A stretch of DNA of 64,000 nucleotides from Chloroflexota bacterium (GTDB lineage Bacteria; Chloroflexota; Dehalococcoidia; UBA2979): the NCBI GenBank assembly GCA_003670575.1, contig QWRD01000001.1, positions 124,001 through 188,000 of the forward strand, in the 5' to 3' direction. This document shows positions 1-64,000 of the stretch, in pieces. The notes under the pieces are model-generated. The model was not told the origin of the DNA. It searched no databases and saw nothing but the letters and a program-made list of their open reading frames with translations. Each line of letters starts with the position of its first letter. The first letter of the stretch is position 1. Position numbers and translations under genes: made by a program.

Positions 1-1962
1 ATTGAGTTCGGCGCGTTCGGGTTTGCGTTCGGCCTGGCCGGAGCGCACGCGCCTGCGACGCTCGGCGCCCGCGAGGAAGCGCTGCCGCCGCGAGAGCGGC
101 CCGCGCTCACCGAGATGGAGCGCTTCTACGACCTGTTCGAGGCGCGCGGCATGATCGCGGCGCTGTTCACGATCGTGGAGGACACCCGCGTCGATGCGAC
201 CGTCGGCCGCGAGTACGGCGGCATCCGCCCGCATCTCAAGCGCCTGCAATCGTTTGAGGCAGATCGGCGGCCCGACATCCGACAGCTCGGATTGCGTAGC
301 GCGCTAGCGGAGAACCTGTTGCGTGCTTCGCTCGGTCGGCGCGACCTGATGCGCTGGCCGGCGGAACACAACCAGGTGTTGGTCGATGCCGTGCGCGCGC
401 TGATGGTGGTGGAGGAGCGCGGGGCGACCGTGCAGGACTCCGCCGAGGTGGCTGCGGCCCTCTACGACATCGCGGCCGCGCTCCCGAACGTGCAGGGCTC
501 ATACCCGGACGACGCGTGGGAGCAGCCGGACTCCGCGATGTTCGGCGCATCCGGGCAGATGCCCGTCGGCGACGGAGCCGATACCGACACCGATGGTCAG
601 CGCCCGAATGAGGAGATGGACTTCGAGACGCCGGATCAGCCGGAGTTTCGCGGTGACTTCAAGCCGGAACTGGTGCAGTTGCTGTCCATGCTCAAGATGC
701 AGACCGGCGCCTCGGGTGGCTCTGGTCAGCAGTTGAGCCGCGAACAGGTGATGGAGCTGCTGCAGAAGTCGACGGAGATCGGGCTGTCCGAGATGGCCGA
801 GGGGCAGGTTGCCGCGTCCGTCGGTGAGTTCCTCGACAACCTCGAGAAGGAAGCGGCCGCTTCTGCCAAGGCGCAGCAGCAGGACGACGACGGCGAGGGC
901 GGCGATGGCGGTGGCTCGGACGAGGGCGGCTCCAACGACGTACGCAATGAGATCACCTGGACGCTGTACGACGAATGGGACTTCCGCGCCTCCGACTACC
1001 GCCCGCGCTGGTGTCGCGTCGGCGAGCGACTGGGCGAGGAAGGCACCCTCGACTACTACGAGGAGACGCTGAAGCGGCACCACGGATTGGTGACGGAGAC
1101 GCGTCGCCAGTTCGAGATGATGCGGCCCGAATCGTTCCGCCGTATCAAGCGGCTGGAGGACGGCGAGGAGATCGACCTCGACCGCTCGATCGAGTTCATC
1201 GTGGATCGCCGGGCCGGCGTCGGGCCGCTCGCGCAGGTCTACTGGCGGCGCAACAAGGTGGAGCGCGACGTCTCGGTGACGTTCCTGATGGACATGTCCG
1301 CGTCCACCGACGAGGAGATTGAGAAGCATCGGCCGCAGGAGCGCAACAGCACGGCGGACTACCAGGGCGACCCGCGCAACTACTTCCAGTGGCTCGCCGC
1401 GCGCCGCGCGCAATACTCGCCGGATCCGCCGAAGCGCATCATCGACCTCGAGAAGGAGTCGGTGGTGCTCATCGTCGAGGCGCTGGAAGCGATCGGCGAC
1501 TCGTACGGCATCTACGGCTTCTCCGGGTACGGCCGTGACAACGTGGAGTTCCACGTGATCAAGGACCTGGACGAGCGGTTCGGCGACCGCGTGCGCAAGC
1601 GCATCGACAAGATTCAGCCGGTGCGCTCCACGCGCATGGGCCCCGCGATTCGTCACACCGTCGCGAAGATGCTCGCGCACGACTCGAAGGTGAAGATCCT
1701 GATCCTCGTCTCCGACGGTCGCCCGCAGGACCACGGCTACGGCCGCGACCGCACCGAGAAGGAGTACGCGGTGCACGACACGCACCAGGCGCTGATCGAG
1801 GCGAAGCGCGCCGGCATCGTGCCGTTCCTGATCACCGTGGACAAAGAGGGCCACGACTACATGAAGCAGCTCTGCTCCGACGTCGGCTACGAAGTCGTTG
1901 ATGACATCGAGCAGTTGCCGCGCCGTCTGACCTCGCTCTACCGCGTGCTCGCGGGCGGCTAA
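1..1962 (+). CDS. NorD-type VWA domain protein (5' end outside window)
   Basis: The reading frame is open from base 1 with no stop, so the gene enters the window already running; the first internal ATG is at 115. The C-terminal third is a von Willebrand A domain with a MIDAS motif DMSAS (DxSxS, bases 1291-1305), a later STRMG threonine and an LVSDG strand. The middle has an acidic Gly/Asp-rich linker (about bases 880-950). This architecture is that of NorD/CoxE-type proteins, which work with a MoxR-family AAA+ ATPase as a metal-cofactor insertion or enzyme-activation chaperone; that partner would lie to the left. Which enzyme it serves here cannot be told. Family assignment is firm, function is inferred. 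Confidence 0.85.
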   Translation: MEFGAFGFAFGLAGAHAPATLGAREEALPPRERPALTEMERFYDLFEARGMIAALFTIVEDTRVDATVGREYGGIRPHLKRLQSFEADRRPDIRQLGLRSALAENLLRASLGRRDLMRWPAEHNQVLVDAVRALMVVEERGATVQDSAEVAAALYDIAAALPNVQGSYPDDAWEQPDSAMFGASGQMPVGDGADTDTDGQRPNEEMDFETPDQPEFRGDFKPELVQLLSMLKMQTGASGGSGQQLSREQVMELLQKSTEIGLSEMAEGQVAASVGEFLDNLEKEAAASAKAQQQDDDGEGGDGGGSDEGGSNDVRNEITWTLYDEWDFRASDYRPRWCRVGERLGEEGTLDYYEETLKRHHGLVTETRRQFEMMRPESFRRIKRLEDGEEIDLDRSIEFIVDRRAGVGPLAQVYWRRNKVERDVSVTFLMDMSASTDEEIEKHRPQERNSTADYQGDPRNYFQWLAARRAQYSPDPPKRIIDLEKESVVLIVEALEAIGDSYGIYGFSGYGRDNVEFHVIKDLDERFGDRVRKRIDKIQPVRSTRMGPAIRHTVAKMLAHDSKVKILILVSDGRPQDHGYGRDRTEKEYAVHDTHQALIEAKRAGIVPFLITVDKEGHDYMKQLCSDVGYEVVDDIEQLPRRLTSLYRVLAGG

Positions 1963-1999
1963 GCGCACCAGTGCGCCCTTGCAGGCGGAGCGCTGCACG

Positions 2000-3220
2000 A
2001 TGAGCCCTACTGACACCGCCGACACGCCGCTCCCTCAGGGCTCGGCGCTCGAGGTGCTGCGCGTCGCGACGAAGCTCGGCCTGACGTCGTTCGGCGGGCC
2101 GATCGCGCACCTCGGGTACTTCCGTGCGGAGTACGTGGAGCGGCGCAAGTGGATCGATGAGCGCGCGTACGCGGACCTCGTTGCGCTCTGCCAGTTCCTG
2201 CCCGGGCCCGCCAGCAGCCAGGTTGGCATCGGCATCGGGATGCTGCGCGCGGGCGTGCTGGGCGGCGTGCTGGCGTGGATTGGCTTCACGCTGCCGAGCG
2301 CGCTCGTGCTGCTCGCGTTCGCGCTGGCGATGCGCACGCTCGATGTGCAGGACGCGGGTTGGCTGCACGGGTTGAAGATCGTCGCGGTCGCGGTGGTCGC
2401 GCAGGCGGTGTGGGGGATGGCGCGCAACCTCGCGCCCGACCGGCCGCGCGCGACGATCGCTATCCTCGCTGCAATCGCGGTGCTCGCTGTGCCGACCGCA
2501 CTCGCGCAGGTCGCGGTGATCGTCGGCGCGGGCCTCGTTGGCTGGCGGCTGTTCGACGCCGGTAACGCCGCTGACGACGGCGTGCGGCTGCACGTGCCGG
2601 TGCCTCGCTGGCTCATGCTCACGGCGTGGGTGTTGTTCTTCGGTCTGCTGGTGGCGCTCCCGGTCGCGAGGTCGCTCGTGCACAGCCAGACGCTGGCGGT
2701 GGTCGACACGTTCTATCGCGTCGGCTCGCTCGTCTTCGGTGGCGGGCACGTCGTGCTGCCGCTGATCCGCGCCGAGGTGGTGCCGAGCGGCTGGGTGACC
2801 TCGGAGGCCTTCATCGCCGGCTACGGCGCGACACAGGCCATGCCCGGCCCGCTGTTCACCTTCGCGGCGTACCTCGGCGCGGTCATGCGCGACGCACCGA
2901 ATGGCGTTGCGGGTGCGGCGGTCGCACTGCTCGCGATCTTCGCGCCGTCGTTCCTGCTGATGCTCGGCGCGCTGCCGCTGTGGGATGCGTTACGCCGTCG
3001 AGGCGCGTTCCAGGCCGCGCTCCGAGGCGTCAACGCCGGCGTCGTCGGCATCCTCGGCGCGGCGCTCTACACCCCGGTCTGGACCAGCGCGATCAGTGGT
3101 ACCGCCGACGTGGCGCTCGCACTCGCGGCGTTCGGGCTGCTACAGGTGTGGCCAGCGCCGCCGTGGCTCGTCGTGCTGCTCACCGCCGCCGGTGGCGCTG
3201 GCCTCGCTGCGGTGCGGTGA
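2000..3220 (+). CDS. chrA: ChrA-family chromate transporter
   Basis: This 406-residue membrane protein has the two-repeat CHR architecture. Repeat one starts with FGGPIAHLGYF and continues to PGPASSQ; repeat two has FGGGHVVLPL and PGPLF. About ten hydrophobic segments are visible. The family exports chromate, and some members may have other anion substrates. I chose ATG 2000 over the upstream TTG 1979 because GGCGGAG sits about nine bases before it. It lies 37 bases after the VWA gene on the same strand. No chrB-type regulator is nearby, so chromate as the true substrate is inferred from the family only. Confidence 0.9.
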   Translation: MSPTDTADTPLPQGSALEVLRVATKLGLTSFGGPIAHLGYFRAEYVERRKWIDERAYADLVALCQFLPGPASSQVGIGIGMLRAGVLGGVLAWIGFTLPSALVLLAFALAMRTLDVQDAGWLHGLKIVAVAVVAQAVWGMARNLAPDRPRATIAILAAIAVLAVPTALAQVAVIVGAGLVGWRLFDAGNAADDGVRLHVPVPRWLMLTAWVLFFGLLVALPVARSLVHSQTLAVVDTFYRVGSLVFGGGHVVLPLIRAEVVPSGWVTSEAFIAGYGATQAMPGPLFTFAAYLGAVMRDAPNGVAGAAVALLAIFAPSFLLMLGALPLWDALRRRGAFQAALRGVNAGVVGILGAALYTPVWTSAISGTADVALALAAFGLLQVWPAPPWLVVLLTAAGGAGLAAVR

Positions 3221-3247
3221 GGTGGGGCGAAGGTTGGAGGATCAGCC

Positions 3248-3499
3248 GTGACGCTGCGCAAGCAACGCGACTACCACATCAATATCTTCTGGAGCGAAGA
3301 GGATGCGTGCTACGTCGCCGACATCCCCGACCTGCGGTGTTCCGCGTTCGGCGAGACGCCCCTGGAGGCGCTCGCCGAGCTTCAGATCGCCAAGGAGCTC
3401 TGGCTAGAGACAGCCCGCGAGCACAAGAAGCGCATCCCCCCGCCGCGCTGCCGTCCGGCCTCTACCACGTCGCTGAGTAGGGCATACGTTGCGGCTTAG
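3248..3499 (+). CDS. Solo HicB-like protein, 3' end frameshifted
   Basis: This short protein (83 residues) has the HicB RNase-H-like fold signature: a first strand ending WSEEDACYVADIPDL, then CSAFGETPLEALAEL and a helix ending in WLETAREHKK. HicB proteins normally neutralise HicA mRNA interferases, but no HicA-size gene flanks it, so it is an orphan antitoxin or a regulator. GGAGGATC lies just upstream of the GTG start. After residue about 64 the frame reads an atypical tail, whereas the neighbouring frame reads LPSGLYHVAE and stops at 3480, which looks more like a normal HicB end. A one-base indel near the C run at 3434-3450 is likely. Confidence 0.7.
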   Translation: MTLRKQRDYHINIFWSEEDACYVADIPDLRCSAFGETPLEALAELQIAKELWLETAREHKKRIPPPRCRPASTTSLSRAYVAA

Positions 3500-3954
3500 T
3501 AGCCGATCGTGAGAATTCCACGCAAGGGTGGTTGCATTCGGCTAGACGTGTAGAGGGTTTCGAAGAATTCGACCATCCGTCGGTAGTCGGGTCCGACGTA
3601 CGTGTTCCGTACAGCGATCCCCAGATAATCCACGTCGTGCATCATGCACGCTTGAAAGAGATCCTTCAGGAACTGGTTGTTCACGATGGCGCGCCCCGCC
3701 TCGAAACTCTTCACGACATGGCCATTCTGTCCGAAGAGTACTGGCACTTGGATTTTCTCCGGCACCTTCTTGCCACTCTCAACGGTAAACCCGCGGGCTT
3801 GTAGGCCTGGACGTAGCACGGCGAGCACGTCATTGCTCTTCAAGGTGTGATTTCCAGAGGCGATCGCATCGGCGTTTTCCGTGAAGGCATCGACCACAGT
3901 TCGGGCGACGAGCGGCGCGGGATCTGAGCGAGGAAACCAATCCCAGTAGATCAC
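3496..3954 (-). CDS. Conserved hypothetical protein, possibly internally deleted
   Basis: This 152-residue protein starts with a GTG that overlaps the cinA stop by four bases (GTGA), so it is translationally coupled to cinA. It begins IYWDWFPRSDP, has VPVLFGQNG in the middle and ends with QFLKDLFQACMMHDVDYL, IAVRNTY and LRGILTIGY. From memory, relatives of this family carry about 15-20 extra residues between two EA dipeptides, including an acidic ExEAGR strand that resembles a PD-(D/E)XK nuclease core; here the text jumps directly from KSFEA to GRAIVNN. If so, this copy has lost its putative active site. No function is assigned. Confidence 0.6.
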   Translation of the reverse strand: MIYWDWFPRSDPAPLVARTVVDAFTENADAIASGNHTLKSNDVLAVLRPGLQARGFTVESGKKVPEKIQVPVLFGQNGHVVKSFEAGRAIVNNQFLKDLFQACMMHDVDYLGIAVRNTYVGPDYRRMVEFFETLYTSSRMQPPLRGILTIGY

Positions 3955-5189
3955 TGCGTCTCGTCCTCCCCCATCAGAAACCCGCGCAGCAACGATAGCG
4001 CCTCCGTGACCGCGCGGCGCTTGGCGGCGTCGCGGCCCTGGTAGAAGGCGGAGTGGTGGTACGTCGTGCGCGCGCCGTCGGTGACGGCGATGTGCATCGT
4101 GCCGGGGGGCTGGCCCTCGAGGTCCGCGCTGCCCGCGATGCCGGTCAGTCCGACGCCGAGGTCCGCGCCCAGCCGCTGCCGCGCCGCGTGCGCCATCGCC
4201 TCGGCGACCTCGCGCGAGTAGACGCCGTGCGTCGCGACGATGTCGGCCGGCACGCCGAGCGCGATCTTCGCCGCCGTTGCGTATGTCACGAGGCCGCCGA
4301 GGAAGTACGTCGATGAGCCGTCGTCCGAGGTGAGCGCGTCCGCGATCGCGCCGCCGGTCGCGGACTCCATTACCGCCACGGTCAGCCCTCGCGCGGCGAG
4401 CGTGCGTCCGATCCCCCCGGCGAGCGTGTCGTCATCGATGCCCCAGATCGCGTCGCCGAGGATGCGGCGCGCCTCCACCTCGACGGGCGCGACCAGCCGC
4501 CAGGCCTCCTCGCGCGTGCGCGCCTTCGCGGCGATGCGCGCGTGCACCCCGTCGCGGCGGGCGTAGATGCCGATGCTCGGGTTCGTGCCGGCGAGCAGCG
4601 GCGAGAGCATCTCGTCCACCAGACCCTCGCCGAGCCCGAGCGTCTTCAGCGTGCGCGCGACCAGCACGGAGTCGGCGCGGCGCTCCAGTTCCGGCTCGAT
4701 CTCGTGCTCCCACATGTACGTCATCTCGGCGGGCGGGCCAGGCATCAGCACGAACACCTTGCCGTCGCGCTCCACCCACCACCCGGGCGCGGTGCCTCGA
4801 GGGTTGGGGATGGCGCGCGCCGAGGGGATCAATTGCGCCTGCTTCAGGTTGCGCTCCACGAACGGCCGCCCGCGCCCCGCGAACCACTCGCGCAGGTGTG
4901 CCTCCTGCGCCGCGTCGACGTACAGCGCCTCGCCGAGCGTGGCCGCCACCGTCTCGCGGGTGATGTCGTCCTCGGTGGGGCCGAGGCCGCCCGTGGCGAA
5001 CACGATCTCGGAGCGACCCCACGCGCGCTCGATCACCTCGGCGAGCCGCGCGGCGTTGTCGCCGACCTGCGAGACGTACAGCAGGTCGACGCCGAACCCC
5101 GGCAGCCGGGAGGCGATGAACGCCGCGTTGGTGTCCACGATCTCCCCGAACAGGATCTCGGTGCCGATCGACAGGATCTCAGCGCGCAT
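3951..5189 (-). CDS. cinA: CinA: competence/damage-inducible protein, NMN amidohydrolase
   Basis: The product (412 residues, the normal CinA length) has an N-terminal MoaB/MogA-like domain (MRAEILSIGTEIL, then ATGGLGPTEDD) and a C-terminal PncC-type domain (ESATGG, GLTGIAGS). CinA hydrolyses NMN and ADP-ribose-type pyrophosphates in NAD recycling. The ATG at 5189 is chosen because the reverse strand has CGAGGAG eight bases ahead and homology starts exactly there; the longer frame to 5318 runs into the moxR gene. It is divergent from moxR, with a 127-base shared promoter region (a minus-strand TACCAT near 5242 may be its -10), and overlaps the following hypothetical gene by four bases. Confidence 0.95.
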   Translation of the reverse strand: MRAEILSIGTEILFGEIVDTNAAFIASRLPGFGVDLLYVSQVGDNAARLAEVIERAWGRSEIVFATGGLGPTEDDITRETVAATLGEALYVDAAQEAHLREWFAGRGRPFVERNLKQAQLIPSARAIPNPRGTAPGWWVERDGKVFVLMPGPPAEMTYMWEHEIEPELERRADSVLVARTLKTLGLGEGLVDEMLSPLLAGTNPSIGIYARRDGVHARIAAKARTREEAWRLVAPVEVEARRILGDAIWGIDDDTLAGGIGRTLAARGLTVAVMESATGGAIADALTSDDGSSTYFLGGLVTYATAAKIALGVPADIVATHGVYSREVAEAMAHAARQRLGADLGVGLTGIAGSADLEGQPPGTMHIAVTDGARTTYHHSAFYQGRDAAKRRAVTEALSLLRGFLMGEDETQ

Positions 5190-5272
5190 GGCGGGTGGCT
5201 CCTCGGAAGGTGGGTGCGTGGTGGTCAGGTGGCCCGATGGTAACAAGTGCGGGCTGGCCCGCCCCATTCTGC

Positions 5273-5278
5273 TATCCT
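5273..5278 (+). promoter_or_regulatory. -10 box of the moxR operon
   Basis: TATCCT in the cinA/moxR divergent gap. The expected start of transcription (about 5285) leaves a leader of roughly 32 bases ending in a GGGGTGGGG ribosome-binding stretch before the moxR ATG at 5317. No good -35 is seen. Confidence 0.45.
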
Positions 5279-5316
5279 GCCCGCCTCGGGGGGATGCGAG
5301 ACGACAGGGGTGGGGC

Positions 5317-6303
5317 ATGGTTGACGAGGTGCGGTCGCGGCCTCGGGCGGAGGCGGTTGCGGCGATTCACGATGCGGCGGATCGCATCCGCGCGAATGTC
5401 GCCTCGGTGGTTGTGGGTGCAGCGGAACCGATCGACCTGATGCTGGCGGCGCTGCTCGCGGGCGGGCACGTGCTGTTGGAAGACGTGCCCGGCACCGGCA
5501 AGACCACGCTGGCGCGGGCGTTCGCGCGCTCCATCGGCGCCTCCTTCCGTCGCATCCAGTTCACCCCGGACCTGATGCCGTCCGACATCCTCGGCATCCA
5601 CTACTACTCGCAGCGCACCGGTGAGTTCGAGTACCGCCCCGGCCCGATCGTCGCGAATGTCGTGCTCGCCGACGAGGTGAACCGCGCCACCCCGCGCACG
5701 CAATCCGCGTTGCTGGAGGCGATGGAAGAGCACACCACCACCATCGATGGCGAGACGATCCCGCTGCCGCAGCCGTTTCTGGTGCTCGCTACCCAGAACC
5801 CGATCGAGCTCGAGGGCACGTTCCCGCTGCCCGAGGCGCAGCTCGACCGCTTCCTGCTCCGGCTGCAGATCGGCTATCCCGACGAGGCCGGCGAGCTGGA
5901 GGTGCTGCGCCGCTTCGAGGCGCGCTCGCCGCTGGACGCGCTGCAGCCCGTCGTCTCCGGCGAGCAGTTGGTGGCGCTGTCCGCGTCGCTGCCGGAGGTG
6001 CACGTGGAGGACGCGGTCGCGCGGTACATCGTGCAGCTCTGCCGCGCGACGCGAGAGCACTCGGCGTTTGACCTTGGCGCCAGCCCACGCGCATCGCTCG
6101 CGCTGTTTCGCGCATCGCGCGCGCTGGCGGCGATGGATGGTCGCGACTACGTCCGACCGGACGACGTGAAGCGGCTGGCGCAGCCGGTGTTGGCGCATCG
6201 GCTGCTGCTCTCCTCGCAGACCCGCCTGCGCGGGCGCGCGGCCACCGACGTGCTGGACGAGATCCTGCGCGAGGTTGCGGTGCCAGTCGCGGACCCCGCG
6301 TAG
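5317..6303 (+). CDS. MoxR-family AAA+ ATPase
   Basis: The 328-residue protein has Walker A DVPGTGKTT, Walker B VVLADEVNR, sensor I ATQNP, and the EGTFPLPEAQLDRF segment diagnostic of MoxR ATPases. It ends with the lid region ASPRASLAL. MoxR proteins are chaperone-like ATPases that mature or regulate partner proteins, usually DUF58 and VWA proteins. The ATG at 5317 follows a GGGGTGGGG ribosome-binding site and gives the usual family length. It heads an operon with DUF58 and DUF4129 genes, a common arrangement of unknown but probably envelope-linked purpose. Confidence 0.93.
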   Translation: MVDEVRSRPRAEAVAAIHDAADRIRANVASVVVGAAEPIDLMLAALLAGGHVLLEDVPGTGKTTLARAFARSIGASFRRIQFTPDLMPSDILGIHYYSQRTGEFEYRPGPIVANVVLADEVNRATPRTQSALLEAMEEHTTTIDGETIPLPQPFLVLATQNPIELEGTFPLPEAQLDRFLLRLQIGYPDEAGELEVLRRFEARSPLDALQPVVSGEQLVALSASLPEVHVEDAVARYIVQLCRATREHSAFDLGASPRASLALFRASRALAAMDGRDYVRPDDVKRLAQPVLAHRLLLSSQTRLRGRAATDVLDEILREVAVPVADPA

Positions 6304-6337
6304 CGAGCCCCAGGCAAAGAAGTGGGGCGAGGCCGCG

Positions 6338-7558
6338 ATGCGATCGCTATTTGGTGAGTCGTGGATCAGTGCTTCGGTGGTGTTGCTGCTGCTGGGGCTG
6401 ACGTCCGGGTCGGTGCCGCTGGCGGGCCTTGGGCTGTTGGTATTCGGCACGGGTGGTCTCGCGCGGCTCTGGGTGCGGCTGTCGCTGGAGCGAGTGCGCT
6501 ACACGCGCGTGCTGCCAGAAAGCCGCGCATTCGTCGGCGAAACCGTGCGCGTCCTGCTGCGCATCGCGAACGAGAAGCTCATCCCCGTGCCTTGGGTTGA
6601 GGTGCGTGAGCAGTTCCCGGAGGCGATGCCCACGCCCGATGTCCACACACAACCGTCCGGCATCCCCGGCGTCGTCTTCATGAGCCGCAGCACCTCGCTC
6701 GGCTCGCACGAGGCGGTGCAGTGGCCGGTCACGTTGGAAGCGAAGGAGCGCGGGTTCTTTCGGCTCGGTCCCACGCGGTTGCGCGCCGGTGATTTGTTCG
6801 GGCTGTTCACGCGCGATGAAGAGGTGCCCGGCGGAGAGCGCGTCGTCGTGTACCCGCGCACGTATCCGCTGCCAGAACTTGGCCTCACCCGCGGGCGGCC
6901 GTTTGGCGATCGGTCAGGCGGATCGCGCATCTTCGAGGATCCGCTGCGCGTCGTTGGCGTGCGCGACTACGTAGCGGGCGACCCGCTGAAGCGCATCGAT
7001 TGGAATGCCACCGCGCGGCTCGGGCGGTTGCAGTCGCGGCTGTACGAGCCGTCGCGCACGCAGGCCGTGGTGGTGGCGCTGAACATCAGCACGATGGAGT
7101 TCTCCTGGCAGGGTTCCGATCCGGCGCTGCTGGAACGCAACGTGGTCGTCGCCGCCTCGGTGGCGCGGCAGGCGTTCGACGATCAGGCCGCGATCGGGCT
7201 GATCGCCAACGGCTCATTCCCGGACGCGGATCGCCCGATCCGCATCGGCACCGGGCGCAGGCCCGATCAACTCGTGCGCGTACTGGAAGCGCTCGCGATG
7301 ATCGCCGCGTACACCACGTCGAGCCTCTCGATGGAACTCGAGCGCCCCGGCCACGCGCTCCCCGCGGGCGCCACGATCGTCGTCGTCACATCGCTGATGC
7401 CGCCTGCGTTGGAGGCCACGTTGCGCCGACTGCGTAGCCAGGGCCATGCAGTGCACGTGCTGAAGACCTCGGACGGCGACTGGGACGCTGACCTTGCGGG
7501 CATCCCCACCACGTCGCTCGGTCTCACGATGCGCGCGTTGGAGGAGGCCACGCGATGA
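6338..7558 (+). CDS. DUF58 domain protein
   Basis: This 406-residue protein has two N-terminal membrane segments (about residues 8-45) followed by an Ig-like stretch and the DUF58 signature YVAGDPLKRIDWNATARLG, then a VWA-like C-terminal region. DUF58 proteins are usual partners of MoxR ATPases and are thought to act at the membrane. ATG 6338 is preceded by GGGGCGAGG; the longer upstream reading overlaps moxR and has no homology. Its stop overlaps the next gene start (ATGA at 7555-7558), so translation is coupled. Confidence 0.9.
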   Translation: MRSLFGESWISASVVLLLLGLTSGSVPLAGLGLLVFGTGGLARLWVRLSLERVRYTRVLPESRAFVGETVRVLLRIANEKLIPVPWVEVREQFPEAMPTPDVHTQPSGIPGVVFMSRSTSLGSHEAVQWPVTLEAKERGFFRLGPTRLRAGDLFGLFTRDEEVPGGERVVVYPRTYPLPELGLTRGRPFGDRSGGSRIFEDPLRVVGVRDYVAGDPLKRIDWNATARLGRLQSRLYEPSRTQAVVVALNISTMEFSWQGSDPALLERNVVVAASVARQAFDDQAAIGLIANGSFPDADRPIRIGTGRRPDQLVRVLEALAMIAAYTTSSLSMELERPGHALPAGATIVVVTSLMPPALEATLRRLRSQGHAVHVLKTSDGDWDADLAGIPTTSLGLTMRALEEATR

Positions 7559-9096
7559 GACTGCACCCGTACCAACTCGCTTCTGCCTCGTACCTGCTCA
7601 TGGAAGCATTCGCGTGGTACGTGGTGTTGCACGTGGTTGGCACGGCGGTCGCGCGCGAGGCGTTCGGGATGCTGGTGCGCGATCTGCAGCGGGGGAGCGC
7701 TGATCTCCTCGATCCGGATCGAGTGCAACGCGCGCTGGTGATCGCGCGCGCCGGACTGGAGAGCGCCAGCGGCCCCTCCGTGTTGCTGGTGCTCACGGCT
7801 GCGCTTGGGGCATTCCTCTTCATGCGCTGGATCCGCCAGGTCGGCCTGCCAGTCGAGTTCGCCGCGCCGATCGGCATCATCGTGACCATCGTGGCGTTCC
7901 ACGTGTTGCTGCACGTCGCTGTGGCGCACGACCTTCGCATTTGGGAGTCCAGTGCGATCATCCAACTCGTCAGCGGCGATGCTCGCGGCAGTGAAGCCAT
8001 CGATGTGACGGCGTTCCTCGCGAGGCCCGATCCGGCGAGCGTCCGTCACGCGGCGGACATCTGGGTGGCGATGGGGCTGATCCTGATGTGGTTCCGCTTC
8101 ATGGTCGCGGGTCGTGGCGAAGTCGACTACGACCGTGCGCTTCGGTCGTTTGGCGCAGGTTTTGGCGCGCTGCTGGCGACGGCGTTCTTCGGAGGGATGC
8201 TGGCGGGGGTGCAGATCTCCGGCCTGATCATCGTGTATTTCGTTCTGGGCATCATCACGTTGGCGCTGGCGCACGCTGCACGCACTGCGGGCACCGATGT
8301 GATCACGGGCCGCAGCACGCCCTGGCTCGCGTCGCTGGTAGTGACGGTAGCGGCGTTGGCGGCGTTGGCGTTGCTGCTTGGCCTGCTGGCGTTGCTCGAC
8401 CTCGGGCGGTTGTTCGCGCCGGCGGTGTCCTTCTTGCTGGACATCATCGGCACCGTGGTGGTGTGGGTGCTCAGTCCGGTGATATGGGTACTGCGCGTGA
8501 TCATCGTGTACCTGCTCGGCCGCGCCGACTTCTCGCTGCTGGACCGTCTGCGCGACCTCGACCAGGAGATCGTGCGACCGGCGTCGACCCGGGAGGGGCC
8601 GTTGATCCCCCCGTGGATCTTCAGTGTGTTCCAGTCATTGGTGCTGGCAGGGGCGATCTGGCTGGTGTATCGCGTGGGGCGCGTCCTGTTCCGTCGCGTC
8701 CACCGCATGTCCGCCGCTGTGGGGTATGCAGAGCTGCGAGAGGGTGCCGGTGCCTGGTCCGGGGGCAGCCTGCTGGGCGGGCTATTCCGCGGGCGGCGCC
8801 CAGCATCCGGCTTCGACGGGAGCTGGCTGCGGCAGCAACCGGTGTACCGGCTCTATGCGCGGCTGGTGGGTGATGCGCGCCAGCGAGGGCTGGAACGCGC
8901 GCTCGGCGACACCCCGATCGAGTTCGCGCGCGACGTCGGCGGGCGGCTGCACGCACCGCCCTTCGGCCCGATTGGCGAGGCGTTCGATCGCGCACGCTAT
9001 GGCCGCCACTTCCCGGAGGCGAGTGACCTCGATACGCTCGAGGCCGCGCTGAGCGCGTGGGAGCGCGACCATCCCGCGGGCGGTCGACGGTCGTAG
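7555..9096 (+). CDS. Membrane protein with C-terminal DUF4129
   Basis: The 513-residue product has many hydrophobic segments between about residues 10 and 390, then a cytosolic-type C-terminal DUF4129 region with YARLVGDARQRGLERALG, TPIEFARDV and a final helix around LEAALSAWERDHP. DUF4129 is often fused to or encoded beside transglutaminase-like, DUF58 and MoxR proteins. It is the last gene of the MoxR-DUF58-DUF4129 operon, with a four-base overlap to DUF58. Function is not known; membrane-associated protein maturation is the usual guess. Confidence 0.85.
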   Translation: MRLHPYQLASASYLLMEAFAWYVVLHVVGTAVAREAFGMLVRDLQRGSADLLDPDRVQRALVIARAGLESASGPSVLLVLTAALGAFLFMRWIRQVGLPVEFAAPIGIIVTIVAFHVLLHVAVAHDLRIWESSAIIQLVSGDARGSEAIDVTAFLARPDPASVRHAADIWVAMGLILMWFRFMVAGRGEVDYDRALRSFGAGFGALLATAFFGGMLAGVQISGLIIVYFVLGIITLALAHAARTAGTDVITGRSTPWLASLVVTVAALAALALLLGLLALLDLGRLFAPAVSFLLDIIGTVVVWVLSPVIWVLRVIIVYLLGRADFSLLDRLRDLDQEIVRPASTREGPLIPPWIFSVFQSLVLAGAIWLVYRVGRVLFRRVHRMSAAVGYAELREGAGAWSGGSLLGGLFRGRRPASGFDGSWLRQQPVYRLYARLVGDARQRGLERALGDTPIEFARDVGGRLHAPPFGPIGEAFDRARYGRHFPEASDLDTLEAALSAWERDHPAGGRRS

Positions 9097-9185
9097 GGCA
9101 GGGCGGCTACGTGCCTGAGCTCCGCCCGGTTGCCCCCAGCGGTGGGCCCGCCATACGCTCTCACCTACGCGGGCGTGCTGAGAAC

Positions 9186-10034
9186 ATGATGACCCGAAAC
9201 ACTATCGGTATCTTTGACTCGGGCGTGGGCGGACTCACCGTCGCGGATGCGCTCCATCGCCTGCTCCCCACGCTGCCCATCCGCTACATCGCGGACAGTG
9301 CCTACTTTCCCTACGGCGAGCGCTCCGATGCCGAGGTTGAGGCTCGAGCGAGCGTGCTCACCGAGCGTCTGGTGGCTGAGGGCTGTGTCCTGGTTGTTGT
9401 TGCTTGCAACACCGCGTCGTCGGCGGCGCTGGAGCGGCTACGCGCCCAATCATTGGTGCCGATCGTTGGGATGGAACCGCCGCTGAAGCCGGCAGCGGAG
9501 CGCACACGAAGCGGTCACGTCGCTGTGCTTGCTACATCCGCTACGACGCGGGGCGAGCGGCTGGCGCGCCTACAGGACGCGCACGCTGGCAGCACCAACG
9601 TGGTCTCGCTCCCCATGTCAGGCCTCGCCGACCTCGTCGAGGGCGGCGAGGTGGACGGCGAGCGCGTGCGGGCGTTGTTGCATCGCGCGCTGGAGGCCAT
9701 GCCCGCTGACGTCGATGAGGTCGCGCTGGGCTGCACGCACTACGGCTTCCTGCGCCCGGCACTGGAGGCGATGCTGGGTCCGGGTGTGGAGGTGCTGGAC
9801 GCCTCGGAGCCCGTCGCACGACAGGTGCTGCGACAACTGGAAGCGCACGGCATCCCGCTGCCGAGTGCGGCGGGCGCCGAGTTGGCGGTGCGCTGCTCAA
9901 CGACCGGTGTGCTCGACGCGTTCGCCGCGGTGATTGCGCGATTGCGAGCAGCCGGCGCCACGTTGCCCCCGATCGAGTTCGTACCGTTGGAGCAACCACT
10001 GGAACAGACCTCCGGATTGGGGACGCCCGTATGA
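9186..10034 (+). CDS. murI: Glutamate racemase
   Basis: MurI makes D-glutamate for peptidoglycan. The 282-residue protein has the N-terminal IGIFDSGVGGLTV motif, the first catalytic cysteine in VVACNTASSAAL and the second in LGCTHYGFL. Homology begins at the ATG ATG pair at 9186/9189; the frame extends further upstream without similarity. The stop overlaps pyrF (ATGA at 10031-10034). With murA further on, this supports a peptidoglycan cell wall. Confidence 0.95.
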   Translation: MMTRNTIGIFDSGVGGLTVADALHRLLPTLPIRYIADSAYFPYGERSDAEVEARASVLTERLVAEGCVLVVVACNTASSAALERLRAQSLVPIVGMEPPLKPAAERTRSGHVAVLATSATTRGERLARLQDAHAGSTNVVSLPMSGLADLVEGGEVDGERVRALLHRALEAMPADVDEVALGCTHYGFLRPALEAMLGPGVEVLDASEPVARQVLRQLEAHGIPLPSAAGAELAVRCSTTGVLDAFAAVIARLRAAGATLPPIEFVPLEQPLEQTSGLGTPV

Positions 10035-10846
10035 CCGAGTCGCCATCTGCCGCATCGCTGAGCTTCCGGGCGAAGTACGAAGCGGCGGTCGCACGCAACG
10101 ACTCGCTGCTGTGCGTGGGGCTGGACCCCGACCCGAAGCAGATTCCGCCCGGCGTTGGTGTCGTCGACTTCTTGCGCGGGGTCATCGAGGCGACGGCGGA
10201 CCTCGTGTGCTGCTACAAGCCGAACGCGGCGTTCTTCGAGCCCGCTGGAGCCGAAGGCTGGGAGCAGTTGCACGAGGTGATCGCGCTCATCCCCTCGGAC
10301 ATCCCGGTGCTGCTTGATGCCAAGCGCGGTGACGTGGGCAACACCTCCCAGTTCTATGCCCGTGCGGTGTTTGAGGGACTGGGTGCGGACGCGGTGACCG
10401 CGAATCCATACCTCGGATCCGACGGCCTCGAGCCGTTCCTCGCCTTCGAGCAGCGGCACACGTTCGTGCTCTGTCGCACCTCCAATCCCGGCGCGCGCGA
10501 GCTGCAGGACCAGCGGCTGGCGGATGGCCGTCTGCTCTACGAGCATGTCGCAGCCCTCGCGAACGACTGGAACACCCGAGGCAACGTTGGGCTGGTGGTT
10601 GGCGCCACGTACCCGGAGGAAGCGGCTCGCATCCGCGCGATCTGCCCGGACATGCTCTTCCTGATGCCCGGTGTGGGCGCGCAGGCAGGCGATCTGGAGG
10701 CTGCCGTTCGGGCAAGCGTTGACGCGGACGGGGGCGGCATCCTGGTGAACGCGTCGCGCAGTGTGCTGTACGCGGGCAGCCCGGAGGACAGCCGCGCTGA
10801 GGCGACTCGCTTGCGGCGCGCGATGAACCTCGCGCGCCGGTCGTAG
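10031..10846 (+). CDS. pyrF: Orotidine 5'-phosphate decarboxylase (type 2)
   Basis: The enzyme converts OMP to UMP, the last step of de novo pyrimidine synthesis. The 271-residue protein belongs to the long type-2 group: LCVGLDPDPKQIP near the start, the catalytic DAKRGDVGNTSQFYA, and VTANPYLG. It overlaps murI by four bases and is followed after 15 bases by the DUF951 gene, so the three probably share a message. Confidence 0.95.
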   Translation: MTESPSAASLSFRAKYEAAVARNDSLLCVGLDPDPKQIPPGVGVVDFLRGVIEATADLVCCYKPNAAFFEPAGAEGWEQLHEVIALIPSDIPVLLDAKRGDVGNTSQFYARAVFEGLGADAVTANPYLGSDGLEPFLAFEQRHTFVLCRTSNPGARELQDQRLADGRLLYEHVAALANDWNTRGNVGLVVGATYPEEAARIRAICPDMLFLMPGVGAQAGDLEAAVRASVDADGGGILVNASRSVLYAGSPEDSRAEATRLRRAMNLARRS

Positions 10847-10861
10847 CGGAGCGCCTACCTC

Positions 10862-11119
10862 GTGGTCATGGATCTGCGTATGGGCGACGTGCTGCGACTG
10901 CGGCGCAAGCACCCGTGCGGGGGATTCGACTGGGACGTGGTGCGCGTGGGCGCGGACATTGGCCTGCGCTGCCGCCAGTGCGGACATCGCGTGCTGCTGG
11001 ACCGTCCCACGCTGCGCAAACGCCTGCACACCGTGCTCGACCGCGGCGCGCCGCTCGACCCCGCCATCGAGCGCGCGCTCTTCGACGATGCGACGGCACC
11101 CATCGAGCAGCCTGAGTAG
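10862..11119 (+). CDS. DUF951 family protein
   Basis: This small protein (85 residues) has the DUF951 pattern: MGDVLRLRRKHPCGG, then WDVVRVGADIGLRCRQCGHRVLLDR, with a CxxC pair typical of a zinc-ribbon-like fold. GTG 10862 is preferred because GGAG lies ten bases upstream; ATG 10868 is the alternative. The family is widespread in Firmicutes and Chloroflexota with no assigned function; it is usually considered a nucleic-acid-binding protein. Confidence 0.85.
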   Translation: MVMDLRMGDVLRLRRKHPCGGFDWDVVRVGADIGLRCRQCGHRVLLDRPTLRKRLHTVLDRGAPLDPAIERALFDDATAPIEQPE

Positions 11120-11144
11120 CGCCTGCGTGCCGCTGCGTGCTTCG

Positions 11145-11174
11145 TTGACTGCCCTTGTCGGGCGCTCCTACACT
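11145..11174 (+). promoter_or_regulatory. Leaderless promoter of the bifunctional nuclease gene
   Basis: TTGACT (11145-11150), 18-base spacer, TACACT (11169-11174). The GTG start codon at 11181 begins exactly where transcription should start, six bases after the -10, so the mRNA probably lacks a 5' leader. Confidence 0.65.
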
Positions 11175-11180
11175 CGTTCC

Positions 11181-11729
11181 GTGGTAATCGAACTCACCAT
11201 CGAGAGCATCCGGGTCAGCCTGCGGAACTACCAACGCGTCGTCATCCTCAAGGAGAAAGACGCGGATCGGTATCTGCCGATCTGGATTGGCCCTGCGGAG
11301 GCGGACGCGATCGCGGTCCGGCTGCAGGAGGTCACCGTCGCTCGCCCGCTCACGCATGACCTGCTCACCAACATGATTGAGCAGCTTGGAGGTGCGGTGC
11401 GCTCGGTTGTCGTGAATGACCTCGCGAACGACACGTTCTTCGCGCGGATCCACATCGAGCGTGACGGCAGCATCATCGAGGTGGATTCGCGACCCTCGGA
11501 CGCGATCGCGGTTGCCGTGCGTACAGGTGTCCCTATTTACGTTGACGAGAGGGTGCTCGACCTCGCCGGTGTGCAATTGAACGCGGATGGCGAGCCGATC
11601 GACGCCTCCGGGAACGCGCCGAGCGGGATCAGCGACGAAGAGCGGCAGCGGCTGTCCGCGTTCAGCGACTTCATCTCCGGCCTCGACCTCGACGACCTTG
11701 GCGAGACAGAGTCTGGCGGGCGTCGATAG
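11181..11729 (+). CDS. Bifunctional nuclease family protein (DUF151)
   Basis: The 182-residue product starts VIELTIESIRVSL, then NYQRVVILKE, YLPIWIGPAEADAIA and SRPSDAIAVAVRTGVPIYV, the core signature of the DUF151/BFN family. Plant and archaeal members are reported to have DNase and RNase activity; the bacterial role is unclear. The C-terminal 60 residues are acidic and end DLGETESGGRR. The GTG at 11181 is chosen from homology and from the promoter lying directly ahead of it, with no ribosome-binding site visible. Confidence 0.85.
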   Translation: MVIELTIESIRVSLRNYQRVVILKEKDADRYLPIWIGPAEADAIAVRLQEVTVARPLTHDLLTNMIEQLGGAVRSVVVNDLANDTFFARIHIERDGSIIEVDSRPSDAIAVAVRTGVPIYVDERVLDLAGVQLNADGEPIDASGNAPSGISDEERQRLSAFSDFISGLDLDDLGETESGGRR

Positions 11730-11763
11730 ACGCGCGGATCTGTGTGCATGCACGCACAAGCGG

Positions 11764-11792
11764 TTGATCGCGATGTGAGCGCATGCTAGGCT
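11764..11792 (+). promoter_or_regulatory. Likely promoter of the ATP synthase operon
   Basis: TTGATC (11764-11769), 17-base spacer, TAGGCT (11787-11792), predicting a start near 11799 and a leader of about 30 bases containing GAGGGGAC before the atpI GTG at 11828. Confidence 0.55.
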
Positions 11793-11827
11793 CCGCCGCG
11801 GCCTCGACCCTGAGGGGACGATGCTGA

Positions 11828-12055
11828 GTGTGGAAGTCACCCGCGTTCGCGCTGGTCGGAATTGGCTTCCAGTTCGCGATTTCGATCGTCGGGATGACGC
11901 TCCTGGGGCGTTGGCTAGACGGCAAGTTCGGTACAGATCCGGTACTGACGTTGGTGTTCTTGGTGCTTGGACTGCTCGCCGGGTTTACCGGCGCGTATCG
12001 ACAACTCCGAGACGTACTTGCGCAGATCGGCAACGGACGTGGTGGGCGCCGGTAG
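11828..12055 (+). CDS. atpI: AtpZ/AtpI-family ATP synthase accessory protein
   Basis: A 75-residue protein with two transmembrane helices (about residues 8-27 and 38-58) and the AtpZ-like sequence GFQFAISIVGMTLLGRWLDGKF. Such proteins assist c-ring assembly or carry divalent cations for the ATP synthase. GTG 11828 follows GAGGGGAC. It is the first gene of the atp operon, 16 bases before atpB. Confidence 0.85.
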   Translation: MWKSPAFALVGIGFQFAISIVGMTLLGRWLDGKFGTDPVLTLVFLVLGLLAGFTGAYRQLRDVLAQIGNGRGGRR

Positions 12056-12071
12056 GGCGCGGGGATGCTGA

Positions 12072-13530
<1,459 letters not shown>

Positions 13531-13546
13531 CTCGCACGAACGACAA

Positions 13547-13578
13547 CGCGCGGCATCACGAGATGGTGATGCCGCGCG
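13547..13578 (+). terminator. Hairpin between atpE and atpF
   Basis: A perfect 13-bp inverted repeat (CGCGCGGCATCAC, 13547-13559, with its complement at 13566-13578) around a six-base loop. It has no U-run, so it more likely acts as an mRNA-stabilising or attenuating element that raises atpE expression than as a full terminator. Confidence 0.6.
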
Positions 13579-13591
13579 GGGGGCGCACGTC

Positions 13592-14194
13592 ATGACGTCA
13601 AAGTCATTCGCACGCGTTGGCGTGGTCACGCTGGGGCTCCTGCTCGCGGTGGTGCCGTTCTCGGCACTGGCTGCTGAGGAGGCACCCACGGGCATCGCCG
13701 CGCTGGGATTCAGCCTGCCGGGCCTCATCGCGCAGTTGGTGAACTTCACCATCCTGCTGGTGGTGCTGCGGTTGGCGCTGTTCGGCCCGGTGATGCGGAT
13801 GCTGGATGAGCGCAAGCGCACCATCCAGCAGGGCATCGATCGTGCCGCGCAGGCGGCGTCTGCCGCCACGGCCAGCGAGGCGGATGCCCGCCGCGTCCTG
13901 GATGAGGCTCGCGCCGAAGGCCAGCAGGCCGTCGCTCGGGCGCAGGACGCTGCGGCTCGGCTCCGCGAGGAGTTGGAAGGGCGCGCGCGCGCTGACGCGG
14001 AGGGCATCGTGACCCGAGCCCGCGAGGAGATCGCGCTGGAGCGTGACCAGGCGATTGAGCAACTGCGCCGCGAGTTCGCGGATCTCACCATCGCTGCGGC
14101 GGAGCGTGTGATCTCGCAGTCCCTCGACCGCGCCGCGCACCAGCGACTGATCGACGAGGTGCTGCTCAACAGCCCCCTCGGGCAGCGCGGGTAA
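13592..14194 (+). CDS. atpF: F-type ATP synthase subunit b
   Basis: This 200-residue peripheral-stalk subunit has an N-terminal signal-like segment (residues 8-28, ending SALAAEEAP), one membrane anchor (LIAQLVNFTILLVVLRLALF) and a long charged coiled coil rich in Ala, Glu and Arg that ends near IAAAERVI. The extra signal-like N-terminus, also present in atpE, is a feature of some Chloroflexota. It lies six bases before atpH. Confidence 0.92.
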   Translation: MTSKSFARVGVVTLGLLLAVVPFSALAAEEAPTGIAALGFSLPGLIAQLVNFTILLVVLRLALFGPVMRMLDERKRTIQQGIDRAAQAASAATASEADARRVLDEARAEGQQAVARAQDAAARLREELEGRARADAEGIVTRAREEIALERDQAIEQLRREFADLTIAAAERVISQSLDRAAHQRLIDEVLLNSPLGQRG

Positions 14195-14200
14195 CCGGCG

Positions 14201-14749
14201 ATGGCAGGGCTCGCGCGCGATGTGGCTGGTCGGCGATACGCCGGCGCGATCATGGAGATCGCGCGGGCGAACGCCTCGTTCGCGCACTGGCAGGAAGCGA
14301 TCGATGGGCTGGACGCACTCACGTCGCAGCGCCCGTTCGTCACTGCCCTGCAGGCGGACGGCATGACCGACGAGCGTTTCGGCGCGATTGTGGAGCAGGT
14401 GGTTCCCGGCATCGCGCCGGTGGAGTTGAACCTGTTCCGTTTGCTGCGCCGCAAGGGCCGACTGGCCCTGGGCCCGTCGATTGCTTCGTACTACCGCGAG
14501 CTGTGGGACCAGGAGCGCGGCATCGAGCGCGCCGTGGTACGCACCGCAGTGCCGTTGGAGGAGAGCGCGCGCGCAGCCATGGCGCAGCGGCTCTCGGCTG
14601 AGACTGGCAAGCAGGTGGAACTTGAGGCCGAGGTCGATGCGTCGCTCATCGGTGGCGCGGTGATTCGGATCGGTGACCGCATGGTGGATGGCTCCACCCG
14701 CACGCGTTTGCAGCTGCTGCGCGGTCGTTTGCAGCAGGGGATGGTGTAG
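14201..14749 (+). CDS. atpH: F-type ATP synthase subunit delta
   Basis: This 182-residue subunit joins the b stalk to the top of F1. It starts ARDVAGRRYAGAIMEIA, typical of delta, and ends with the conserved IGGAVIRIGDRMVDGSTRTRL. A 135-base gap to atpA follows, the longest in the operon, with no gene in it. Confidence 0.93.
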   Translation: MAGLARDVAGRRYAGAIMEIARANASFAHWQEAIDGLDALTSQRPFVTALQADGMTDERFGAIVEQVVPGIAPVELNLFRLLRRKGRLALGPSIASYYRELWDQERGIERAVVRTAVPLEESARAAMAQRLSAETGKQVELEAEVDASLIGGAVIRIGDRMVDGSTRTRLQLLRGRLQQGMV

Positions 14750-14884
14750 CGAGGTACGGTCTAGCGCGAGCGCACGCGCCCCGGTGCAGCGTGACTTGCG
14801 GCGTCCAGGTACGAGGCGTGCTCCATCGAGTATGGGCGCGCGCGGCAGCAAGCAAGGGGCGCACGGGTGCTCTGGGAGGTTCAA

Positions 14885-16396
14885 ATGGCGGCACGCGTCG
14901 AAGAGATCGCATCGATCCTCAAGCAGCAGATCGAGCAGTTCGACACTGCGGTCGGCTCCACGAGCGTCGGGACGGTGATCGAGGCCGGTGACGGCATCGC
15001 ACGTATCCACGGACTTGGCCAGTGCATGGCCTCGGAGCTCATCGACTTTGGCGACGGCGTGCTTGGGCTGGCCCTGAACCTCGAAGAAGAGACCGTTGGC
15101 GCCATCATCCTCGGCGACTACACCAAGATTAAAGAAGGCGCCGAGGTACGGACCACCGGCCTCGTCGCTTCCGTCCCGGTGGGCGAGGCGCTCATCGGCC
15201 GCGTCGTAAACGCCCTCGGTGAGCCGATCGACGAGCGCGGCCCGATCGCGACGACGGAACGCCGCCCGGTCGAGAAGATCGCCCCCAGCGTGGTCTCGCG
15301 CGTCTCGGTGAACCAGCCGGTGCAGACCGGCATCAAGGCCATCGACTCCATGGTGCCGATTGGCCGTGGTCAGCGTGAGTTGATCATCGGCGACCGCTCC
15401 ACCGGCAAGACCGCCATCGTGCTGGACACGATCATCAACCAAAACGGCGGCGACCTGATCTGCATCTACGTCGCCATCGGCCAGAAGGACGCCAAGGTCG
15501 CGCAGATCGTCGGCACGCTGGAGCAGCACGGCGCGATGGGTCACACCATTGTCGTGTCCGCCTCGGCGGCCGAGTCGGCCGCGCTGCAGTACCTCGCGCC
15601 GTACGCGGGTGTCGCGATGGCCGAGTACTTCATGGAGCGCGGCAAGGATGTCGTCATCGCCTACGACGACCTGACGAAGCACGCGTGGGCGTACCGCCAG
15701 ATCTCGCTGCTGCTCCGCCGCCCGCCGGGCCGCGAGGCGTACCCGGGCGACGTCTTCTACCTGCACTCCCGTCTGCTGGAGCGCTCCGCCCGTGTCGACG
15801 AGGCACACGGTGGCGCATCGATCACCGCGCTCCCGATCATCGAGACGCAGGCCGGCGACGTCTCCGCGTACATCCCGACCAACGTCATCTCCATCACGGA
15901 CGGCCAGATCTTCCTGGAGACCGACCTCTTCAACTCTGGCCAGCGACCCGCGATCAACCCGGGTATCTCCGTCTCCCGCGTGGGCGGTTCCGCGCAGACC
16001 CGCGCCATGCGTGGTGTCGCCGGTACGTTGCGGTTGGATCTCTCGCAGTACCGCGAGTTGCAGGCGTTCGCGCAGTTCGGTACGGACGACCTCGACCCGG
16101 CGACGCGAGGCCAGTTGCTGCGTGGGCAGCGTCTGACCGAGCTGCTGAAGCAGCCGCAGTACGGCCCGCTGACGCTGGCGCAGCAGGTCTCGATCCTGTT
16201 CGCCGGTGCGCGTGGCTACCTGGACGATGTGCCGGTGGAGAAGGTCGCGGACTTCGAGCGCGCGTTCCACGAGTACATGCGGGCCAACGGCGCGGGCGTG
16301 CTGGAGGTGATATCCGGCGGTGCCCGTGTCGAGGGCGACACGGAGCAGACGCTGATCAAGGCGATTACCGACTTCAAGGCGACGGTCGCGTACTAG
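14885..16396 (+). CDS. atpA: F-type ATP synthase subunit alpha
   Basis: This 503-residue F1 subunit binds nucleotide non-catalytically. The P-loop reads GDRSTGKTA; the family norm is GDRQTGKTA, so the conserved Gln is Ser here. Other signatures are [32 protein letters not shown] and [17 protein letters not shown]. The ATG at 14885 has a strong GGGAGG six bases upstream, which rules out the ATG-like alternatives at 14867. Confidence 0.96.
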
Positions 16397-16437
16397 TAGT
16401 AGTCGCGAGACGCGCGAGAGAGACGGCGAGGAACTAG

Positions 16438-17322
16438 ATGCCGGGTGCCGGCGCAGTACGTGCGATCCGTGACCGTATTCGCTCAGTGCAAAGCACGGCG
16501 AAGGTCACGAAGGCGATGCAGCTTGTTGCTGCGTCGAAGATGCGTCGTGCCCAGGACCGCGCGATCGCATCGCGGCCCTATGCGGACCGCATGCGTGCCG
16601 TTTTGGCGGCGCTCTCCGGCTACGCGTCCGGCGTAAGCGATGACGAGTTGCACCCGCTGCTCCGTCAACGCCCCGTGAAGAATTTCGCGTTCATTCACAT
16701 CACGGCGGACCGCGGTCTGGCCGGTGGATTGAACGCCAACATGAACCGCGCCGGCGCTGGGCTCGCTTTGGAGCACCAGCCGCACGTGGAGCGCGTCTCG
16801 GTGGTCACCGTGGGGCGTAAAGGTCGCGATTTCTTCCGTCGAGCCGGGTTCCCGAGCCTCGCGGAGTTCACCGAGATGGGCGACTATCCGGGGATGGCAC
16901 AGATCCAGCCGATCGCCCGCATCGTCATGGACGATTACATGGCGGGAACCATCGATCAGGTGTACATCGGCTACCAGCGCTTCGTGAGCACCGCCGTGCA
17001 GCGTCCCACGCTGCGCCAGTTGCTCCCGGTCACCGCGCCGGAGGGTGCCGAGGCGCCGCAGGTCGATTTTCTGTTTGAGCCGTCGCCGGTGCAGCTGCTG
17101 GAAGCCCTGCTTCCGCGCTACATCGAGATGCAAATCTACGAGGCAATTCTCGACGCTGCAGCGTCTGAGCAGTCCGCGCGCATGGTGGCCATGCAGGCTG
17201 CCACCGACGCCGCAAACGACATGGTTGGCGCGCTCACCCTTATCTACAACAAGGCACGCCAGGAACTCATCACCAACGAACTGCTCGACATTGTGGGCGG
17301 CACGGCCGCCCTCGAGGCATAA
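16438..17322 (+). CDS. atpG: F-type ATP synthase subunit gamma
   Basis: The rotary shaft of F1, 294 residues. The N-terminal helix IRDRIRSVQSTAKVTKAMQLVAASKMRRAQ and the C-terminal helix ending in NKARQELITNELLDIVGG are both intact, as is TADRGLAGGLNAN. It is preceded by GGCGAGG and followed after 55 bases by atpD. Confidence 0.95.
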   Translation: MPGAGAVRAIRDRIRSVQSTAKVTKAMQLVAASKMRRAQDRAIASRPYADRMRAVLAALSGYASGVSDDELHPLLRQRPVKNFAFIHITADRGLAGGLNANMNRAGAGLALEHQPHVERVSVVTVGRKGRDFFRRAGFPSLAEFTEMGDYPGMAQIQPIARIVMDDYMAGTIDQVYIGYQRFVSTAVQRPTLRQLLPVTAPEGAEAPQVDFLFEPSPVQLLEALLPRYIEMQIYEAILDAAASEQSARMVAMQAATDAANDMVGALTLIYNKARQELITNELLDIVGGTAALEA

Positions 17323-17326
17323 CTGA

Positions 17327-18784
<1,458 letters not shown>

Positions 18785-18786
18785 CT

Positions 18787-19227
18787 GTGCCGCTCTCGCT
18801 CAGCGTCGTTACGGCCGCGCGCACCATCATCCAGCGGGACGATGTGCTTCGACTTGTCGTCCCGACCACGGAGGGGCAGATCACCGTGCTCCCCGCCCAC
18901 GCGGCGCTGATGTCCAGCATCGGCATGGGCGAGATGCTGGCCTACCTCCCCGGCGGCGAGGTGCTGCCGATGGCGGTCTTTGGCGGCTTCATCCAGGTGG
19001 TGCACGACCAGGTGACCGTCCTTGCCGCCGCCGCCGAGCGCGCCGAGGACATCAACGAGGAGCGCGCCGAGGCCGCTCGTGAGCGCGCCGCTCGCCGCAT
19101 GGCCGGCCAGCACGCCGGCCCCGAGGCGCTCAACCTCGTCCGCGCTCGCCTCTCGATGGAGCGCGCACTCGTCCGCCTGCGCGTCCGCCGCCGTCGCTCC
19201 GCGACCGGCGTCCCGAGCATGCGGTAG
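18787..19227 (+). CDS. atpC: F-type ATP synthase subunit epsilon
   Basis: A 146-residue subunit with the N-terminal beta-sandwich (LRLVVPTTEGQITVLPAHAALMSSIG) and a C-terminal two-helix part rich in Ala, Glu and Arg that regulates ATPase activity. GTG start only two bases after atpD. It ends the operon and faces the converging DUF488 operon. Confidence 0.93.
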   Translation: MPLSLSVVTAARTIIQRDDVLRLVVPTTEGQITVLPAHAALMSSIGMGEMLAYLPGGEVLPMAVFGGFIQVVHDQVTVLAAAAERAEDINEERAEAARERAARRMAGQHAGPEALNLVRARLSMERALVRLRVRRRRSATGVPSMR

Positions 19228-19229
19228 GG

Positions 19230-19247
19230 GACTGCCGGCGGGCAGTC
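19230..19247. terminator. Hairpin between atpC and the DUF488 operon
   Basis: GACTGCC (19230-19236), a GGCG loop and GGCAGTC (19241-19247). It lies between two convergent stops (19227 and 19254), so it could terminate both messages, although no T-run follows. Confidence 0.6.
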
Positions 19248-19253
19248 GTGCTC

Positions 19254-19691
19254 CTACGTCAGGTGCTGAATCTCGATGCCACCCCAATGCTGCGCGAGGT
19301 ACTCGGCTACAAGTCGGCGATGGCATCGCGCGGGTCTGTCCTCGCTGCAGAGCAGGCAAGAGTCCGCGAGCACCTCAAAGGGGATTACTGATTCGATGTG
19401 GCGTTCGCTCATCAGAGTCAGGAATTGTTGTTCGTACTCTGCCCAACTCATGAGGCGCTTTCGGTAGGCATCTAGCATCTCCGCGGTTGGCGCGAGGATC
19501 GGTAGGTGCTCGTATTCAATACCGCAGATTGTCTTGAGAAAGTAAGAGAGATCCTGCTTCTTGGCGAAGCCCGCGAGCTGGGAGACGTTATTCAGGCGGA
19601 TGTCCACCAGCCGTCTCGTACCCGAGTTACGCAGAGTCTCGAAGAAGCGCTCAGCGGTCGTCTTTGTAAAGCCAATCGTCCAGATATTCAC
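19254..19691 (-). CDS. DUF488 family protein (second copy)
   Basis: A 145-residue protein starting MNIWTIGFTKTTAERFF, with LVDIRLNN, and a C-terminal LLCSEDRPARCHRRLVAEYL; the paired Cys and CHR/CHRxL motif is the DUF488 hallmark. Its GTG start overlaps the stop of the upstream DUF488 gene (GTGA). DUF488 proteins have no proven activity; the conserved Cys/His/Arg set suggests an enzyme acting on a nucleotide or nucleic acid. Confidence 0.85.
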   Translation of the reverse strand: MNIWTIGFTKTTAERFFETLRNSGTRRLVDIRLNNVSQLAGFAKKQDLSYFLKTICGIEYEHLPILAPTAEMLDAYRKRLMSWAEYEQQFLTLMSERHIESVIPFEVLADSCLLCSEDRPARCHRRLVAEYLAQHWGGIEIQHLT

Positions 19692-20308
19692 CGCGCCGCA
19701 CCACTCCGATCCGTCATCAATTTCTGATCGACGAAGGCGATACGTGCCTCTTGCTTTGCATACGCGAGATCTATGAGTTCCTCGGGCGAACGAAACATGT
19801 CGCGTTCAGGCACTTTCAGCGTCTGCATCAGGCGTCGCTGTGCATCCGGATGGGATTCGAGTTCGCCGGTCGGCAGAATGTGCATGACACGGATGCCGAT
19901 TGCTTCGAGTTCTCTTGCTACGAGAACCATTCGGTGGCACTCAATCGGTTCCGCCTCGGCGCACACCACAGCAATCCGTTCGCGTTTGCTCCCGAGTCGA
20001 AGACGTTCGATTCCAGAGCGAAACGTCGCGGTCTCCGCGAGTCGTCTGTACTGCACCCGGCCATCGACGTAACAGCTCGTGTCGTTGCTCCGCGCGCCAA
20101 GTTCCTCGCCGAGGAAGACGTAGGAGATCCTGTGGGGAACGAGTCCCTGCTTCAATGGGGATTGGTTGAACTGTGGCTGCCACCGGCTGTACGGCACCGA
20201 GCGCACGTCGGCAACAGCCGTCACTGCGTGCTTCTGCAATAGGTCGATGAACTGCTCCAGCATGTGCGTGGAGTGGCCGACCGTGAAGATAGAATGCTCG
20301 TTGTTCAT
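19688..20308 (-). CDS. DUF488 family protein (first copy)
   Basis: This 206-residue protein starts IFTVGHSTHMLEQFIDLLQ, with VADVRSVPYSRWQPQFN, YVFLGEELGAR and VVCAEAEPIECHRMVLVAREL, a full DUF488 domain. The ATG at 20308 overlaps the upstream DuOB stop (ATGA) and the stop overlaps the next DUF488 gene. It is longer than its paralogue because of the Gly/Glu loop and a C-terminal helix region. Confidence 0.88.
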   Translation of the reverse strand: MNNEHSIFTVGHSTHMLEQFIDLLQKHAVTAVADVRSVPYSRWQPQFNQSPLKQGLVPHRISYVFLGEELGARSNDTSCYVDGRVQYRRLAETATFRSGIERLRLGSKRERIAVVCAEAEPIECHRMVLVARELEAIGIRVMHILPTGELESHPDAQRRLMQTLKVPERDMFRSPEELIDLAYAKQEARIAFVDQKLMTDRSGAAR

Positions 20309-20991
20309 GAGATCTGTCCGCCACGCTCGTTTACTGCGGCGATGAGCTTGTAGCAAGCACCCTGATAGGGCTCCCCGAGGCTGATTGTGAGGTAACTCTC
20401 ACCGAGATCGTGGTCCCCGTCGGGCTGAGCTAGGTACAGGCGCTCGATGCGAGGGTCCGTTATCCACAACGCGTAGTCATTCCCATCGAAGCGGAACCGT
20501 CCTTGCACGCGGCGCTTCGGATTGCCGAATGCTGCACCGGGTGTGAAGACTGTGAGATGGACGGCGTCGACGTGTACCAGCCGAAGCGACCCCGAGCCTG
20601 CCGCGGCATCGGCGACCGGGACTTCGTCGTTTTGGCCGTGATACGTGTGATGATTGTTGATCCAGAGAGGCCCATTCGTCTGAGTGAAGCGCCCGAGGTC
20701 GGTCCAGTTACACTCGCCGACCTTGACCCAGTATTTGTCTGGATCGAACAGCCAGTTCTCTGCCTGATGTCCGTTCGGACGCCGCTCAACTAGCGTGATG
20801 TCGATGATGTCCAAGACTCTTGGGTCGCTGCCGTCTTCGTACTGCCTCTCGTACTCGGACACTTCCCCCTCGAGCCTGTTGCTTACAGGTCGAATCCATG
20901 CGGATGGGGTGTCCCACTCCGGCCCGGCGACACATCGGCCCTAGTACTTTCGGGAATTCGCGAGGCAGACGATACGTTTCGTGGCGGGCAT
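20305..20991 (-). pseudogene. Dual-OB-domain protein with in-frame amber codon 17
   Basis: The intact-looking C-terminal 185 residues (from GTG 20862) begin MSEYERQYEDGSDPRVLDI and contain HQAENWLFDP and YWVKVG, as in dual-OB proteins that accompany DUF488 genes. Reading the same frame upstream restores the usual N-terminus: ATG 20991, MPATKRIVCLANSRKY, then a TAG at 20941-20943, then GRCVAG, WIRPVS and on into the annotated part with no frame change. So one nonsense codon interrupts it. Translation could restart at GTG 20862, which has GAGGGGG close ahead, giving a protein lacking the first 43 residues. The two following genes are coupled by four-base overlaps. Confidence 0.7.
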
Positions 20992-21029
20992 GCCTCATAT
21001 CCTAAGGTTGGTGGAGCGCGAGTCCCACT

Positions 21030-21035
21030 AGGATA
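21030..21035 (-). promoter_or_regulatory. -10 box of the DuOB-DUF488 operon
   Basis: TATCCT on the minus strand; predicted transcription start about 21023, a 32-base leader before ATG 20991. It supports the longer reading of the dual-OB gene. Confidence 0.45.
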
Positions 21036-21095
21036 CGCTGCCGTCAGTCGGTTAGCCCCCGTCCCCCTCTCGTCGCTCGCCACCCGCGTAGCCGC

Positions 21096-21101
21096 TATCC
21101 T
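21096..21101 (+). promoter_or_regulatory. Leaderless promoter of the cyclophilin gene
   Basis: TATCCT ends six bases before the ATG at 21108, the same spacing as at several other starts in the window. No ribosome-binding site precedes the ATG. Confidence 0.55.
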
Positions 21102-21107
21102 CGACGC

Positions 21108-21866
21108 ATGAGCACAACCACCCTCGCCACTCCGACCCGCCGAGGCGCTGCGCCACATCGAGGGGTGCGCGCCGTGCTTGCCGGACTCGCCGCTGCGGCA
21201 CTGCTGCTCGCGAGCGGGTGCGGGGCGATGGGCGGCACGGCCACGCCGACGCCGACTGCTGCTGCGAAGGCCTCGACGCCTGCGGCAGCCACGCCGCCCG
21301 CTGCGCTGAGCCCCGGGCAGGGCATCCGCGCGGTTGGCACACCATCGCCGGACGGGGTGTTCCGCCGCTTCACCGGCGCGCCGGGCATGACCATCGACCC
21401 GAAGCGTGCGTACTCGGCGGTCTTCCACATGGAGAAGGGCGACTTCACCGTGCAGCTGCTGGCGGACGCCGCCCCCGGCTACGTCAACAACTTCGTCTTC
21501 CTGTCGCGGCTCGGCTTCTACAACGGGCTCACGTTCCACCGCGTCATTCCCGGCTTCGTGGCCCAGGGCGGCGACCCGTTCAATGAGGTCAACGGCCCCG
21601 GCTACATGCTCCCGCAGGAGCGCAACAGCGTGAAACTGGACACCGGCGTGCTCTCCATGGCTTCCTCGCCGGCCGGCGTCAGCGGCTCGCAGTTCTTCAT
21701 CACGCTGACGCCGCAACCCGGGCTGGAGGCGAACTTCGCCGCCTTCGGGCGCGTCACCAGCGGCATGAACGTGGTGCAGGCGATCACCCCGCGCGACCCG
21801 AGTCGAGGCGGCACGCTCCCTCCGGGCGACCGCATCAAGAGCATCGACATCATCGATGGCCAGTAG
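21108..21866 (+). CDS. Cyclophilin-type peptidyl-prolyl isomerase lipoprotein
   Basis: The 252-residue precursor has a signal peptide ending in the lipobox LASGC (about residues 35-39), a Thr/Ala/Pro linker, and a cyclophilin domain with the catalytic FHRVIPGFVAQGGDP, SMASSPAGVSGSQFFITL and a C-terminal VVQAITPRDP. It should act as a membrane-anchored extracytoplasmic foldase. It is a single-gene unit divergent from the DUF488 operon. Confidence 0.92.
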   Translation: MSTTTLATPTRRGAAPHRGVRAVLAGLAAAALLLASGCGAMGGTATPTPTAAAKASTPAAATPPAALSPGQGIRAVGTPSPDGVFRRFTGAPGMTIDPKRAYSAVFHMEKGDFTVQLLADAAPGYVNNFVFLSRLGFYNGLTFHRVIPGFVAQGGDPFNEVNGPGYMLPQERNSVKLDTGVLSMASSPAGVSGSQFFITLTPQPGLEANFAAFGRVTSGMNVVQAITPRDPSRGGTLPPGDRIKSIDIIDGQ

Positions 21867-22002
21867 ACCGCCGGCCCAGGCCGGTCCTCGGGGGCGTGGC
21901 GGGGTGCGTACACTCGGCGGTTGGGTGCATGGGCGTAGGCGGCGGACGCGTCGGGCGTAGGTGTCGAGGCGGGTGGGACGTGCCGCGAAACCTCGACGGC
22001 GC

Positions 22003-22008
22003 TATGCT
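22003..22008 (+). promoter_or_regulatory. Leaderless promoter of murA
   Basis: TATGCT, then six bases, then the GTG start at 22015. This fixes the murA start, since the in-frame GTG at 21961 lies upstream of the predicted transcription start. Confidence 0.55.
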
Positions 22009-22014
22009 CACTTC

Positions 22015-23313
22015 GTGACCACGACAGCCGCCACCGAGCGCCTGATCATCCGCGGCGGGCACCCGCTGCGCGGTCGCATCGCCGTCTCCGGCTCCAAGAA
22101 CGCCGCGCTCTATGCCGTCGCTGCCACGCTGCTGACCGCGGAGCCGATGACGCTGCGCAACGTCCCCGCGATCGCCGACATCGGCGAGATGGCCGAACTG
22201 CTGCGCGACCTCGGCGCGAGTGTCGAGGTGGATGGCGAGATCATGCGTGTCGAGGCGCACATCGGCGAGAAGACCGCCGCCGACCCGGAGCGCGCCGCCT
22301 CACTGCGTGCTTCCTTCCTCGTGATGGGGCCGCTGCTCGGCCGACTTGGCGAGGCTGCGTGCGCGCCACCCGGCGGCGACGTCATCGGCTCGCGACCGCT
22401 GGACGTGCACTTCGCAGGTTTTCGCGCGCTCGGTGCGGTGGTGCAGCGCGAGGGTCCGGAGTACGTCGCGCGCGCGTCCAAGTTGCGTGGTGCGCGCATC
22501 TTCTTCGACTACCCCAGCGTGCTCGGCACCGTAAACGTGATCTTCGCCGCGGTGCTCGCGGAGGGAATGACCACCATCGTCAACGCCGCCGCGGAGCCGG
22601 AGGTGGCGATGGCGTGCGACCTGCTCAACGCGATGGGCGCGCGCATCGAGGGCGGCGGCAACAACACCGTGCGCATCGAGGGTGTCACGAGCCTGCACGG
22701 CGCGGACTTCACGATCATCCCGGACCGCATCGAGGCAGGGACCTACCTGCTGGCGGGCGTCGCTACCGATGGCGACATCGAGGTGGTGGGCGCGGTACCG
22801 GATCACCTCGACTCGCTTGTCGCCAAGCTGCGCGAGGCGAACGTGCTCGTGGAGCCGTTCACGCTGCCCGCGCAGGCCTCGTCAGGCCGTGTCGACGTCG
22901 GCATCCGCGTGCGCCGTGGCGGGCGCTTCGATGCGGTGCAGCTGCAGGCCGTGCCGTACCCCGGCTTCGCCACCGACCTGCACGCGCCGATGGCGGCCGC
23001 GCTGACGCAGGCGCACGGTGTCTCCATCATCCACGAGCGCGTGTACGACAACCGCATGAACTACGTCAGCGAGCTGCGCTTCATGGGTGCGCGCATGACC
23101 ACCGGCGGCCAGTCCGTGATGATCGAGGGGCCCACCGCGCTCATCGGCACGCCGGTGCGTGCGCACGATGTGCGGGCGGGTGCCGCCGTTGTGCTCGCCG
23201 CGCTCTGCGCCGATGGCGAGACCACGATCCGCGACATCACCCACATCGACCGAGGCTACGCGGACCTCGACGTGCGGCTGCGCGCGCTCGGGGCGGATGT
23301 GTCCAGGCGGTAA
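22015..23313 (+). CDS. murA: UDP-GlcNAc 1-carboxyvinyltransferase, Asp-type active site
   Basis: MurA commits UDP-GlcNAc to peptidoglycan synthesis using PEP. The 432-residue protein has the substrate-binding SGSKNAAL, VEGVTSLHG and the conserved PGFATDLHAPM, with the final helix ITHIDRGY. In the flexible active-site loop the usual PGGCxIGxRP reads PGGDVIGSRP: the cysteine that fosfomycin alkylates is Asp122. Asp-type MurA enzymes occur in mycobacteria and Chlamydia and are fosfomycin-insensitive. The start GTG is set by homology and by the promoter directly ahead. Confidence 0.95.
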   Translation: MTTTAATERLIIRGGHPLRGRIAVSGSKNAALYAVAATLLTAEPMTLRNVPAIADIGEMAELLRDLGASVEVDGEIMRVEAHIGEKTAADPERAASLRASFLVMGPLLGRLGEAACAPPGGDVIGSRPLDVHFAGFRALGAVVQREGPEYVARASKLRGARIFFDYPSVLGTVNVIFAAVLAEGMTTIVNAAAEPEVAMACDLLNAMGARIEGGGNNTVRIEGVTSLHGADFTIIPDRIEAGTYLLAGVATDGDIEVVGAVPDHLDSLVAKLREANVLVEPFTLPAQASSGRVDVGIRVRRGGRFDAVQLQAVPYPGFATDLHAPMAAALTQAHGVSIIHERVYDNRMNYVSELRFMGARMTTGGQSVMIEGPTALIGTPVRAHDVRAGAAVVLAALCADGETTIRDITHIDRGYADLDVRLRALGADVSRR

Positions 23314-23426
23314 GCGCGCGGTCTGTGTCTTCTTTCCCTCTGTCGAACCCCTTCGACGCCCCGTCGACCTCTCGCCATGCGGGGCGGGAGGCGATAAGGT
23401 AGCGCGACCTCGGACTCGGCGACGAG

Positions 23427-23435
23427 TTATCCACA
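23427..23435 (+). other. Single DnaA-box sequence upstream of mreB
   Basis: TTATCCACA, a perfect DnaA-box consensus, in the 174-base murA/mreB gap. No cluster of further boxes, no AT-rich unwinding region and no dnaA/dnaN neighbours are seen, so it is not an origin; it could be a regulatory or chance site. Confidence 0.4.
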
Positions 23436-23487
23436 GCCCTGCGCTCGGCCGACGAGGCACGCGAGGGCAGCGAGACGGGACAGCGCG

Positions 23488-24525
23488 CTGCTCACTCGGC
23501 GGTTCGGCATCGACCTTGGCACCGCGAACGTCCTTGTCTACGAGCAGGGCAAGGGGATCGTGCTCGACGAGCCGGCCGTCGTTGCGATCGCGGAGCGCGA
23601 CAACATCGTCGTGGCCGTCGGCGCCGAAGCGCACGCGATGCTCGGCCGCCACCCCGGAACGATCCAGGTCATCCGCCCGATGCGAGAGGGTGTGATCGCC
23701 GACTACCTGATCACCGAGGCCTTACTGCGTTACTTGATCGGTCGGGCGATGGGCCGCATCCGGCTGATCCGTCCGGAGGTGATGGTCTCCGTCCCCGTCG
23801 GCGTCACCGGCGTGGAGCAGCGCGCAGTGCGTGATGCTGCGGAGGCCGCGGGTGCACGTCGTCCGGCGCATCTCATCCCGGAGCCGTTGGCCGCGGCGAT
23901 TGGTGCGGGCATACCGGTCGGGTCACCGCGCGGGCACATGGTGTTGGATGTTGGCGGCGGGCGCACCGAGGCGGCCGTGATCTCGATGTATGGCATTGTC
24001 GCCAGCCAGTCGGTGCGTGTGGCCGGTGACCGGCTGAACGAGGCGATCGTCGACTACGTCCGTCGACGCCACAACCTCGTGATCGGCGAGCGCAGCGCTG
24101 AGGAAGTGAAGATCGCGATCGGCTCTGCCCTGCCGATCGAGCCGGAAGAGTCGACAGGCGTGCGCGGTCGAGACCTGATCACCGGACTTCCTCGCACCAT
24201 CGTCATCCGCTCATCGGAGGTCTCTGGCGTGATCCAGGAGCACCTGGGCGCCATCGTCCAGACCGCACGAGGCGTCCTGGAGCGTACTCCGCCGGAACTC
24301 GTCTCGGACGTGATCGATCGCGGGATCGTGCTCACCGGCGGCGGGGCGCTGCTGCGGCACCTCGACCAGTTGCTGGTGCACGAGACCGGCGTGCCCGTGC
24401 ACGTCGCGGAAGATCCGACGCGTTGCGTCGCGAGAGGTGCAGGGGCGGCGCTCGATTACCTCGAAGTGATCGCGCGGAGCCTGCCGACGGAAGAGGAATC
24501 GCTGATCAGCGAGATCGGTCGGTAG
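23488..24525 (+). CDS. mreB: MreB/Mbl rod-shape actin homologue, non-standard start
   Basis: This bacterial actin (345 residues from CTG 23488) directs lateral wall synthesis. The first phosphate loop is [13 protein letters not shown] (from 23503), the second [17 protein letters not shown], and the end [17 protein letters not shown]. The first ATG/GTG in frame is GTG 23560, but that would remove the phosphate-1 loop. The frame is open back only to a TAA at 23395, and between lies no ATG, GTG or TTG; CTG 23488 gives the normal MreB length. A weak GGGACAG precedes it. An upstream frameshift cannot be excluded, but no normal start codon occurs in the other frames there either. Confidence 0.85.
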
Positions 24526-24542
24526 CTCGCGCCGACGGGCGG

Positions 24543-25250
24543 CTACGGCGTGACCGGTGCGGGTGCGGGCGTTGCGACCGGTGCAGTTGGTGCAGTTGTT
24601 GCAGTTGGTGCCGTCGCGGACAGCGCCCGATGCTGCAGGTGGTATGTCATTCCCTGTAACGCGAGCACCGGATCGATCTGCCGCACCTCAATGTGTGGCG
24701 GCACCTGTGCGGCGATCGGTGCGTAGTTGAGGATCGCACTCACGCCGACGCGCACCAATCGATCGACGACGGCCTGTGCCTGTCCGGCGGGAACCGCGAC
24801 GATGCCGATATCCACCGGATCGGCCGCCAGATCCGCCTCGAGGTTCGCGACATCGCGAACCGGGATGCCCAGGAGCTCGCCGCTCTCGTCCGGGTAGATG
24901 TCATACGCTGCCACGATATCGAAGCCCTGCGGCTCGAAACCGCGGTATGACGCGATCGCGCGGCCCAAGTGGCCGGCACCGACGAGCACCATCCGCCATC
25001 GACGGGTGAGGCCCAGGATCAGTCGCAGCTCCTCCGTGAGGCGTTCGACCGAGTAGCCTCGACCCTGTTTGCCGAAGCGCCCGAAGTACGAGAGGTCCTT
25101 GCGGATTTGCGCAGGAGTCACGTTGAGCGCCTGTCCGAGCTCCTGCGAGGAGACGACAGTTGACCCCTCCTCCTGTAACCGGCTGAGCAGCCGGTAGTAG
25201 GTGGGCAGGCGATCGATCACGACTTCGGGAATCTCAAGAGGCACGATCAC
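24543..25250 (-). CDS. rex: Redox-sensing transcriptional repressor Rex
   Basis: Rex binds DNA when the NADH/NAD+ ratio is low and represses fermentation and respiration genes. The 235-residue protein has the winged helix EVVIDRLPTYYRLLSRLQEEG with recognition region NVTPAQIRKDLSYFGRFGKQG, then a Rossmann fold VLVGAGHLGRAI and AAYDIYP. A repetitive Ala/Thr/Pro/Val tail of about 25 residues at the C-terminus is unusual. The start is taken as GTG 25250, just ahead of IPEVV; GTG 25244 or 25301 are alternatives. The promoter carries a Rex-like operator. Confidence 0.92.
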   Translation of the reverse strand: MIVPLEIPEVVIDRLPTYYRLLSRLQEEGSTVVSSQELGQALNVTPAQIRKDLSYFGRFGKQGRGYSVERLTEELRLILGLTRRWRMVLVGAGHLGRAIASYRGFEPQGFDIVAAYDIYPDESGELLGIPVRDVANLEADLAADPVDIGIVAVPAGQAQAVVDRLVRVGVSAILNYAPIAAQVPPHIEVRQIDPVLALQGMTYHLQHRALSATAPTATTAPTAPVATPAPAPVTP

Positions 25251-25287
25251 GCCGCCAGACGGTGCCGGGGAGGGCCCGATCGCTAGT

Positions 25288-25305
25288 TTGCGAATATGCA
25301 CACAA
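25288..25305 (-). promoter_or_regulatory. Rex-like operator overlapping the rex promoter
   Basis: Minus-strand TTGTGTGCATATTCGCAA matches the Rex consensus TTGTGA-N6-TCACAA with two mismatches. It abuts the -10 box TATGAT (25310 to 25305) and covers the expected transcription start, the right place for autorepression. The surrounding GAATATG/CATATTC inverted repeat adds further dyad symmetry. Confidence 0.65.
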
Positions 25306-25348
25306 TCATATTCCCAGTGCAGGCGGCTGCCAAGAAGCCCCTCGAGGC

Positions 25349-25744
25349 TTAACGGCTGCGCGAGAACAGGAGTCGCAGCGCTGGCCCGCTGCCGAGCAGT
25401 CCGATGACCAGACCGACCATGTCGACTGCCCAGTCTTCCGCGCTTGGGTCACGTCCCACGTAGCGCTGGGCCATCTCGTCCAGCGCAGCGAAGAGCCAGA
25501 CCGCGAACACGATCGCGAACAGCACACGCCGAGGCGAACGTCGTGCCGCATCGCTGGTTGCGAACCACACGCCCAGCGATGCGCCCAGAACCGCAAATGA
25601 ACCGAGGTGCCCCAGCGCACAGGGCAGTCCCAGCGCGCAGCCGTGCTCGCTGGTGCCGGCTGGCGTCAGCGTCAGCAGCAGGATCGCCGCCACGGTCAGC
25701 GCGATCGCTGCCTTGGCCCAGGCTCGCAAGACTGGACGGCTCAT
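25349..25744 (-). CDS. VanZ-like membrane protein
   Basis: This 131-residue protein has four predicted membrane helices and the VanZ-type sequence LGHLGSFAVLGASLGVW, then DEMAQRYVGRDPSAEDWAVDMVGLVIG, where the E-Q-DxxD-type residues are conserved. VanZ relatives change teicoplanin susceptibility in enterococci but most are of unknown function. ATG 25744 has GAGGTG seven bases upstream; a minus-strand TATGCT at 25782-25777 is a likely -10. Divergent from pabB. Confidence 0.8.
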   Translation of the reverse strand: MSRPVLRAWAKAAIALTVAAILLLTLTPAGTSEHGCALGLPCALGHLGSFAVLGASLGVWFATSDAARRSPRRVLFAIVFAVWLFAALDEMAQRYVGRDPSAEDWAVDMVGLVIGLLGSGPALRLLFSRSR

Positions 25745-25826
25745 GGACACCTCGGATCGGTAGGCGGGATGCGGGCAGCATACCGGCGTTATCGATCGCG
25801 CGCGGCTCCCTCGCGATCTGGGGACG

Positions 25827-25832
25827 TACAAT
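25827..25832 (+). promoter_or_regulatory. Leaderless promoter of pabB
   Basis: TACAAT, then seven bases, then ATG 25840. No ribosome-binding site is present ahead of the ATG. Confidence 0.5.
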
Positions 25833-25839
25833 TGGCGCA

Positions 25840-27405
25840 ATGTCCGAGTCGCCGCACCCGTCTGCCCCTTCCCCCGAGCTGTACCTCGGATTGACGGTCA
25901 CGCCGTGGTCCGGCGATCTGCCGGCCGCAGCCGCGCGACTCAGTGAAGCGCCGGGCTTCGCCTGGTTGGATTCAGCACTCTCCATGGCGCGCGTTGGACG
26001 CTGGTCGGTGCTGGCATGCGAGCCCCGATGGCGGTTGCTGGCGCACGGCCATGCCATCGAGCGGTGGGAGGCCGACGGTACGTTCCACCGCTGGGAAGGC
26101 GACCCGCTCACCGCCCTCGCTGCCGCCATCGAGGCTGAGCCGATGGTCGCCCGGCGGTCCGCGCGGGACGGTGCGCCGTCGCAAGCGGCCGCCACCGACG
26201 AGGCTGACGCGCTGCCGTTTGTGTGCGGCGCGATCGGCTATCTGGGATTCGAGCTGGCGCGCCACGTGGAGCGGTTGCCCGCCACCACTCGTGATGACGT
26301 CGGCGCGCCTGACCTGTCTGTGGCGTGGTACGACGCGGCGCTGGTGTGGGACGGCGTGCGGCACCTCGGTTGGTTGGTGGGCACGGCAACCGCGGTCGCG
26401 CGCCTGCAGGAACACCTCGACGTGCCGCCGTCCGCTCGCCTCGAAGAATCGCCGTCGCCTGCGACGACCACACTGCGTTCCAACTTCGAACGTGCGGAAT
26501 ACCTCGCAGCCGTGAGTCGCGCTCGGGAGTACATCGCTGCCGGCGACATCTACCAGGTCAACCTCTCGCAGCGCTTCTCCATGCGCACGAGCCTGCGACC
26601 GTTCGAGTTGTATCGACGGCTGCGCACTGTCAGTCCCGCACCGTTCGCCGCGTATCTTGACGTTGGTCCGCATGCGGGCGAGGTTACGCTGCTGTCGTCC
26701 TCGCCGGAGCGCCTGCTCCTCGTCGATGGGGATGCGCTGGAGACGCGCCCGATCAAGGGCACTCGCCCGCGAGGAGCGAGCGGGGTGGAGGACGCCAGGC
26801 TTGCCGCCATGCTGCGCCGGAGTGCGAAGGACGCCGCCGAGCATGTGATGATCGTGGATCTGGAGCGGAGCGACCTGGGCCGCATTGCGCAGATCGGGAG
26901 CGTGCGCGTCCCCGAGTTCGCCGCGCTGGAGTCGTTTGCGCAGGTGCATCACCTCACGTCGACGGTCACCGCACGTCGACGCGTGGATGTCGGGCTGGAG
27001 GCGACTTTGCGCGCGATCTTCCCCGGTGGCTCCGTCACCGGCGCTCCGAAAATCCGCGCGCTGGAGATCATCGATGAGTTGGAGCCGACGGTGCGTGGGG
27101 CGTACACGGGCGCGATTGGGTACTTCTCCGCGCATGGCCGCATCGATCTCAACGTCGCGATTCGTACCATCATCCTCATGGGTGACGAATCTGGCGATGC
27201 CACGCTTGGGCGTGAGGCGCACTTCCACGTCGGTGGCGCAATTGTCGCCGACTCCGACCCGGCCGCCGAGTACCGCGAGACGCTGGACAAGGCTCGCGGC
27301 ATGGCGCGTGCGCTGGGCGTGCTGCTCCCGGACGAGCAACCAATCGACGTCGAGGTTCCGCAGCATGCTGCGGGCATCGTCGGCGCGCCGGCGGAGCACG
27401 GATGA
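25840..27405 (+). CDS. pabB: Aminodeoxychorismate synthase component I
   Basis: PabB makes 4-amino-4-deoxychorismate for folate synthesis. The 521-residue protein has the chorismate-binding core: YIAAGDIYQVNLSQRF, SSSPERLLLVDG, the PIKGTRPRG motif whose lysine marks PabB rather than TrpE (PIAGT), and GGSVTGAPKIRALEII. The 132 residues of open frame upstream have no homology and precede the promoter. The stop overlaps pabC (ATGA). No glutaminase pabA is adjacent. Confidence 0.92.
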   Translation: MSESPHPSAPSPELYLGLTVTPWSGDLPAAAARLSEAPGFAWLDSALSMARVGRWSVLACEPRWRLLAHGHAIERWEADGTFHRWEGDPLTALAAAIEAEPMVARRSARDGAPSQAAATDEADALPFVCGAIGYLGFELARHVERLPATTRDDVGAPDLSVAWYDAALVWDGVRHLGWLVGTATAVARLQEHLDVPPSARLEESPSPATTTLRSNFERAEYLAAVSRAREYIAAGDIYQVNLSQRFSMRTSLRPFELYRRLRTVSPAPFAAYLDVGPHAGEVTLLSSSPERLLLVDGDALETRPIKGTRPRGASGVEDARLAAMLRRSAKDAAEHVMIVDLERSDLGRIAQIGSVRVPEFAALESFAQVHHLTSTVTARRRVDVGLEATLRAIFPGGSVTGAPKIRALEIIDELEPTVRGAYTGAIGYFSAHGRIDLNVAIRTIILMGDESGDATLGREAHFHVGGAIVADSDPAAEYRETLDKARGMARALGVLLPDEQPIDVEVPQHAAGIVGAPAEHG

Positions 27406-28289
27406 CGCAGGTGTGGCTGGATGGATCGCTTCGCCCGCGCGAGGCGGCCACGGTCTCCATCGATGACCTGGGGTTCCTCTACGGCGCGGGTTGTTTCGAG
27501 ACCATGCGCGCGTTCGGCGGGGTGGTGTTCCGACTGGACCGCCACCTCGCGCGGTTGGCGAGTGGGCTCGCGGCGCTTGGGATCGCGGCGCCGTCACCCC
27601 GGGAGTTGGAGCGTGCGATCGCCGCAACCCTGGACGCGAACGCGCTCGTCGAAGCACGTATTCGACTCACGGTGAGCGCAGGCCGGGGCATCGGCCGGCC
27701 TGACCTCTCACAGGCCGGACCTCCCACTGTGCTGGTCGTCGCGGAGCCGCCACCCCCGAACCCCGCACCGGCACGTCTTATCCTCTCCGCGCAGCGTGCC
27801 GACCCACATCGACCGCTGGCGAGCGCGAAGACCACGAACTACCTCGCGTCGCTGCTGGCGTTGTCGGAGGCGCGCGCGGCCGGCGCTGACGACGCGCTCC
27901 TGCTCGGCGGTGCGGACGACGGCTCGGGCGCCGGCGGCGGCGACATCGTGGAGGCTGCGACCGCGAACGTGTTCGCGGTAGTCGACGATGCGCTGCTGAC
28001 CCCAACGCTCGCCAGCGGGCCGCTTCCGGGCGTTACGCGCGAGGCGGTGCTTGAATGTGCGGCGAACCTCGGTGTCCGCGTGGTAGAGCGGCCGCTCCCG
28101 CGCGCGATGATCGCTCGTGCCAGCGAGGTGTTCCTCACCAGCAGCATCGTCGGCATTCGGCCGGTCGCCAGCATCGAGGGGTGGTGGGATGCCGCAGGCA
28201 ATGCGGTCCCAGGGCCGCGCACGCAGGCCCTCGTGGCTGCCTACGTGGTGCTCGTCGCTCGTGAGTGCAAGGTCGGCCGGGCGGGCTGA
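27402..28289 (+). CDS. pabC: Class IV aminotransferase, aminodeoxychorismate lyase
   Basis: A 295-residue fold-type IV PLP enzyme. The start LDDLGFLYG-like segment reads SIDDLGFLYGAGCFET; the PLP lysine is in ASAKTTNYLAS; EAATANVFAV and SGPLPGVTREAVLE follow. Coupling to pabB by a four-base overlap points to PabC, which releases p-aminobenzoate, although the related branched-chain and D-amino-acid transaminases share these motifs. Confidence 0.88.
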   Translation: MTQVWLDGSLRPREAATVSIDDLGFLYGAGCFETMRAFGGVVFRLDRHLARLASGLAALGIAAPSPRELERAIAATLDANALVEARIRLTVSAGRGIGRPDLSQAGPPTVLVVAEPPPPNPAPARLILSAQRADPHRPLASAKTTNYLASLLALSEARAAGADDALLLGGADDGSGAGGGDIVEAATANVFAVVDDALLTPTLASGPLPGVTREAVLECAANLGVRVVERPLPRAMIARASEVFLTSSIVGIRPVASIEGWWDAAGNAVPGPRTQALVAAYVVLVARECKVGRAG

Positions 28290-28313
28290 CGGTCTCACGC
28301 TCCCCTGGCGCTC

Positions 28314-28338
28314 CTCTGACAGCGAGGCGCTCTCAGAG
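28314..28338 (+). terminator. Terminator after pabC
   Basis: CTCTGA, C, AGCG, AGG loop, CGCT, C, TCAGAG, a ten-pair stem with one C-C mismatch, followed by TCTTGAT. The rest of the 187 bases up to the next gene holds nothing else I can recognise. Confidence 0.6.
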
Positions 28339-28476
28339 TCTTGATGCACTCCTCATGACATTCGCACGATGCCGTCACGGGCACTCGACTGGCGGTCATC
28401 ACACTCGATGGAGTGGACATGACGGTGGTGGTACGGGCGCGCTGCCCGCACCGAGATCGTGGGATGGGGCAGCGTG

Positions 28477-29260
28477 ATGGTTAGTCGGTTGGCTCTGATC
28501 CCGCCTACGTTCGCGGGCGTGAAGCCTCGTATCGAGCGCCGCTGGGCGGACGAGGTACGCGGCTGGCCGGCCGCGCCCGGCTCCGCGACCCATCCGCCGC
28601 GGCTCCTACTTGTGGATGACGAGATCGACACCGACGAGGTGATCGCCGCGCCGCTCGCGACGGAGGGCAATGCGGTTCTGCGCGTACGCAGCGGGGAACA
28701 GGCGCTGGCGGTGCTGACGCGCGAACAGTGCGACCTGGTGCTGTTGGAGGTGTGCCTGCCTGGCATCTCCGGCCTGCAGACCTGCCGCCAGATCCGCGAA
28801 CAGAGCGACGTTCCGATCGTGTTCCTGACAGAGCAGACTGCGTTGCAGGAGCGGCTGTTGGCGTTTGACCTGGGTGCGGATGACTACATCGTGCGGCCAG
28901 TGGTCGTGGAGGAGGTCGTGCGCCGCGTGCGTGCTGCGCCGCATGCGTCCCGCCGCCGGTTGCGATGTCATCGATGGTCCGGACGAGTTGACGATCGACA
29001 TGCGCTCACACGAGATGCGCGTGGGCGACGTCCTGGTCACCGCGACGCCGAAAGAGTTTGACCTCATCCGTCTGCTGCTGGAGCACCGTGGGGAGGTGAT
29101 GACCTCGGACGTGATCTCCTCGCTGATCTGGGGGTACGAGACGTTTGGGTCGCGTAACTTCGTAGAGGCGCATGTTTTGCGACTGCGCTCCAAGCTGCGG
29201 CACGTCGGCGCGCCGTGCGTGGTCACGACAGTGCGCGGCGTCGGGTATGTGATTCGCTAG
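28477..29260 (+). pseudogene. OmpR-type response regulator, frameshifted, degenerate receiver
   Basis: A receiver domain (RLLLVDDEIDTDEVI to DDYIVRPVVVEEVVRRVRA) lies in one frame to about 28955, while the winged-helix output domain (TPKEFDLIRLLLEHRGEVMTSDVI, HVLRLRSKLRHVG, VRGVGYVIR) follows in the next frame to 29260. A one-base change near 28940-28955 separates them; unshifted, translation ends at 29061 without the DNA-binding domain. The receiver is also degenerate: the phospho-acceptor position reads LLEVCLPG (Asp to Glu) and the KP lysine is Arg (VRP). The partner kinase is absent. Most likely a decayed regulator; a separate wHTH product from ATG 28961 is possible. Confidence 0.75.
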
Positions 29261-29267
29261 CGGGCAG

Positions 29268-30218
29268 TTAGCGCCGAGCAGTGATGTCCGTGAGCGGCTC
29301 GCCGTCGATACCCGTCGGCGGCTGGAAGACGACCGTCTCCTCTGCGACGACAACCGGTTCCACTCGTGTGACGCCACGGCGCCGCAGGTCATCGATGATG
29401 GGATCCAACAACTCGTCCGGCACGGAGGCGCCCGCAGTCAGGCCGACGATGCCCACACCCTCGTACCAGGCGGGGTCGATCTCCTCGATGCCATCGACGC
29501 GGTAGGCCGGCTTGCCGAGGCTCGCCGCCACCTCGCGCAGTCGTACCGAGTTGCTGGAGTTGCTCGATCCAACGACCAGCACCAGGTCTGAGCGCTCCGC
29601 GAGCGCACGCACGGCGAGCTGGCGATTGGTCGTTGCGTAGCAGATGTCGTTGCGCACCTGCGCCGAGGGGTATTGCGAACGGATTGCGTCGATCACCTGC
29701 GCGGTGTCGTCCAGCGACAGCGTTGTCTGAGTCACCACGAACACGGGCCGCGTCCGTCCTGGCAGTCCGACCACCTCATCGGCGGAATCGACGACCGTCG
29801 TGCGATCGGGTGCCTCGCCCAGCGTACCGACCACCTCGTCATGCCCGCGGTGTCCGACCAGCAGGATGTCGAAGCCGTCCTTTGCTGCCTTGCGTGTTTC
29901 CAGGTGCACCTTTGTCACCAGCGGACAGGTCGCGTCGATGACCCGCAGGCGGCGTCGGCGTGCCTCTTCCACCACTTCCGGCGCAACGCCGTGGGCGCTG
30001 AACACGATGCGGCCGCCCTCCGGCACCTCGTCGATGCGATCCACGAAGACGGTGCCGCGCGCGCGGAACCCCTCCACCACGTGGCGGTTGTGCACGATCT
30101 CGTGGAAGGCGTAGATCGGCGTCGGCTCCCGGTCCAACACCGCATCCAGCACATCGATGGCGCGTACTACGCCAGCGCAGAAGCCGCGCGGCTCCGCCAG
30201 CAGCAGGGTGTGTGGCAT
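29268..30218 (-). CDS. ispH: 4-hydroxy-3-methylbut-2-enyl diphosphate reductase
   Basis: IspH (LytB) makes IPP and DMAPP in the final step of the MEP pathway using a [4Fe-4S] cluster. The three cluster cysteines are visible in RGFCAGV (Cys14), DATCPLV and NDICYATTNRQ; the catalytic TQTTLSLDDT and SSNSSNS motifs are present. ATG 30218 with GGAGAACG ahead gives the usual length of 316; the longer frame to 30464 has no homology. The stop faces the response-regulator remnant. Confidence 0.96.
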   Translation of the reverse strand: MPHTLLLAEPRGFCAGVVRAIDVLDAVLDREPTPIYAFHEIVHNRHVVEGFRARGTVFVDRIDEVPEGGRIVFSAHGVAPEVVEEARRRRLRVIDATCPLVTKVHLETRKAAKDGFDILLVGHRGHDEVVGTLGEAPDRTTVVDSADEVVGLPGRTRPVFVVTQTTLSLDDTAQVIDAIRSQYPSAQVRNDICYATTNRQLAVRALAERSDLVLVVGSSNSSNSVRLREVAASLGKPAYRVDGIEEIDPAWYEGVGIVGLTAGASVPDELLDPIIDDLRRRGVTRVEPVVVAEETVVFQPPTGIDGEPLTDITARR

Positions 30219-30297
30219 TCGTTCTCCGGTGGGTCTTCGCGTACCAATCGCTGGCACCAGTGTACGGGGCAGCGCGCGCTGCATCGACGCGACGGCG

Positions 30298-30945
30298 CTA
30301 CGCGTCCAACCGGAGAACCAGCGCAAGCCATGTGGAGAGGTCGGCGGCGCTCCGGCTGCTGACCTCGTGGCCCATCGGGTACTCCTGGTACGTCGCGTCG
30401 AGGCCCAACGCGCGCAGCCGATCGAGCGTTGCTCGACCCTCCTCGACAGCGATTTGCTGGTCACGTTCGCCGTGCTGCACCAGCACTGGCAGTCGTTCCG
30501 CGCCGGTGGCGGGCGTCAGCGTGCCGACGGAGCGTTCCGCCGTGCGCGTGCTGAGCAGCGCGAGGCCGGCGAATCGCTCCGGTGCCTGCAGCGCGATGCG
30601 CGTCGCGACCATCCCGCCCTGGCTGAAGCCGAGCAACGCGATGCGTGTGGGGTCGATCGGATAGCGCCTGGTGGCGGACTCAATGAACGTCAGCACTGCC
30701 TCGGCGGCGGCGGCGATCCCATCGGCGTTACCGCCGCCGCCTGGTGGCGCCACGGACCAGGAGTAGCCGGGGTACCCCATCTCAATGCTGTGCGGCGCCT
30801 GGGGGCACAGCATCAGCAGTCTCCCGCCCGCCAACGCCGGCTGGAGACCGAGTAGATCCTGTGCGTGCGCGCCGTAGCCGTGCAGCGCGATCAACGTCGG
30901 CTGCAGGTCATCTCCGCCCGGGTGCGCGACCGCGTGAATCAGCAT
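30298..30945 (-). CDS. Phospholipase/carboxylesterase-type alpha/beta hydrolase
   Basis: This 215-residue serine hydrolase has LIALHGYGAHAQDLL (oxyanion), the nucleophile in LLGFSQGGMVA, the acid in VQHGERDQQI and the histidine in YPMGHEVS. It fits the Abhydrolase_2/YpfH group; the substrate is unknown. The ATG at 30945 is set by a TATACT box six bases ahead (leaderless). It precedes ispH on the same strand by 79 bases. Confidence 0.85.
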   Translation of the reverse strand: MLIHAVAHPGGDDLQPTLIALHGYGAHAQDLLGLQPALAGGRLLMLCPQAPHSIEMGYPGYSWSVAPPGGGGNADGIAAAAEAVLTFIESATRRYPIDPTRIALLGFSQGGMVATRIALQAPERFAGLALLSTRTAERSVGTLTPATGAERLPVLVQHGERDQQIAVEEGRATLDRLRALGLDATYQEYPMGHEVSSRSAADLSTWLALVLRLDA

Positions 30946-30951
30946 GCCTTG

Positions 30952-30957
30952 AGTATA
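30952..30957 (-). promoter_or_regulatory. Leaderless promoter of the esterase gene
   Basis: Minus-strand TATACT, six bases (CAAGGC), then ATG 30945. Confidence 0.55.
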
Positions 30958-31110
30958 GGCGGCTCTCTGCGGGGCGGGAGTGACACCTCGTCGGCGCACA
31001 GCCGTTGAGCGGCGCGGAGTTGGCGCTGAGGATCGCGGATCGCGTCATGGGTGCGTGTAGGCGGGTGTCCATGCTCATCGGGCCGCGATGATCTTGCTCG
31101 TACGCGTGCA

Positions 31111-31116
31111 TATAAT
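31111..31116 (+). promoter_or_regulatory. -10 box of the Lys/Ala/Pro micropeptide
   Basis: TATAAT, a perfect consensus and the most AT-rich patch for several hundred bases, with predicted start near 31123 and a leader of about 45 bases. No -35 at correct spacing is obvious. Confidence 0.55.
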
Positions 31117-31166
31117 TTCGTGGGTTGGCCAGTCGACCAGCCGAGCGTCCAGGAAAGGGAACCGTC

Positions 31167-31253
31167 GTGCCCGCAGCGAAGAAGTCCGCAGCCAAGCCAG
31201 CAGCCAAGCCCGCCGCGAAGGCCCCCGCCAAGGCTGCGCCGAAGAAGAAGTAA
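31167..31253 (+). CDS. 28-residue Lys/Ala/Pro-rich basic micropeptide
   Basis: GTG 31167 to TAA 31253 encodes 28 residues: 12 Ala, 9 Lys, 5 Pro, one Ser and the start Met, with repeats of the form AAKPAAK and a KKK end. The composition is that of histone-H1-like or HU C-terminal tails, which bind DNA or RNA without sequence preference. AGGAAAGG (31151-31158) lies nine bases before the start, a TATAAT box lies further up, and a 23-base-arm hairpin follows the stop, so it looks like a complete single-gene unit despite its size. Translation is inferred; function is unknown. Confidence 0.65.
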   Translation: MPAAKKSAAKPAAKPAAKAPAKAAPKKK

Positions 31254-31263
31254 GAACTGGCGC

Positions 31264-31314
31264 GGCGGCTCTCCGGGCCGCCGAGGGACGACCTCGGCCG
31301 CCCGGGGAGCCGCG
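31264..31314 (+). terminator. Large hairpin after the micropeptide gene
   Basis: Two 23-base arms (31264-31286 and 31292-31314) around a GACGA loop; 20 of 23 positions pair and one more can form G-U. There is no T-run. It starts 11 bases after the micropeptide stop, so it may end or protect that mRNA. Confidence 0.65.
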
Positions 31315-31388
31315 TTCACTCCACCGCATCCGCTGCGGCCTGCCCCGGTCGTCGACGCACGATTCGGGACCTTCGGCACCTGCACCAG

Positions 31389-31410
31389 ACCCCCCCGGGG
31401 TGGGTATACT
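31389..31410 (+). promoter_or_regulatory. CsoR-like operator and -10 of the copper operon
   Basis: ACCCCCCCGGGGTGGGT (31389-31405) is a G-tract palindrome with seven of eight positions matched, merged with the -10 box TATACT (31405-31410). CsoR repressors recognise such GC-rich palindromes flanked by TA-rich ends, and csoR is encoded in this operon. Confidence 0.65.
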
Positions 31411-31432
31411 GATGCCAAGGAGGGACGTGCCC

Positions 31433-31975
31433 ATGCCGCAACTGACGCTTTACGCACCTGCCATCCACTGCGAGCACTGCATCGCCACCATTCAGAAGGC
31501 CGTTGAGGCGCAGCCCGGCGCGCGTTTCGTCGATGGTGACATTGAGGGTCGGCGATTCTCCGTCGACCTCGAGCGTGGCTCGATCCTCGACGCACTCGCC
31601 GAAGCGCTCGCCGCGGAGGGCTATCCGCTCGGGGATGCCGAATCCGTTGCGCGTCCCGCTGCTGCCGCGCTCACGCTGGAACTCAGCGGGACGCATCCCG
31701 CGTACCGCGTGACGCCTGCCGATTTCGGCGCGGAATTGAACTACGACTGCCCATGCGGCTGTGTGGCTGGGTTCGCGTTTGACCGCTCAAAGGCGGATCC
31801 GGCGCCGGAGTCCTGCTGCTGCGGTCGCACGATGTTGGTTGGTGCGCGCGCGGAAGAACGCCTGCGCGCCGCCCTGGAAGCCAGCAACTACTTCTTCGAT
31901 GTGCAGACCGTCACCATGCCGTGGGGCCAGCAGTTGGAGAGTGCGCTGGCAACGCCGCGGGAGCCTTCGCACTAG
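31433..31975 (+). CDS. HMA-domain metal-binding protein with Cys-rich C-terminus
   Basis: This 180-residue protein has an N-terminal heavy-metal-associated ferredoxin-like domain (residues 1-66) whose metal loop reads IHCEHC in place of the usual MxCxxC, and a C-terminal half with CPCGC and ESCCCGRTM, seven more cysteines or so in two clusters. The last segment is NYFFDVQTVTMPWG. It should act as a copper or other soft-metal chaperone or scavenger. AAGGAGGG (31416-31423) nine bases before ATG 31433 sets the start. It is first in an operon with csoR and copA, behind the CsoR-like operator. Confidence 0.75.
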   Translation: MPQLTLYAPAIHCEHCIATIQKAVEAQPGARFVDGDIEGRRFSVDLERGSILDALAEALAAEGYPLGDAESVARPAAAALTLELSGTHPAYRVTPADFGAELNYDCPCGCVAGFAFDRSKADPAPESCCCGRTMLVGARAEERLRAALEASNYFFDVQTVTMPWGQQLESALATPREPSH

Positions 31976-31984
31976 GGGGCGGTG

Positions 31985-32251
31985 ATGGACGACACCAGTC
32001 GCCGGGACGTGCTTCGCCGCCTCGCGTACGTGGAGGGGCATCTTGCTGGCGTGCGCAAGATGGTCGAGCAGGATCAGTACTGCGTCGACATCCTGAAGCA
32101 GACGTTCGCGATCCGCCGAGCCATCGAGAAGCTCGAAGCCAAGATGCTGGACGGGCACCTGCACAGTTGTGTCGTCGAGGGTATTGAGGGCGGTGAGTCG
32201 GAGCGCGTGATCGGCGAGCTGCTGGATCTCTACACGCTGAATCGCCGCTAA
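31985..32251 (+). CDS. csoR: CsoR-family copper-sensing repressor
   Basis: This 88-residue all-helical repressor begins SRRDVLRRLAYVEGHLAGVRKMVEQDQYCVDIL. The Cu(I) ligands of the family (Cys-His-Cys) appear as C in QYCVD and HxxxC in DGHLHSCV. Apo-CsoR represses copper export genes and releases DNA on binding Cu(I). It starts ten bases after the HMA gene; GTG 31982 is an alternative start. Confidence 0.9.
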   Translation: MDDTSRRDVLRRLAYVEGHLAGVRKMVEQDQYCVDILKQTFAIRRAIEKLEAKMLDGHLHSCVVEGIEGGESERVIGELLDLYTLNRR

Positions 32252-32347
32252 CCGCTGCGCGCACGGCCGCGAACGTCGAGCGGGCGCGCTGGCTGTGTGG
32301 GCCAGCGCTCGCAAGGGATCGAGGCATATCACCATGACGAGTCCATC

Positions 32348-34696
32348 GTGACCACATCGACAGCCGTCCCGGGCGGCGCACCATCATCACTACGGCTGCC
32401 GGTGCAGGGGATGACGTGCGCGTCCTGTGTCCGCCGCGTGGAGCGTGCGCTGAGTGGAGTGCCGGGCGTTGAGCGCGCGGCGGTCAACCTGGCCACCGAG
32501 GAAGTGACGGTGAGCTTCGCCGATCCGTCCGCGCCCCCGATCGATGCGATGCGGGCCGCGGTGGACAGCGCCGGCTATCGGCTGCTGGTGCCGGGCGAGG
32601 GCGAAGGCGAGGACGCGCCTGACCGCATCGAAGCGGAACGCCGCGCGGAACTTGATGCGTTGCGGCTGCGCACCATCGTCGCGCTGGGTGCGGCCGCCTT
32701 CCTCATGGTCGCGATGCAGTGGCACTCGATCCCGGGCCTGCACCTCTACGTGAACGCCTCCCTGATGCACCCACTGTTCTTTGCCATCGCGACGCCGGTG
32801 CAGCTTTGGGCGGGTTGGCGATTCTACGTCACCGCCTGGAAGGCCGCGCGTCACGGTACATCTGACATGAACACGCTGATCGTGATCGGCACTACGGCCG
32901 CCTACGGACTGTCGGTGGTGGCCACGTTCGCGCCCGGTGTGTTCGCGGAGATCAAGGGGCTGCAGGACGCCGTCTACTACGACGTTTCCACCGCCGTGAT
33001 CGGGTTTGTGCTGCTGGGTCGGTTGTTGGAAGCGCGTGCCAAAGGCGAGACCTCGCAGGCCGTGCGCGCGCTGATCGCGTTGCGCCCGCAGCGCGCGCGT
33101 GTGATCGAGGATGGCGAGGAGTTCGAGATCCCGATCACCGCCGTGCAGGCGGGTGACATCGTGTTGGTGCGGCCCAGCGAGCAGCTGCCCGTGGATGGCG
33201 TGGTCACCGAGGGTGCCTCGGCCGTCGACGAGTCGATGCTGACTGGCGAGTCGCTCCCGGTCGCGAAGGCCGTTGGCGCCAGCGTCTTCGGCGGGACGCT
33301 GAACAGTACCGGGCTGTTGCGCGTGCGCGCGACTGCTGTGGGTGCCGACTCGGCGCTGGCGCGCATCATCCAGTTGGTGCAGGAGGCGCAGGGCTCGAAG
33401 GCTCCGATTCAGCGGCTCGCGGACGCGATCGCGGCGGTGTTTGTGCCGGCGGTGATTGCGGTGGCGGCGCTGACGTTCCTTGCCTGGTGGCTGCTTGGGC
33501 CGGACCCCGCGCTGACCCTCGCTGTGCTGAGTGCGGTCACCGTGCTGGTGATCGCGTGTCCCTGCGCGATGGGCCTCGCCACCCCGACGGCGATCATGGT
33601 CGGCACGGGCCTCGGCGCGAAGCACGGCGTGCTGATCCGTGACGCCGAGGCGCTGGAGCGCGCACAGCGCATCGACACCGTGGTGCTCGACAAGACCGGC
33701 ACCATCACCGAGGGCCGTCCGGAGGTGACCGAGGTCATCACGCTGCCCGACTCGCCAGTGGACGCGGATACGCTGGTCTGGCTGGTGGCGTCCGCGGAGC
33801 GCGGCTCGGAGCACCCGCTCGCCTCCGCGGTGTTGCGAGAGGCTGAGCGGCGTGCGCTGAACCTCGTATGGCCCGACACGTTCAAGGCCGTCGTCGGTGA
33901 GGGCATCGATGCGACGATCGAGGGGCATCGCGTGCTCGTCGGCAACGCTGTGCTGCTCGGCAACGCGCAGATATCGTCGTTGGCGGTGGACGTGCCCGCA
34001 GCCGAGGCGGCTCATCGCGGCGCGACGCCGCTTTTGATCGCCGTTGATGGCGTTGCGGCCGGGATGATTGCGGTTGCCGACCGCATTCGCGAGACCTCGG
34101 CCGCCGGTGTCGCACGAATGCGGCGCCTCGGCGTTGAGGTGGTGATGCTCACCGGTGACCAGCGCGCGACTGCCGAGGCGGTGGCCGCGCTCGCCGGGAT
34201 CACTCGCGTGATCGCTGACATGCGCCCGGAGGGCAAGATCGCGCTGATCCGCGAGCTGCAGGCCGCCGGCCACGTGGTGGCGATGGTGGGCGACGGCGTG
34301 AACGATGCGCCCGCGCTGGCCGCAGCCGATGTTGGCATCGCGATCGGCACCGGCACCGACGTGGCGATGGAGGCCGCGCCGGTCACGCTGATGCGCCCGG
34401 ATCTCGCTGGCGTCGCGGTTGCGATCGCGCTCAGCCGCGCCACCATGCGCACGATGTATCAGAACCTCGCGTGGGCGTTCGGCTACAATGTGTTGCTGAT
34501 CCCGATCGCGGCGGGGGCGGGCTACTTCGTGTTCGCGAATCTGCTCGGTGGTGCCGAGGTGCCCGCGCTGCTGCGCCCGATCTTCGGCGACCGCGGCTTC
34601 CTCAACCCGATCGTCGGCGCCGCCGCGATGGCGTTCTCCTCGGTCTCGGTGATGGCGAACTCGCTGCGACTGCGTGGGGCGAAGCTGGGGGAGTAG
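32348..34696 (+). CDS. copA: Copper-translocating P1B-type ATPase
   Basis: This 782-residue Cu(I) exporter has one N-terminal HMA domain with GMTCASC, eight membrane helices, the actuator TGES (MLTGESLPV), the transport motif CPC ([13 protein letters not shown]), the phosphorylation site DKTGT, HPLASAV in the nucleotide domain, and [13 protein letters not shown] 32348 lies close to the start of homology; GTG 32297 is possible. It follows csoR by 96 bases and is probably co-transcribed. Confidence 0.93.
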
Positions 34697-34723
34697 CGCC
34701 GCGAGGTCTGGGCGCTGCCGCTC

Positions 34724-35473
34724 CTAGATGACCCGGTAGCGCAGGTACAACTCGCTGGTCGCCGCGTTCGGCGTGACGGCGAGCAGCTCGAGGCGCGTGA
34801 CATCGTCGACAGTCGGCGCGTCGGCCGTCTCGACGGGTGAGCGCACGCGGCGGTCGCCACCGACGATCACCGGGCCGATCGTGACGAAACACTCGTCGAG
34901 GTAACGCGCGGCGACAAACTGTCCCAGCAGTGTCGGCCCACCCTCCAGCAGCAGCAGCGTGCAGTCCAGCTCCTCGCGCATGTGGCGCAGCATCGTGGGC
35001 AGTGCGTCGTCGTGCGGCACCATCACCACGCGGCGGCCGGTGCCAAGCAGCGCCTCGAACGCTGCGCGCGGGGCGTGGTCGGAGAGGTACACGACCGCGT
35101 CGAAGTCACGCGCTGTGAAGAACGCGCGGTCGAGCGGGAGCTCGCCGGAGGCGCTGAGCACCGCCGCGATCGGTCGTTCGCGCTTGCCTCGACTGGTGCG
35201 TAACGCCTCCAGCGCCGGGTCGCCCAGTCGCGATGAGGTGCCGCTGGCGCGCAAGGTGCCAGCGCCGGTCAGCACCACGTCCGCGTGCACGCGCAACTCG
35301 CGCATCAGCCGTCGGTCCGTGTCGGAGCCGAGCCCGCGCTCCGTGCTCTCGATGGTTGCCTTGCCATCGACGGAGCTGACCATGTTGCTGATCACGTACG
35401 GCCGCTCGGCGGGCGCAGCGGAAAACTCCAGAGCGGTGTAGTCGGGGGTCGAGGGGGACGGCACCTCGGTCAT
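34724..35473 (-). CDS. RibD C-terminal / dihydrofolate-reductase-family protein
   Basis: A 249-residue reductase-fold protein beginning near RPYVISNMVSSVDGKATI, with DRRLMRELRVHADVVLTGAGTLR and LLLEGGPTLLGQFVAARYLDECFVTIGPVIVGG, the RibD_C pattern. Such proteins reduce the ribosyl aminopyrimidine of riboflavin synthesis or related pyrimidine/pterin substrates; a lone domain without the deaminase half has uncertain substrate. It follows the thioredoxin-like lipoprotein by three bases. Confidence 0.85.
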   Translation of the reverse strand: MTEVPSPSTPDYTALEFSAAPAERPYVISNMVSSVDGKATIESTERGLGSDTDRRLMRELRVHADVVLTGAGTLRASGTSSRLGDPALEALRTSRGKRERPIAAVLSASGELPLDRAFFTARDFDAVVYLSDHAPRAAFEALLGTGRRVVMVPHDDALPTMLRHMREELDCTLLLLEGGPTLLGQFVAARYLDECFVTIGPVIVGGDRRVRSPVETADAPTVDDVTRLELLAVTPNAATSELYLRYRVI

Positions 35474-35476
35474 CCG

Positions 35477-36418
35477 TTAGCGCCCAGCGGCGAGCGCGCG
35501 ATCAAGTGCGGCCGCCGCCTCCTCGCGCTCCACGATGCCCTCGAACGTGGCGCTCACGCGTCCGGCGCGGTCCAGCACGAACAGGTACGGCTCGCTCGCC
35601 AGTCCCCACTCGTCCAGTTGGGGGATCGGCGTGAGCTTGCCCGCACGCGCGTCCGCCAATTTGTACGGTTCGATATGGATGAAGTTCGCGTGGCCCGCGT
35701 ATTCCTTCGCCAATGGTGCCACCACGTCATCCACCACAGGCCCGCAGAATCGCGTCTGACAGAAGGCGGGCGTCGCGAACGCGATCAGCGAGGGCTTCCC
35801 GGCGTCGATGGCGTCCGCGACGGTGAGCGTGTGCAGTTCCGGGCGCGGCGGGTCAGACGAATCGATCTCGCGGATGTCCGCGACGTCGCGCAGCACCGGT
35901 TGCTTCGTCCTGGGTGCCGCCCCACCGATCGCGGGGACGGTGCTTTGCGCCAACACGAAGAATCGCGTGCGCAGGTGGGTGTACTGCTTGCCACCGGCGG
36001 TCACCAGCAGTTCGGCGCCCCATTCTTCCGGCTTTGTCAGATCGACCTGCGCGATGTACATCGTCGCCACCGGGTCGTCGTGCAGGTGCTTCTGGCCATC
36101 GGGGTGAAGGTGCGTGGCGTTCTCGCGCAGCGTCACCGCGCGCAGATCGTACTCACCGGCGGCGACGGCGCGCGTCCCCTCGAAATGCACGAGGCGAACC
36201 CGACCCTTGGCATCCTGGATGAGGCCGCCCTCCTTGGAGAACAGCCCGAACGCGAGGCGAGTGGGCCCCGTGGCGGGCTGTGAGTTGACCACCGCGGCGG
36301 TCACGCCGTCCTCGCCCTGTGCGACCGCGGACGTCGACCAATCGTCTTTCGTTCCGCAGCCCACAATCGCGACACAGAGAAGGGCGGGCGCGACAAAACG
36401 CACGAACCGGTGGTGCAT
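35477..36418 (-). CDS. Thioredoxin-fold lipoprotein
   Basis: This 313-residue precursor has a short signal peptide with lipobox AIVGC (residues 17-21), an N-terminal beta-rich region with several histidines (HLHPDGQKHLHDD) that could bind metal, and a C-terminal thioredoxin-like domain with AFATPAFCQTRFCGPVVDDV. The two cysteines are spaced C-x4-C instead of the CxxC of classical thioredoxins and recall SCO/PrrC-type copper chaperones. AAGGAG precedes the ATG; a minus-strand TACACT at 36455-36450 may be its -10. Two-gene operon with the RibD-like gene. Confidence 0.75.
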   Translation of the reverse strand: MHHRFVRFVAPALLCVAIVGCGTKDDWSTSAVAQGEDGVTAAVVNSQPATGPTRLAFGLFSKEGGLIQDAKGRVRLVHFEGTRAVAAGEYDLRAVTLRENATHLHPDGQKHLHDDPVATMYIAQVDLTKPEEWGAELLVTAGGKQYTHLRTRFFVLAQSTVPAIGGAAPRTKQPVLRDVADIREIDSSDPPRPELHTLTVADAIDAGKPSLIAFATPAFCQTRFCGPVVDDVVAPLAKEYAGHANFIHIEPYKLADARAGKLTPIPQLDEWGLASEPYLFVLDRAGRVSATFEGIVEREEAAAALDRALAAGR

Positions 36419-36502
36419 AGTCCAGTCTCCTTGGCGGTGGATACACCCAGTGTACGACCGACGCGCGTGAGCGGTATGTCTGACTGCAGAGCGCTGGTCC
36501 GA

Positions 36503-37645
36503 CTACGGGTTCCTTCGCGTTGGATCCATGCGACTGGCGGCGAACGCGGCCAGCGCGGTGGTTACGGGCACTGCGGCGATCAGTCCGATGCTCGCGACCA
36601 ACGTGCGCACTACCTCGACGGCGACGAACTCGCGGTTCAGTTGGATGGCGAGCGGCTCACCCTGGATAGCGAGCAGCATCACCAGTGGCAGCGAAGCCCC
36701 GACGTATGCCAGCACGAGCGTGTTCACCGTGGACGCGATGTGGTCGCGGCCGACGTTCATCGCGCGTCGATACAACTCTGCCGGGCCGAACCGCGGATCT
36801 GCGGCGCGCAACTCGAAGACCGCTGCAGACTGCGCGACCGTCACGTCATCAAGCACGCCCAGCGTTCCGATGATGATCCCTCCCAACAGCAGCCCGCCCG
36901 CCTCGATGTGGCCGGACGAGAGCACCTGCAGCGTCGCCGCGTCCTCGGACGCCACGCCGGTAATGCGTGCAGCTGTGATCACCAGCACCGCCAGCAGTGC
37001 GGTCAACGCCAGCGCAACGGTTGTCCCGCCCAGCGCCGCCGTCGTCTTCCATGAGACGCCGTGCGAGAGGTAGAGCGTGGTGACCATGATCGAGACTGCG
37101 CCGACCTCCGCGATCAGGAGCGGGCTATGTCCGGACAGAATCCCCGGTACGATGAAGCGCGCGATGATCAGCAGACTGGCCGCGAGCCCCAGCAATGACC
37201 ACGCTCCCGTCGCCCGGCCGATCACCAATACCAATGCGGCGAACGCAACGGTGATCGCGATCAGCGGCATGTCGCGCACGCGATCGACGATGAGATACGT
37301 GTCGCCATCCGGGCCGGGCTGCCGCGACACGAGCACCTGATCCCCCGCCTCGAGGTCCAGGCGCCCCGTGGCGCCGAGTTGCACCGTGCGAGCCACCTCC
37401 ACGGTTGAGCCGGCGAGATCGACGCGCAGCCGTTCGGTGCGCACCTCGCCGCGTGGTGACGTCTCGACGCGGCGTTCCAGCACCTCGGCGACTCGGCCCT
37501 TGGAGGTCGCGGGGGGAGGCGTCGTGGACGGCGCGACGGAGAAACCAGCGATGGCGGGCACCAGCACGCACGTCACCAGCAGCACCGCGCCGACGAACCA
37601 GAGCAGTGCGACCTGCGTCATGTCCGGACGCGTGAAGCGCGTCAT
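36503..37645 (-). CDS. YibE/F-like membrane protein
   Basis: This 380-residue protein has an N-terminal anchor, an extracytoplasmic beta-rich part (residues 35-115) and about seven more membrane helices with the YibE/F sequence LLLGGIIIGTLGVLDDVTVAQSAAVFEL and RAMNVGRDHIASTVNTLVLAYVGASLP. The family is broadly conserved and of unknown function, possibly transport. Its ATG shares one base with the sortase stop (TGATG), so the pair is translationally coupled. Confidence 0.85.
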   Translation of the reverse strand: MTRFTRPDMTQVALLWFVGAVLLVTCVLVPAIAGFSVAPSTTPPPATSKGRVAEVLERRVETSPRGEVRTERLRVDLAGSTVEVARTVQLGATGRLDLEAGDQVLVSRQPGPDGDTYLIVDRVRDMPLIAITVAFAALVLVIGRATGAWSLLGLAASLLIIARFIVPGILSGHSPLLIAEVGAVSIMVTTLYLSHGVSWKTTAALGGTTVALALTALLAVLVITAARITGVASEDAATLQVLSSGHIEAGGLLLGGIIIGTLGVLDDVTVAQSAAVFELRAADPRFGPAELYRRAMNVGRDHIASTVNTLVLAYVGASLPLVMLLAIQGEPLAIQLNREFVAVEVVRTLVASIGLIAAVPVTTALAAFAASRMDPTRRNP

Positions 37646-38427
37646 CAGGCGCGCAGCGCGCGCACCACTGTGCGATGGCTGTACTCGTGGGTCGCGCGGT
37701 CGAACGTGCCGCCGCAGGTGATCAGCGTGATCGCGTCCCCTCCGACCTTCGAGCTCACGATCTCGCGCCAGTCCGCGGACGAGGCGTTCAACTCGCGGAC
37801 CCACTGCACCGCGTAGCGGGTCGTCTTGCCGTTCACTGCCACCTCGATGACCTCACCGCTCCCCAGTTGGTCCAGGCTGTAGAAGATGCCAGGCCCGCTG
37901 TACTGCACCCCGGCGTAAGCGAGGAAGGCCGCGCGGTCCACGTGACCCGCAAAGACCGCATTGCCGCCGCCACCGGGCGTCCCTCCCAGGCCTGCTATCG
38001 CCGCGAAGTCGTACCACACCACGTCGCTCGCGCCCGTCGGATCGTCGAGCTGCCCGTCGCGGCCGACCACCCGCCGCCCGATCGGCGCGTCCACGTGCAA
38101 CGAGGGGATACGCATCCGCCCGTAGTTCGCATCCGGCGGGTCACCATAGGTGGAGCGGAGCGTCTCTAGGCTATATACCGTCCGGTCCGCGGCGCCGGCA
38201 CCCTGCGGCGTCGAGGACGTGGCGAGGTAGCGGCCGAACAGCGGCAAGGCCCCCACGCGTTCCGGCATCCACCCGCCGACGAATCGCATGACAAGTACCG
38301 CAGAGAGCAACGCCGCGCCGCCGAGCAGCCACGCGCGGGGCGTTCGGCGCGGTGTGCCCGGGGCCGGTCGGCGCCCCGCGCCGCGGGGCGCCGACCGGGG
38401 CGGTGTGTGATCCGGATTGCTGCGCAT
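37645..38427 (-). CDS. Sortase-family transpeptidase
   Basis: This 260-residue protein has an Arg/Pro-rich N-terminus, one membrane anchor (AWLLGGAALLSAVLVMRFV) and a sortase domain with catalytic His in VFAGHVDRA, Cys in TLITCGGTF and Arg in YSHRTVVRAL. It belongs with the class D/E-like or actinobacterial-type sortases. GAAGGG nine bases ahead favours ATG 38427 over GTG 38463. No LPxTG-type substrate with a C-terminal anchor is visible in the window, so its targets are unknown. Confidence 0.85.
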   Translation of the reverse strand: MRSNPDHTPPRSAPRGAGRRPAPGTPRRTPRAWLLGGAALLSAVLVMRFVGGWMPERVGALPLFGRYLATSSTPQGAGAADRTVYSLETLRSTYGDPPDANYGRMRIPSLHVDAPIGRRVVGRDGQLDDPTGASDVVWYDFAAIAGLGGTPGGGGNAVFAGHVDRAAFLAYAGVQYSGPGIFYSLDQLGSGEVIEVAVNGKTTRYAVQWVRELNASSADWREIVSSKVGGDAITLITCGGTFDRATHEYSHRTVVRALRA

Positions 38428-38525
38428 GCGCGAGGTGACCCTTCGGGGGAACAGGTGATGCACCCATGCTTACCCTGCCGGTGTGTTCGCGGCAACCGGT
38501 TGGCCACCGGTCTTGAGCGGCGGCA

Positions 38526-38531
38526 TATAAT
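38526..38531 (+). promoter_or_regulatory. -10 box of the RRM-protein gene
   Basis: TATAAT, in an AT-rich patch, implies a leader of about 140 bases before TTG 38681. A long leader is common for cold-inducible RNA-binding protein genes. No convincing -35 at normal spacing. Confidence 0.5.
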
Positions 38532-38680
38532 TATTTCAGGTGCTGTGTGTTCCACTCGCACCGATCTCAGTCCGGGCTGGCCGTTCACCCGAGAGGCCGT
38601 GTCGAGCCTGACAGTCCAGTGGCCTAGCCGGGCCCTCGGAGGGAGGCCGTTCGTCGGCAGCGCCGACGCGGAGTGAATGA

Positions 38681-39007
38681 TTGAACCAAGCGAATCAACG
38701 AATCTACGTGGGGAACCTTCCCTTCAGCGCACGTGAGGATGACGTGCGGCAGTTGTTTGCGCAGTACGGCGAGGTAGTCTCGGTCGTGCTTCCGACGGAT
38801 CGAGAGACGGGCCGACCGCGTGGGTTTGGCTTCGTGGAGATGTCTCCGGCGGACGCTCAAAAGGCCATCGACGGGCTGAACGGCAAGGACATGGACGGAC
38901 GCGCCCTGAACGTCAACCAGGCGCGCGAGCGTGAAGAGCGCCCACGTGGTGGTGGCTACGGTGGTGGCGGCTATGGCGGCGGCTACGGAGGTGGTCGCGG
39001 CCGCTAG
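38681..39007 (+). CDS. RRM-type RNA-binding protein with glycine-rich tail
   Basis: This 108-residue protein has one RNA recognition motif with RNP2 IYVGNLPF and RNP1 RGFGFVEM, then a short Arg/Gly/Tyr-rich tail (RGGGYGGGGYGG). It resembles the cold-shock-induced Rbp proteins of cyanobacteria and other bacteria, RNA chaperones. The TTG start is set by homology and by GGAG seven bases upstream; the overlapping ATG at 38677 is in another frame. A perfect terminator hairpin follows. Confidence 0.9.
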   Translation: MNQANQRIYVGNLPFSAREDDVRQLFAQYGEVVSVVLPTDRETGRPRGFGFVEMSPADAQKAIDGLNGKDMDGRALNVNQAREREERPRGGGYGGGGYGGGYGGGRGR

Positions 39008-39074
39008 ACTGCTCGCGGGCTGGCATACTCGGTACTCGGGTGGCCGGTACCCAGCCTGAACCGACACAACGTCG

Positions 39075-39111
39075 ATATGTTGAAGGCCCGGATTCCGGGC
39101 CTTCAACATAT
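39075..39111 (+). terminator. Perfect 17-bp hairpin after the RRM gene
   Basis: ATATGTTGAAGGCCCGG, a three-base ATT loop, and the exact complement. It separates the RRM gene from the riboswitch transcript and works on either strand. Confidence 0.8.
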
Positions 39112-39180
39112 GCCGGACCTTCCGCCGCACGGGTCGCCGGTGCGCCGGCCCGGAGCGGTCCCTGTCCGGTGCCTGGCGCA

Positions 39181-39209
39181 TTGACGTAGGGCGCGCGGTG
39201 AGGAAGGAT
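39181..39209 (+). promoter_or_regulatory. Promoter of the riboswitch-glycosyltransferase unit
   Basis: TTGACG (39181-39186), 17-base spacer, AAGGAT (39204-39209), placing transcription start near 39216, just before the first riboswitch stem. Confidence 0.4.
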
Positions 39210-39224
39210 GGGGCTGTATCGCAG

Positions 39225-39380
39225 GCCCGCCTAATTCTCTGGCTCGCGCCAGAGGGCCGGGGGAACCAGTTCGGGGGCGAATCGCTTGCCGGAAGTGTCC
39301 GCACCAGCGGACCACCGTCCAGGCGAACGGTGCTTCCGCCGTAGCCCGTCAGCTAACCCCGTCGGCGTAGGAAGAACCTC
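39225..39380 (+). ncRNA. Cyclic-di-AMP (ydaO/yuaA-type) riboswitch
   Basis: The leader has the ydaO aptamer elements in order: a hairpin CTCTGGC-TCGC-GCCAGAG (39237-39254), CCGGGGGAACCA (39257-39268), GGGGGCGAATC (39273-39283), a variable arm with stems GTCCGC/GCGGAC and GGAAG/CTTCC, then CCCGTCAGCTAACCCCGTCG and GGCGTAGGAAGA (39345-39375). The block CCGTCAGCTAACC is the most conserved part of this class. The following AGAACC can pair with GGTTCT and CTC with GAG around the start-site GAGGGG (39396-39401), which would hide the ribosome-binding site, so control of translation of the glycosyltransferase is likely. Confidence 0.85.
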
Positions 39381-39408
39381 GCGCATTGGCGCAAAGAGGG
39401 GTTCTCTC

Positions 39409-41316
39409 ATGGCCATTCAGGCGCGCATCCGCGCGACCTCTGCTACCGATGTTGCTGATCGCAACGCGGAGCCGCTGCGGGTTGCTACTCCAGCGGTCGC
39501 CGGCGCATCGCCGGTGCTGGAACGGTTGCTGGCGGTGGTGCCCCTCACCATCACCCTGATGCTGTCCTCCGCGCTGTTCTGGATGCCGCTTGCCCAGGGC
39601 ACAGCAGGTTTCATCGCGGTCGCGCTGACACTCTTCTTCATCTACTGGGCGGTGCGCTCCTACCTGACGCTGCTGGGCTGCATCATCAGCATGCGGCGCA
39701 TCACGCGATGGGGACGGCGCGATTGGCGCGCGGAGTACCTCGACCGATTGGCGTCGCTGTCGCCGACGCAGCGCGCGCAGGCCGAGGCTTGGGATTGGGC
39801 TCGTCACCTCGTCGTCATCCCGAACTACAAGGAGGACGAGTCCGGGCTTCGACGGCTCCTACAGTCGCTTGCGGAGCAGTCCAACCCGCAACAAATGGTC
39901 GTTGTGCTCGCGATGGAGGCGCGCGAGGCGGATGCGCAGCGTAAGGCCACCCACCTGCTGCTGGAGTTCCGTGGACGCTTTGCGGACTGCTTCGCTTCGT
40001 ACCATCCCGCGGACCTCGAAGGTGAAGCGCCCGGCAAGGGCTCCAACGAGGCGTGGGGCGTCCGCCGCGCCTATGAGCGCCTGATCGAGGGTGCTGAGCA
40101 GCCCGCTGCGGAGCTCGCTCGCTACACCGTCACCAGCTGTGACGCCGACTCGATCTTCTCGCCGCACCACTTCGAGGCGTTGAACTTCCTCTTCCTCACC
40201 GCTCCGGATCGCTACCGCACCTTCTGGCAGCCCGCGATTACCAACTCCAACAACATCTGGGACATCCCGGCGCCGCTCCGCATCATGGAGGGTCTGGGAA
40301 GTGTGAACCGTCTCTCCAACCTCACGCTGCCGGTCACCATCCCGTTCCCGACATCGTGCTACACGTTGAGTTGGCAGATGCTCCACCTGGTCGACTACTG
40401 GGACGAGGAAGTGATCCCGGAGGACTGGCACATCTTCCTGAAGTGCTCGTTCGCGCTGGGTGACCGTGTGCGCATGCACTCCATGTACGTCCGCATTGGC
40501 AACGATTGCGTGCTCACGGACGGGTATTTCCGGACGCTGAAGGCGCGCTACCTCCAGACCGTTCGACACGCGTGGGGCTGCGTGGACCTGCCGTACGCAT
40601 GGCGCGGGTTCTGGCGCGGGTTCTCCCGACAGGGCAGCCCGCTCGGCTGGCGCCGGAGTCTCTCATTGGCTTTCTCGGTGACGCATGTCCACTCGCTCTG
40701 GGCTTCGCAGTGGTTCTTTGTCACGCTGGGCGTGACGGTGCCGACCTGGCTCGTCGTGCACGCGCAGGCGCCGATGCCGGAATGGTGGAGCGCGTCGACG
40801 TACTCCATCCCCGGCGTGTCGCTGCACCTGGGGGCGTTCGCGGACCCTGCCCGATGGCTGATCTGGGGCGTCGACGGGCTGTTTGACCCGGTGATGCGGT
40901 TCAGCCTGCCTGGGCTGATCGTGTCCAGTTGCCTGATCCCCCTGGTGGGGCTGGTGGTGTTGGAGTTGCGCGTTCGAGGCGAGCGGCCCGCGCACTTCTC
41001 GAATGTGGCATATGTGCGTCAGTTTCTGACGCTGTTCCTCATGGCGCCGATCACGCTCGTCTGGGGGGCGCTGCCGGCCGTGCAGGCCCAATGGCGGCTC
41101 GCGACCGGCAAGGGGTTGGTCTACCGCGTTGCGGAGAAGGGCACTCGCGAGAGTGTGCGCGCGGCGGCTTCCGGGCCGGTGGCCGTGCCAGGGGGCGCAG
41201 CCGTCGCGAGTGTGGCCGTCACCGCCGCCGACTACCAGGCGATGGTTCGCGCTGGCGTCATGTGCGAGGAGCCGACCCAGCGCGTCACCGTCGAGTCGGA
41301 CGTGTCCATCCTCTAG
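39409..41316 (+). CDS. Membrane glycosyltransferase (GT2 family), c-di-AMP controlled
   Basis: This 635-residue inverting glycosyltransferase has two N-terminal helices (about residues 38-90), a GT-A domain with HLVVIPNYKEDESGL, the metal-binding SCDADSIFSP, PEDWHIFLK (acidic base) and a QxxRW-like TVRHAWG, then four or more C-terminal helices. This layout resembles cellulose/glucan synthases that make and export polysaccharide. GAGGGG lies eight bases before ATG 39409. The c-di-AMP riboswitch in its leader suggests a wall- or osmolarity-related polymer. Its TAG stop shares CTAG with the opposing antiporter gene. Confidence 0.85.
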   Translation: MAIQARIRATSATDVADRNAEPLRVATPAVAGASPVLERLLAVVPLTITLMLSSALFWMPLAQGTAGFIAVALTLFFIYWAVRSYLTLLGCIISMRRITRWGRRDWRAEYLDRLASLSPTQRAQAEAWDWARHLVVIPNYKEDESGLRRLLQSLAEQSNPQQMVVVLAMEAREADAQRKATHLLLEFRGRFADCFASYHPADLEGEAPGKGSNEAWGVRRAYERLIEGAEQPAAELARYTVTSCDADSIFSPHHFEALNFLFLTAPDRYRTFWQPAITNSNNIWDIPAPLRIMEGLGSVNRLSNLTLPVTIPFPTSCYTLSWQMLHLVDYWDEEVIPEDWHIFLKCSFALGDRVRMHSMYVRIGNDCVLTDGYFRTLKARYLQTVRHAWGCVDLPYAWRGFWRGFSRQGSPLGWRRSLSLAFSVTHVHSLWASQWFFVTLGVTVPTWLVVHAQAPMPEWWSASTYSIPGVSLHLGAFADPARWLIWGVDGLFDPVMRFSLPGLIVSSCLIPLVGLVVLELRVRGERPAHFSNVAYVRQFLTLFLMAPITLVWGALPAVQAQWRLATGKGLVYRVAEKGTRESVRAAASGPVAVPGGAAVASVAVTAADYQAMVRAGVMCEEPTQRVTVESDVSIL

Positions 41317-42605
41317 GTTCCGTGACGTCCGGCGGCTGGTTCGGCGCCCGCGCCGCCCGGGTGTCGGATCGCCTCGCGGGCGGCGTGGAACAACGTGCGG
41401 ACGTTCTCCCGTTGGCTCACCAGCAAGATGACCGACAGCACCACGTATACCGCTGACATCGCGAGCCTGAACTCCCGGTTCGGGATCAGGAACGAAACCA
41501 GGAAGAGCGCGCCCAAGGCCGTCGCCTCCCGCCAGGTGAACGTCAGACTGGACACCATCGACACCGCAAACAGTGATTGCGCCGCGGTCAGCAGCACTTC
41601 CTCCGTCTGTCGAGCATCCAGCGGGAGCCCGTGGATCCCGCCAGCGGAGAGGCCGAAGGCGATCGCCAGCCCGCCGACCAGCAGCGTCCACTGGTTCAAC
41701 GTGGAGGACATCAGCGCGCCCAGCGCCATCGACGCGCGGCCTCGGTAGGCCATGATCCCGGCGAACAGAAACTCCGGAGCCTCCGAGGCGAGCGGCGCGA
41801 GCCACTGCACCAGCAGGAACTCATCCAACCCCAGTTGCACGCCCGTGTGCACCAGTCCGTCTGCGAACTGCTCCGCCGACACGAGGATCGCCGTCGCCGC
41901 GTAAAGGAACAGGCCCACGACGATGGTGCGCCGCCGACCGTTCGGCAGGGTGCCGATCGCGCGCGCTGGCCCAATCAGTTCCGGCTCCTCCGTGGGAGCC
42001 CGTCCGATGATGATCACGTACACGATGAACAGAGCGCCCAGTATCGCCGCATCCACCAGCGAGAGCGCACCCTTCAGCGGCAGGATGAACGCGTACAACG
42101 TCGCGACGGCGAGTGCGATCACCTCGACAGCGTGGCCGTGCTCCAGCTGTAGCACGCGACTCCGCGTGCGCAGCCAGTACAGGCCGAAGACGAATGGCCA
42201 CGCTGCGCCGATGATGAGGCGGTTGCCGCCCGTCATGTTCGCGATCGCGAACGGTGCGAAGTGCGGATCCTGTCCCGCCTTCCACGCGAAGGTCATGTCC
42301 ACCGCGTACTCCGGCAGCACCGCCACCAGCGCAACGAACGCCACGGCCAGACTCTGCGGGATGTCGACCTCGGAGGCCTCTGCCGCCCACGCCAGCAGGA
42401 ACGCCGCTGAGACGATCGCCAGGCCTTAGATCGCCGTATCCATCGGGATGTTGATGTGGATGCCGCCCAGCCGGAGGACGAGCGCCGGGACTGCGAGCGC
42501 CGCGGCCGCCAGGATGAAGAGCACGTTCTGCACTGGCGTTCCCCCGTCGATCAGTGTGCCGCGAGGTGCGGCCGATTCAGATGTTGCCTGGCTCATCGTG
42601 CGCAT
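41313..42605 (-). pseudogene. CaCA-type sodium/calcium antiporter with in-frame TAA
   Basis: The long part (from 42344) is a ten-helix-type cation antiporter with VLPEYAVDMTFAWKAG in repeat one and LAPLASEAPEFLFAG in repeat two, the alpha-repeat glutamates of the Ca2+:cation antiporter family. The same frame upstream reads the missing first helices (from ATG 42605 or 42596: NVLFILAAAALAVPALVL, then NIPMDTAI), a TAA at 42426-42428, then GLAIVSAAFLLAWAAEASEVDIPQSLAV directly into the annotated part. One stop codon thus splits an otherwise complete gene after about 59 residues. Whether a restart gives any product is unknown. Confidence 0.75.
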
Positions 42606-42693
42606 CAGGAACCCGAATGGTCGCGCACGAGCGCGCACCCGGCGATGCTGCGATGCATGGTACCGCCTGTGATTGTCTGGAAGGAGCCTTGAC

Positions 42694-42990
42694 GTGCTCG
42701 TTGCGTTCTCTGTGACCCCCATCGGCACTGCGTCGGCGTCCGTGAGTGGCGCGGTTGCAGCCGCCGTGCGCGTCGTTCGCGAGTCGGGCCTACCGAATCG
42801 CACGGATGCGATGTTCACCACCATCGAGGGTGAGTGGGATGAGGTGATGGCCGTTGTCCGCAACGCCATGTTGGCGGCCGGACAGGGTGCCGAGCGTGTG
42901 AGTCTGGTGCTGAAGGCCGACGATCGCCCCGGCGTCACCGGTACCATGGAATCCAAGGTGCGCGCGGTGGAGGAGCATCTGCTCCGGTAG
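42694..42990 (+). CDS. MTH1187/YkoF-like (DUF77) protein
   Basis: This 98-residue ferredoxin-like protein starts [11 protein letters not shown] and has [16 protein letters not shown], then [12 protein letters not shown] near the end, the DUF77/thiamine-binding MTH1187 pattern. Relatives bind thiamine or its pyrimidine part. AAGGAG seven bases before GTG 42694 sets the start. It is divergent from the antiporter gene; no thiamine gene is near. Confidence 0.85.
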
Positions 42991-43054
42991 GCCACATCGG
43001 CTCGCAGCCGCTCAGCGCCGCGATGCCGTTCACGCATCGGTTGGCCGCGCGTGC

Positions 43055-44035
43055 CTACTGGTAGATGACAAGGTCAGGGACGCGCGGCAGTGCCATGAGC
43101 TGGTCTGCCGTCAGCAACGGCGCGTCCCAGTCGTAGAACAGTTTGATCGCCGGTCGCTGTGAGTATGCGGCCATCGCGTACGCCTCGTAGTTTGAGAGCT
43201 TCGCCGACTGACCGCCCCAGCCGTCCATGTCGACGATCCGCGTGACCTCCGGAAGGTCGATGTACGCGTCGGTGCTGGTCAGCATGTCCTCGCGGAACTG
43301 GTGCAGCACCAGGGTCTTTGGCGGAATCTGCTCCTGACGCACCAGCGACGCGAGGTAGCGTTGCACTGGGTTCACCTGCGCGGCGTCCAGGCTGCCGATG
43401 GTGTCACCAGGTACCCCGCCCTTCGCCTGCATCGCGAACTCCGGGTCCAACGCCAGGTGCACGAACGACTCGCGTAGAAACGGTTCCAGCTGCCGCACTT
43501 CCGCGAGCGGGTCCGCCATCCCTAGCTGGACATCCAGTATGAGCTCCAGTCCATGCGTCCGGGCCGCCTCGACGTATCGGCTGATGGTCTCCGATCCCAC
43601 CCTGCCGAGGTATGAGCCGTCTGACATCGGGCTCGGTTGTGCGACGGCGGTGATCAGATGCAGGACGCCCACGGCCCCGCGGTCGCCGTTGACGGCGTCC
43701 CACTGCGCGGCCATCCGCATCACCTCCCGGGCCGCGTCGTCCGCGGAGTACGACCCCAACGCGCCCATGCTTGGCGTGTCGGCGCAGCCATACAGCGCGA
43801 TCGCTTGCATGCCGTCGTAGAAGGGGCGCGTGGGGCCGATCAGGGCGCGGGCAGGTGGGTTGGGGTTGGATGGGGTTGGGGCCCTGACCGCCTCGATGAT
43901 GACGGCGTTGCCGGACTCGGCACTGGCATGGGACAGACCGGCCAGCGGGATCCTCGCCAGTGCTGCGCTCGTCGCCCCGGGGAGAAGCACGGCGGCGAGC
44001 AGCAGCAGGGCGAGACGTTCGGACAGCCGAGGCAT
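43055..44035 (-). CDS. Secreted TIM-barrel-like protein of unknown function
   Basis: This 326-residue precursor has a signal peptide (residues 8-28, LLLLAAVLLPGATSAALA). The mature part has IALYGCADTPSMGALG, VLHLITAVAQPS, THGLELILDVQLG, FVHLALDPEFAM, ID-poor VNPVQRYLASL, KTLVLHQFREDML, VTRIVDMDGWGG and a final FYDWDAPLLTADQLMAL, repeated strand-then-helix units of a glycoside-hydrolase-like barrel. I know similar proteins from actinobacteria, annotated only as hypothetical or lipoproteins; conserved Asp/Glu/His at strand ends suggest an enzyme acting on cell-surface carbohydrate, unproven. Confidence 0.6.
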   Translation of the reverse strand: MPRLSERLALLLLAAVLLPGATSAALARIPLAGLSHASAESGNAVIIEAVRAPTPSNPNPPARALIGPTRPFYDGMQAIALYGCADTPSMGALGSYSADDAAREVMRMAAQWDAVNGDRGAVGVLHLITAVAQPSPMSDGSYLGRVGSETISRYVEAARTHGLELILDVQLGMADPLAEVRQLEPFLRESFVHLALDPEFAMQAKGGVPGDTIGSLDAAQVNPVQRYLASLVRQEQIPPKTLVLHQFREDMLTSTDAYIDLPEVTRIVDMDGWGGQSAKLSNYEAYAMAAYSQRPAIKLFYDWDAPLLTADQLMALPRVPDLVIYQ

Positions 44036-44171
44036 GCCGCGACCCCATTCCCCGATATTCCACCGCAGTTGTGAACAATAGTGGAACTACACACCTGAGT
44101 AAACCCCTCATCCTTTTGTTACCAACAGTCGCCGCCACGCCCCCCGCTGCACTCAGCACCAAACCCGGTCG

Positions 44172-44177
44172 TATCAT
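44172..44177 (+). promoter_or_regulatory. Leaderless promoter of the DehI-like gene
   Basis: TATCAT, six bases, then ATG 44184; no ribosome-binding site. Confidence 0.55.
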
Positions 44178-44183
44178 CGAACC

Positions 44184-44999
44184 ATGCGCGACATCGTCGA
44201 TGACCCGGTGGCGAGGGGATTGCGTTCCCCGTATCTGCCGACGCCGTTGCTTCGGATCGTCGATGGCGGCTACCTGCATGCGGTATGGACGCAGCTGGAG
44301 CCTTCGGTGGAGACGGACGGGTTCATTGAGAGCGCGCGCTACATGGCGGACATGGCGCTGGACGCCGTGCTCCAGCAGTACGAGCCGGTGAGCGACCGCG
44401 CCGAATTGCTCCGCGTGGGACTGTCCACGGATGAGCTCGATGCCGTCGCGTCGACGCTGGATACGCTGCAACTGGTGCAGCCGCAGCTGTTGCTGGTGCT
44501 CGCTGCGCTTGCGGAGGCGCGGAACGCCTCCAGCGTCGGCGGCGGCGGTCGACCAGCGCCGCGCGCGTCAACCGATCGAGAGCGCGCGCACCTCCGGGGA
44601 CGGTTGCTGCTCGCACCACCGACTCAGGCTCCGCTCCCGGCAATCGCCACGGCGCTCGGGGCGGTCGAGGCGCCTGACCTCTACCGCGCCATTGCGCCGT
44701 GGCCTGCGTACCTCGATGCAACATGGGCGGAGCTGCAGCACCTCGATGCCTTGCCCCTGCTGCGCGACCGAGCACGTGGCTTGTACTACTACGCCCGCGA
44801 CGCTGCTCGCTTCCTTGCTCGCCCGCTGCGCGCGAACCGGGAGGCGCTGGCCGCTGCCGGTGTGCCGGATGCCGCTCGCCTCGCCGCCGAGTCGACGATC
44901 GACGAGGCGTTACCGCTGACCGCCACGATGCTCGTCCATTGCTCCGCGATGCGCGTCGCGCTGGGCATCACCGCGCCCGAGGTGGCGGGCCGAGGGTAG
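44184..44999 (+). CDS. DehI-like (halocarboxylic acid dehalogenase family) protein
   Basis: This 271-residue protein is mostly alpha-helical with an internal pseudo-repeat: GGYLHAVWTQLEP in the first half and WPAYLDATWAELQ in the second, which matches the two-fold repeat of DehI 2-haloacid dehalogenases. Many proteins so annotated in genomes lack tested dehalogenase activity. No transporter or other haloacid gene is near. It is a leaderless single gene. Confidence 0.6.
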   Translation: MRDIVDDPVARGLRSPYLPTPLLRIVDGGYLHAVWTQLEPSVETDGFIESARYMADMALDAVLQQYEPVSDRAELLRVGLSTDELDAVASTLDTLQLVQPQLLLVLAALAEARNASSVGGGGRPAPRASTDRERAHLRGRLLLAPPTQAPLPAIATALGAVEAPDLYRAIAPWPAYLDATWAELQHLDALPLLRDRARGLYYYARDAARFLARPLRANREALAAAGVPDAARLAAESTIDEALPLTATMLVHCSAMRVALGITAPEVAGRG

Positions 45000-45089
45000 G
45001 ACGCCGCGAGCAGACGATGGCGGATCCTCCCGGCATCGCCACCGCTACAATCGATGGCGAGGAGGCGTCCCTCGCCGGGGCGCGCGCGC

Positions 45090-45842
45090 ATGCTGGACAG
45101 ACTTGCTAACGCGTGGGCACCCGAAGACCGCTTCGTCCCTGAAGCGTTGCGCGAGTCCTCGATCGTCGGCATGCAGCTGCTCTACGACTCCTCGAATTAC
45201 GTCTACCTTGTCGCGATGGAGCACCCGGTGCACGGCTCCGGTGTCGGTGTCTACAAGCCCGCCGCGGGCGCGCAGCCGCTGTCCGATTTCGACTACACCA
45301 CGCTGCACCGGCGAGAGGTCGCCGCGTACGAGCTGTCTGTGCTGTTGGGTTGGCGCTTTGTGCCGCCAGTTGTGGAGCGCGAGGGGCCGCAGGGCATCGG
45401 CTCGGTGCAACTCTTCATCGCGCATGAGGCGGAGCAGCACTACTTCAACCTCCGCGACGATCCGCAGTACCACGCGCAGTTCCAACGCATCGTGGCGTTC
45501 GACCTGATCGCGAACAACGCGGACCGTAAGGGCGGGCACCTGCTGCGCGATGCCGCCGGACAGATTTGGGGCATCGACAACGCGCTGTGCTTTCATCGCC
45601 AGGAGAAGATGCGCACCGTGATCTGGGACTTCGCCGGCGTGACGCTGGACGAGGCGTGGGTGGCGGACATGCAACGGGCGCGCGACAGCCTCGCGGCCGC
45701 CGACGAGGCGTCGCAGCCACTGCGTGCGCTGCTCTCGCGTGGCGAAGTGGCCGCATTGGTCGAGCGCTGTGATGCGTTGATCGCGTACCCGGTGCTGCCG
45801 GAGATGTACCCGTGGCGGTGCGTGCCCTGGCCGTTGCTGTAG
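45090..45842 (+). CDS. SCO1664-family protein (kinase-like fold)
   Basis: This 250-residue protein has SSNYVYLVAMEH, GVGVYKPAAGAQPLSDF, REVAAYELSVLLGWRFVPP and IVAFDLIANNADRKGGHLL with IWGIDNALCFH, the pattern of the SCO1664 family, related to phosphatidylinositol 3/4-kinase-like folds; the NNADRKGGH and GIDN segments correspond to catalytic and metal-binding loops. Substrate unknown. ATG 45090 is where homology begins; a TACAAT at 45046-45051 is its likely -10 and the in-frame ATG at 45054 lies too close to it. Confidence 0.85.
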   Translation: MLDRLANAWAPEDRFVPEALRESSIVGMQLLYDSSNYVYLVAMEHPVHGSGVGVYKPAAGAQPLSDFDYTTLHRREVAAYELSVLLGWRFVPPVVEREGPQGIGSVQLFIAHEAEQHYFNLRDDPQYHAQFQRIVAFDLIANNADRKGGHLLRDAAGQIWGIDNALCFHRQEKMRTVIWDFAGVTLDEAWVADMQRARDSLAAADEASQPLRALLSRGEVAALVERCDALIAYPVLPEMYPWRCVPWPLL

Positions 45843-45856
45843 CGTCCCCGTGGCGG

Positions 45857-46768
45857 CTACAGCCAGCGATTCGCCAGCCTTCGCAGCCGTCCGCGCAATC
45901 GCCAGCGCCAGTCGCGCTGGAACTCGAGGCTTGGCGCGATGCCCTCCGGCGACCCGATGGCGAGTGGGCGCTTCCAGTCGCGCACGCTGGGCGCACGTCC
46001 CGCTGTCACGGTCGTCGGCGCCTCGAATCGCTCCAGCGGTACCCAGCGGTTGCCGTCGTGCATCCACGCTTCCAGGCCGGCCGCGCGGATCAGTACGACG
46101 CCAGCCGCCACGTCCCACACCCAGGGGGCCCAGAACATCCCGGAGATGAAGATCCCCGCCGCCACGAATGCACACTCGATCGCCGTTGAGCCGGTGACGC
46201 GGGTGTCCCAGGGCTGGCGGCGACCTGGCAACCCGCCGGGCCGTGCGGCCAATCGGCGCTGCACACCCACGCTCGGACGAGCGGCGGGCACCGGGCGACC
46301 CTCGAACAGCAGCGGGCCGCCGAGGTGCGCGTGGTACACGCCGGTGCGCAGCTCGTGCCCGGTGGAGCACCAGATCGCGCCGACGATTGGCACCCCGCGA
46401 TGCAGCACGCCGATGGAAGCACAGAACAGCGGGTAGCCGTTGATGAAGTTGGTGGTGCCGTCCACCGGGTCGATGACCCAGACGTACTCATGCGTCGGGT
46501 CTGGGTGGACGTCCATCTCCTCACCGATGATGCCGTGGGCGGGGTACCGCTCTCCGACCCGCGATCGGATCAGCGCTTCCACCGCGCGATCCACCTCCGA
46601 GACGGGGTTGGCGTGATCGTCGGTGCGACCGCCCTCGGACGGCTTGTACTCCACGATGATCGCGCTACTGAGCGTGTTCATGATCTCCGCGCCCGCCAGT
46701 CGGGCGAGCTCCACGGCCAACTCCTCGATCTCCACGAGCACTGCTGGCGATGGGATGGCGTCGTTCAT
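45857..46768 (-). CDS. Inositol monophosphatase family protein
   Basis: This 303-residue phosphatase has the motifs IIGEEMDVHPD (GEE), WVIDPVDGTTNFINGYPLF (DPxDGT) and WVWDVAAGVVLIRAAG (WDxAAG), the metal and substrate sites of inositol-1-monophosphatase-like enzymes. Substrate could be inositol, histidinol or NADP-type phosphates. GGAGCAGGT directly precedes ATG 46768; a minus-strand TATGCT (46815-46810) is the likely -10. It shares an 83-base divergent region with the next small gene. Confidence 0.9.
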   Translation of the reverse strand: MNDAIPSPAVLVEIEELAVELARLAGAEIMNTLSSAIIVEYKPSEGGRTDDHANPVSEVDRAVEALIRSRVGERYPAHGIIGEEMDVHPDPTHEYVWVIDPVDGTTNFINGYPLFCASIGVLHRGVPIVGAIWCSTGHELRTGVYHAHLGGPLLFEGRPVPAARPSVGVQRRLAARPGGLPGRRQPWDTRVTGSTAIECAFVAAGIFISGMFWAPWVWDVAAGVVLIRAAGLEAWMHDGNRWVPLERFEAPTTVTAGRAPSVRDWKRPLAIGSPEGIAPSLEFQRDWRWRLRGRLRRLANRWL

Positions 46769-46839
46769 ACCTGCTCCGATGCGCTGCACTTCTGGCGCTC
46801 GATGTTGCGAGCATAGCCGCTGCGCACGTGAGTAGTCGT

Positions 46840-46845
46840 TATCCT
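46840..46845 (+). promoter_or_regulatory. Leaderless promoter of the small membrane-protein gene
   Basis: TATCCT, six bases, then ATG 46852; set back-to-back with the minus-strand TATGCT of the phosphatase gene. Confidence 0.55.
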
Positions 46846-46851
46846 ATGCGC

Positions 46852-47031
46852 ATGGCAGATGACGGATGGCGAGAATCCAGCGAGGGTGACCTGGACCCGG
46901 ATCTGACCGAGGAAGCCGGGTACATGGGTTGGGAGCCGCCTCAGCGCGGTGGCTGGCGGATTGTCCAGCGCGTCGTGGTCGTACTGGTGCTTGTCGTGCT
47001 GATCGGCGGCGCGCTGCTCGTGCTGCGCTAG
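46852..47031 (+). CDS. 59-residue single-pass membrane protein
   Basis: An acidic N-terminus (SSEGDLDPDLTEE) is followed by one hydrophobic helix (residues about 40-58, VVVVLVLVVLIGGALLVL). ATG 46852 fits the leaderless promoter. No known family is recognised; a small regulatory or accessory membrane peptide is a guess. Confidence 0.65.
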   Translation: MADDGWRESSEGDLDPDLTEEAGYMGWEPPQRGGWRIVQRVVVVLVLVVLIGGALLVLR

Positions 47032-47189
47032 GATCGCCATCCCGCTCGTAATTGACGAAACGCTGACGGTCGGCATACGTTCCTCTCACGCTTGAGCATC
47101 TCGCCGCTCGCCCCGCTCTGTAGCGAGGTAGGGGCTGGTGGTCGCGCTGCGGGGCGTCGCAATGGGCCGAGCGTGGTGGCGCCATTGCG

Positions 47190-49277
47190 GTGGGCATCTT
47201 CGTGGGCCTTGCGTGCTCGTTGTCGGGTCCGGGCTTCGGCGCGGCCGAAGATCCGACCGAGCTGCTCGCTACGTCGTTCGAGGCAGGGACAACGGGCTGG
47301 CTCCCGACTGGGGCCGCGACGCTGACCACCAGCGCGAGTCCGCCGCCCCACTCGGGCCTCTTCGCTGCTCGCCTCACGTCGAACGCGGTCGGTCTATTCA
47401 GCACCTCGACCCAGTACTGGCTGGTGCCGACCACTCCGGGTACAACACTGACATTGTCCGCGTGGCTCTCCGACAACGACGCGAACACCAGCAGCGTGAC
47501 ACTCCGACTCGCGTTCGTTGCGAGCGACGGGTCCGCCATTGGCCTCGGCGTACGCGATGCCCCGCTCCCCGGCGGTGACTCCGCGGCGTTCCGCCTCGTC
47601 ACGTTGTCGCAGCGTGCGCCGGCCGATGCTGCGTTCGCCCGTCTGACGGTGTTCGGTACGGCATCCGCGAGCGTTGCAACGCTCGGCATCGATGACGTGC
47701 TGTTGGTCACCGATGACCCGCCAACACCAACCGCGTCCGCAACTGCGACCGCAACGCCGACCGTCGCTCCGACGTCCACCAGCACGGCGGCGCCTACCGT
47801 TATCGGTCCGACGTCTCCCACAATCCCTCTGGCGACATCGACGGCTGTCGCTGCGCCGCAGGTGTTCCTCACGCTCACCAACGGCAACTTCGAAGGCGGG
47901 CTCTACTGCTGGGCGCGGGTAGGCGGCACGGCAGATATATCGGCCGGAGTGATTGGCAGTGGAGCCCCCAGCTTGGCGGCCATCCTGAGTTCGCAGACGG
48001 ATTCCACCAAGTGGCTGGAGCAAACCATCGTGGTCGCCCCAGGCTGGTACGCCGCCAGCGTGCGATTGCGGTTGCAGGGCGAGGCAAGCGCGGGCTGGCT
48101 GCGCATCGCCTGGTACACCTCGATCGACGGCTCGGGGACGCAGACTGCGGTCGTTGACTCGCCACTGCTGCTGGTGACCCACGAGACACGCGAGGTGCGG
48201 CTGGGGCCGGTGGCGGTCCCGGAGGGTGTCCGTAGCGCTCGCGTGCGCATCATGCTCCGTCCGAAGGGCACCGCCGCCGCGTCCATCCTCGTCGATGATG
48301 TGCAGTTCGCGACGACTGCCGCGCCGTCGGCGCCTGTTGCAGCTGCAGTGGTGGTGCCCACACCTGCGGCGCCTCGCGTACCTCGCGTTGTGGCGTCACC
48401 CGCGCCGAGGGTTCAGGCGAGCCCGCCGCGCGCGACGACGCCGACCGACGATGGTGCACAACCCGCCGCGTCCGAGGTTGATGAGCCCGCCGACGATGCC
48501 CTGCCCGGGCAACCAGCGGCGGGTCCGGCCTCGCCGGGGAGTGGGGCCGCACGACCAGCGGCATCCGGTGCCCGCGCGCCGAACCGTTCTCTGCTGCCAT
48601 CGGCGGGCGCTGCTCCCCCGACCTTCGCTCCCTCGATGTTGCGCATCTCGGAGTTGCTGCCGGACCCGGTTCAACCAGGCAATGATGCTGAATACGAGTG
48701 GATCGAAATCGCCAACCTCGGTGATCAGCCCGCCGGACTCGTTGGCCTCTACCTCGCGGACAACGCTGGAGCGATCGAACTGCCGGCGGTGACGCTGCGG
48801 CCGGGGGGCGTATTGGTGGTAGCGGGTGCGCGCGCTCAGGTGCCGGAGGAGAGCGCGTTCTGGCCCGTTGGCGGGATCTCCAACGGTCTGGGCAACGGTG
48901 GCGACCGGCTGGTGCTGTTCCGCGCGGACGGGGCGATGTTGGACGCGCTGTCCTACGGCAGCGACGCGACGTATGACCGCCCGCCGCTCCCGGCCCCGCC
49001 CAGCGGTCGATCACTGGTGCGCAACTTCGCCGACGATGGTTCGCTGTTGAGCGTGGAGGTCGCCGCCAGCCCCTCACCGGGCGTGCTGACGGGCGCGACT
49101 CCGCCTCGGAATCCGAACGCTGCTGCGTCCGATGCTGCAGGGGTGGTCGTGCGTCCGCCCGGTCGACTGGATGCGCTCGCGTGGGTCGCGCTCGGCACGA
49201 TTGCGGCGGGCGCGATTGGGGCGGGAGTTGTGCAGCGGTACCGGGCGTCCGCCAACGGCCCAGGTGGCACGCGCTAG
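47190..49277 (+). CDS. Secreted protein with lamin-tail domain and Pro/Thr linkers
   Basis: This 695-residue protein begins with a short signal sequence containing a lipobox-like GLAC (from GTG 47190; the frame is open back to a TAG at 47121 but without a better start). Two carbohydrate-binding-like beta-sandwich domains (about residues 25-175 and 235-370) are joined by a Thr/Ser/Pro/Ala linker, then a Pro-rich stretch and a lamin-tail domain (ISELLPDPVQPGNDAEYEWIEI, GLYLADNAG, SGRSLVRNFADDGS). A C-terminal helix LAWVALGTIAAGAIGAGVV anchors it. A cell-surface, perhaps nucleic-acid- or glycan-binding, protein. Confidence 0.75.
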   Translation: MGIFVGLACSLSGPGFGAAEDPTELLATSFEAGTTGWLPTGAATLTTSASPPPHSGLFAARLTSNAVGLFSTSTQYWLVPTTPGTTLTLSAWLSDNDANTSSVTLRLAFVASDGSAIGLGVRDAPLPGGDSAAFRLVTLSQRAPADAAFARLTVFGTASASVATLGIDDVLLVTDDPPTPTASATATATPTVAPTSTSTAAPTVIGPTSPTIPLATSTAVAAPQVFLTLTNGNFEGGLYCWARVGGTADISAGVIGSGAPSLAAILSSQTDSTKWLEQTIVVAPGWYAASVRLRLQGEASAGWLRIAWYTSIDGSGTQTAVVDSPLLLVTHETREVRLGPVAVPEGVRSARVRIMLRPKGTAAASILVDDVQFATTAAPSAPVAAAVVVPTPAAPRVPRVVASPAPRVQASPPRATTPTDDGAQPAASEVDEPADDALPGQPAAGPASPGSGAARPAASGARAPNRSLLPSAGAAPPTFAPSMLRISELLPDPVQPGNDAEYEWIEIANLGDQPAGLVGLYLADNAGAIELPAVTLRPGGVLVVAGARAQVPEESAFWPVGGISNGLGNGGDRLVLFRADGAMLDALSYGSDATYDRPPLPAPPSGRSLVRNFADDGSLLSVEVAASPSPGVLTGATPPRNPNAAASDAAGVVVRPPGRLDALAWVALGTIAAGAIGAGVVQRYRASANGPGGTR

Positions 49278-49296
49278 GGGGTCGAGGTGCTGCCGC

Positions 49297-50424
49297 TCAC
49301 CGCTTCACGCCAGTGACCATCGCATCGCCCACCTGTGAGCCCGCGAGCGTGCCGAGTGCGCGCGTGGCATCTTCGAACAGCGGCACGAACGGTTCCATCG
49401 CTCCGCGTGCGAGCAGTTCACGCGCGAAGCGTCGTCCCAGTTCGCCCGGATGAACGGTCGCGCGCGCCTCGGCGAACCCGGCGCGGCGCAGCGCCTCGAT
49501 GAGCGCTGGCGTGCTCCAGCGTTGCAGTTCCACAACCGTCGATGCGCGGGTGTACGGCGCGAGCCGCTCCAGCATCGCGATGCCGAGCGAGTCGTCGAGC
49601 AGCGTCTCGCCGTACGCGCGTCGGCCGACTGCCACCTGCAGCAGCGCTTCCTGGTGCAGGGCCCGCGCTGCCTCGCTGCCATCGAGGATCAACGTGTATC
49701 GACGTTCACGCGGCGGATCCTGTACGCGGCTGACGTAGGAGTAGCACAGGGCGCCGGCCCGCCCCTCGCCAGCCTGCCCGTCTGCGATCGATTCCCAGAG
49801 CAGGACGGTCTCGAACCCGGGCACGCCGAGTCGCCAATCCTGCGAGGAGGCGCGCAGCACTCCGCCGGGCCGCAGCACGCGCAGCGTCTCGCGCAGCACC
49901 GCCTCAGGTGCGCTCGCTTCTTCCAGCGACGAGGCTGCCGTCACCAGGTCGAACGTCGACGCTTCGAACGGCAGTGCCGCGCCGTCACCGACGACGAAGC
50001 GGGCGTTGCCAAGGCCCATGCGCGTCGCATTCGCCGTACAGACTTGTACGCGCAGCGGCGATGGGTCGACGCCGAGCACCAGCAGATCAGGACGTGCCGC
50101 AGCGACCGGGAGGGCAGGCCAACCGTCGCCCGGGCCGATGTCCAGGACACGTTGCGCCCCGGCAGGCGCATGCGCGACGTAGTCCGCGATGCGCGCGGCC
50201 TCCGCCCAGTGCTCCTCGCTCATTGGGCGGTACGGCACGTCCACCAGCGGGAGCTGTCCGCCGCGCTGCCGCGGCATCAGCTCGTACAGCGCGCGAGCAG
50301 AGTCCAGCAGCCGCGGTGCGAGGTGGTCGAGCAGCCATAACTCCACCGCGGTGTACGGCGGGGCCAACATGGCTGCGCCGCCATTCGAGCTGTCGCGTGT
50401 CCGGTCGGGAGGTGGGTTGGTCAC
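49297..50424 (-). CDS. SAM-dependent methyltransferase
   Basis: This 375-residue class I methyltransferase has motif I VLDIGPGDGWPALPVA, motif II LVLGVDPS, and FDLVTAASSLEEA followed by RVLRPGGVLRAS, as in the UbiE/Methyltransf_11 group. Substrate cannot be inferred. The GTG start at 50424 is six bases after the stop of the 35-residue gene. The reverse-strand stop faces the lamin-tail gene. Confidence 0.88.
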   Translation of the reverse strand: MTNPPPDRTRDSSNGGAAMLAPPYTAVELWLLDHLAPRLLDSARALYELMPRQRGGQLPLVDVPYRPMSEEHWAEAARIADYVAHAPAGAQRVLDIGPGDGWPALPVAAARPDLLVLGVDPSPLRVQVCTANATRMGLGNARFVVGDGAALPFEASTFDLVTAASSLEEASAPEAVLRETLRVLRPGGVLRASSQDWRLGVPGFETVLLWESIADGQAGEGRAGALCYSYVSRVQDPPRERRYTLILDGSEAARALHQEALLQVAVGRRAYGETLLDDSLGIAMLERLAPYTRASTVVELQRWSTPALIEALRRAGFAEARATVHPGELGRRFARELLARGAMEPFVPLFEDATRALGTLAGSQVGDAMVTGVKR

Positions 50425-50430
50425 GCGCTG

Positions 50431-50538
50431 CTAGAACGGACTGCCGAGGCGGATCGTCCGCTCAATGGCGTACACCACCAGCATCCCAACGCCGGTGGCG
50501 ATCCACTTCCAGTAGAACCGCCCGGGTTCTTCCAGCAT
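50431..50538 (-). CDS. 35-residue single-pass membrane peptide
   Basis: ATG 50538 is preceded by an excellent GAGGAG seven to ten bases upstream. The product has aromatic RFYWKW, one helix (IATGVGMLVVYAI) and a basic end. It lies between the FAD oxidoreductase and the methyltransferase genes on the same strand, close enough to be in one operon. No family known. Confidence 0.65.
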   Translation of the reverse strand: MLEEPGRFYWKWIATGVGMLVVYAIERTIRLGSPF

Positions 50539-50621
50539 CGCGCACTCTCCTCTGTGTGGTCGCGTAGGCGCATCGCGCCGTGGCGATGCTGTCCGAAGCA
50601 CAGCGTACCGGCCACCGCGCG

Positions 50622-51761
50622 CTATCGCAGCAGCCGCGCGACCTCGGCGGCGATTGGCAGCGATGCGGTCAGGCCCGGCGACTCGATGCCGCCGAGGTGC
50701 ACGTAGCCACGGTTGTGCCAGATCAGGAAGTCGGCCTCCGGCTCGCCGGCAGCGTTCCGCTTCGGGCGATACCCAACCTGGCCGGGCGCGATGTCCTCGG
50801 CCCGCAGTCGTGGAAGCAGCCGCTGCGCCGAAGCGAGGAACTCGTCGCGCCGCGCATCGTCGCTGCGATAGTCCAGGGCGGCGTCGTCCGGCAGCCACTC
50901 GGCGTCGGGCCCAAGATGCAGCGAGCCGTCGGTGTCGATGGTGAGGTGCACCCCCAGGCCGCCGAGGTCATGGCGGGGCAGCGGGTAGACCGGTCGCGAG
51001 ATCGCACGCGCGAACTCGGGCGCGACCACGTCGTAGTAGCGACCTCGGTTCGCGTGTTGTCGCAACGGCGGCTTGGTGGCGTCGCCATCGAGTGAGTAGC
51101 CGAGCGACGCGGCGAGCGCGGGCGCGCCGTGTCCGGCGGCGTTCACGAGTGCGGCGCAGCGCACGGTGGAAACAGCGCCATCCGGGTCGCTCACCTCCAG
51201 TCGAAACGTGTCGTTCAGCCGTTCAACGCGCCGCACCTCGTGCCGGTAGGCGAGTAGCGCACCAGCGGCGCGCGCCGCCGCTTCCAGCGATCGCGCGTAT
51301 CCGATGGCATCGACGATTCCCGTGCTCCCCGAGTACAGCGCGGCGGTGGCGGGCACCTCGGGCTCCATCGCCCGCGCCTCGGCGGCGGTCAGCGCCTCGA
51401 TTGAGGGCACCGCGTTCGCGCGTGCTTGCTGCAGCACCGCGTCCAGAGCGCCGTCACGATCGCCATCGAGCGCGACGATCAGCTTGCCAGTGCGGCGGGC
51501 GGTGACGTGGTGGGCCTCGCACCAGGCGTAGAGCGCGGGATTGCCGGCGATGCAGAGCCGGTGCTTCAGCGAGCCGGTGGCGTAGTAGATCCCCGCGTGT
51601 ATGACGCCGCTGTTGTGCGACGAGGTCTCGCGCGCGTACGCCTCGTGGCGTTCCACCAGCACCACGCTGTGCGTGCGTGCCAGTTCGGCGGCAACGGCGA
51701 GCCCGATCACACCCGCGCCGACAATGACGACATCGGCGTCAACGACGCTATCCGACGTCAC
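50622..51761 (-). CDS. FAD-dependent oxidoreductase, LhgO-like
   Basis: This 379-residue protein starts with the FAD-binding DADVVIVGAGVIGLAVAAELA and has ETSSHNSGVIHAGIYYATGSLK, EGIVDxxG-like STGIVDAIGYARSL and NAAGHGA; the HNSGVIHAGIYY string is typical of L-2-hydroxyglutarate oxidase/dehydrogenase (LhgO) within the DAO superfamily. GTG 51761 lies just downstream of the nucleotidyltransferase stop; no strong ribosome-binding site is seen. Confidence 0.85.
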   Translation of the reverse strand: MTSDSVVDADVVIVGAGVIGLAVAAELARTHSVVLVERHEAYARETSSHNSGVIHAGIYYATGSLKHRLCIAGNPALYAWCEAHHVTARRTGKLIVALDGDRDGALDAVLQQARANAVPSIEALTAAEARAMEPEVPATAALYSGSTGIVDAIGYARSLEAAARAAGALLAYRHEVRRVERLNDTFRLEVSDPDGAVSTVRCAALVNAAGHGAPALAASLGYSLDGDATKPPLRQHANRGRYYDVVAPEFARAISRPVYPLPRHDLGGLGVHLTIDTDGSLHLGPDAEWLPDDAALDYRSDDARRDEFLASAQRLLPRLRAEDIAPGQVGYRPKRNAAGEPEADFLIWHNRGYVHLGGIESPGLTASLPIAAEVARLLR

Positions 51762-51781
51762 GTGCGGCGTTGGGGAGGGCG

Positions 51782-52795
51782 TCAGGCCACGCTCACGATC
51801 TCGCCCGTCGTCGTGATCACCACGTCGTGCTGCTCGATGCCGCGCAGGGTCGCGCCCGGCGCGACGAGTGCGCGTTCGAGGTGCACATCGCGCAGGTCGG
51901 CGTCGTCCGCGATGACCACGCCGGGGCCGAGCACGCAATTCTCGATGCGCACGCCGCTGCCGAGCAGCACGGGGCCACGCAATTGCGAGCGCAGCACCTG
52001 CGTCCCGCTGCCAGCCGCAGCCACGCCATCGATCGTCGAGTCCGTGCTCTCGAACGGCACCGCGACCAGATCCGTGAGCAGTTCCAGTTGTGCCGCCAGC
52101 AGCCCACCCAGCGCGCCGCCGTCCATCCACGCACCCTCGAACACGCGCCCGCCCACCGGGAGGCCCTCATTGAGCAGCGCGGCGATCGTGCCGGTCAGAT
52201 CGTGCTCGCCTTTCGGCGTGATCACCGGGTTCGTGCGCACGCGCTCGACGGCCTCCGGCGCGAGCAGCCAGAGCCCCACGCACGCGAGGTTGGAGCGCGG
52301 CTGCTGCGGCTTCTCCTCCAACGCGGTGATGCGGTCGCCATCTAGCAGCGCGATGCCCATCTGCTGCGGCCGGTCGGTGGTGTGCAGCGGCAGCCACGCC
52401 ACCGCGTCGCTCTGCATGAACGCCTCGAGTTGACTGGCGAGGTCGCCGCCGCGCAGCACCGTATCCACAGCGAGCACCACGACTGTGCGCCCATCGAGTT
52501 GCGTACCGACCGATGCCAGCGCGTCACCAGGCCCGAGCGGCTGTGGTTGCTCGGCGAGGGTCACGGTGGTGCCGGGCGGGGCGGCGGCCAGCGCCACCGG
52601 TCCGGTGCGGCTGTCCCCACCTCCGGTGACGACCACCAGCTCATCGATGCCCATGCTCGCCAGCAGTTCCAGCCCGTACGCGACCAGCGGGCGGTTCAGC
52701 AGCGGTACCATCGCCTTGGAGAGCGCAGGGGTCAGGGGTTGCAGGCGGGTGCCCAGTCCCCCGGTCAGCAACACACCCAGTGGCCGATCGCTCAT
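51782..52795 (-). CDS. NDP-sugar pyrophosphorylase-type nucleotidyltransferase
   Basis: This 337-residue protein has the nucleotide-binding LTGGLGTRLQPLTPALSKAMVPLLNRPLVAY and a C-terminal left-handed beta-helix-like tail (GPVLLGSGVRIENCVLGPGVVIADDADLRDV). It activates a sugar phosphate with a nucleotide, as in glucose- or mannose-1-phosphate nucleotidyltransferases; no sugar genes nearby define which. GAGGGGAG precedes ATG 52795. Confidence 0.88.
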   Translation of the reverse strand: MSDRPLGVLLTGGLGTRLQPLTPALSKAMVPLLNRPLVAYGLELLASMGIDELVVVTGGGDSRTGPVALAAAPPGTTVTLAEQPQPLGPGDALASVGTQLDGRTVVVLAVDTVLRGGDLASQLEAFMQSDAVAWLPLHTTDRPQQMGIALLDGDRITALEEKPQQPRSNLACVGLWLLAPEAVERVRTNPVITPKGEHDLTGTIAALLNEGLPVGGRVFEGAWMDGGALGGLLAAQLELLTDLVAVPFESTDSTIDGVAAAGSGTQVLRSQLRGPVLLGSGVRIENCVLGPGVVIADDADLRDVHLERALVAPGATLRGIEQHDVVITTTGEIVSVA

Positions 52796-52972
52796 TGCCG
52801 CGCTCCCCTCATCGAATGCTGCGCCGACTATATGGTGAGCCGTGGGTGACGGCGATACGGCATTCCCATGATGCGCGCTGTCACGCACGCCATGCCGAGC
52901 CGCGCCGGGAGCGCCGAGGCGAGGAGCAGGCTCCGGAGATCGCGCGGCGTTGTGACGGCTTGCGGGTGGCCC

Positions 52973-52978
52973 CACAAT
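52973..52978 (+). promoter_or_regulatory. Leaderless promoter of the ClpS-like operon
   Basis: CACAAT, six bases, then GTG 52985. The spacing matches the other leaderless starts, although the first base departs from TANNNT. Confidence 0.45.
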
Positions 52979-52984
52979 GGGCGC

Positions 52985-53332
52985 GTGGCAGGCGTTTCAC
53001 CCCATCTCCCCGGCCGCGTGGCCTCCCCAGACCGCAACGACGAGCAGGCATCCGATCCGGTGCTGGACCGCCGCTACCACCTCGTGCTGCTCGACGACGA
53101 CGATCACAGCTACGGTTATGTCATCGAGTTGCTCGGCCGCGTGTTCGGGTATGGCGTCGAGAAGTCATACACGCTCGCGTGCATCGTCGACGCCGAGGGG
53201 CGCGTGATCGTGGAGACTGGGAGCCACGACGAGGTGGACCGGCACCAGCGCGCGATTCACGCGTTCGGCCCCGATCCGCGCATCCCGCACTGCAAGGGCT
53301 CGATGTCCGCGGTCGTTGAGCCAGCGCGATGA
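52985..53332 (+). CDS. ClpS-like adaptor with altered substrate pocket
   Basis: This 115-residue protein has a ClpS core: YHLVLLDDDDHSYGYVIELLGRVFGYGVEKSYTLACIVD and AIHAFGPDPRIPHCKGSMSAVVEP. ClpS delivers N-degron proteins to ClpAP/ClpCP. In this copy the pocket triplet NDD is DDD and the histidine on the second helix (as in EAHTHG of the other copy) is replaced by VDAEG, so amino-terminal recognition should differ. The start GTG is set by homology and promoter. Its stop overlaps the ligase start (ATGA at 53329-53332). Confidence 0.85.
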   Translation: MAGVSPHLPGRVASPDRNDEQASDPVLDRRYHLVLLDDDDHSYGYVIELLGRVFGYGVEKSYTLACIVDAEGRVIVETGSHDEVDRHQRAIHAFGPDPRIPHCKGSMSAVVEPAR

Positions 53333-54897
53333 CTACTCCTCCCGCGAGCGATCGCGGCGGCCCGCTCAACCTCGCGCGCGCCTGCATCGAGGCGCACGCC
53401 ACTGATCCCGCGAGCGCAGCCCGACCGGCGCTCACGTTCGTCGATGTCAGCGTCGTCGACGCGGAGCGCGTGTCGACGTGGACGTACGCCGAACTGTGGG
53501 CGGAGGTGCAGCGCATCGCGCACGGCCTGCTCGCGCTCGGCCTAGTGCCCGGCGATCGCGTGCTGATTCGCCTGCCGCACTCGCCCGCGTACGCGTTCGC
53601 GTTCTTCGGCGCGAACCTCGCAGGGCTCGTACCGATCCCGGCCTCGCCGCAACTCACGGACGAGGAAGCGCGCATGTTGGCCACGGACTCCGATGCACGC
53701 GGGCTGATTGCCTCGGAGGGCGCCAGCCTCGCTGAGTTCGCTGGACTCGTGGTTACGGAGGCGCAACTCGCCATGCTGGTAGTGCCGCCCGGGGCGGATG
53801 CGCTCCCGGAGACGCGCGCCGAGGATCCGGCGTACCTGCTCTACACCTCCGGCACCACCGCGCGTCCGAAGGGCGTGCTACACGCGCAGCGTGTGGTGCG
53901 CGGGCGCGACCTGATGCGAGGCGACGCCTGGGAGGCGATCGGCGCAGACGACACCACGTTGCATGCGGGCGCACTGAACTGGTCGTACACCATGGGCGTC
54001 GGGCTCATGGATCCGTGGGCCGCGGGCGCGCATGCGGTACTGGTCTCCGGTGGTGTGGAGCCTGCAGCGTGGCCCTCGATCCTGGAACGTCACCGCGTGA
54101 CCGTGTTCGCGGCTGTGCCCACCGTGTACCGCCAGTTGCTGAAGTACGGCCGCCCGGAAGACTTCGACCTCCGTGCGCTGCGCCACGGGCTCTGCGCCGG
54201 TGAGGCGCTGACCCCTGCCGTCGCGCAGGAGTGGACGGCCCGCACCGGCAAGCCGCTGTACGAATCGCTCGGCATGACCGAGGTGAGCACCTACGTCTCC
54301 AGCGGCCCGGCGGTACCGGTGCGCCTCGGCTCCCCGGGCCGCGCGCAACCGGGCCGGCGCATCGCCGTGCTCCGAGAGGACGACGACGAGGCTGGCGATA
54401 CGCCGCTGCCCCCGGGCGAGGTGGGACTGCTGGCGGTGCATCGCTCTGACCCCGGTCTGATGCTGGGCTACTGGCGTCGGCCGGAAGAGGAGGCCGCCGT
54501 CTTCCGCGGCGACTGGTTCTGCGGCGGCGACCGCGCAGCCATCGATGCGGACGGCTACCTGTGGTTCCACGGCCGGGCGGACGACGTGATGAAATCGTTT
54601 GGCTACCGGCTCTCCCCGGTGGAGATCGAGGCGGCGCTCGCCTCGTGTCCCGGTGTCGCCGAGGTGGCGGTCGTGGGGCTCGCCATCGATGCGGAGCGCA
54701 CGTTGGTCACGGCGTGCATCGTCCCGCAGCCCGGTGAGCTGCCGAGCGAGGCGACGCTGCGCGCGCACGCGGCGGCGCACCTCGCCGGGTACAAGCAGCC
54801 ACACCAGTACCGCGTGGTCGAGTCGTTGCCACGCACGGCGAACGGCAAGGTGCTGCGGCGTGTGCTGATCGAACGCCTCGCGGCAGAACCTGCGTGA
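53329..54897 (+). CDS. Acyl/aryl-CoA ligase of the ANL superfamily
   Basis: This 522-residue adenylate-forming enzyme has YLLYTSGTTARPKGVLHAQ (A3 P-loop), LCAGEALTP, ESLGMTEVSTYVSSG, GDRAAIDADGYLWFHGRADDVMKSFGYRLSP and the catalytic lysine in RTANGKVLRR. It resembles benzoate/acetyl-type CoA ligases; the acid it activates is unknown. It sits between two ClpS-type genes with four-base overlaps at both ends, so all three are coupled. Confidence 0.9.
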   Translation: MTTPPASDRGGPLNLARACIEAHATDPASAARPALTFVDVSVVDAERVSTWTYAELWAEVQRIAHGLLALGLVPGDRVLIRLPHSPAYAFAFFGANLAGLVPIPASPQLTDEEARMLATDSDARGLIASEGASLAEFAGLVVTEAQLAMLVVPPGADALPETRAEDPAYLLYTSGTTARPKGVLHAQRVVRGRDLMRGDAWEAIGADDTTLHAGALNWSYTMGVGLMDPWAAGAHAVLVSGGVEPAAWPSILERHRVTVFAAVPTVYRQLLKYGRPEDFDLRALRHGLCAGEALTPAVAQEWTARTGKPLYESLGMTEVSTYVSSGPAVPVRLGSPGRAQPGRRIAVLREDDDEAGDTPLPPGEVGLLAVHRSDPGLMLGYWRRPEEEAAVFRGDWFCGGDRAAIDADGYLWFHGRADDVMKSFGYRLSPVEIEAALASCPGVAEVAVVGLAIDAERTLVTACIVPQPGELPSEATLRAHAAAHLAGYKQPHQYRVVESLPRTANGKVLRRVLIERLAAEPA

Positions 54898-55244
54898 CGA
54901 CGAGTCATACCCGCATGACCACCCACACCCCAGCGCGCGCGCCAACACAGGCGCCGATGCAGACTCCGGGTACTGGCACGGGCGGGCGCACTCGACCGAT
55001 CGAGGAGACGCTCCCGCCGTACCGTGTCCTGCTGCACAACGATGACGTGAACGAGATGCGGCACGTGGTACGCGCACTCTTGGAGAGCGTGCCCGAGCTC
55101 ACTACCGAGCGTGCCGCCGAGATCATGATCGAGGCGCACACGCATGGTATGGCCGAGGTTATCCGCTGCCCGCTGGAGCGCGCAGAACTCTACCGCGACC
55201 GCCTGCACACCTTTGGCCTCATCGCGACGATCGAGCGGGCCTAG
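54894..55244 (+). CDS. clpS: ClpS: ATP-dependent Clp protease adaptor
   Basis: This 116-residue ClpS has a Thr/Pro-rich N-terminal extension (residues 1-37), then PPYRVLLHNDDVNEMRHVVRALL with the NDD pocket and IMIEAHTHGMAEVI with the pocket histidine, so it should bind N-degrons normally. GTG 54894 overlaps the ligase stop; ATG 54915 is a possible later start. It is the second ClpS-type gene in the operon. Confidence 0.9.
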   Translation: MTTSHTRMTTHTPARAPTQAPMQTPGTGTGGRTRPIEETLPPYRVLLHNDDVNEMRHVVRALLESVPELTTERAAEIMIEAHTHGMAEVIRCPLERAELYRDRLHTFGLIATIERA

Positions 55245-55360
55245 CGGCGTCAGGCGGGCAGGACTTCCGCCGTCTCCCGCCTCGCCCTATCCTGTGCGTC
55301 TCAGCCTCGGCTCCTGCAGTGGGGCCGAGGGATATGGCCTGCGTGCGAGTGGGAGACACG

Positions 55361-56416
55361 ATGTACCGAGCACAAATCGTCGGCGCGACGGGATACGGCG
55401 GGCTCGGCATCCTCGAGCTGTTGTTGGGCCACCCCCAGTTCGAGATCGCCTCGCTGGTCGCGCGCGACGACGCAGGCCGGCGCATCGACGAGGTGTACCC
55501 GCACCTCGCCTCCCGCTGCGAGTTGGTGGTGCAGGCTCCCGACGCGGCGAGCGTGGGCGCGGACTGCGACGTTGTGATCTTCGCCACCCCGGACCGCGTC
55601 GCGATGGGCCATGCCGCTGCGCTCGTGGGCGCTGGCGTGCGCTTCATCGACTACTCGGGCGACTTTCGCTTCCCAACCACGCAGGCGTATGCGGAGTACG
55701 CGGCGGCTCACCCCTCGATCGCCGATCCCGGTCACGGCGCGGAGGCGCTCCTGGGTCGCGCGGTGTACGGGGTGCCCGAGCTGTTCGGGGACCGTGTGGC
55801 AGATGCGCCGATCGTGGGTAACCCCGGCTGCTTCGCGGCGGGCATGATCATCGGGCTGGCGCCGGTCTTCGCCGACGGCCTCGTGCTTGAAGGCGAGGTG
55901 CTCGTCGACGCGCTCACTGGATCGTCGGGCGCAGGCAAGAAGCCCGCGCCGCTGCAGCACTTCTCGCACCTGAATGACAACGTGGTGCCGTACCGGGTGT
56001 TCAACCACCAGCACGTCACTGAGACGGCGCAGACGCTGGGCGCGCTGTCCGGTGCGCCCGCCACCGTCCACTTCGTGCCGCACCTCCTGAGCACGACTCG
56101 AGGCATCCTCTGCACGATGCATGTCCGCCTGACTCGGTCGATCACCAAGGCCGCCCTGCTGGAGCGCTACCGGGAGTTCTACGCCGGTCAGCCGTTTGTG
56201 CGGGTGCTGAACACCCCGCCAACGCTGAAGGGGACGGCTGGCTCCAACTATTGCGACATCTCCACGGAGATATCCGGCGACGGGAAGCGGGCGGTCATCA
56301 TCTCCTCGATCGACAACCTACTGAAGGGCCAGAGCGGGACCGCGATGCAGAACGTGAACCTCATGTTCGGCCTGGATCCGCGCGCCGGCCTCGAGCGCGG
56401 CCCGATCTACCCGTAG
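55361..56416 (+). CDS. argC: N-acetyl-gamma-glutamyl-phosphate reductase
   Basis: ArgC reduces N-acetylglutamyl phosphate in arginine synthesis. The 351-residue protein has YRAQIVGATGYGGLGILELL (NADP fold), the catalytic cysteine in VGNPGCFAAG, SGSSGAGKKP-like TGSSGAGKKPAP and FVPHLLSTTRGIL. GGGAGA directly ahead of ATG 55361 sets the start; a TATCCT at 55288-55293 is the probable -10. No other arg gene is adjacent, so it is a scattered or lysine-type pathway gene; a LysW-lysine role is possible. Confidence 0.92.
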   Translation: MYRAQIVGATGYGGLGILELLLGHPQFEIASLVARDDAGRRIDEVYPHLASRCELVVQAPDAASVGADCDVVIFATPDRVAMGHAAALVGAGVRFIDYSGDFRFPTTQAYAEYAAAHPSIADPGHGAEALLGRAVYGVPELFGDRVADAPIVGNPGCFAAGMIIGLAPVFADGLVLEGEVLVDALTGSSGAGKKPAPLQHFSHLNDNVVPYRVFNHQHVTETAQTLGALSGAPATVHFVPHLLSTTRGILCTMHVRLTRSITKAALLERYREFYAGQPFVRVLNTPPTLKGTAGSNYCDISTEISGDGKRAVIISSIDNLLKGQSGTAMQNVNLMFGLDPRAGLERGPIYP

Positions 56417-56561
56417 CGCCGTCAGCCGACCTCGGCCGCGCTGCCGCCGGTTGTCTCGCACGCTCCCCGTCGGTTCGCCGGCTTCGAGGTGTGCGGATGC
56501 AACGGATCGCGGGCGGCATCGTTACACCCTTCGTAACCACGAGCGAAGGGATGATTCGACG

Positions 56562-57380
56562 ATGCTTTGGAACAAAATCGCACTCGCCGTAGTTGGTGTG
56601 CTGGTGCTGGTGACCGGCCTGACCTCTGTGGTGAGCGCAGACGGTGGGGGCGACAACTCCGCAGCGGTGAACGAAGCTGCGGCCACCCCAGCCACGATTT
56701 GTGCCACCACCTCCACCACGCCCGGTATCAACGCCCTCTGCGCGCTGTGGCTGGGCGACACCTTGCCACAGCGCGCGAAGCACATGATTGGATCCGTGAT
56801 CGAACGACTGGCCGCAGGTGATGCGCCTGACAGCGCGAACGGCGGTGACAGCGATGACGACGACAAGCCCGCACGAGGCCTGGGGCAGTGCATGGACGTG
56901 CTGACCGAGCAGGCAGTGAACGCCCCTGCGGCTGTGGTGACCCGCTGCAACAGCCTTGAGGCGGGTGCGCTGTCCCGGCTGTGTGAGCACGCCTCTACGC
57001 TCCCGGGTGGCGTGCCCACCTCGCTGACCGCGCGCTGTGCGGCGGCCGAGCAGGAGGTGCAGCAGGAGGCGCTGGCGCGCACGAAGGCCGCCTGCACCGC
57101 GTTCGTCGCAACGCACCCCGCTGCCACCGGCGAGCGTGCCGCGTTCTGCTCGCGTGTCATCGCCGGTACGCAAACCGCCGAGGACTTGCAGCGCATTCAG
57201 CAGGATGGCGTGCCAGCCGGGCAGCAAGGCGAGACGCGCCGCGAGCACGAGGGGCACGATGGTCCGACCGGGCCGTCGACGCAGGCTGCACCGTCCGGTG
57301 CGTCCGGCGGGCTACGTCAGAGCGGCATGGAGGCGGGTCATTCCGCCGCGGCGGTGGCGATCGGTAACACAAGAGGCTGA
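56562..57380 (+). CDS. Secreted cysteine-rich protein of unknown function
   Basis: This 272-residue precursor has a signal peptide (residues 4-26, IALAVVGVLVLVTGLTSVVSA). The mature part has about ten cysteines in pairs, for example ICATT/LCALW, QCMDV/RCNSL, LCEH/RCAAA and ACTAF/FCSRV, suggesting disulphide-bonded helices, and a low-complexity Gly/Gln/His end. No family recognised. ATG 56562 gives the signal peptide; a nearby ATG at 56550 is out of frame. The stop runs into a strong terminator, and the ECF sigma gene follows. Confidence 0.7.
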   Translation: MLWNKIALAVVGVLVLVTGLTSVVSADGGGDNSAAVNEAAATPATICATTSTTPGINALCALWLGDTLPQRAKHMIGSVIERLAAGDAPDSANGGDSDDDDKPARGLGQCMDVLTEQAVNAPAAVVTRCNSLEAGALSRLCEHASTLPGGVPTSLTARCAAAEQEVQQEALARTKAACTAFVATHPAATGERAAFCSRVIAGTQTAEDLQRIQQDGVPAGQQGETRREHEGHDGPTGPSTQAAPSGASGGLRQSGMEAGHSAAAVAIGNTRG

Positions 57381-57430
57381 CGATACGGGGTGTCCCACCT
57401 GCGCAACCGATGGGACACCCGTATCGTCTT
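57379..57430 (+). terminator. Terminator between the secreted-protein and sigma genes
   Basis: Arms 57379-57397 and 57411-57428 pair over 18 positions with one bulged G, around a 13-base loop, followed by TT. The palindrome starts at the last base of the TGA stop region, so the secreted-protein gene ends in it. Confidence 0.75.
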
Positions 57431-57437
57431 TGGCACC

Positions 57438-58061
57438 GTGATCAACGAACTGTCGCCGGCATCGACCAACGCGTCGACAACGCTCGCCCTCCGGGCTGCC
57501 GAGGCGGAGCGCGCTGTCGTCGATGGGTTGGTGCGGCAGGCGAGCGGTGGCAACGCGGAGGCCTTCGGTGCGCTGTACGACCGCTTCCAGGCAGAGATTC
57601 TGCGGTACCTCATCCATCGACTGCACGACCGTGAGCAGGCCGAGGATCTGACGCAGCAGGTCTTCTTGAAGGCCTGGCAGGCAATCCCGCGGTATGAACA
57701 GCGCAGCATCCCGTTCAAGGCGTGGCTCTATCGGATGGCACACAACCAGATGGTCGACCACTTCCGGACGACGGGACGGGCCAGCCGACGCACCGTGGAC
57801 CTGGAGGGGGTCGACCCCGCCGAGCCTGCGGAGGCCGAGGCACTCGTGCTGGCGGCGGAGAGTCGGGCGTTACTGGATGCCGCACTCGCGCGGCTCAGCG
57901 AGGATCATCGACAGGTGCTGACACTGCGTTTTCTGATGGAGCATTCCGCGGCAGAGATCGGTCAAATCATGGGGCGCAAAGAAGTGACCATACGCGGGAT
58001 GCAACTTCGGGCACTGCGAGCGCTGCGCGTGGAGATTGAACAGATGGGTGGTCGACCGTGA
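57438..58061 (+). CDS. ECF-type RNA polymerase sigma factor
   Basis: This 207-residue sigma factor has region 2 (AFGALYDRFQAEILRYLIHRL, QAEDLTQQVFLKAWQAIPRY, WLYRMAHNQMVDHFR) and region 4 (ALARLSEDHRQVLTLRFLMEHSAAEIGQIMGRKEVTIRGMQLRALRALR). GTG 57438 is chosen because the longer frame (from 57390) lies inside the terminator hairpin. The stop overlaps the next gene (GTGA), which encodes a FecR-domain protein, probably its regulator. Confidence 0.88.
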   Translation: MINELSPASTNASTTLALRAAEAERAVVDGLVRQASGGNAEAFGALYDRFQAEILRYLIHRLHDREQAEDLTQQVFLKAWQAIPRYEQRSIPFKAWLYRMAHNQMVDHFRTTGRASRRTVDLEGVDPAEPAEAEALVLAAESRALLDAALARLSEDHRQVLTLRFLMEHSAAEIGQIMGRKEVTIRGMQLRALRALRVEIEQMGGRP

Positions 58062-59863
58062 GCCCCCAGTCCTCATTCGACCAGGTGCTCGACCAGTGCC
58101 TGGATGACGTGCGCACGGGACGCCGCAGCGTTGCGGAGTGCCTGGCGCGTTGGCCGCGACACGCGGCAACGCTGGAGCCGCTGCTGCGCACCGCTGCGAC
58201 GCTGGGCAGCCTCGCCACGGCCGACGTGCCGGACGCGACGGTGGACCCGCGACGACGCGCCGCGTTCATGGCCGCGCTCGCCGTGACGCCGCAGCAGCGT
58301 CCTGGCTGGTCCGCATCGCGCGCGTTCAGTCGGTTCGGCGGCTGGTTGCGCGGCACGATCCGGATGGCTGCGATCGCCGCGCCAGTGGCCATTGTTGCGC
58401 TGGTGTTGATGTTTGGGCGCGGCACGCCCGCGGGCGCGGCCACCCTCACGGTGTTCAGCGGCACGGTTGAGCGTGTCGAGGGCGACCACTGGGTCAGCGT
58501 CGCCGATGACGCGCGGCTGATGGAGGGCGCGCGTCTACGCACCGATGCTGCCGGACGCGCGGTGCTGACCTTCGAGGACGGTTCCACCGTGGCAGTCGAT
58601 CCGCAGACCGAGCTGGCGATCGAGCGGGCGCGCGTCGGCACCTCGCGCGAGATCGCCGTGCGTCAGTGGAGCGGGCGGCTCTGGAGCCATGTGGAGCCGT
58701 CCGACCGCGCAGGCGCCTCGTTCACCGTGCGCACGCCGGAGGCGACCGTGGTCGCGCACGGCACCGTGTTCGAGACCGCGATCACCGAGGGTGAGACCGC
58801 CGTGAACACTGCAGAAGGTGTGGTGGAGGTGCAGGCCGGACAGCAGAAACAACGCGTCGCGCAGGGCGAGTCGGCGACGGCGCGACCCTCCGCCGTGGTG
58901 TCCGCGCCGGAGCGGGCGAGGAGCCTCGTGCCCGCTGAGATTTCCATCGACGGGCCATTCGCCGTCTCGCTGATCGGTCCGGGCGGGCGCGCCACCGGGA
59001 CGCGGCCGGATGGCATCGTCTACCAGCAGATTCCCGGTGCGGTCTTCGGCGCGTCGACGGCCGGGCAACGCCTCGCAGTTGGCGGCGTGGAGGCGGGCGC
59101 GTACACCGTGGTGGTGCGACGTACCGGCGCGGGCGAGGGGGCCGTCCGCTTCACCGTGGCCGGCGTGGAGCGCAGTCTCGCCCTCACCGCGGACAGCGAC
59201 GCGGCAACGGTGCCGCTGCGCGTCTCGGCCGAGGGTGGACGCACGCGGCTGGATGCGGACGGCGATGGCCCCAATCGCGAGGGGCCGCGTTTCACCTCGG
59301 GTACACCGGTGGCGGCCGCGCAGGAGCGTGTGGTCGTCACGGAGCAGCAGCGTGAGCGCGCGGCGCAGCGGCGCGGCGAGGAGGCCAGCGCGACGCCGCT
59401 GCGCCGCCCCGCCTTCGCGCCGACGCCAACCATCGGGGCGGGAACGCCGACGTCGCCGCCACGCGAGCGTGAGCGCGAGGGGGCGGCAGGGGCCACCGGG
59501 CCGGTGCCGGGACAGGAACTGCGACCGCCGGAGCAGCAGCGGACGCCGGTTCCGCAGCGTCCGGGCGAGTCGCCACGCCCCACAGAGCCTCGGCGGGAGA
59601 CCGGGCCGCAGCGGCAGCGTACGTAGGAGAGCGAACGCGAGAACGAGCGTGAGGATGAGACGGACTTGCGACGCACTCCGCCGCAGCGTCCGGTGCAGAC
59701 CCCACCAGCGCGCCCGGTGGTGCCGAATCGGCCGGATGGCGGGGTGGTCGTGCCGACCCCGGTCGTGCCGACGCCTACGGTGCGCGCCGAGGAACGCCGC
59801 CCGCAGATCGCAACCCCTGCGCCGATCTCGACGCCACCGCCGCTCCGTCGACCGGGCGGCTAA
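58058..59863 (+). CDS. FecR-domain membrane protein, interrupted by TAG at 59624
   Basis: From GTG 58058 the frame runs to a TAG at 59624-59626 (522 residues), then continues in the same frame without a stop to TAA at 59863, adding 78 Pro/Arg-rich residues of matching composition. The N-terminal 100 residues resemble a zinc-free anti-sigma region; one helix follows (MAAIAAPVAIVALVLMF), then a FecR domain (FSGTVERVEGDHWVSV, GRAVLTFEDGSTVAVDPQTELAIERA, VVAHGTVFET) and a long Pro/Arg/Gln tail. Such proteins control or sense for ECF sigma factors. The four-base overlap with the sigma gene supports this. Confidence 0.8.
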
Positions 59864-59902
59864 TCCGACCGGCGTGCACCGTAGGCCTCGGAACGCTAGG
59901 CG

Positions 59903-60955
59903 CTACGACACGAACGGCGGTACGCCGACGCCCGCGGCTGTCTCCTGAATCTGGCGCCACGTTTCGTCGTCCACCTCGACACCTTCGGAACGGGCGGCGC
60001 GTGCCCAACGCTCCGGCTCGCCGGGGATCACGATGCGGTCAAACCCGGCTGCGAGCGGTGGTGACTGGACATAATCGATGAGCGCGCCGAACGTCGAGGC
60101 GAATTCGCCGACCGGACGGAAGTGCGCGATATCGATCGCCATTGTGAAGAGTCCGTTGCCGCCGCTGGGCCCGCCGGCACGGCTGGTGCCGGCCGGGGAG
60201 AGCGCCCCCGCGAGCGCCTCAACCACCAGCGCGAGCCCGAATCCCTTGTGCGCGCTGTCGCCGCCGAGCGGTAGGATCGCGCCGGCAGGGGGGCCGTAGT
60301 ATGCGGCCGGGTCCGTGCTCGGGCGGCCCTCGGCATCGACGACCCAGCCCTCGTGCAGTTGGTCACCGCGGTTGCGGGCGAGCCGCACCTTGCCCTCCGC
60401 GACCACCGAGGTGGTCATATCCAGCAGGAACGGTGCGTCCGCGTCGGGCGTCGGGAACGCGACGACGATCGGGTTCGGGGAGAGCCGCCGCTCGCGGCCA
60501 CCGGGTGGGGCCATCACCTGCCCACCGCCGTGGTTGTTCACCATCGCGATGCCGATCATGCCCTCGGCGGCGGCCTGTTCGCCGTACGCGCCGACCCGGC
60601 CGACGTGCCCGCACTGGTGCGCCACGGCGATACCGACGCCATACGCGCGCGCCTTCTCGATCGCGATCGCCATCGTGCGTTCTGCGACCACCTGCCCGAA
60701 GTTCCAGCCGCCGTCGATGACAGCAGTCGTCTCGGTCTCGCGTTCCACTCGCACCGGTTGGCCGGGGACGATGCGCCCACCCTGCATGTCGCGCACGTAG
60801 CGCTCCACGCGAATCACGCCATGCGAGTCGTGCCCCATCAGGTTCGCATCGACGAGGTGCGAGGCGACCAGCGTGGCGTCCGCTTCCGGTGTGCCTGCAG
60901 CCGTAAAGATGCGCGCCACGTAGTCCGTCAGCGCAGCCGGTGTCAGCGTCGGCAT
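59903..60955 (-). CDS. Malate/L-lactate dehydrogenase (Ldh2/YlbC) family oxidoreductase
   Basis: This 350-residue NAD(P)-dependent enzyme has the family motif NLMGHDSHGVIRVERYV, VIDGGWNFGQVVAE, GVGIAVAHQCGHVGRVGAYGEQAA and MVNNHGGGQVMAPPGG, with LGGDSAHKGFGLALVVE near the end. Members oxidise malate, L-lactate, sulfolactate or ureidoglycolate. ATG 60955 marks the start of homology. The substrate is open. Confidence 0.88.
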   Translation of the reverse strand: MPTLTPAALTDYVARIFTAAGTPEADATLVASHLVDANLMGHDSHGVIRVERYVRDMQGGRIVPGQPVRVERETETTAVIDGGWNFGQVVAERTMAIAIEKARAYGVGIAVAHQCGHVGRVGAYGEQAAAEGMIGIAMVNNHGGGQVMAPPGGRERRLSPNPIVVAFPTPDADAPFLLDMTTSVVAEGKVRLARNRGDQLHEGWVVDAEGRPSTDPAAYYGPPAGAILPLGGDSAHKGFGLALVVEALAGALSPAGTSRAGGPSGGNGLFTMAIDIAHFRPVGEFASTFGALIDYVQSPPLAAGFDRIVIPGEPERWARAARSEGVEVDDETWRQIQETAAGVGVPPFVS

Positions 60956-61117
60956 GCTACTGGCCCGCTTCGGCGCGACAGCACGTCGACGGCCTGTGCC
61001 ACACGTACGGGGTTGTGTTCGTTTGCAACGGGGGTGCCTCCTCAGCATGTCCGCCGGGAGCGTACCATCGACGCAGCCGATGGGGCTCTGGTTGCCGCGG
61101 GATGTGGAGCGACGCTG

Positions 61118-61636
61118 ATGGCGTATTACGAGGTGATGGATTCGCCGCTCGGCCCGATCTTCATTGGTGGTTCCGCGGCCGGGGTGCATCGCATCGACTT
61201 CCTCGCCGAGGTGCGCGAGGAGGCCGCCGAGGTGGCGCGACTGGTGCGCGATGCCGGTGAGCCTGTGGTCCGCGATGCTGCGGCTGCCGCCCCGGCCATC
61301 GATGCGTTGCGCGCGTACTTCCAGGGCCACGGCAGTGAGTTCGCGCTGCCACTCGCGGCGCGAGGAACGGCGTTCCAGTGCGCAGTGTGGCAGGCGCTGC
61401 TCGACATTCCGGCGGGACGCACCGCGTCCTACGGCGAGGTGGCACGAGCCGCAGGCTTCCCCGGATCAGCTCGTGCCACGGGGGCAGCGATCGGTCGGAA
61501 TCCCATCGCCATCGTCGTGCCGTGCCATCGCGTGATCGGTGCGGACGGCAGCCTCACCGGCTACGCCAGTGGCCTGGACCGCAAGCGCTGGCTGCTCGTG
61601 CACGAGGCGCAGGCGCTCGTGCCGGCGTTGCGCTAG
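61118..61636 (+). CDS. ogt: Methylated-DNA--protein-cysteine methyltransferase
   Basis: This 172-residue DNA repair protein transfers methyl groups from O6-methylguanine to its own cysteine in VPCHRVIGADGSLTGYASG. GTAFQCAVWQALLDIPAGRTASYGEVA and GAAIGRNPIAIVVPCHR are complete. GGAG nine bases ahead of ATG 61118 sets the start; the long open frame upstream is a shadow of the dehydrogenase gene. Its stop shares CTAG with the opposing gene. Confidence 0.93.
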   Translation: MAYYEVMDSPLGPIFIGGSAAGVHRIDFLAEVREEAAEVARLVRDAGEPVVRDAAAAAPAIDALRAYFQGHGSEFALPLAARGTAFQCAVWQALLDIPAGRTASYGEVARAAGFPGSARATGAAIGRNPIAIVVPCHRVIGADGSLTGYASGLDRKRWLLVHEAQALVPALR

Positions 61637-63120
61637 GCCGCCTCGGCGAGGTTCGCGGGGCGCGTCGCCATGGCCTCCAGCGTGGGGTACGGATAGAGTT
61701 CGGCCGCGTTCATTCGCTTGCCGACCGCCAGCACGAACTCCAGGTGGTTGCGCCGCAAGTCTGCCGGCGACTTCAGCCCCACGGAGCGTGTGACCGTCAT
61801 GAGGTCGTCCTGCACGGCCCGCGCATACGCGGCAACACGCTGTGCTTTGTCCTGCGGCACCAGACCGCGCTGCCGCCATTTGCTCTGCGTCGCGACCCCG
61901 GTGGGGCATTCGTTGGTGTGACAGCGCAGCGCCTGGATACAGCCGATGGAGAAGAGGAACTCGCGCGCGATGCTGACCAGGTCGGCGCCGAGCGCCATCG
62001 CAGCGGCGACATCCGCACCGTTCGTCGCCCGACCCGCCGCGATGATGGTGATGCGGTCACGCACGCCGTGCCGCCGGTAGGCGTTGTCGACGGCGACTAC
62101 CGCGTCGCGCATCGGCAGACCCATGTGGTCTGTGAGCGAGGGCGGCGCAGCGCCCGTGCCACCCTCGGCACCATCGACGGAGATGTAGTCCGGCCCACGT
62201 CCGCTGCGTGCAAACTCGGTGGCCAGTTCCTCGATGAATTGCGTGTCGCCGATCACGATCTTCATGCCGACCGGCACCGGTACTGCGGCCTGCACCGCCT
62301 CGATGAAGTCGATGAGTGACGCAGTGTCGTGGTACTCGGAGAAGCGGTTCGGCTGGACCGACGGCTTGCCCGCCGGGATGCCGCGGATCGTCGCAATCTC
62401 CTCGGTGACCTTCGCGCCGGGGAGGATGCCGCCTTTGCCCGGCTTCGCGCCCTGGCTGAGTTTGATCTCGATCGCGCGAATCTGCGGCATTCGCCCGATC
62501 TCGGCGAGGCGCGCCCAATCGAGCGTCCCCTCCGGCGTGCGCACGCCATACTTCCCGGGCCCGACCTGGAAGATCACGTCGCCGCCGCCTTCGAGGTGGT
62601 ACGGCGCCAGTCCACCCTCGCCGGTGTTGATGTAGCAGCCGGCCTCGGCCGCGCCCATCGCCAGCGCGCGCACCGCCGCCGCCGACAGCGCCCCGAACGA
62701 CATGGGCGCGACGTTGATGCGCGAATGTACTCGGAACGGTCGCGGTCGGTTGGGGCCGACGACGTGCGGTGCGCCGGCGTTCGGAGCCTCCTCGGTCAGC
62801 GTCGCGAAGACCGAGGGCAGGAAGTGGAACGAGCCGGCCGCCCAGGTATCCAGTTGGGTTCCGAAGCCCACGGCGTTGTTCATGCCCTTGGCCGCTTGAT
62901 ACACCCACGACCGCTGCGCCCGGTTGTATGGTCGCTCGTCCAGGTCGCCGGTGACGATGTACTGGCGCAGCTCCGGGCCGACCATCTCGACCAGGTAGCG
63001 GAGCCGCCCGAGCAGGGGATAGACCCGGCGGATTGCATGCTTCCGCTGCCGCAGGTCTTGCACCGCCAGCAAAGCGAGCACGGCGACCACCACAACAGCA
63101 CCAGTCAGCCATGCGTCCAT
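61633..63120 (-). CDS. FMN-binding glutamate-synthase-like protein
   Basis: This 495-residue protein has an N-terminal membrane helix (residues 6-22) and the FMN and cluster-binding core of glutamate synthase large subunit: NVAPMSFGALSAAAVRALAMGA, NTGEGGLAPYHLEGGGDVIFQVGPGKYG, AIEIKLSQGAKPGKGGILPG, ISVDGAEGGTGAAP and the 3Fe-4S cysteines in CIQALRCHTNECPTGVATQ. Without a GltD partner or amidotransferase domain it is in the GlxD/archaeal-type group whose reaction is uncertain. Confidence 0.9.
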   Translation of the reverse strand: MDAWLTGAVVVVAVLALLAVQDLRQRKHAIRRVYPLLGRLRYLVEMVGPELRQYIVTGDLDERPYNRAQRSWVYQAAKGMNNAVGFGTQLDTWAAGSFHFLPSVFATLTEEAPNAGAPHVVGPNRPRPFRVHSRINVAPMSFGALSAAAVRALAMGAAEAGCYINTGEGGLAPYHLEGGGDVIFQVGPGKYGVRTPEGTLDWARLAEIGRMPQIRAIEIKLSQGAKPGKGGILPGAKVTEEIATIRGIPAGKPSVQPNRFSEYHDTASLIDFIEAVQAAVPVPVGMKIVIGDTQFIEELATEFARSGRGPDYISVDGAEGGTGAAPPSLTDHMGLPMRDAVVAVDNAYRRHGVRDRITIIAAGRATNGADVAAAMALGADLVSIAREFLFSIGCIQALRCHTNECPTGVATQSKWRQRGLVPQDKAQRVAAYARAVQDDLMTVTRSVGLKSPADLRRNHLEFVLAVGKRMNAAELYPYPTLEAMATRPANLAEAA

Positions 63121-63218
63121 GCGGGCCTCCTGTGTAGAGAGTCGGTGAACCGTGGCCCGCGCGTAGGTGGAGCCTCGATCGGTTGCGTACTGTCAGGTGC
63201 CGTCAGGAGGGAGGGGTG

Positions 63219-63318
63219 CCCTCACCCCCGGCCCCTCTCCCCGCAGGCGGGGCGAGGGGAGCAGGAGGCGCTTGGGTCGACCCCCTCCCCTCAACGGGGG
63301 AGGGTTGGGGTGGGGGTC
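63219..63318. repeat. GC-rich palindromic intergenic repeat
   Basis: Hairpin one: CCCCTC-T-CCCCGC-AG-GCGGGG-C-GAGGGG (63232-63259). Hairpin two: CCCTCCCC-TCAAC-GGGGGAGGG (63283-63304). The outer CCTCACCCCC and GGGGTGGGGG can also pair. In the short reading frames it encodes the pattern LTPGPSPRRRGEG, a mark of dispersed intergenic palindromes found in many GC-rich bacteria. It occupies most of the 268-base gap; nothing else is seen there. Confidence 0.65.
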
Positions 63319-63388
63319 TCCCGGCATCTCGGGCGTGCCGGACGTGCCGGGCACGCCACTCGCCGCGCGCGCCGAACGGCGCCGCTGC

Positions 63389-64000
63389 TCAGCCGCCGAG
63401 CGCGTTCCAACGGTCGATGTGGCCGAGCAGTTCCGGCAGGCGATCGATGGTGGCAGCCGGTGTCACTTCGAAGGGTGGGACGGAGGGGTTCGGGCGGAGC
63501 ACGCCACGCATCCCGAGGCGCTGCGCCCCGTACACGTCGTCGTACGGCCGGTCGCCGACGAATACCGCCCGTGCCGGGTCGGTCACGCCGAGCGCCGCCA
63601 GTGCCGCCTCGAACGTCGAGGGGTGCGGCTTCATGTACGGCAACTCGCTGGAGTACAGCCGTGCGTCCAGCAGCTCGGCGAGACCGTCACGCTCCAGAAA
63701 GTGCTCGTGGAAGGCGCGGGGCCAGTGCGTGTTGGAGAGCAGCGCGGTGCGGATGCCGCGTGCGCGCAACCCCGCCAGCATCGGTGCGGCGTCCGGGTCG
63801 TGGCGGATGTGCGGGGTCCATGAGTCGAGGTAGTGCGTCGCCGCCTCCTCGAATACCGCCTCCGCCACGTCGACGCCGATCGTCTCACGCGCCTCGGCGA
63901 GCAGCTCGGCGAGCGTGGATGAGCGCTGATCAGTCTCCGTGCGCGCCCAGTACGCCACCTCCACGGCCGTGAGTTGCGCCGTCACCTCGGCCTCCCGATC
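63389..64000 (-). CDS. HAD-superfamily hydrolase (5' end outside window)
   Basis: The frame is still open at base 64000, so the N-terminus with the DxDxT motif lies outside. Visible are motif II LLSNTHWPRAF, the motif III lysine in MKPHPSTFEAAL and motif IV VFVGDRPYDDVYGAQRLGM, plus a four-helix cap region at the start. It belongs to the phosphatase subfamily IA (phosphoglycolate phosphatase-like). The GTG at 63985 is an internal codon, not the true start. Confidence 0.85.
   Translation of the reverse strand, partial: DREAEVTAQLTAVEVAYWARTETDQRSSTLAELLAEARETIGVDVAEAVFEEAATHYLDSWTPHIRHDPDAAPMLAGLRARGIRTALLSNTHWPRAFHEHFLERDGLAELLDARLYSSELPYMKPHPSTFEAALAALGVTDPARAVFVGDRPYDDVYGAQRLGMRGVLRPNPSVPPFEVTPAATIDRLPELLGHIDRWNALGG

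Follow-up and report, generated by a model that had tools for sequence, protein, structure and literature searches.

A c-di-AMP riboswitch aptamer directly precedes the gene of a membrane GT2 glycosyltransferase (hereafter GT) in the 64,000-nucleotide stretch analysed here (the window), from a metagenome-assembled genome that the labels of its relatives place with the Dehalococcoidia (Chloroflexota), and we find the two linked across relatives in the same class. The whole leader (39218-39408) may be a c-di-AMP riboswitch that is turned ON by competition and controls translation of a synthase resembling the cellulose synthase BcsA and the hyaluronan synthases (HAS), a reading to which we give an even chance. 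We are just as evenly divided over the wider proposal that c-di-AMP aptamers of this class serve to activate a polymerase of the cellulose/hyaluronan-synthase kind, through either a terminator or a Shine-Dalgarno hairpin. Activation is proposed because the strand that forms the aptamer pseudoknot doubles as the base of the terminator (in distant homologues) or of the hairpin closing the Shine-Dalgarno sequence (in close ones). The aptamer class is known and its GT target is new, while the wiring is possibly new; as far as the literature searched goes, the novelty lies in this target and its conservation in the class, in the existence of two platform types, and in the overlap between pseudoknot and platform. 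Coordinates are given in Table 1.

Table 1. Features of the riboswitch leader and its gene (window coordinates)
Feature	Position	Strand	Basis
c-di-AMP (ydaO/yuaA) riboswitch aptamer	39218..39379	+	RF00379 full-length model match
P1 5' strand CGCC	39228..39231	+	Rfam alignment
P1 3' strand GGCG	39364..39367	+	Rfam alignment
Core helix 5' strand CGGGG, partner 39357-39361 CCCCG	39258..39262	+	Rfam alignment
Pseudoknot loop strand CUUCC	39333..39337	+	complementary to 39370-39374; loop-tail fit compared in 56 GT leaders
Purine tail GGAAG (pseudoknot 3' strand and start of platform hairpin 5' arm)	39370..39374	+	
Expression platform	39380-39408	+	stretch after the end of the Rfam match, 39379
Expression-platform hairpin holding the Shine-Dalgarno sequence	39370..39407	+	fold energy; arm-swap test, 33 distinct leaders
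Shine-Dalgarno GAGG, 13 nt 5' of ATG	39396..39399	+	conserved alignment columns; 2/4 bases paired in fold
Membrane GT2 glycosyltransferase, 635 aa, predicted polysaccharide synthase	39409..41316	+	PF13632, AlphaFold2 model, Foldseek and VIA

Identification of the aptamer

A sequence-only reading had placed a ydaO/yuaA riboswitch at 39225-39409, with the RF00379 score fixed beforehand as a result that could overturn it. The Rfam search returned RF00379, the c-di-AMP riboswitch family, with 49.3 bits against a gathering threshold of 38 (E 2e-8); the match covers model positions 1-134, i.e. its full length, and is the sole one at or above the gathering threshold in the whole window. The proposed start lies 7 nt inside the match and the placement otherwise fits, and the aptamer motifs quoted are all present in order, with CCGGGGGAACCA at 39257, GGGGGCGAAT at 39273 and CCCGTCAGCTAACCCCGTCGGCG running up to 39367. 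All 12 tested pairs of P1, the core helix and the inner helix are standard in the window leader, and 29 nt separate the aptamer end from the start codon. Compared by eye, GGGGGCGAAUC and GCCCGUCAGCUAACC are identical letter for letter to the crystallised aptamer in the excerpts of PMC5393176. Membership of the RF00379 class is confirmed, and binding of c-di-AMP is predicted.

Linkage of the aptamer to the GT gene

To assemble close relatives, a collection of species genomes was scanned with the protein alone, using six peptide patterns whose reach is limited to such relatives. This yielded 39 GT loci at 48-61% identity; by label, 27 of them belong to Chloroflexi or Dehalococcoidia, and Tepidiforma accounts for four. 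An Rfam search of 37 genomes located RF00379 above cut-off directly upstream, on the same strand, in 38 of the 39 loci; at the other one (L023), the contig offers 51 nt upstream. Among the carriers of the aptamer-GT pair is the complete genome of Tepidiforma flava YIM 72310 (L009).

A sample of 393 genomes of the class gave a similar picture, this sample and the 39-locus set sharing most genomes and not being independent. We paired aptamer and GT places by contig and coordinates. The GT is present at E 1e-60 or better in 64 of the 393 genomes. Its 42 close loci, spread over 40 genomes, have the aptamer directly upstream in 41 cases, 40 of them through a match among the listed aptamers and the other (L127, in G440) through an Rfam search; the remaining locus has its start 43 bases away from the end of a contig. 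The more distant homologues of the class (25 loci in 24 genomes) have an aptamer at most 500 nt upstream in at least 17 loci and 2.3-4.2 kb upstream in three, among the matches listed; five have none among the matches listed, where weak aptamers may be missing (for example, G372 has three aptamers, two of them listed). Outside the class, none of the 19 distant loci (15 genomes) in a 251-genome phylum sample has an upstream aptamer, and seven of these 15 genomes carry RF00379 elsewhere.

GT-overlapping frames aside, no flanking ORF family occurs in more than 15 of the 39 close loci (ORFs called mechanically, several loci being short), and a conserved operon partner was rejected on this count. 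The aptamer and the GT therefore look like the unit. Given their conserved linkage in the class, its absence outside and their varying flanks, the two seem to form a single, old unit in this class.

The GT2 enzyme

The sequence-only reading had also named the downstream gene a GT2 glycosyltransferase with its ATG at 39409, in agreement with a Pfam match of the product to PF13632 (40.1 bits against a cut-off of 27); NCBIfam returned no match to this GT. An AlphaFold2 model built on an alignment of 37 sequences (which leaves out L039 and L040, both cut genes) reaches a pLDDT of 81.8 and a pTM of 0.81. The best PDB rows in Foldseek are a hyaluronan synthase (7sp8_A, E 5.5e-9) and a bacterial cellulose synthase (4p00_A, E 2.1e-7), with low TM-scores for the hyaluronan/cellulose synthase rows (0.3-0.5). 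The top VIA-align row is the cellulose synthase 9fnn_A (Z 19.8, rmsd 4.2 A, 367 residues, model positions 61-567, 11% identity). Soluble GalNAc-transferases also appear among the VIA-align rows, at Z 16-17 and with about 250 residues aligned, so we weigh how far the match extends through the membrane part more heavily than its rank. A sequence search of the PDB gave one weak match (Tamavidin2, E 0.12), and a profile search of the PDB gave none.

In the 37 sequences, SCDAD (243-247; DxD) and PED (337-339; the acidic base, in PEDW) are invariant, as are the Q, R, H, A and W of Q383xxR386H387AW (QxxRHAW). QxxRW is the motif of the processive cellulose synthase BcsA. The window GT thus has QxxRHAW for the QxxRW of BcsA, and Pfam scans of the GT found no PilZ domain (the c-di-GMP-binding domain). 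It resembles BcsA and the hyaluronan synthases in its predicted fold, with a GT domain and membrane helices over positions 61-567, but is only 10-15% identical to them. The best reading of the predicted structure is a membrane polysaccharide synthase. The proposal that c-di-AMP would be tied here to a GT making a surface polymer is supported in both its parts: the aptamer is found at every close locus with upstream DNA, and a polymer synthase fits the predicted fold.

Proposed translational platform of close leaders

In the 39 close leaders, P1 is 26-41 nt from the start codon, and in 37 of them two or more bases of a GAGG-type Shine-Dalgarno sequence are paired in the minimum-energy fold of this stretch. 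For the window stretch 39368-39408 the fold energy is -16.4 kcal/mol, with z -3.3 relative to dinucleotide shuffles, so the pairing of post-aptamer bases with the start-site GAGGGG, suggested from the sequence alone, is indeed possible. Dinucleotide shuffles are beaten at p<0.05 by 19 of the 39 close-leader platform folds, while six (L007, L009, L011, L012, L017 and L040, five of them of Tepidiforma kind) do no better than shuffles; in L007, L009 and L012 the longer fold extends beyond the AUG. When arms were exchanged among 33 distinct leaders (a test that does not correct for kinship among them), own arms averaged -10.43 kcal/mol against -8.49 (sd 0.35) for permuted ones, and none of 2000 permutations was as good. 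Arms that illustrate this are GAAGU..ACUUC against GAAGA..UCUUC, and GGAACCC..GGGUUCC. Leader L018, cut by a contig end, is included in the platform and pseudoknot tests and absent from the whole-leader alignment and the 38-leader folding.

Because the start-site GAGG is paired in the hairpin and the arms prefer their own partners, these comparisons support translational control of the window leader by a Shine-Dalgarno hairpin, the kind of control that the sequence-only reading had suggested. The hairpin was rejected as a terminator, as no T-run lies 3' of it on the + strand; a loose terminator test was passed by four of the 39 close leaders. A further scan gave a single terminator-like site, at 39396-39377 on the minus strand, and did not pick up any sigma-70-like promoter.

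In several leaders, not all, P1's CGU pairs with the AUG in an extended hairpin, which possibly contributes to control; forcing the aptamer changes the mean start-codon value modestly, from 0.42 to 0.51 (38 leaders).

Terminators of distant homologues

Among the 17 aptamer-linked distant leaders (L087, L088, L090 and L149-L162; L163 was left out as a close relative), 16 have an intrinsic terminator directly after P1, which begins 2-10 nt after it. At least three of the five tail bases are inside the terminator in ten of these 16, one or two in five, and none in one. Removing the tail costs 14 of the 16 terminators 5-10 kcal/mol (for example, from -12.7 to -3.0), whereas those of L090 and L158 lose little or nothing. 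One gene family with one aptamer thus appears, by sequence comparison, to have two kinds of output, transcriptional and translational, the GT gene retaining its aptamer while the platform varies between them.

Overlap of the pseudoknot with the platform

The ydaO aptamer RNA crystallised in PMC5393176 has a pseudoknot; in the excerpts of that paper, one of its loops contains CUCCUUC and the sequence GAAGGAG comes immediately 3' of P1, and we read these as the two pseudoknot strands. GT leaders have their loop strand around core-17 to -19, and their tail is located at core+20 or +21. Loop/tail pairs include CUUCC/GGAAG in the window (-6.1 kcal/mol), CCUCC/GGAGG, CCUCU/AGAGG, ACCUUC/GAAGGU and CUUUCC/GGAAAG; leaders with the loop UAUCUCC or similar have a pseudoknot of 3-6 pairs, commonly with a bulge. 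Loop-tail pairing reaches -3 kcal/mol or better in all 39 close and all 17 distant leaders, a mild bar which three G-C-rich pairs suffice to pass. Swapping is more telling: over 36 distinct pairs, none of 5000 permutations was as good as the true combination (100 of 5000 for the close group alone, 3 of 5000 for the distant group alone).

In the window and most leaders, this purine tail doubles as the 5' base of the platform hairpin, an overlap that we computed directly. The close-leader platform fold averages -14.8 with the tail and -8.8 without it. We compared these leaders with 27 other riboswitches of the class, drawn from 30 non-GT candidates (L001, L043-L071) after two that are GT-linked were left out and L068 was lost in the motif search. 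On average, the tail pairs downstream with a probability of 0.83 in the 39 close leaders, 0.73 in the 17 distant ones and 0.55 in the 27 others, a contrast of degree, since 18 of the 27 exceed 0.5 and downstream tail pairing is not unique to GT leaders. The same terminator scan found eight terminators among the 27 (two of them, in L054 and L055, within the next gene), one of which overlaps the tail by at least three bases. As the 5' base of the full hairpin or terminator is often the pseudoknot's purine strand, the bound aptamer and these structures would compete.

Direction of the switch

From this overlap we infer the ligand-dependent steps and their ON direction. At low c-di-AMP, the tail would pair downstream and so complete the long hairpin that shuts in the Shine-Dalgarno sequence; in distant homologues it would complete the terminator instead. 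At high c-di-AMP, P1 and the CUUCC-GGAAG pseudoknot would form and remove the tail from the platform; with the hairpin deprived of its base, the GT would be expressed.

Support for this sign comes from a rule given in the excerpts of PMC9337991, with which transcription assays agreed: a c-di-AMP aptamer apart from the terminator makes an OFF switch, and an aptamer overlapping the terminator makes an ON switch. By this rule, the GT-linked leaders would be ON, since their platform overlaps the aptamer, and the window hairpin, which starts within the tail at 39370, departs from the OFF layout, where it is the antiterminator that uses the P1/pseudoknot strand (PMC9337991). We consider the ON sign probable for terminator-type leaders, where it is better supported than for the translational leader of the window.

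For the latter type, several folding results go against ON. In nested folding, the mean unpaired probability of the Shine-Dalgarno sequence is 0.30 with the tail and 0.26 without it (0.55 and 0.66, respectively, for the start codon), and forcing the aptamer moves the Shine-Dalgarno mean from 0.25 to 0.26 (38 leaders). In the window, the hairpin remnant left without the tail still folds at -11.2 kcal/mol, and tail removal lowers the unpaired probability of the Shine-Dalgarno sequence from 0.50 to 0.13. Our overall estimate for the ON reading stays at even because folding leaves the sign undecided for the window's translational type.

The fuller Shine-Dalgarno pairing without the tail in the window would suit an ordinary OFF switch, which we regard as somewhat less probable than the ON reading. 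Here the ligand would fold P1 and the pseudoknot, a short upper stem CCUC-GAGG would shut the Shine-Dalgarno sequence or keep it shut, and an alternative pairing in the ligand-free state would free it. Repression is also what published c-di-AMP riboswitches do in the excerpts available; the one of Corynebacterium glutamicum, which probably acts on translation, is among them. The alternative pairing is visible in the free ensembles of L030 (0.54) and L033 (0.62), where the anti-Shine-Dalgarno arm pairs with the aptamer, but this pairing is at most 0.09 in 34 of the 38 leaders. The same figure led us to drop a model in which the aptamer's CGGGG, pairing with the anti-Shine-Dalgarno CCUCG in the ligand-free state, acts as a decoy strand. 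The terminator of the distant homologues also argues against OFF, as it uses the pseudoknot strand itself, the reverse of the OFF layout in the excerpts of PMC9337991.

Nearly equal Shine-Dalgarno pairing in the two computed states would also be expected if the leader bound c-di-AMP and hardly regulated, its start site being shut in both states and control lying elsewhere, e.g. in RNA stability or a protein factor. This is unlikely: no close locus that could be checked lacks the aptamer, though flanking genes differ, and hairpin arms and pseudoknot strands alike pair better with their own partners than with exchanged ones.

It is very improbable that the RF00379 match is a degenerate aptamer that has lost c-di-AMP binding or takes another ligand: its 49.3 bits are low against the 81.5 of a second copy elsewhere in the assembly (found in a whole-genome Rfam run that returned the window copy at the same place), and no diadenylate cyclase (PF02457) was found in the window's own genome, a 1.34-Mb assembly that is 67.6% complete, but low scores are common to relatives (36 of 38 GT-linked copies are below 70 bits), the cyclase is present in 32 of 35 family-relative genomes, and the exact agreement with the crystallised aptamer of PMC5393176, as excerpted, covers both segments compared.

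Relation to known c-di-AMP riboswitches and physiology

In the available excerpts of the literature, c-di-AMP riboswitches mainly target ion and osmolyte transport and wall remodelling, and those tested repress (PMC3766115, PMC2864571, PMC7266159, PMC5393176, PMC6488665, PMC9960051, PMC9337991, PMC9481103). Repressing examples are kdp in Bacillus thuringiensis, nlpC in Corynebacterium glutamicum (PMC9960051) and the Dehalobacter riboswitch (PMC9337991). An ON sign would run counter to these OFF examples, and the GT-linked riboswitch may be an activating form of c-di-AMP control. The window element is like other RF00379 riboswitches in covariance model, P1, core and loop-tail pseudoknot. GT leaders differ in their target, a GT2 resembling polymer synthases, and in a platform that mostly starts in the pseudoknot tail rather than apart from it.

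Two systems come closest, as described in the excerpts available. The tandem Na+/c-di-AMP riboswitch of Dehalobacter (PMC9337991) likewise has a c-di-AMP aptamer followed by a regulatory hairpin. Unlike in GT leaders, this aptamer sits apart from the terminator and is OFF; the ON switch of the same leader is its Na+ aptamer, which overlaps its terminator, the arrangement found in GT leaders. The nlpC leader of C. glutamicum (PMC9960051) is like the window leader in having no terminator and in being probably translational, and its wall-related operon also has a glycosyltransferase gene. It differs in that the first gene is a peptidase and repression is reported; a freed CTCC was proposed to block the ribosome site, with no hairpin of the window's form in the excerpts. 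In the literature searched, which does not extend to the target genes listed by Nelson 2013, Block 2010 and Jones 2014, we found no report of an RF00379-GT2 link.

Cellulose synthesis is controlled by c-di-GMP. Through a conserved riboswitch in front of the gene of a BcsA/HAS-like synthase, c-di-AMP would gain a comparably direct line to the synthesis of a surface polymer. High c-di-AMP is a sign of no osmotic distress in the excerpts of PMC9337991, and under the ON reading it would raise envelope-polymer synthesis. Elsewhere in the class, RF00379 precedes genes of the trehalose-phosphate-synthase type (PF00982; L044 and L048), whose terminators are clear of the tail: that of L044 begins 29 nt after P1, and that of L048, starting 7 nt after P1, holds none of the five tail bases. 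With c-di-AMP marking the absence of distress (PMC9337991, as excerpted), low levels would thus favour the osmolyte and high levels the envelope polymer, so that, if the ON sign is true, one signal would halt osmolyte synthesis at these genes and start that of the envelope polymer.

A conserved small protein behind c-di-AMP riboswitches

At 16 of the 27 non-glycosyltransferase c-di-AMP riboswitch (RF00379) loci examined in the class, the first gene encodes a zinc-ribbon-like protein, and all of these proteins share the C-terminal end AGKQRRRQPSHGKLRL (L042, L049, L050, L052-L055, L059, L062-L065, L067 and L069-L071). This very conserved and seemingly uncharacterised protein is a candidate c-di-AMP target. 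One such locus, L042, holds the second c-di-AMP riboswitch of the window's genome, and the domain search gave its protein a Zn_Ribbon_TF match scoring below the cut-off. Elsewhere in the class, the riboswitch is followed by trehalose-phosphate-synthase-type GT20 genes (L044 and L048), by a nucleotidyltransferase/CDP-alcohol transferase fusion (L056), or by a group-1/family-4 glycosyltransferase identified with Pfam (L051), which the first gene of L057 resembles.

Features at the window and related loci
Feature	Locus	Position	Strand	Remark
c-di-AMP riboswitch, second genomic copy	L042	7108-7247		aptamer
Zinc-ribbon-like protein gene	L042	7291-7503		70 aa; 3' of aptamer
Glycosyltransferase, C-terminal cupin-like stretch	L028	4941-7052		704 aa
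Glycosyltransferase, C-terminal cupin-like stretch	L037	4941-7052		704 aa
16-pair hairpin	window	39076-39110		between RRM-protein gene (38681-39007) and riboswitch
c-di-GMP-II-GAG riboswitch	L107	3542-3631	+	RF03169, 58.8 bits

Variation among the membrane glycosyltransferase loci

The likely start codon of the glycosyltransferase, at a conserved place 3' of the leader hairpin, is CTG, TTG or GTG in 13 of the 39 leaders: CTG in L016, L022, L024, L027, L028, L037 and L040, TTG in L030-L033 and L036, and GTG in L005. In L027, no in-frame ATG, GTG or TTG lies close to the CTG. Cupin_2 was found by domain search in two of the 37 aligned proteins; the L028 match (E 1.1e-5, 25.5 bits) falls below the cut-off of 27.2.

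The hairpin upstream of the window's riboswitch is strong (-28.5 kcal/mol, z -7.2) and lacks a T-run. Outside the class, L107, the locus of a distant glycosyltransferase homologue, holds a c-di-GMP riboswitch, apparently on the strand opposite to the glycosyltransferase gene.
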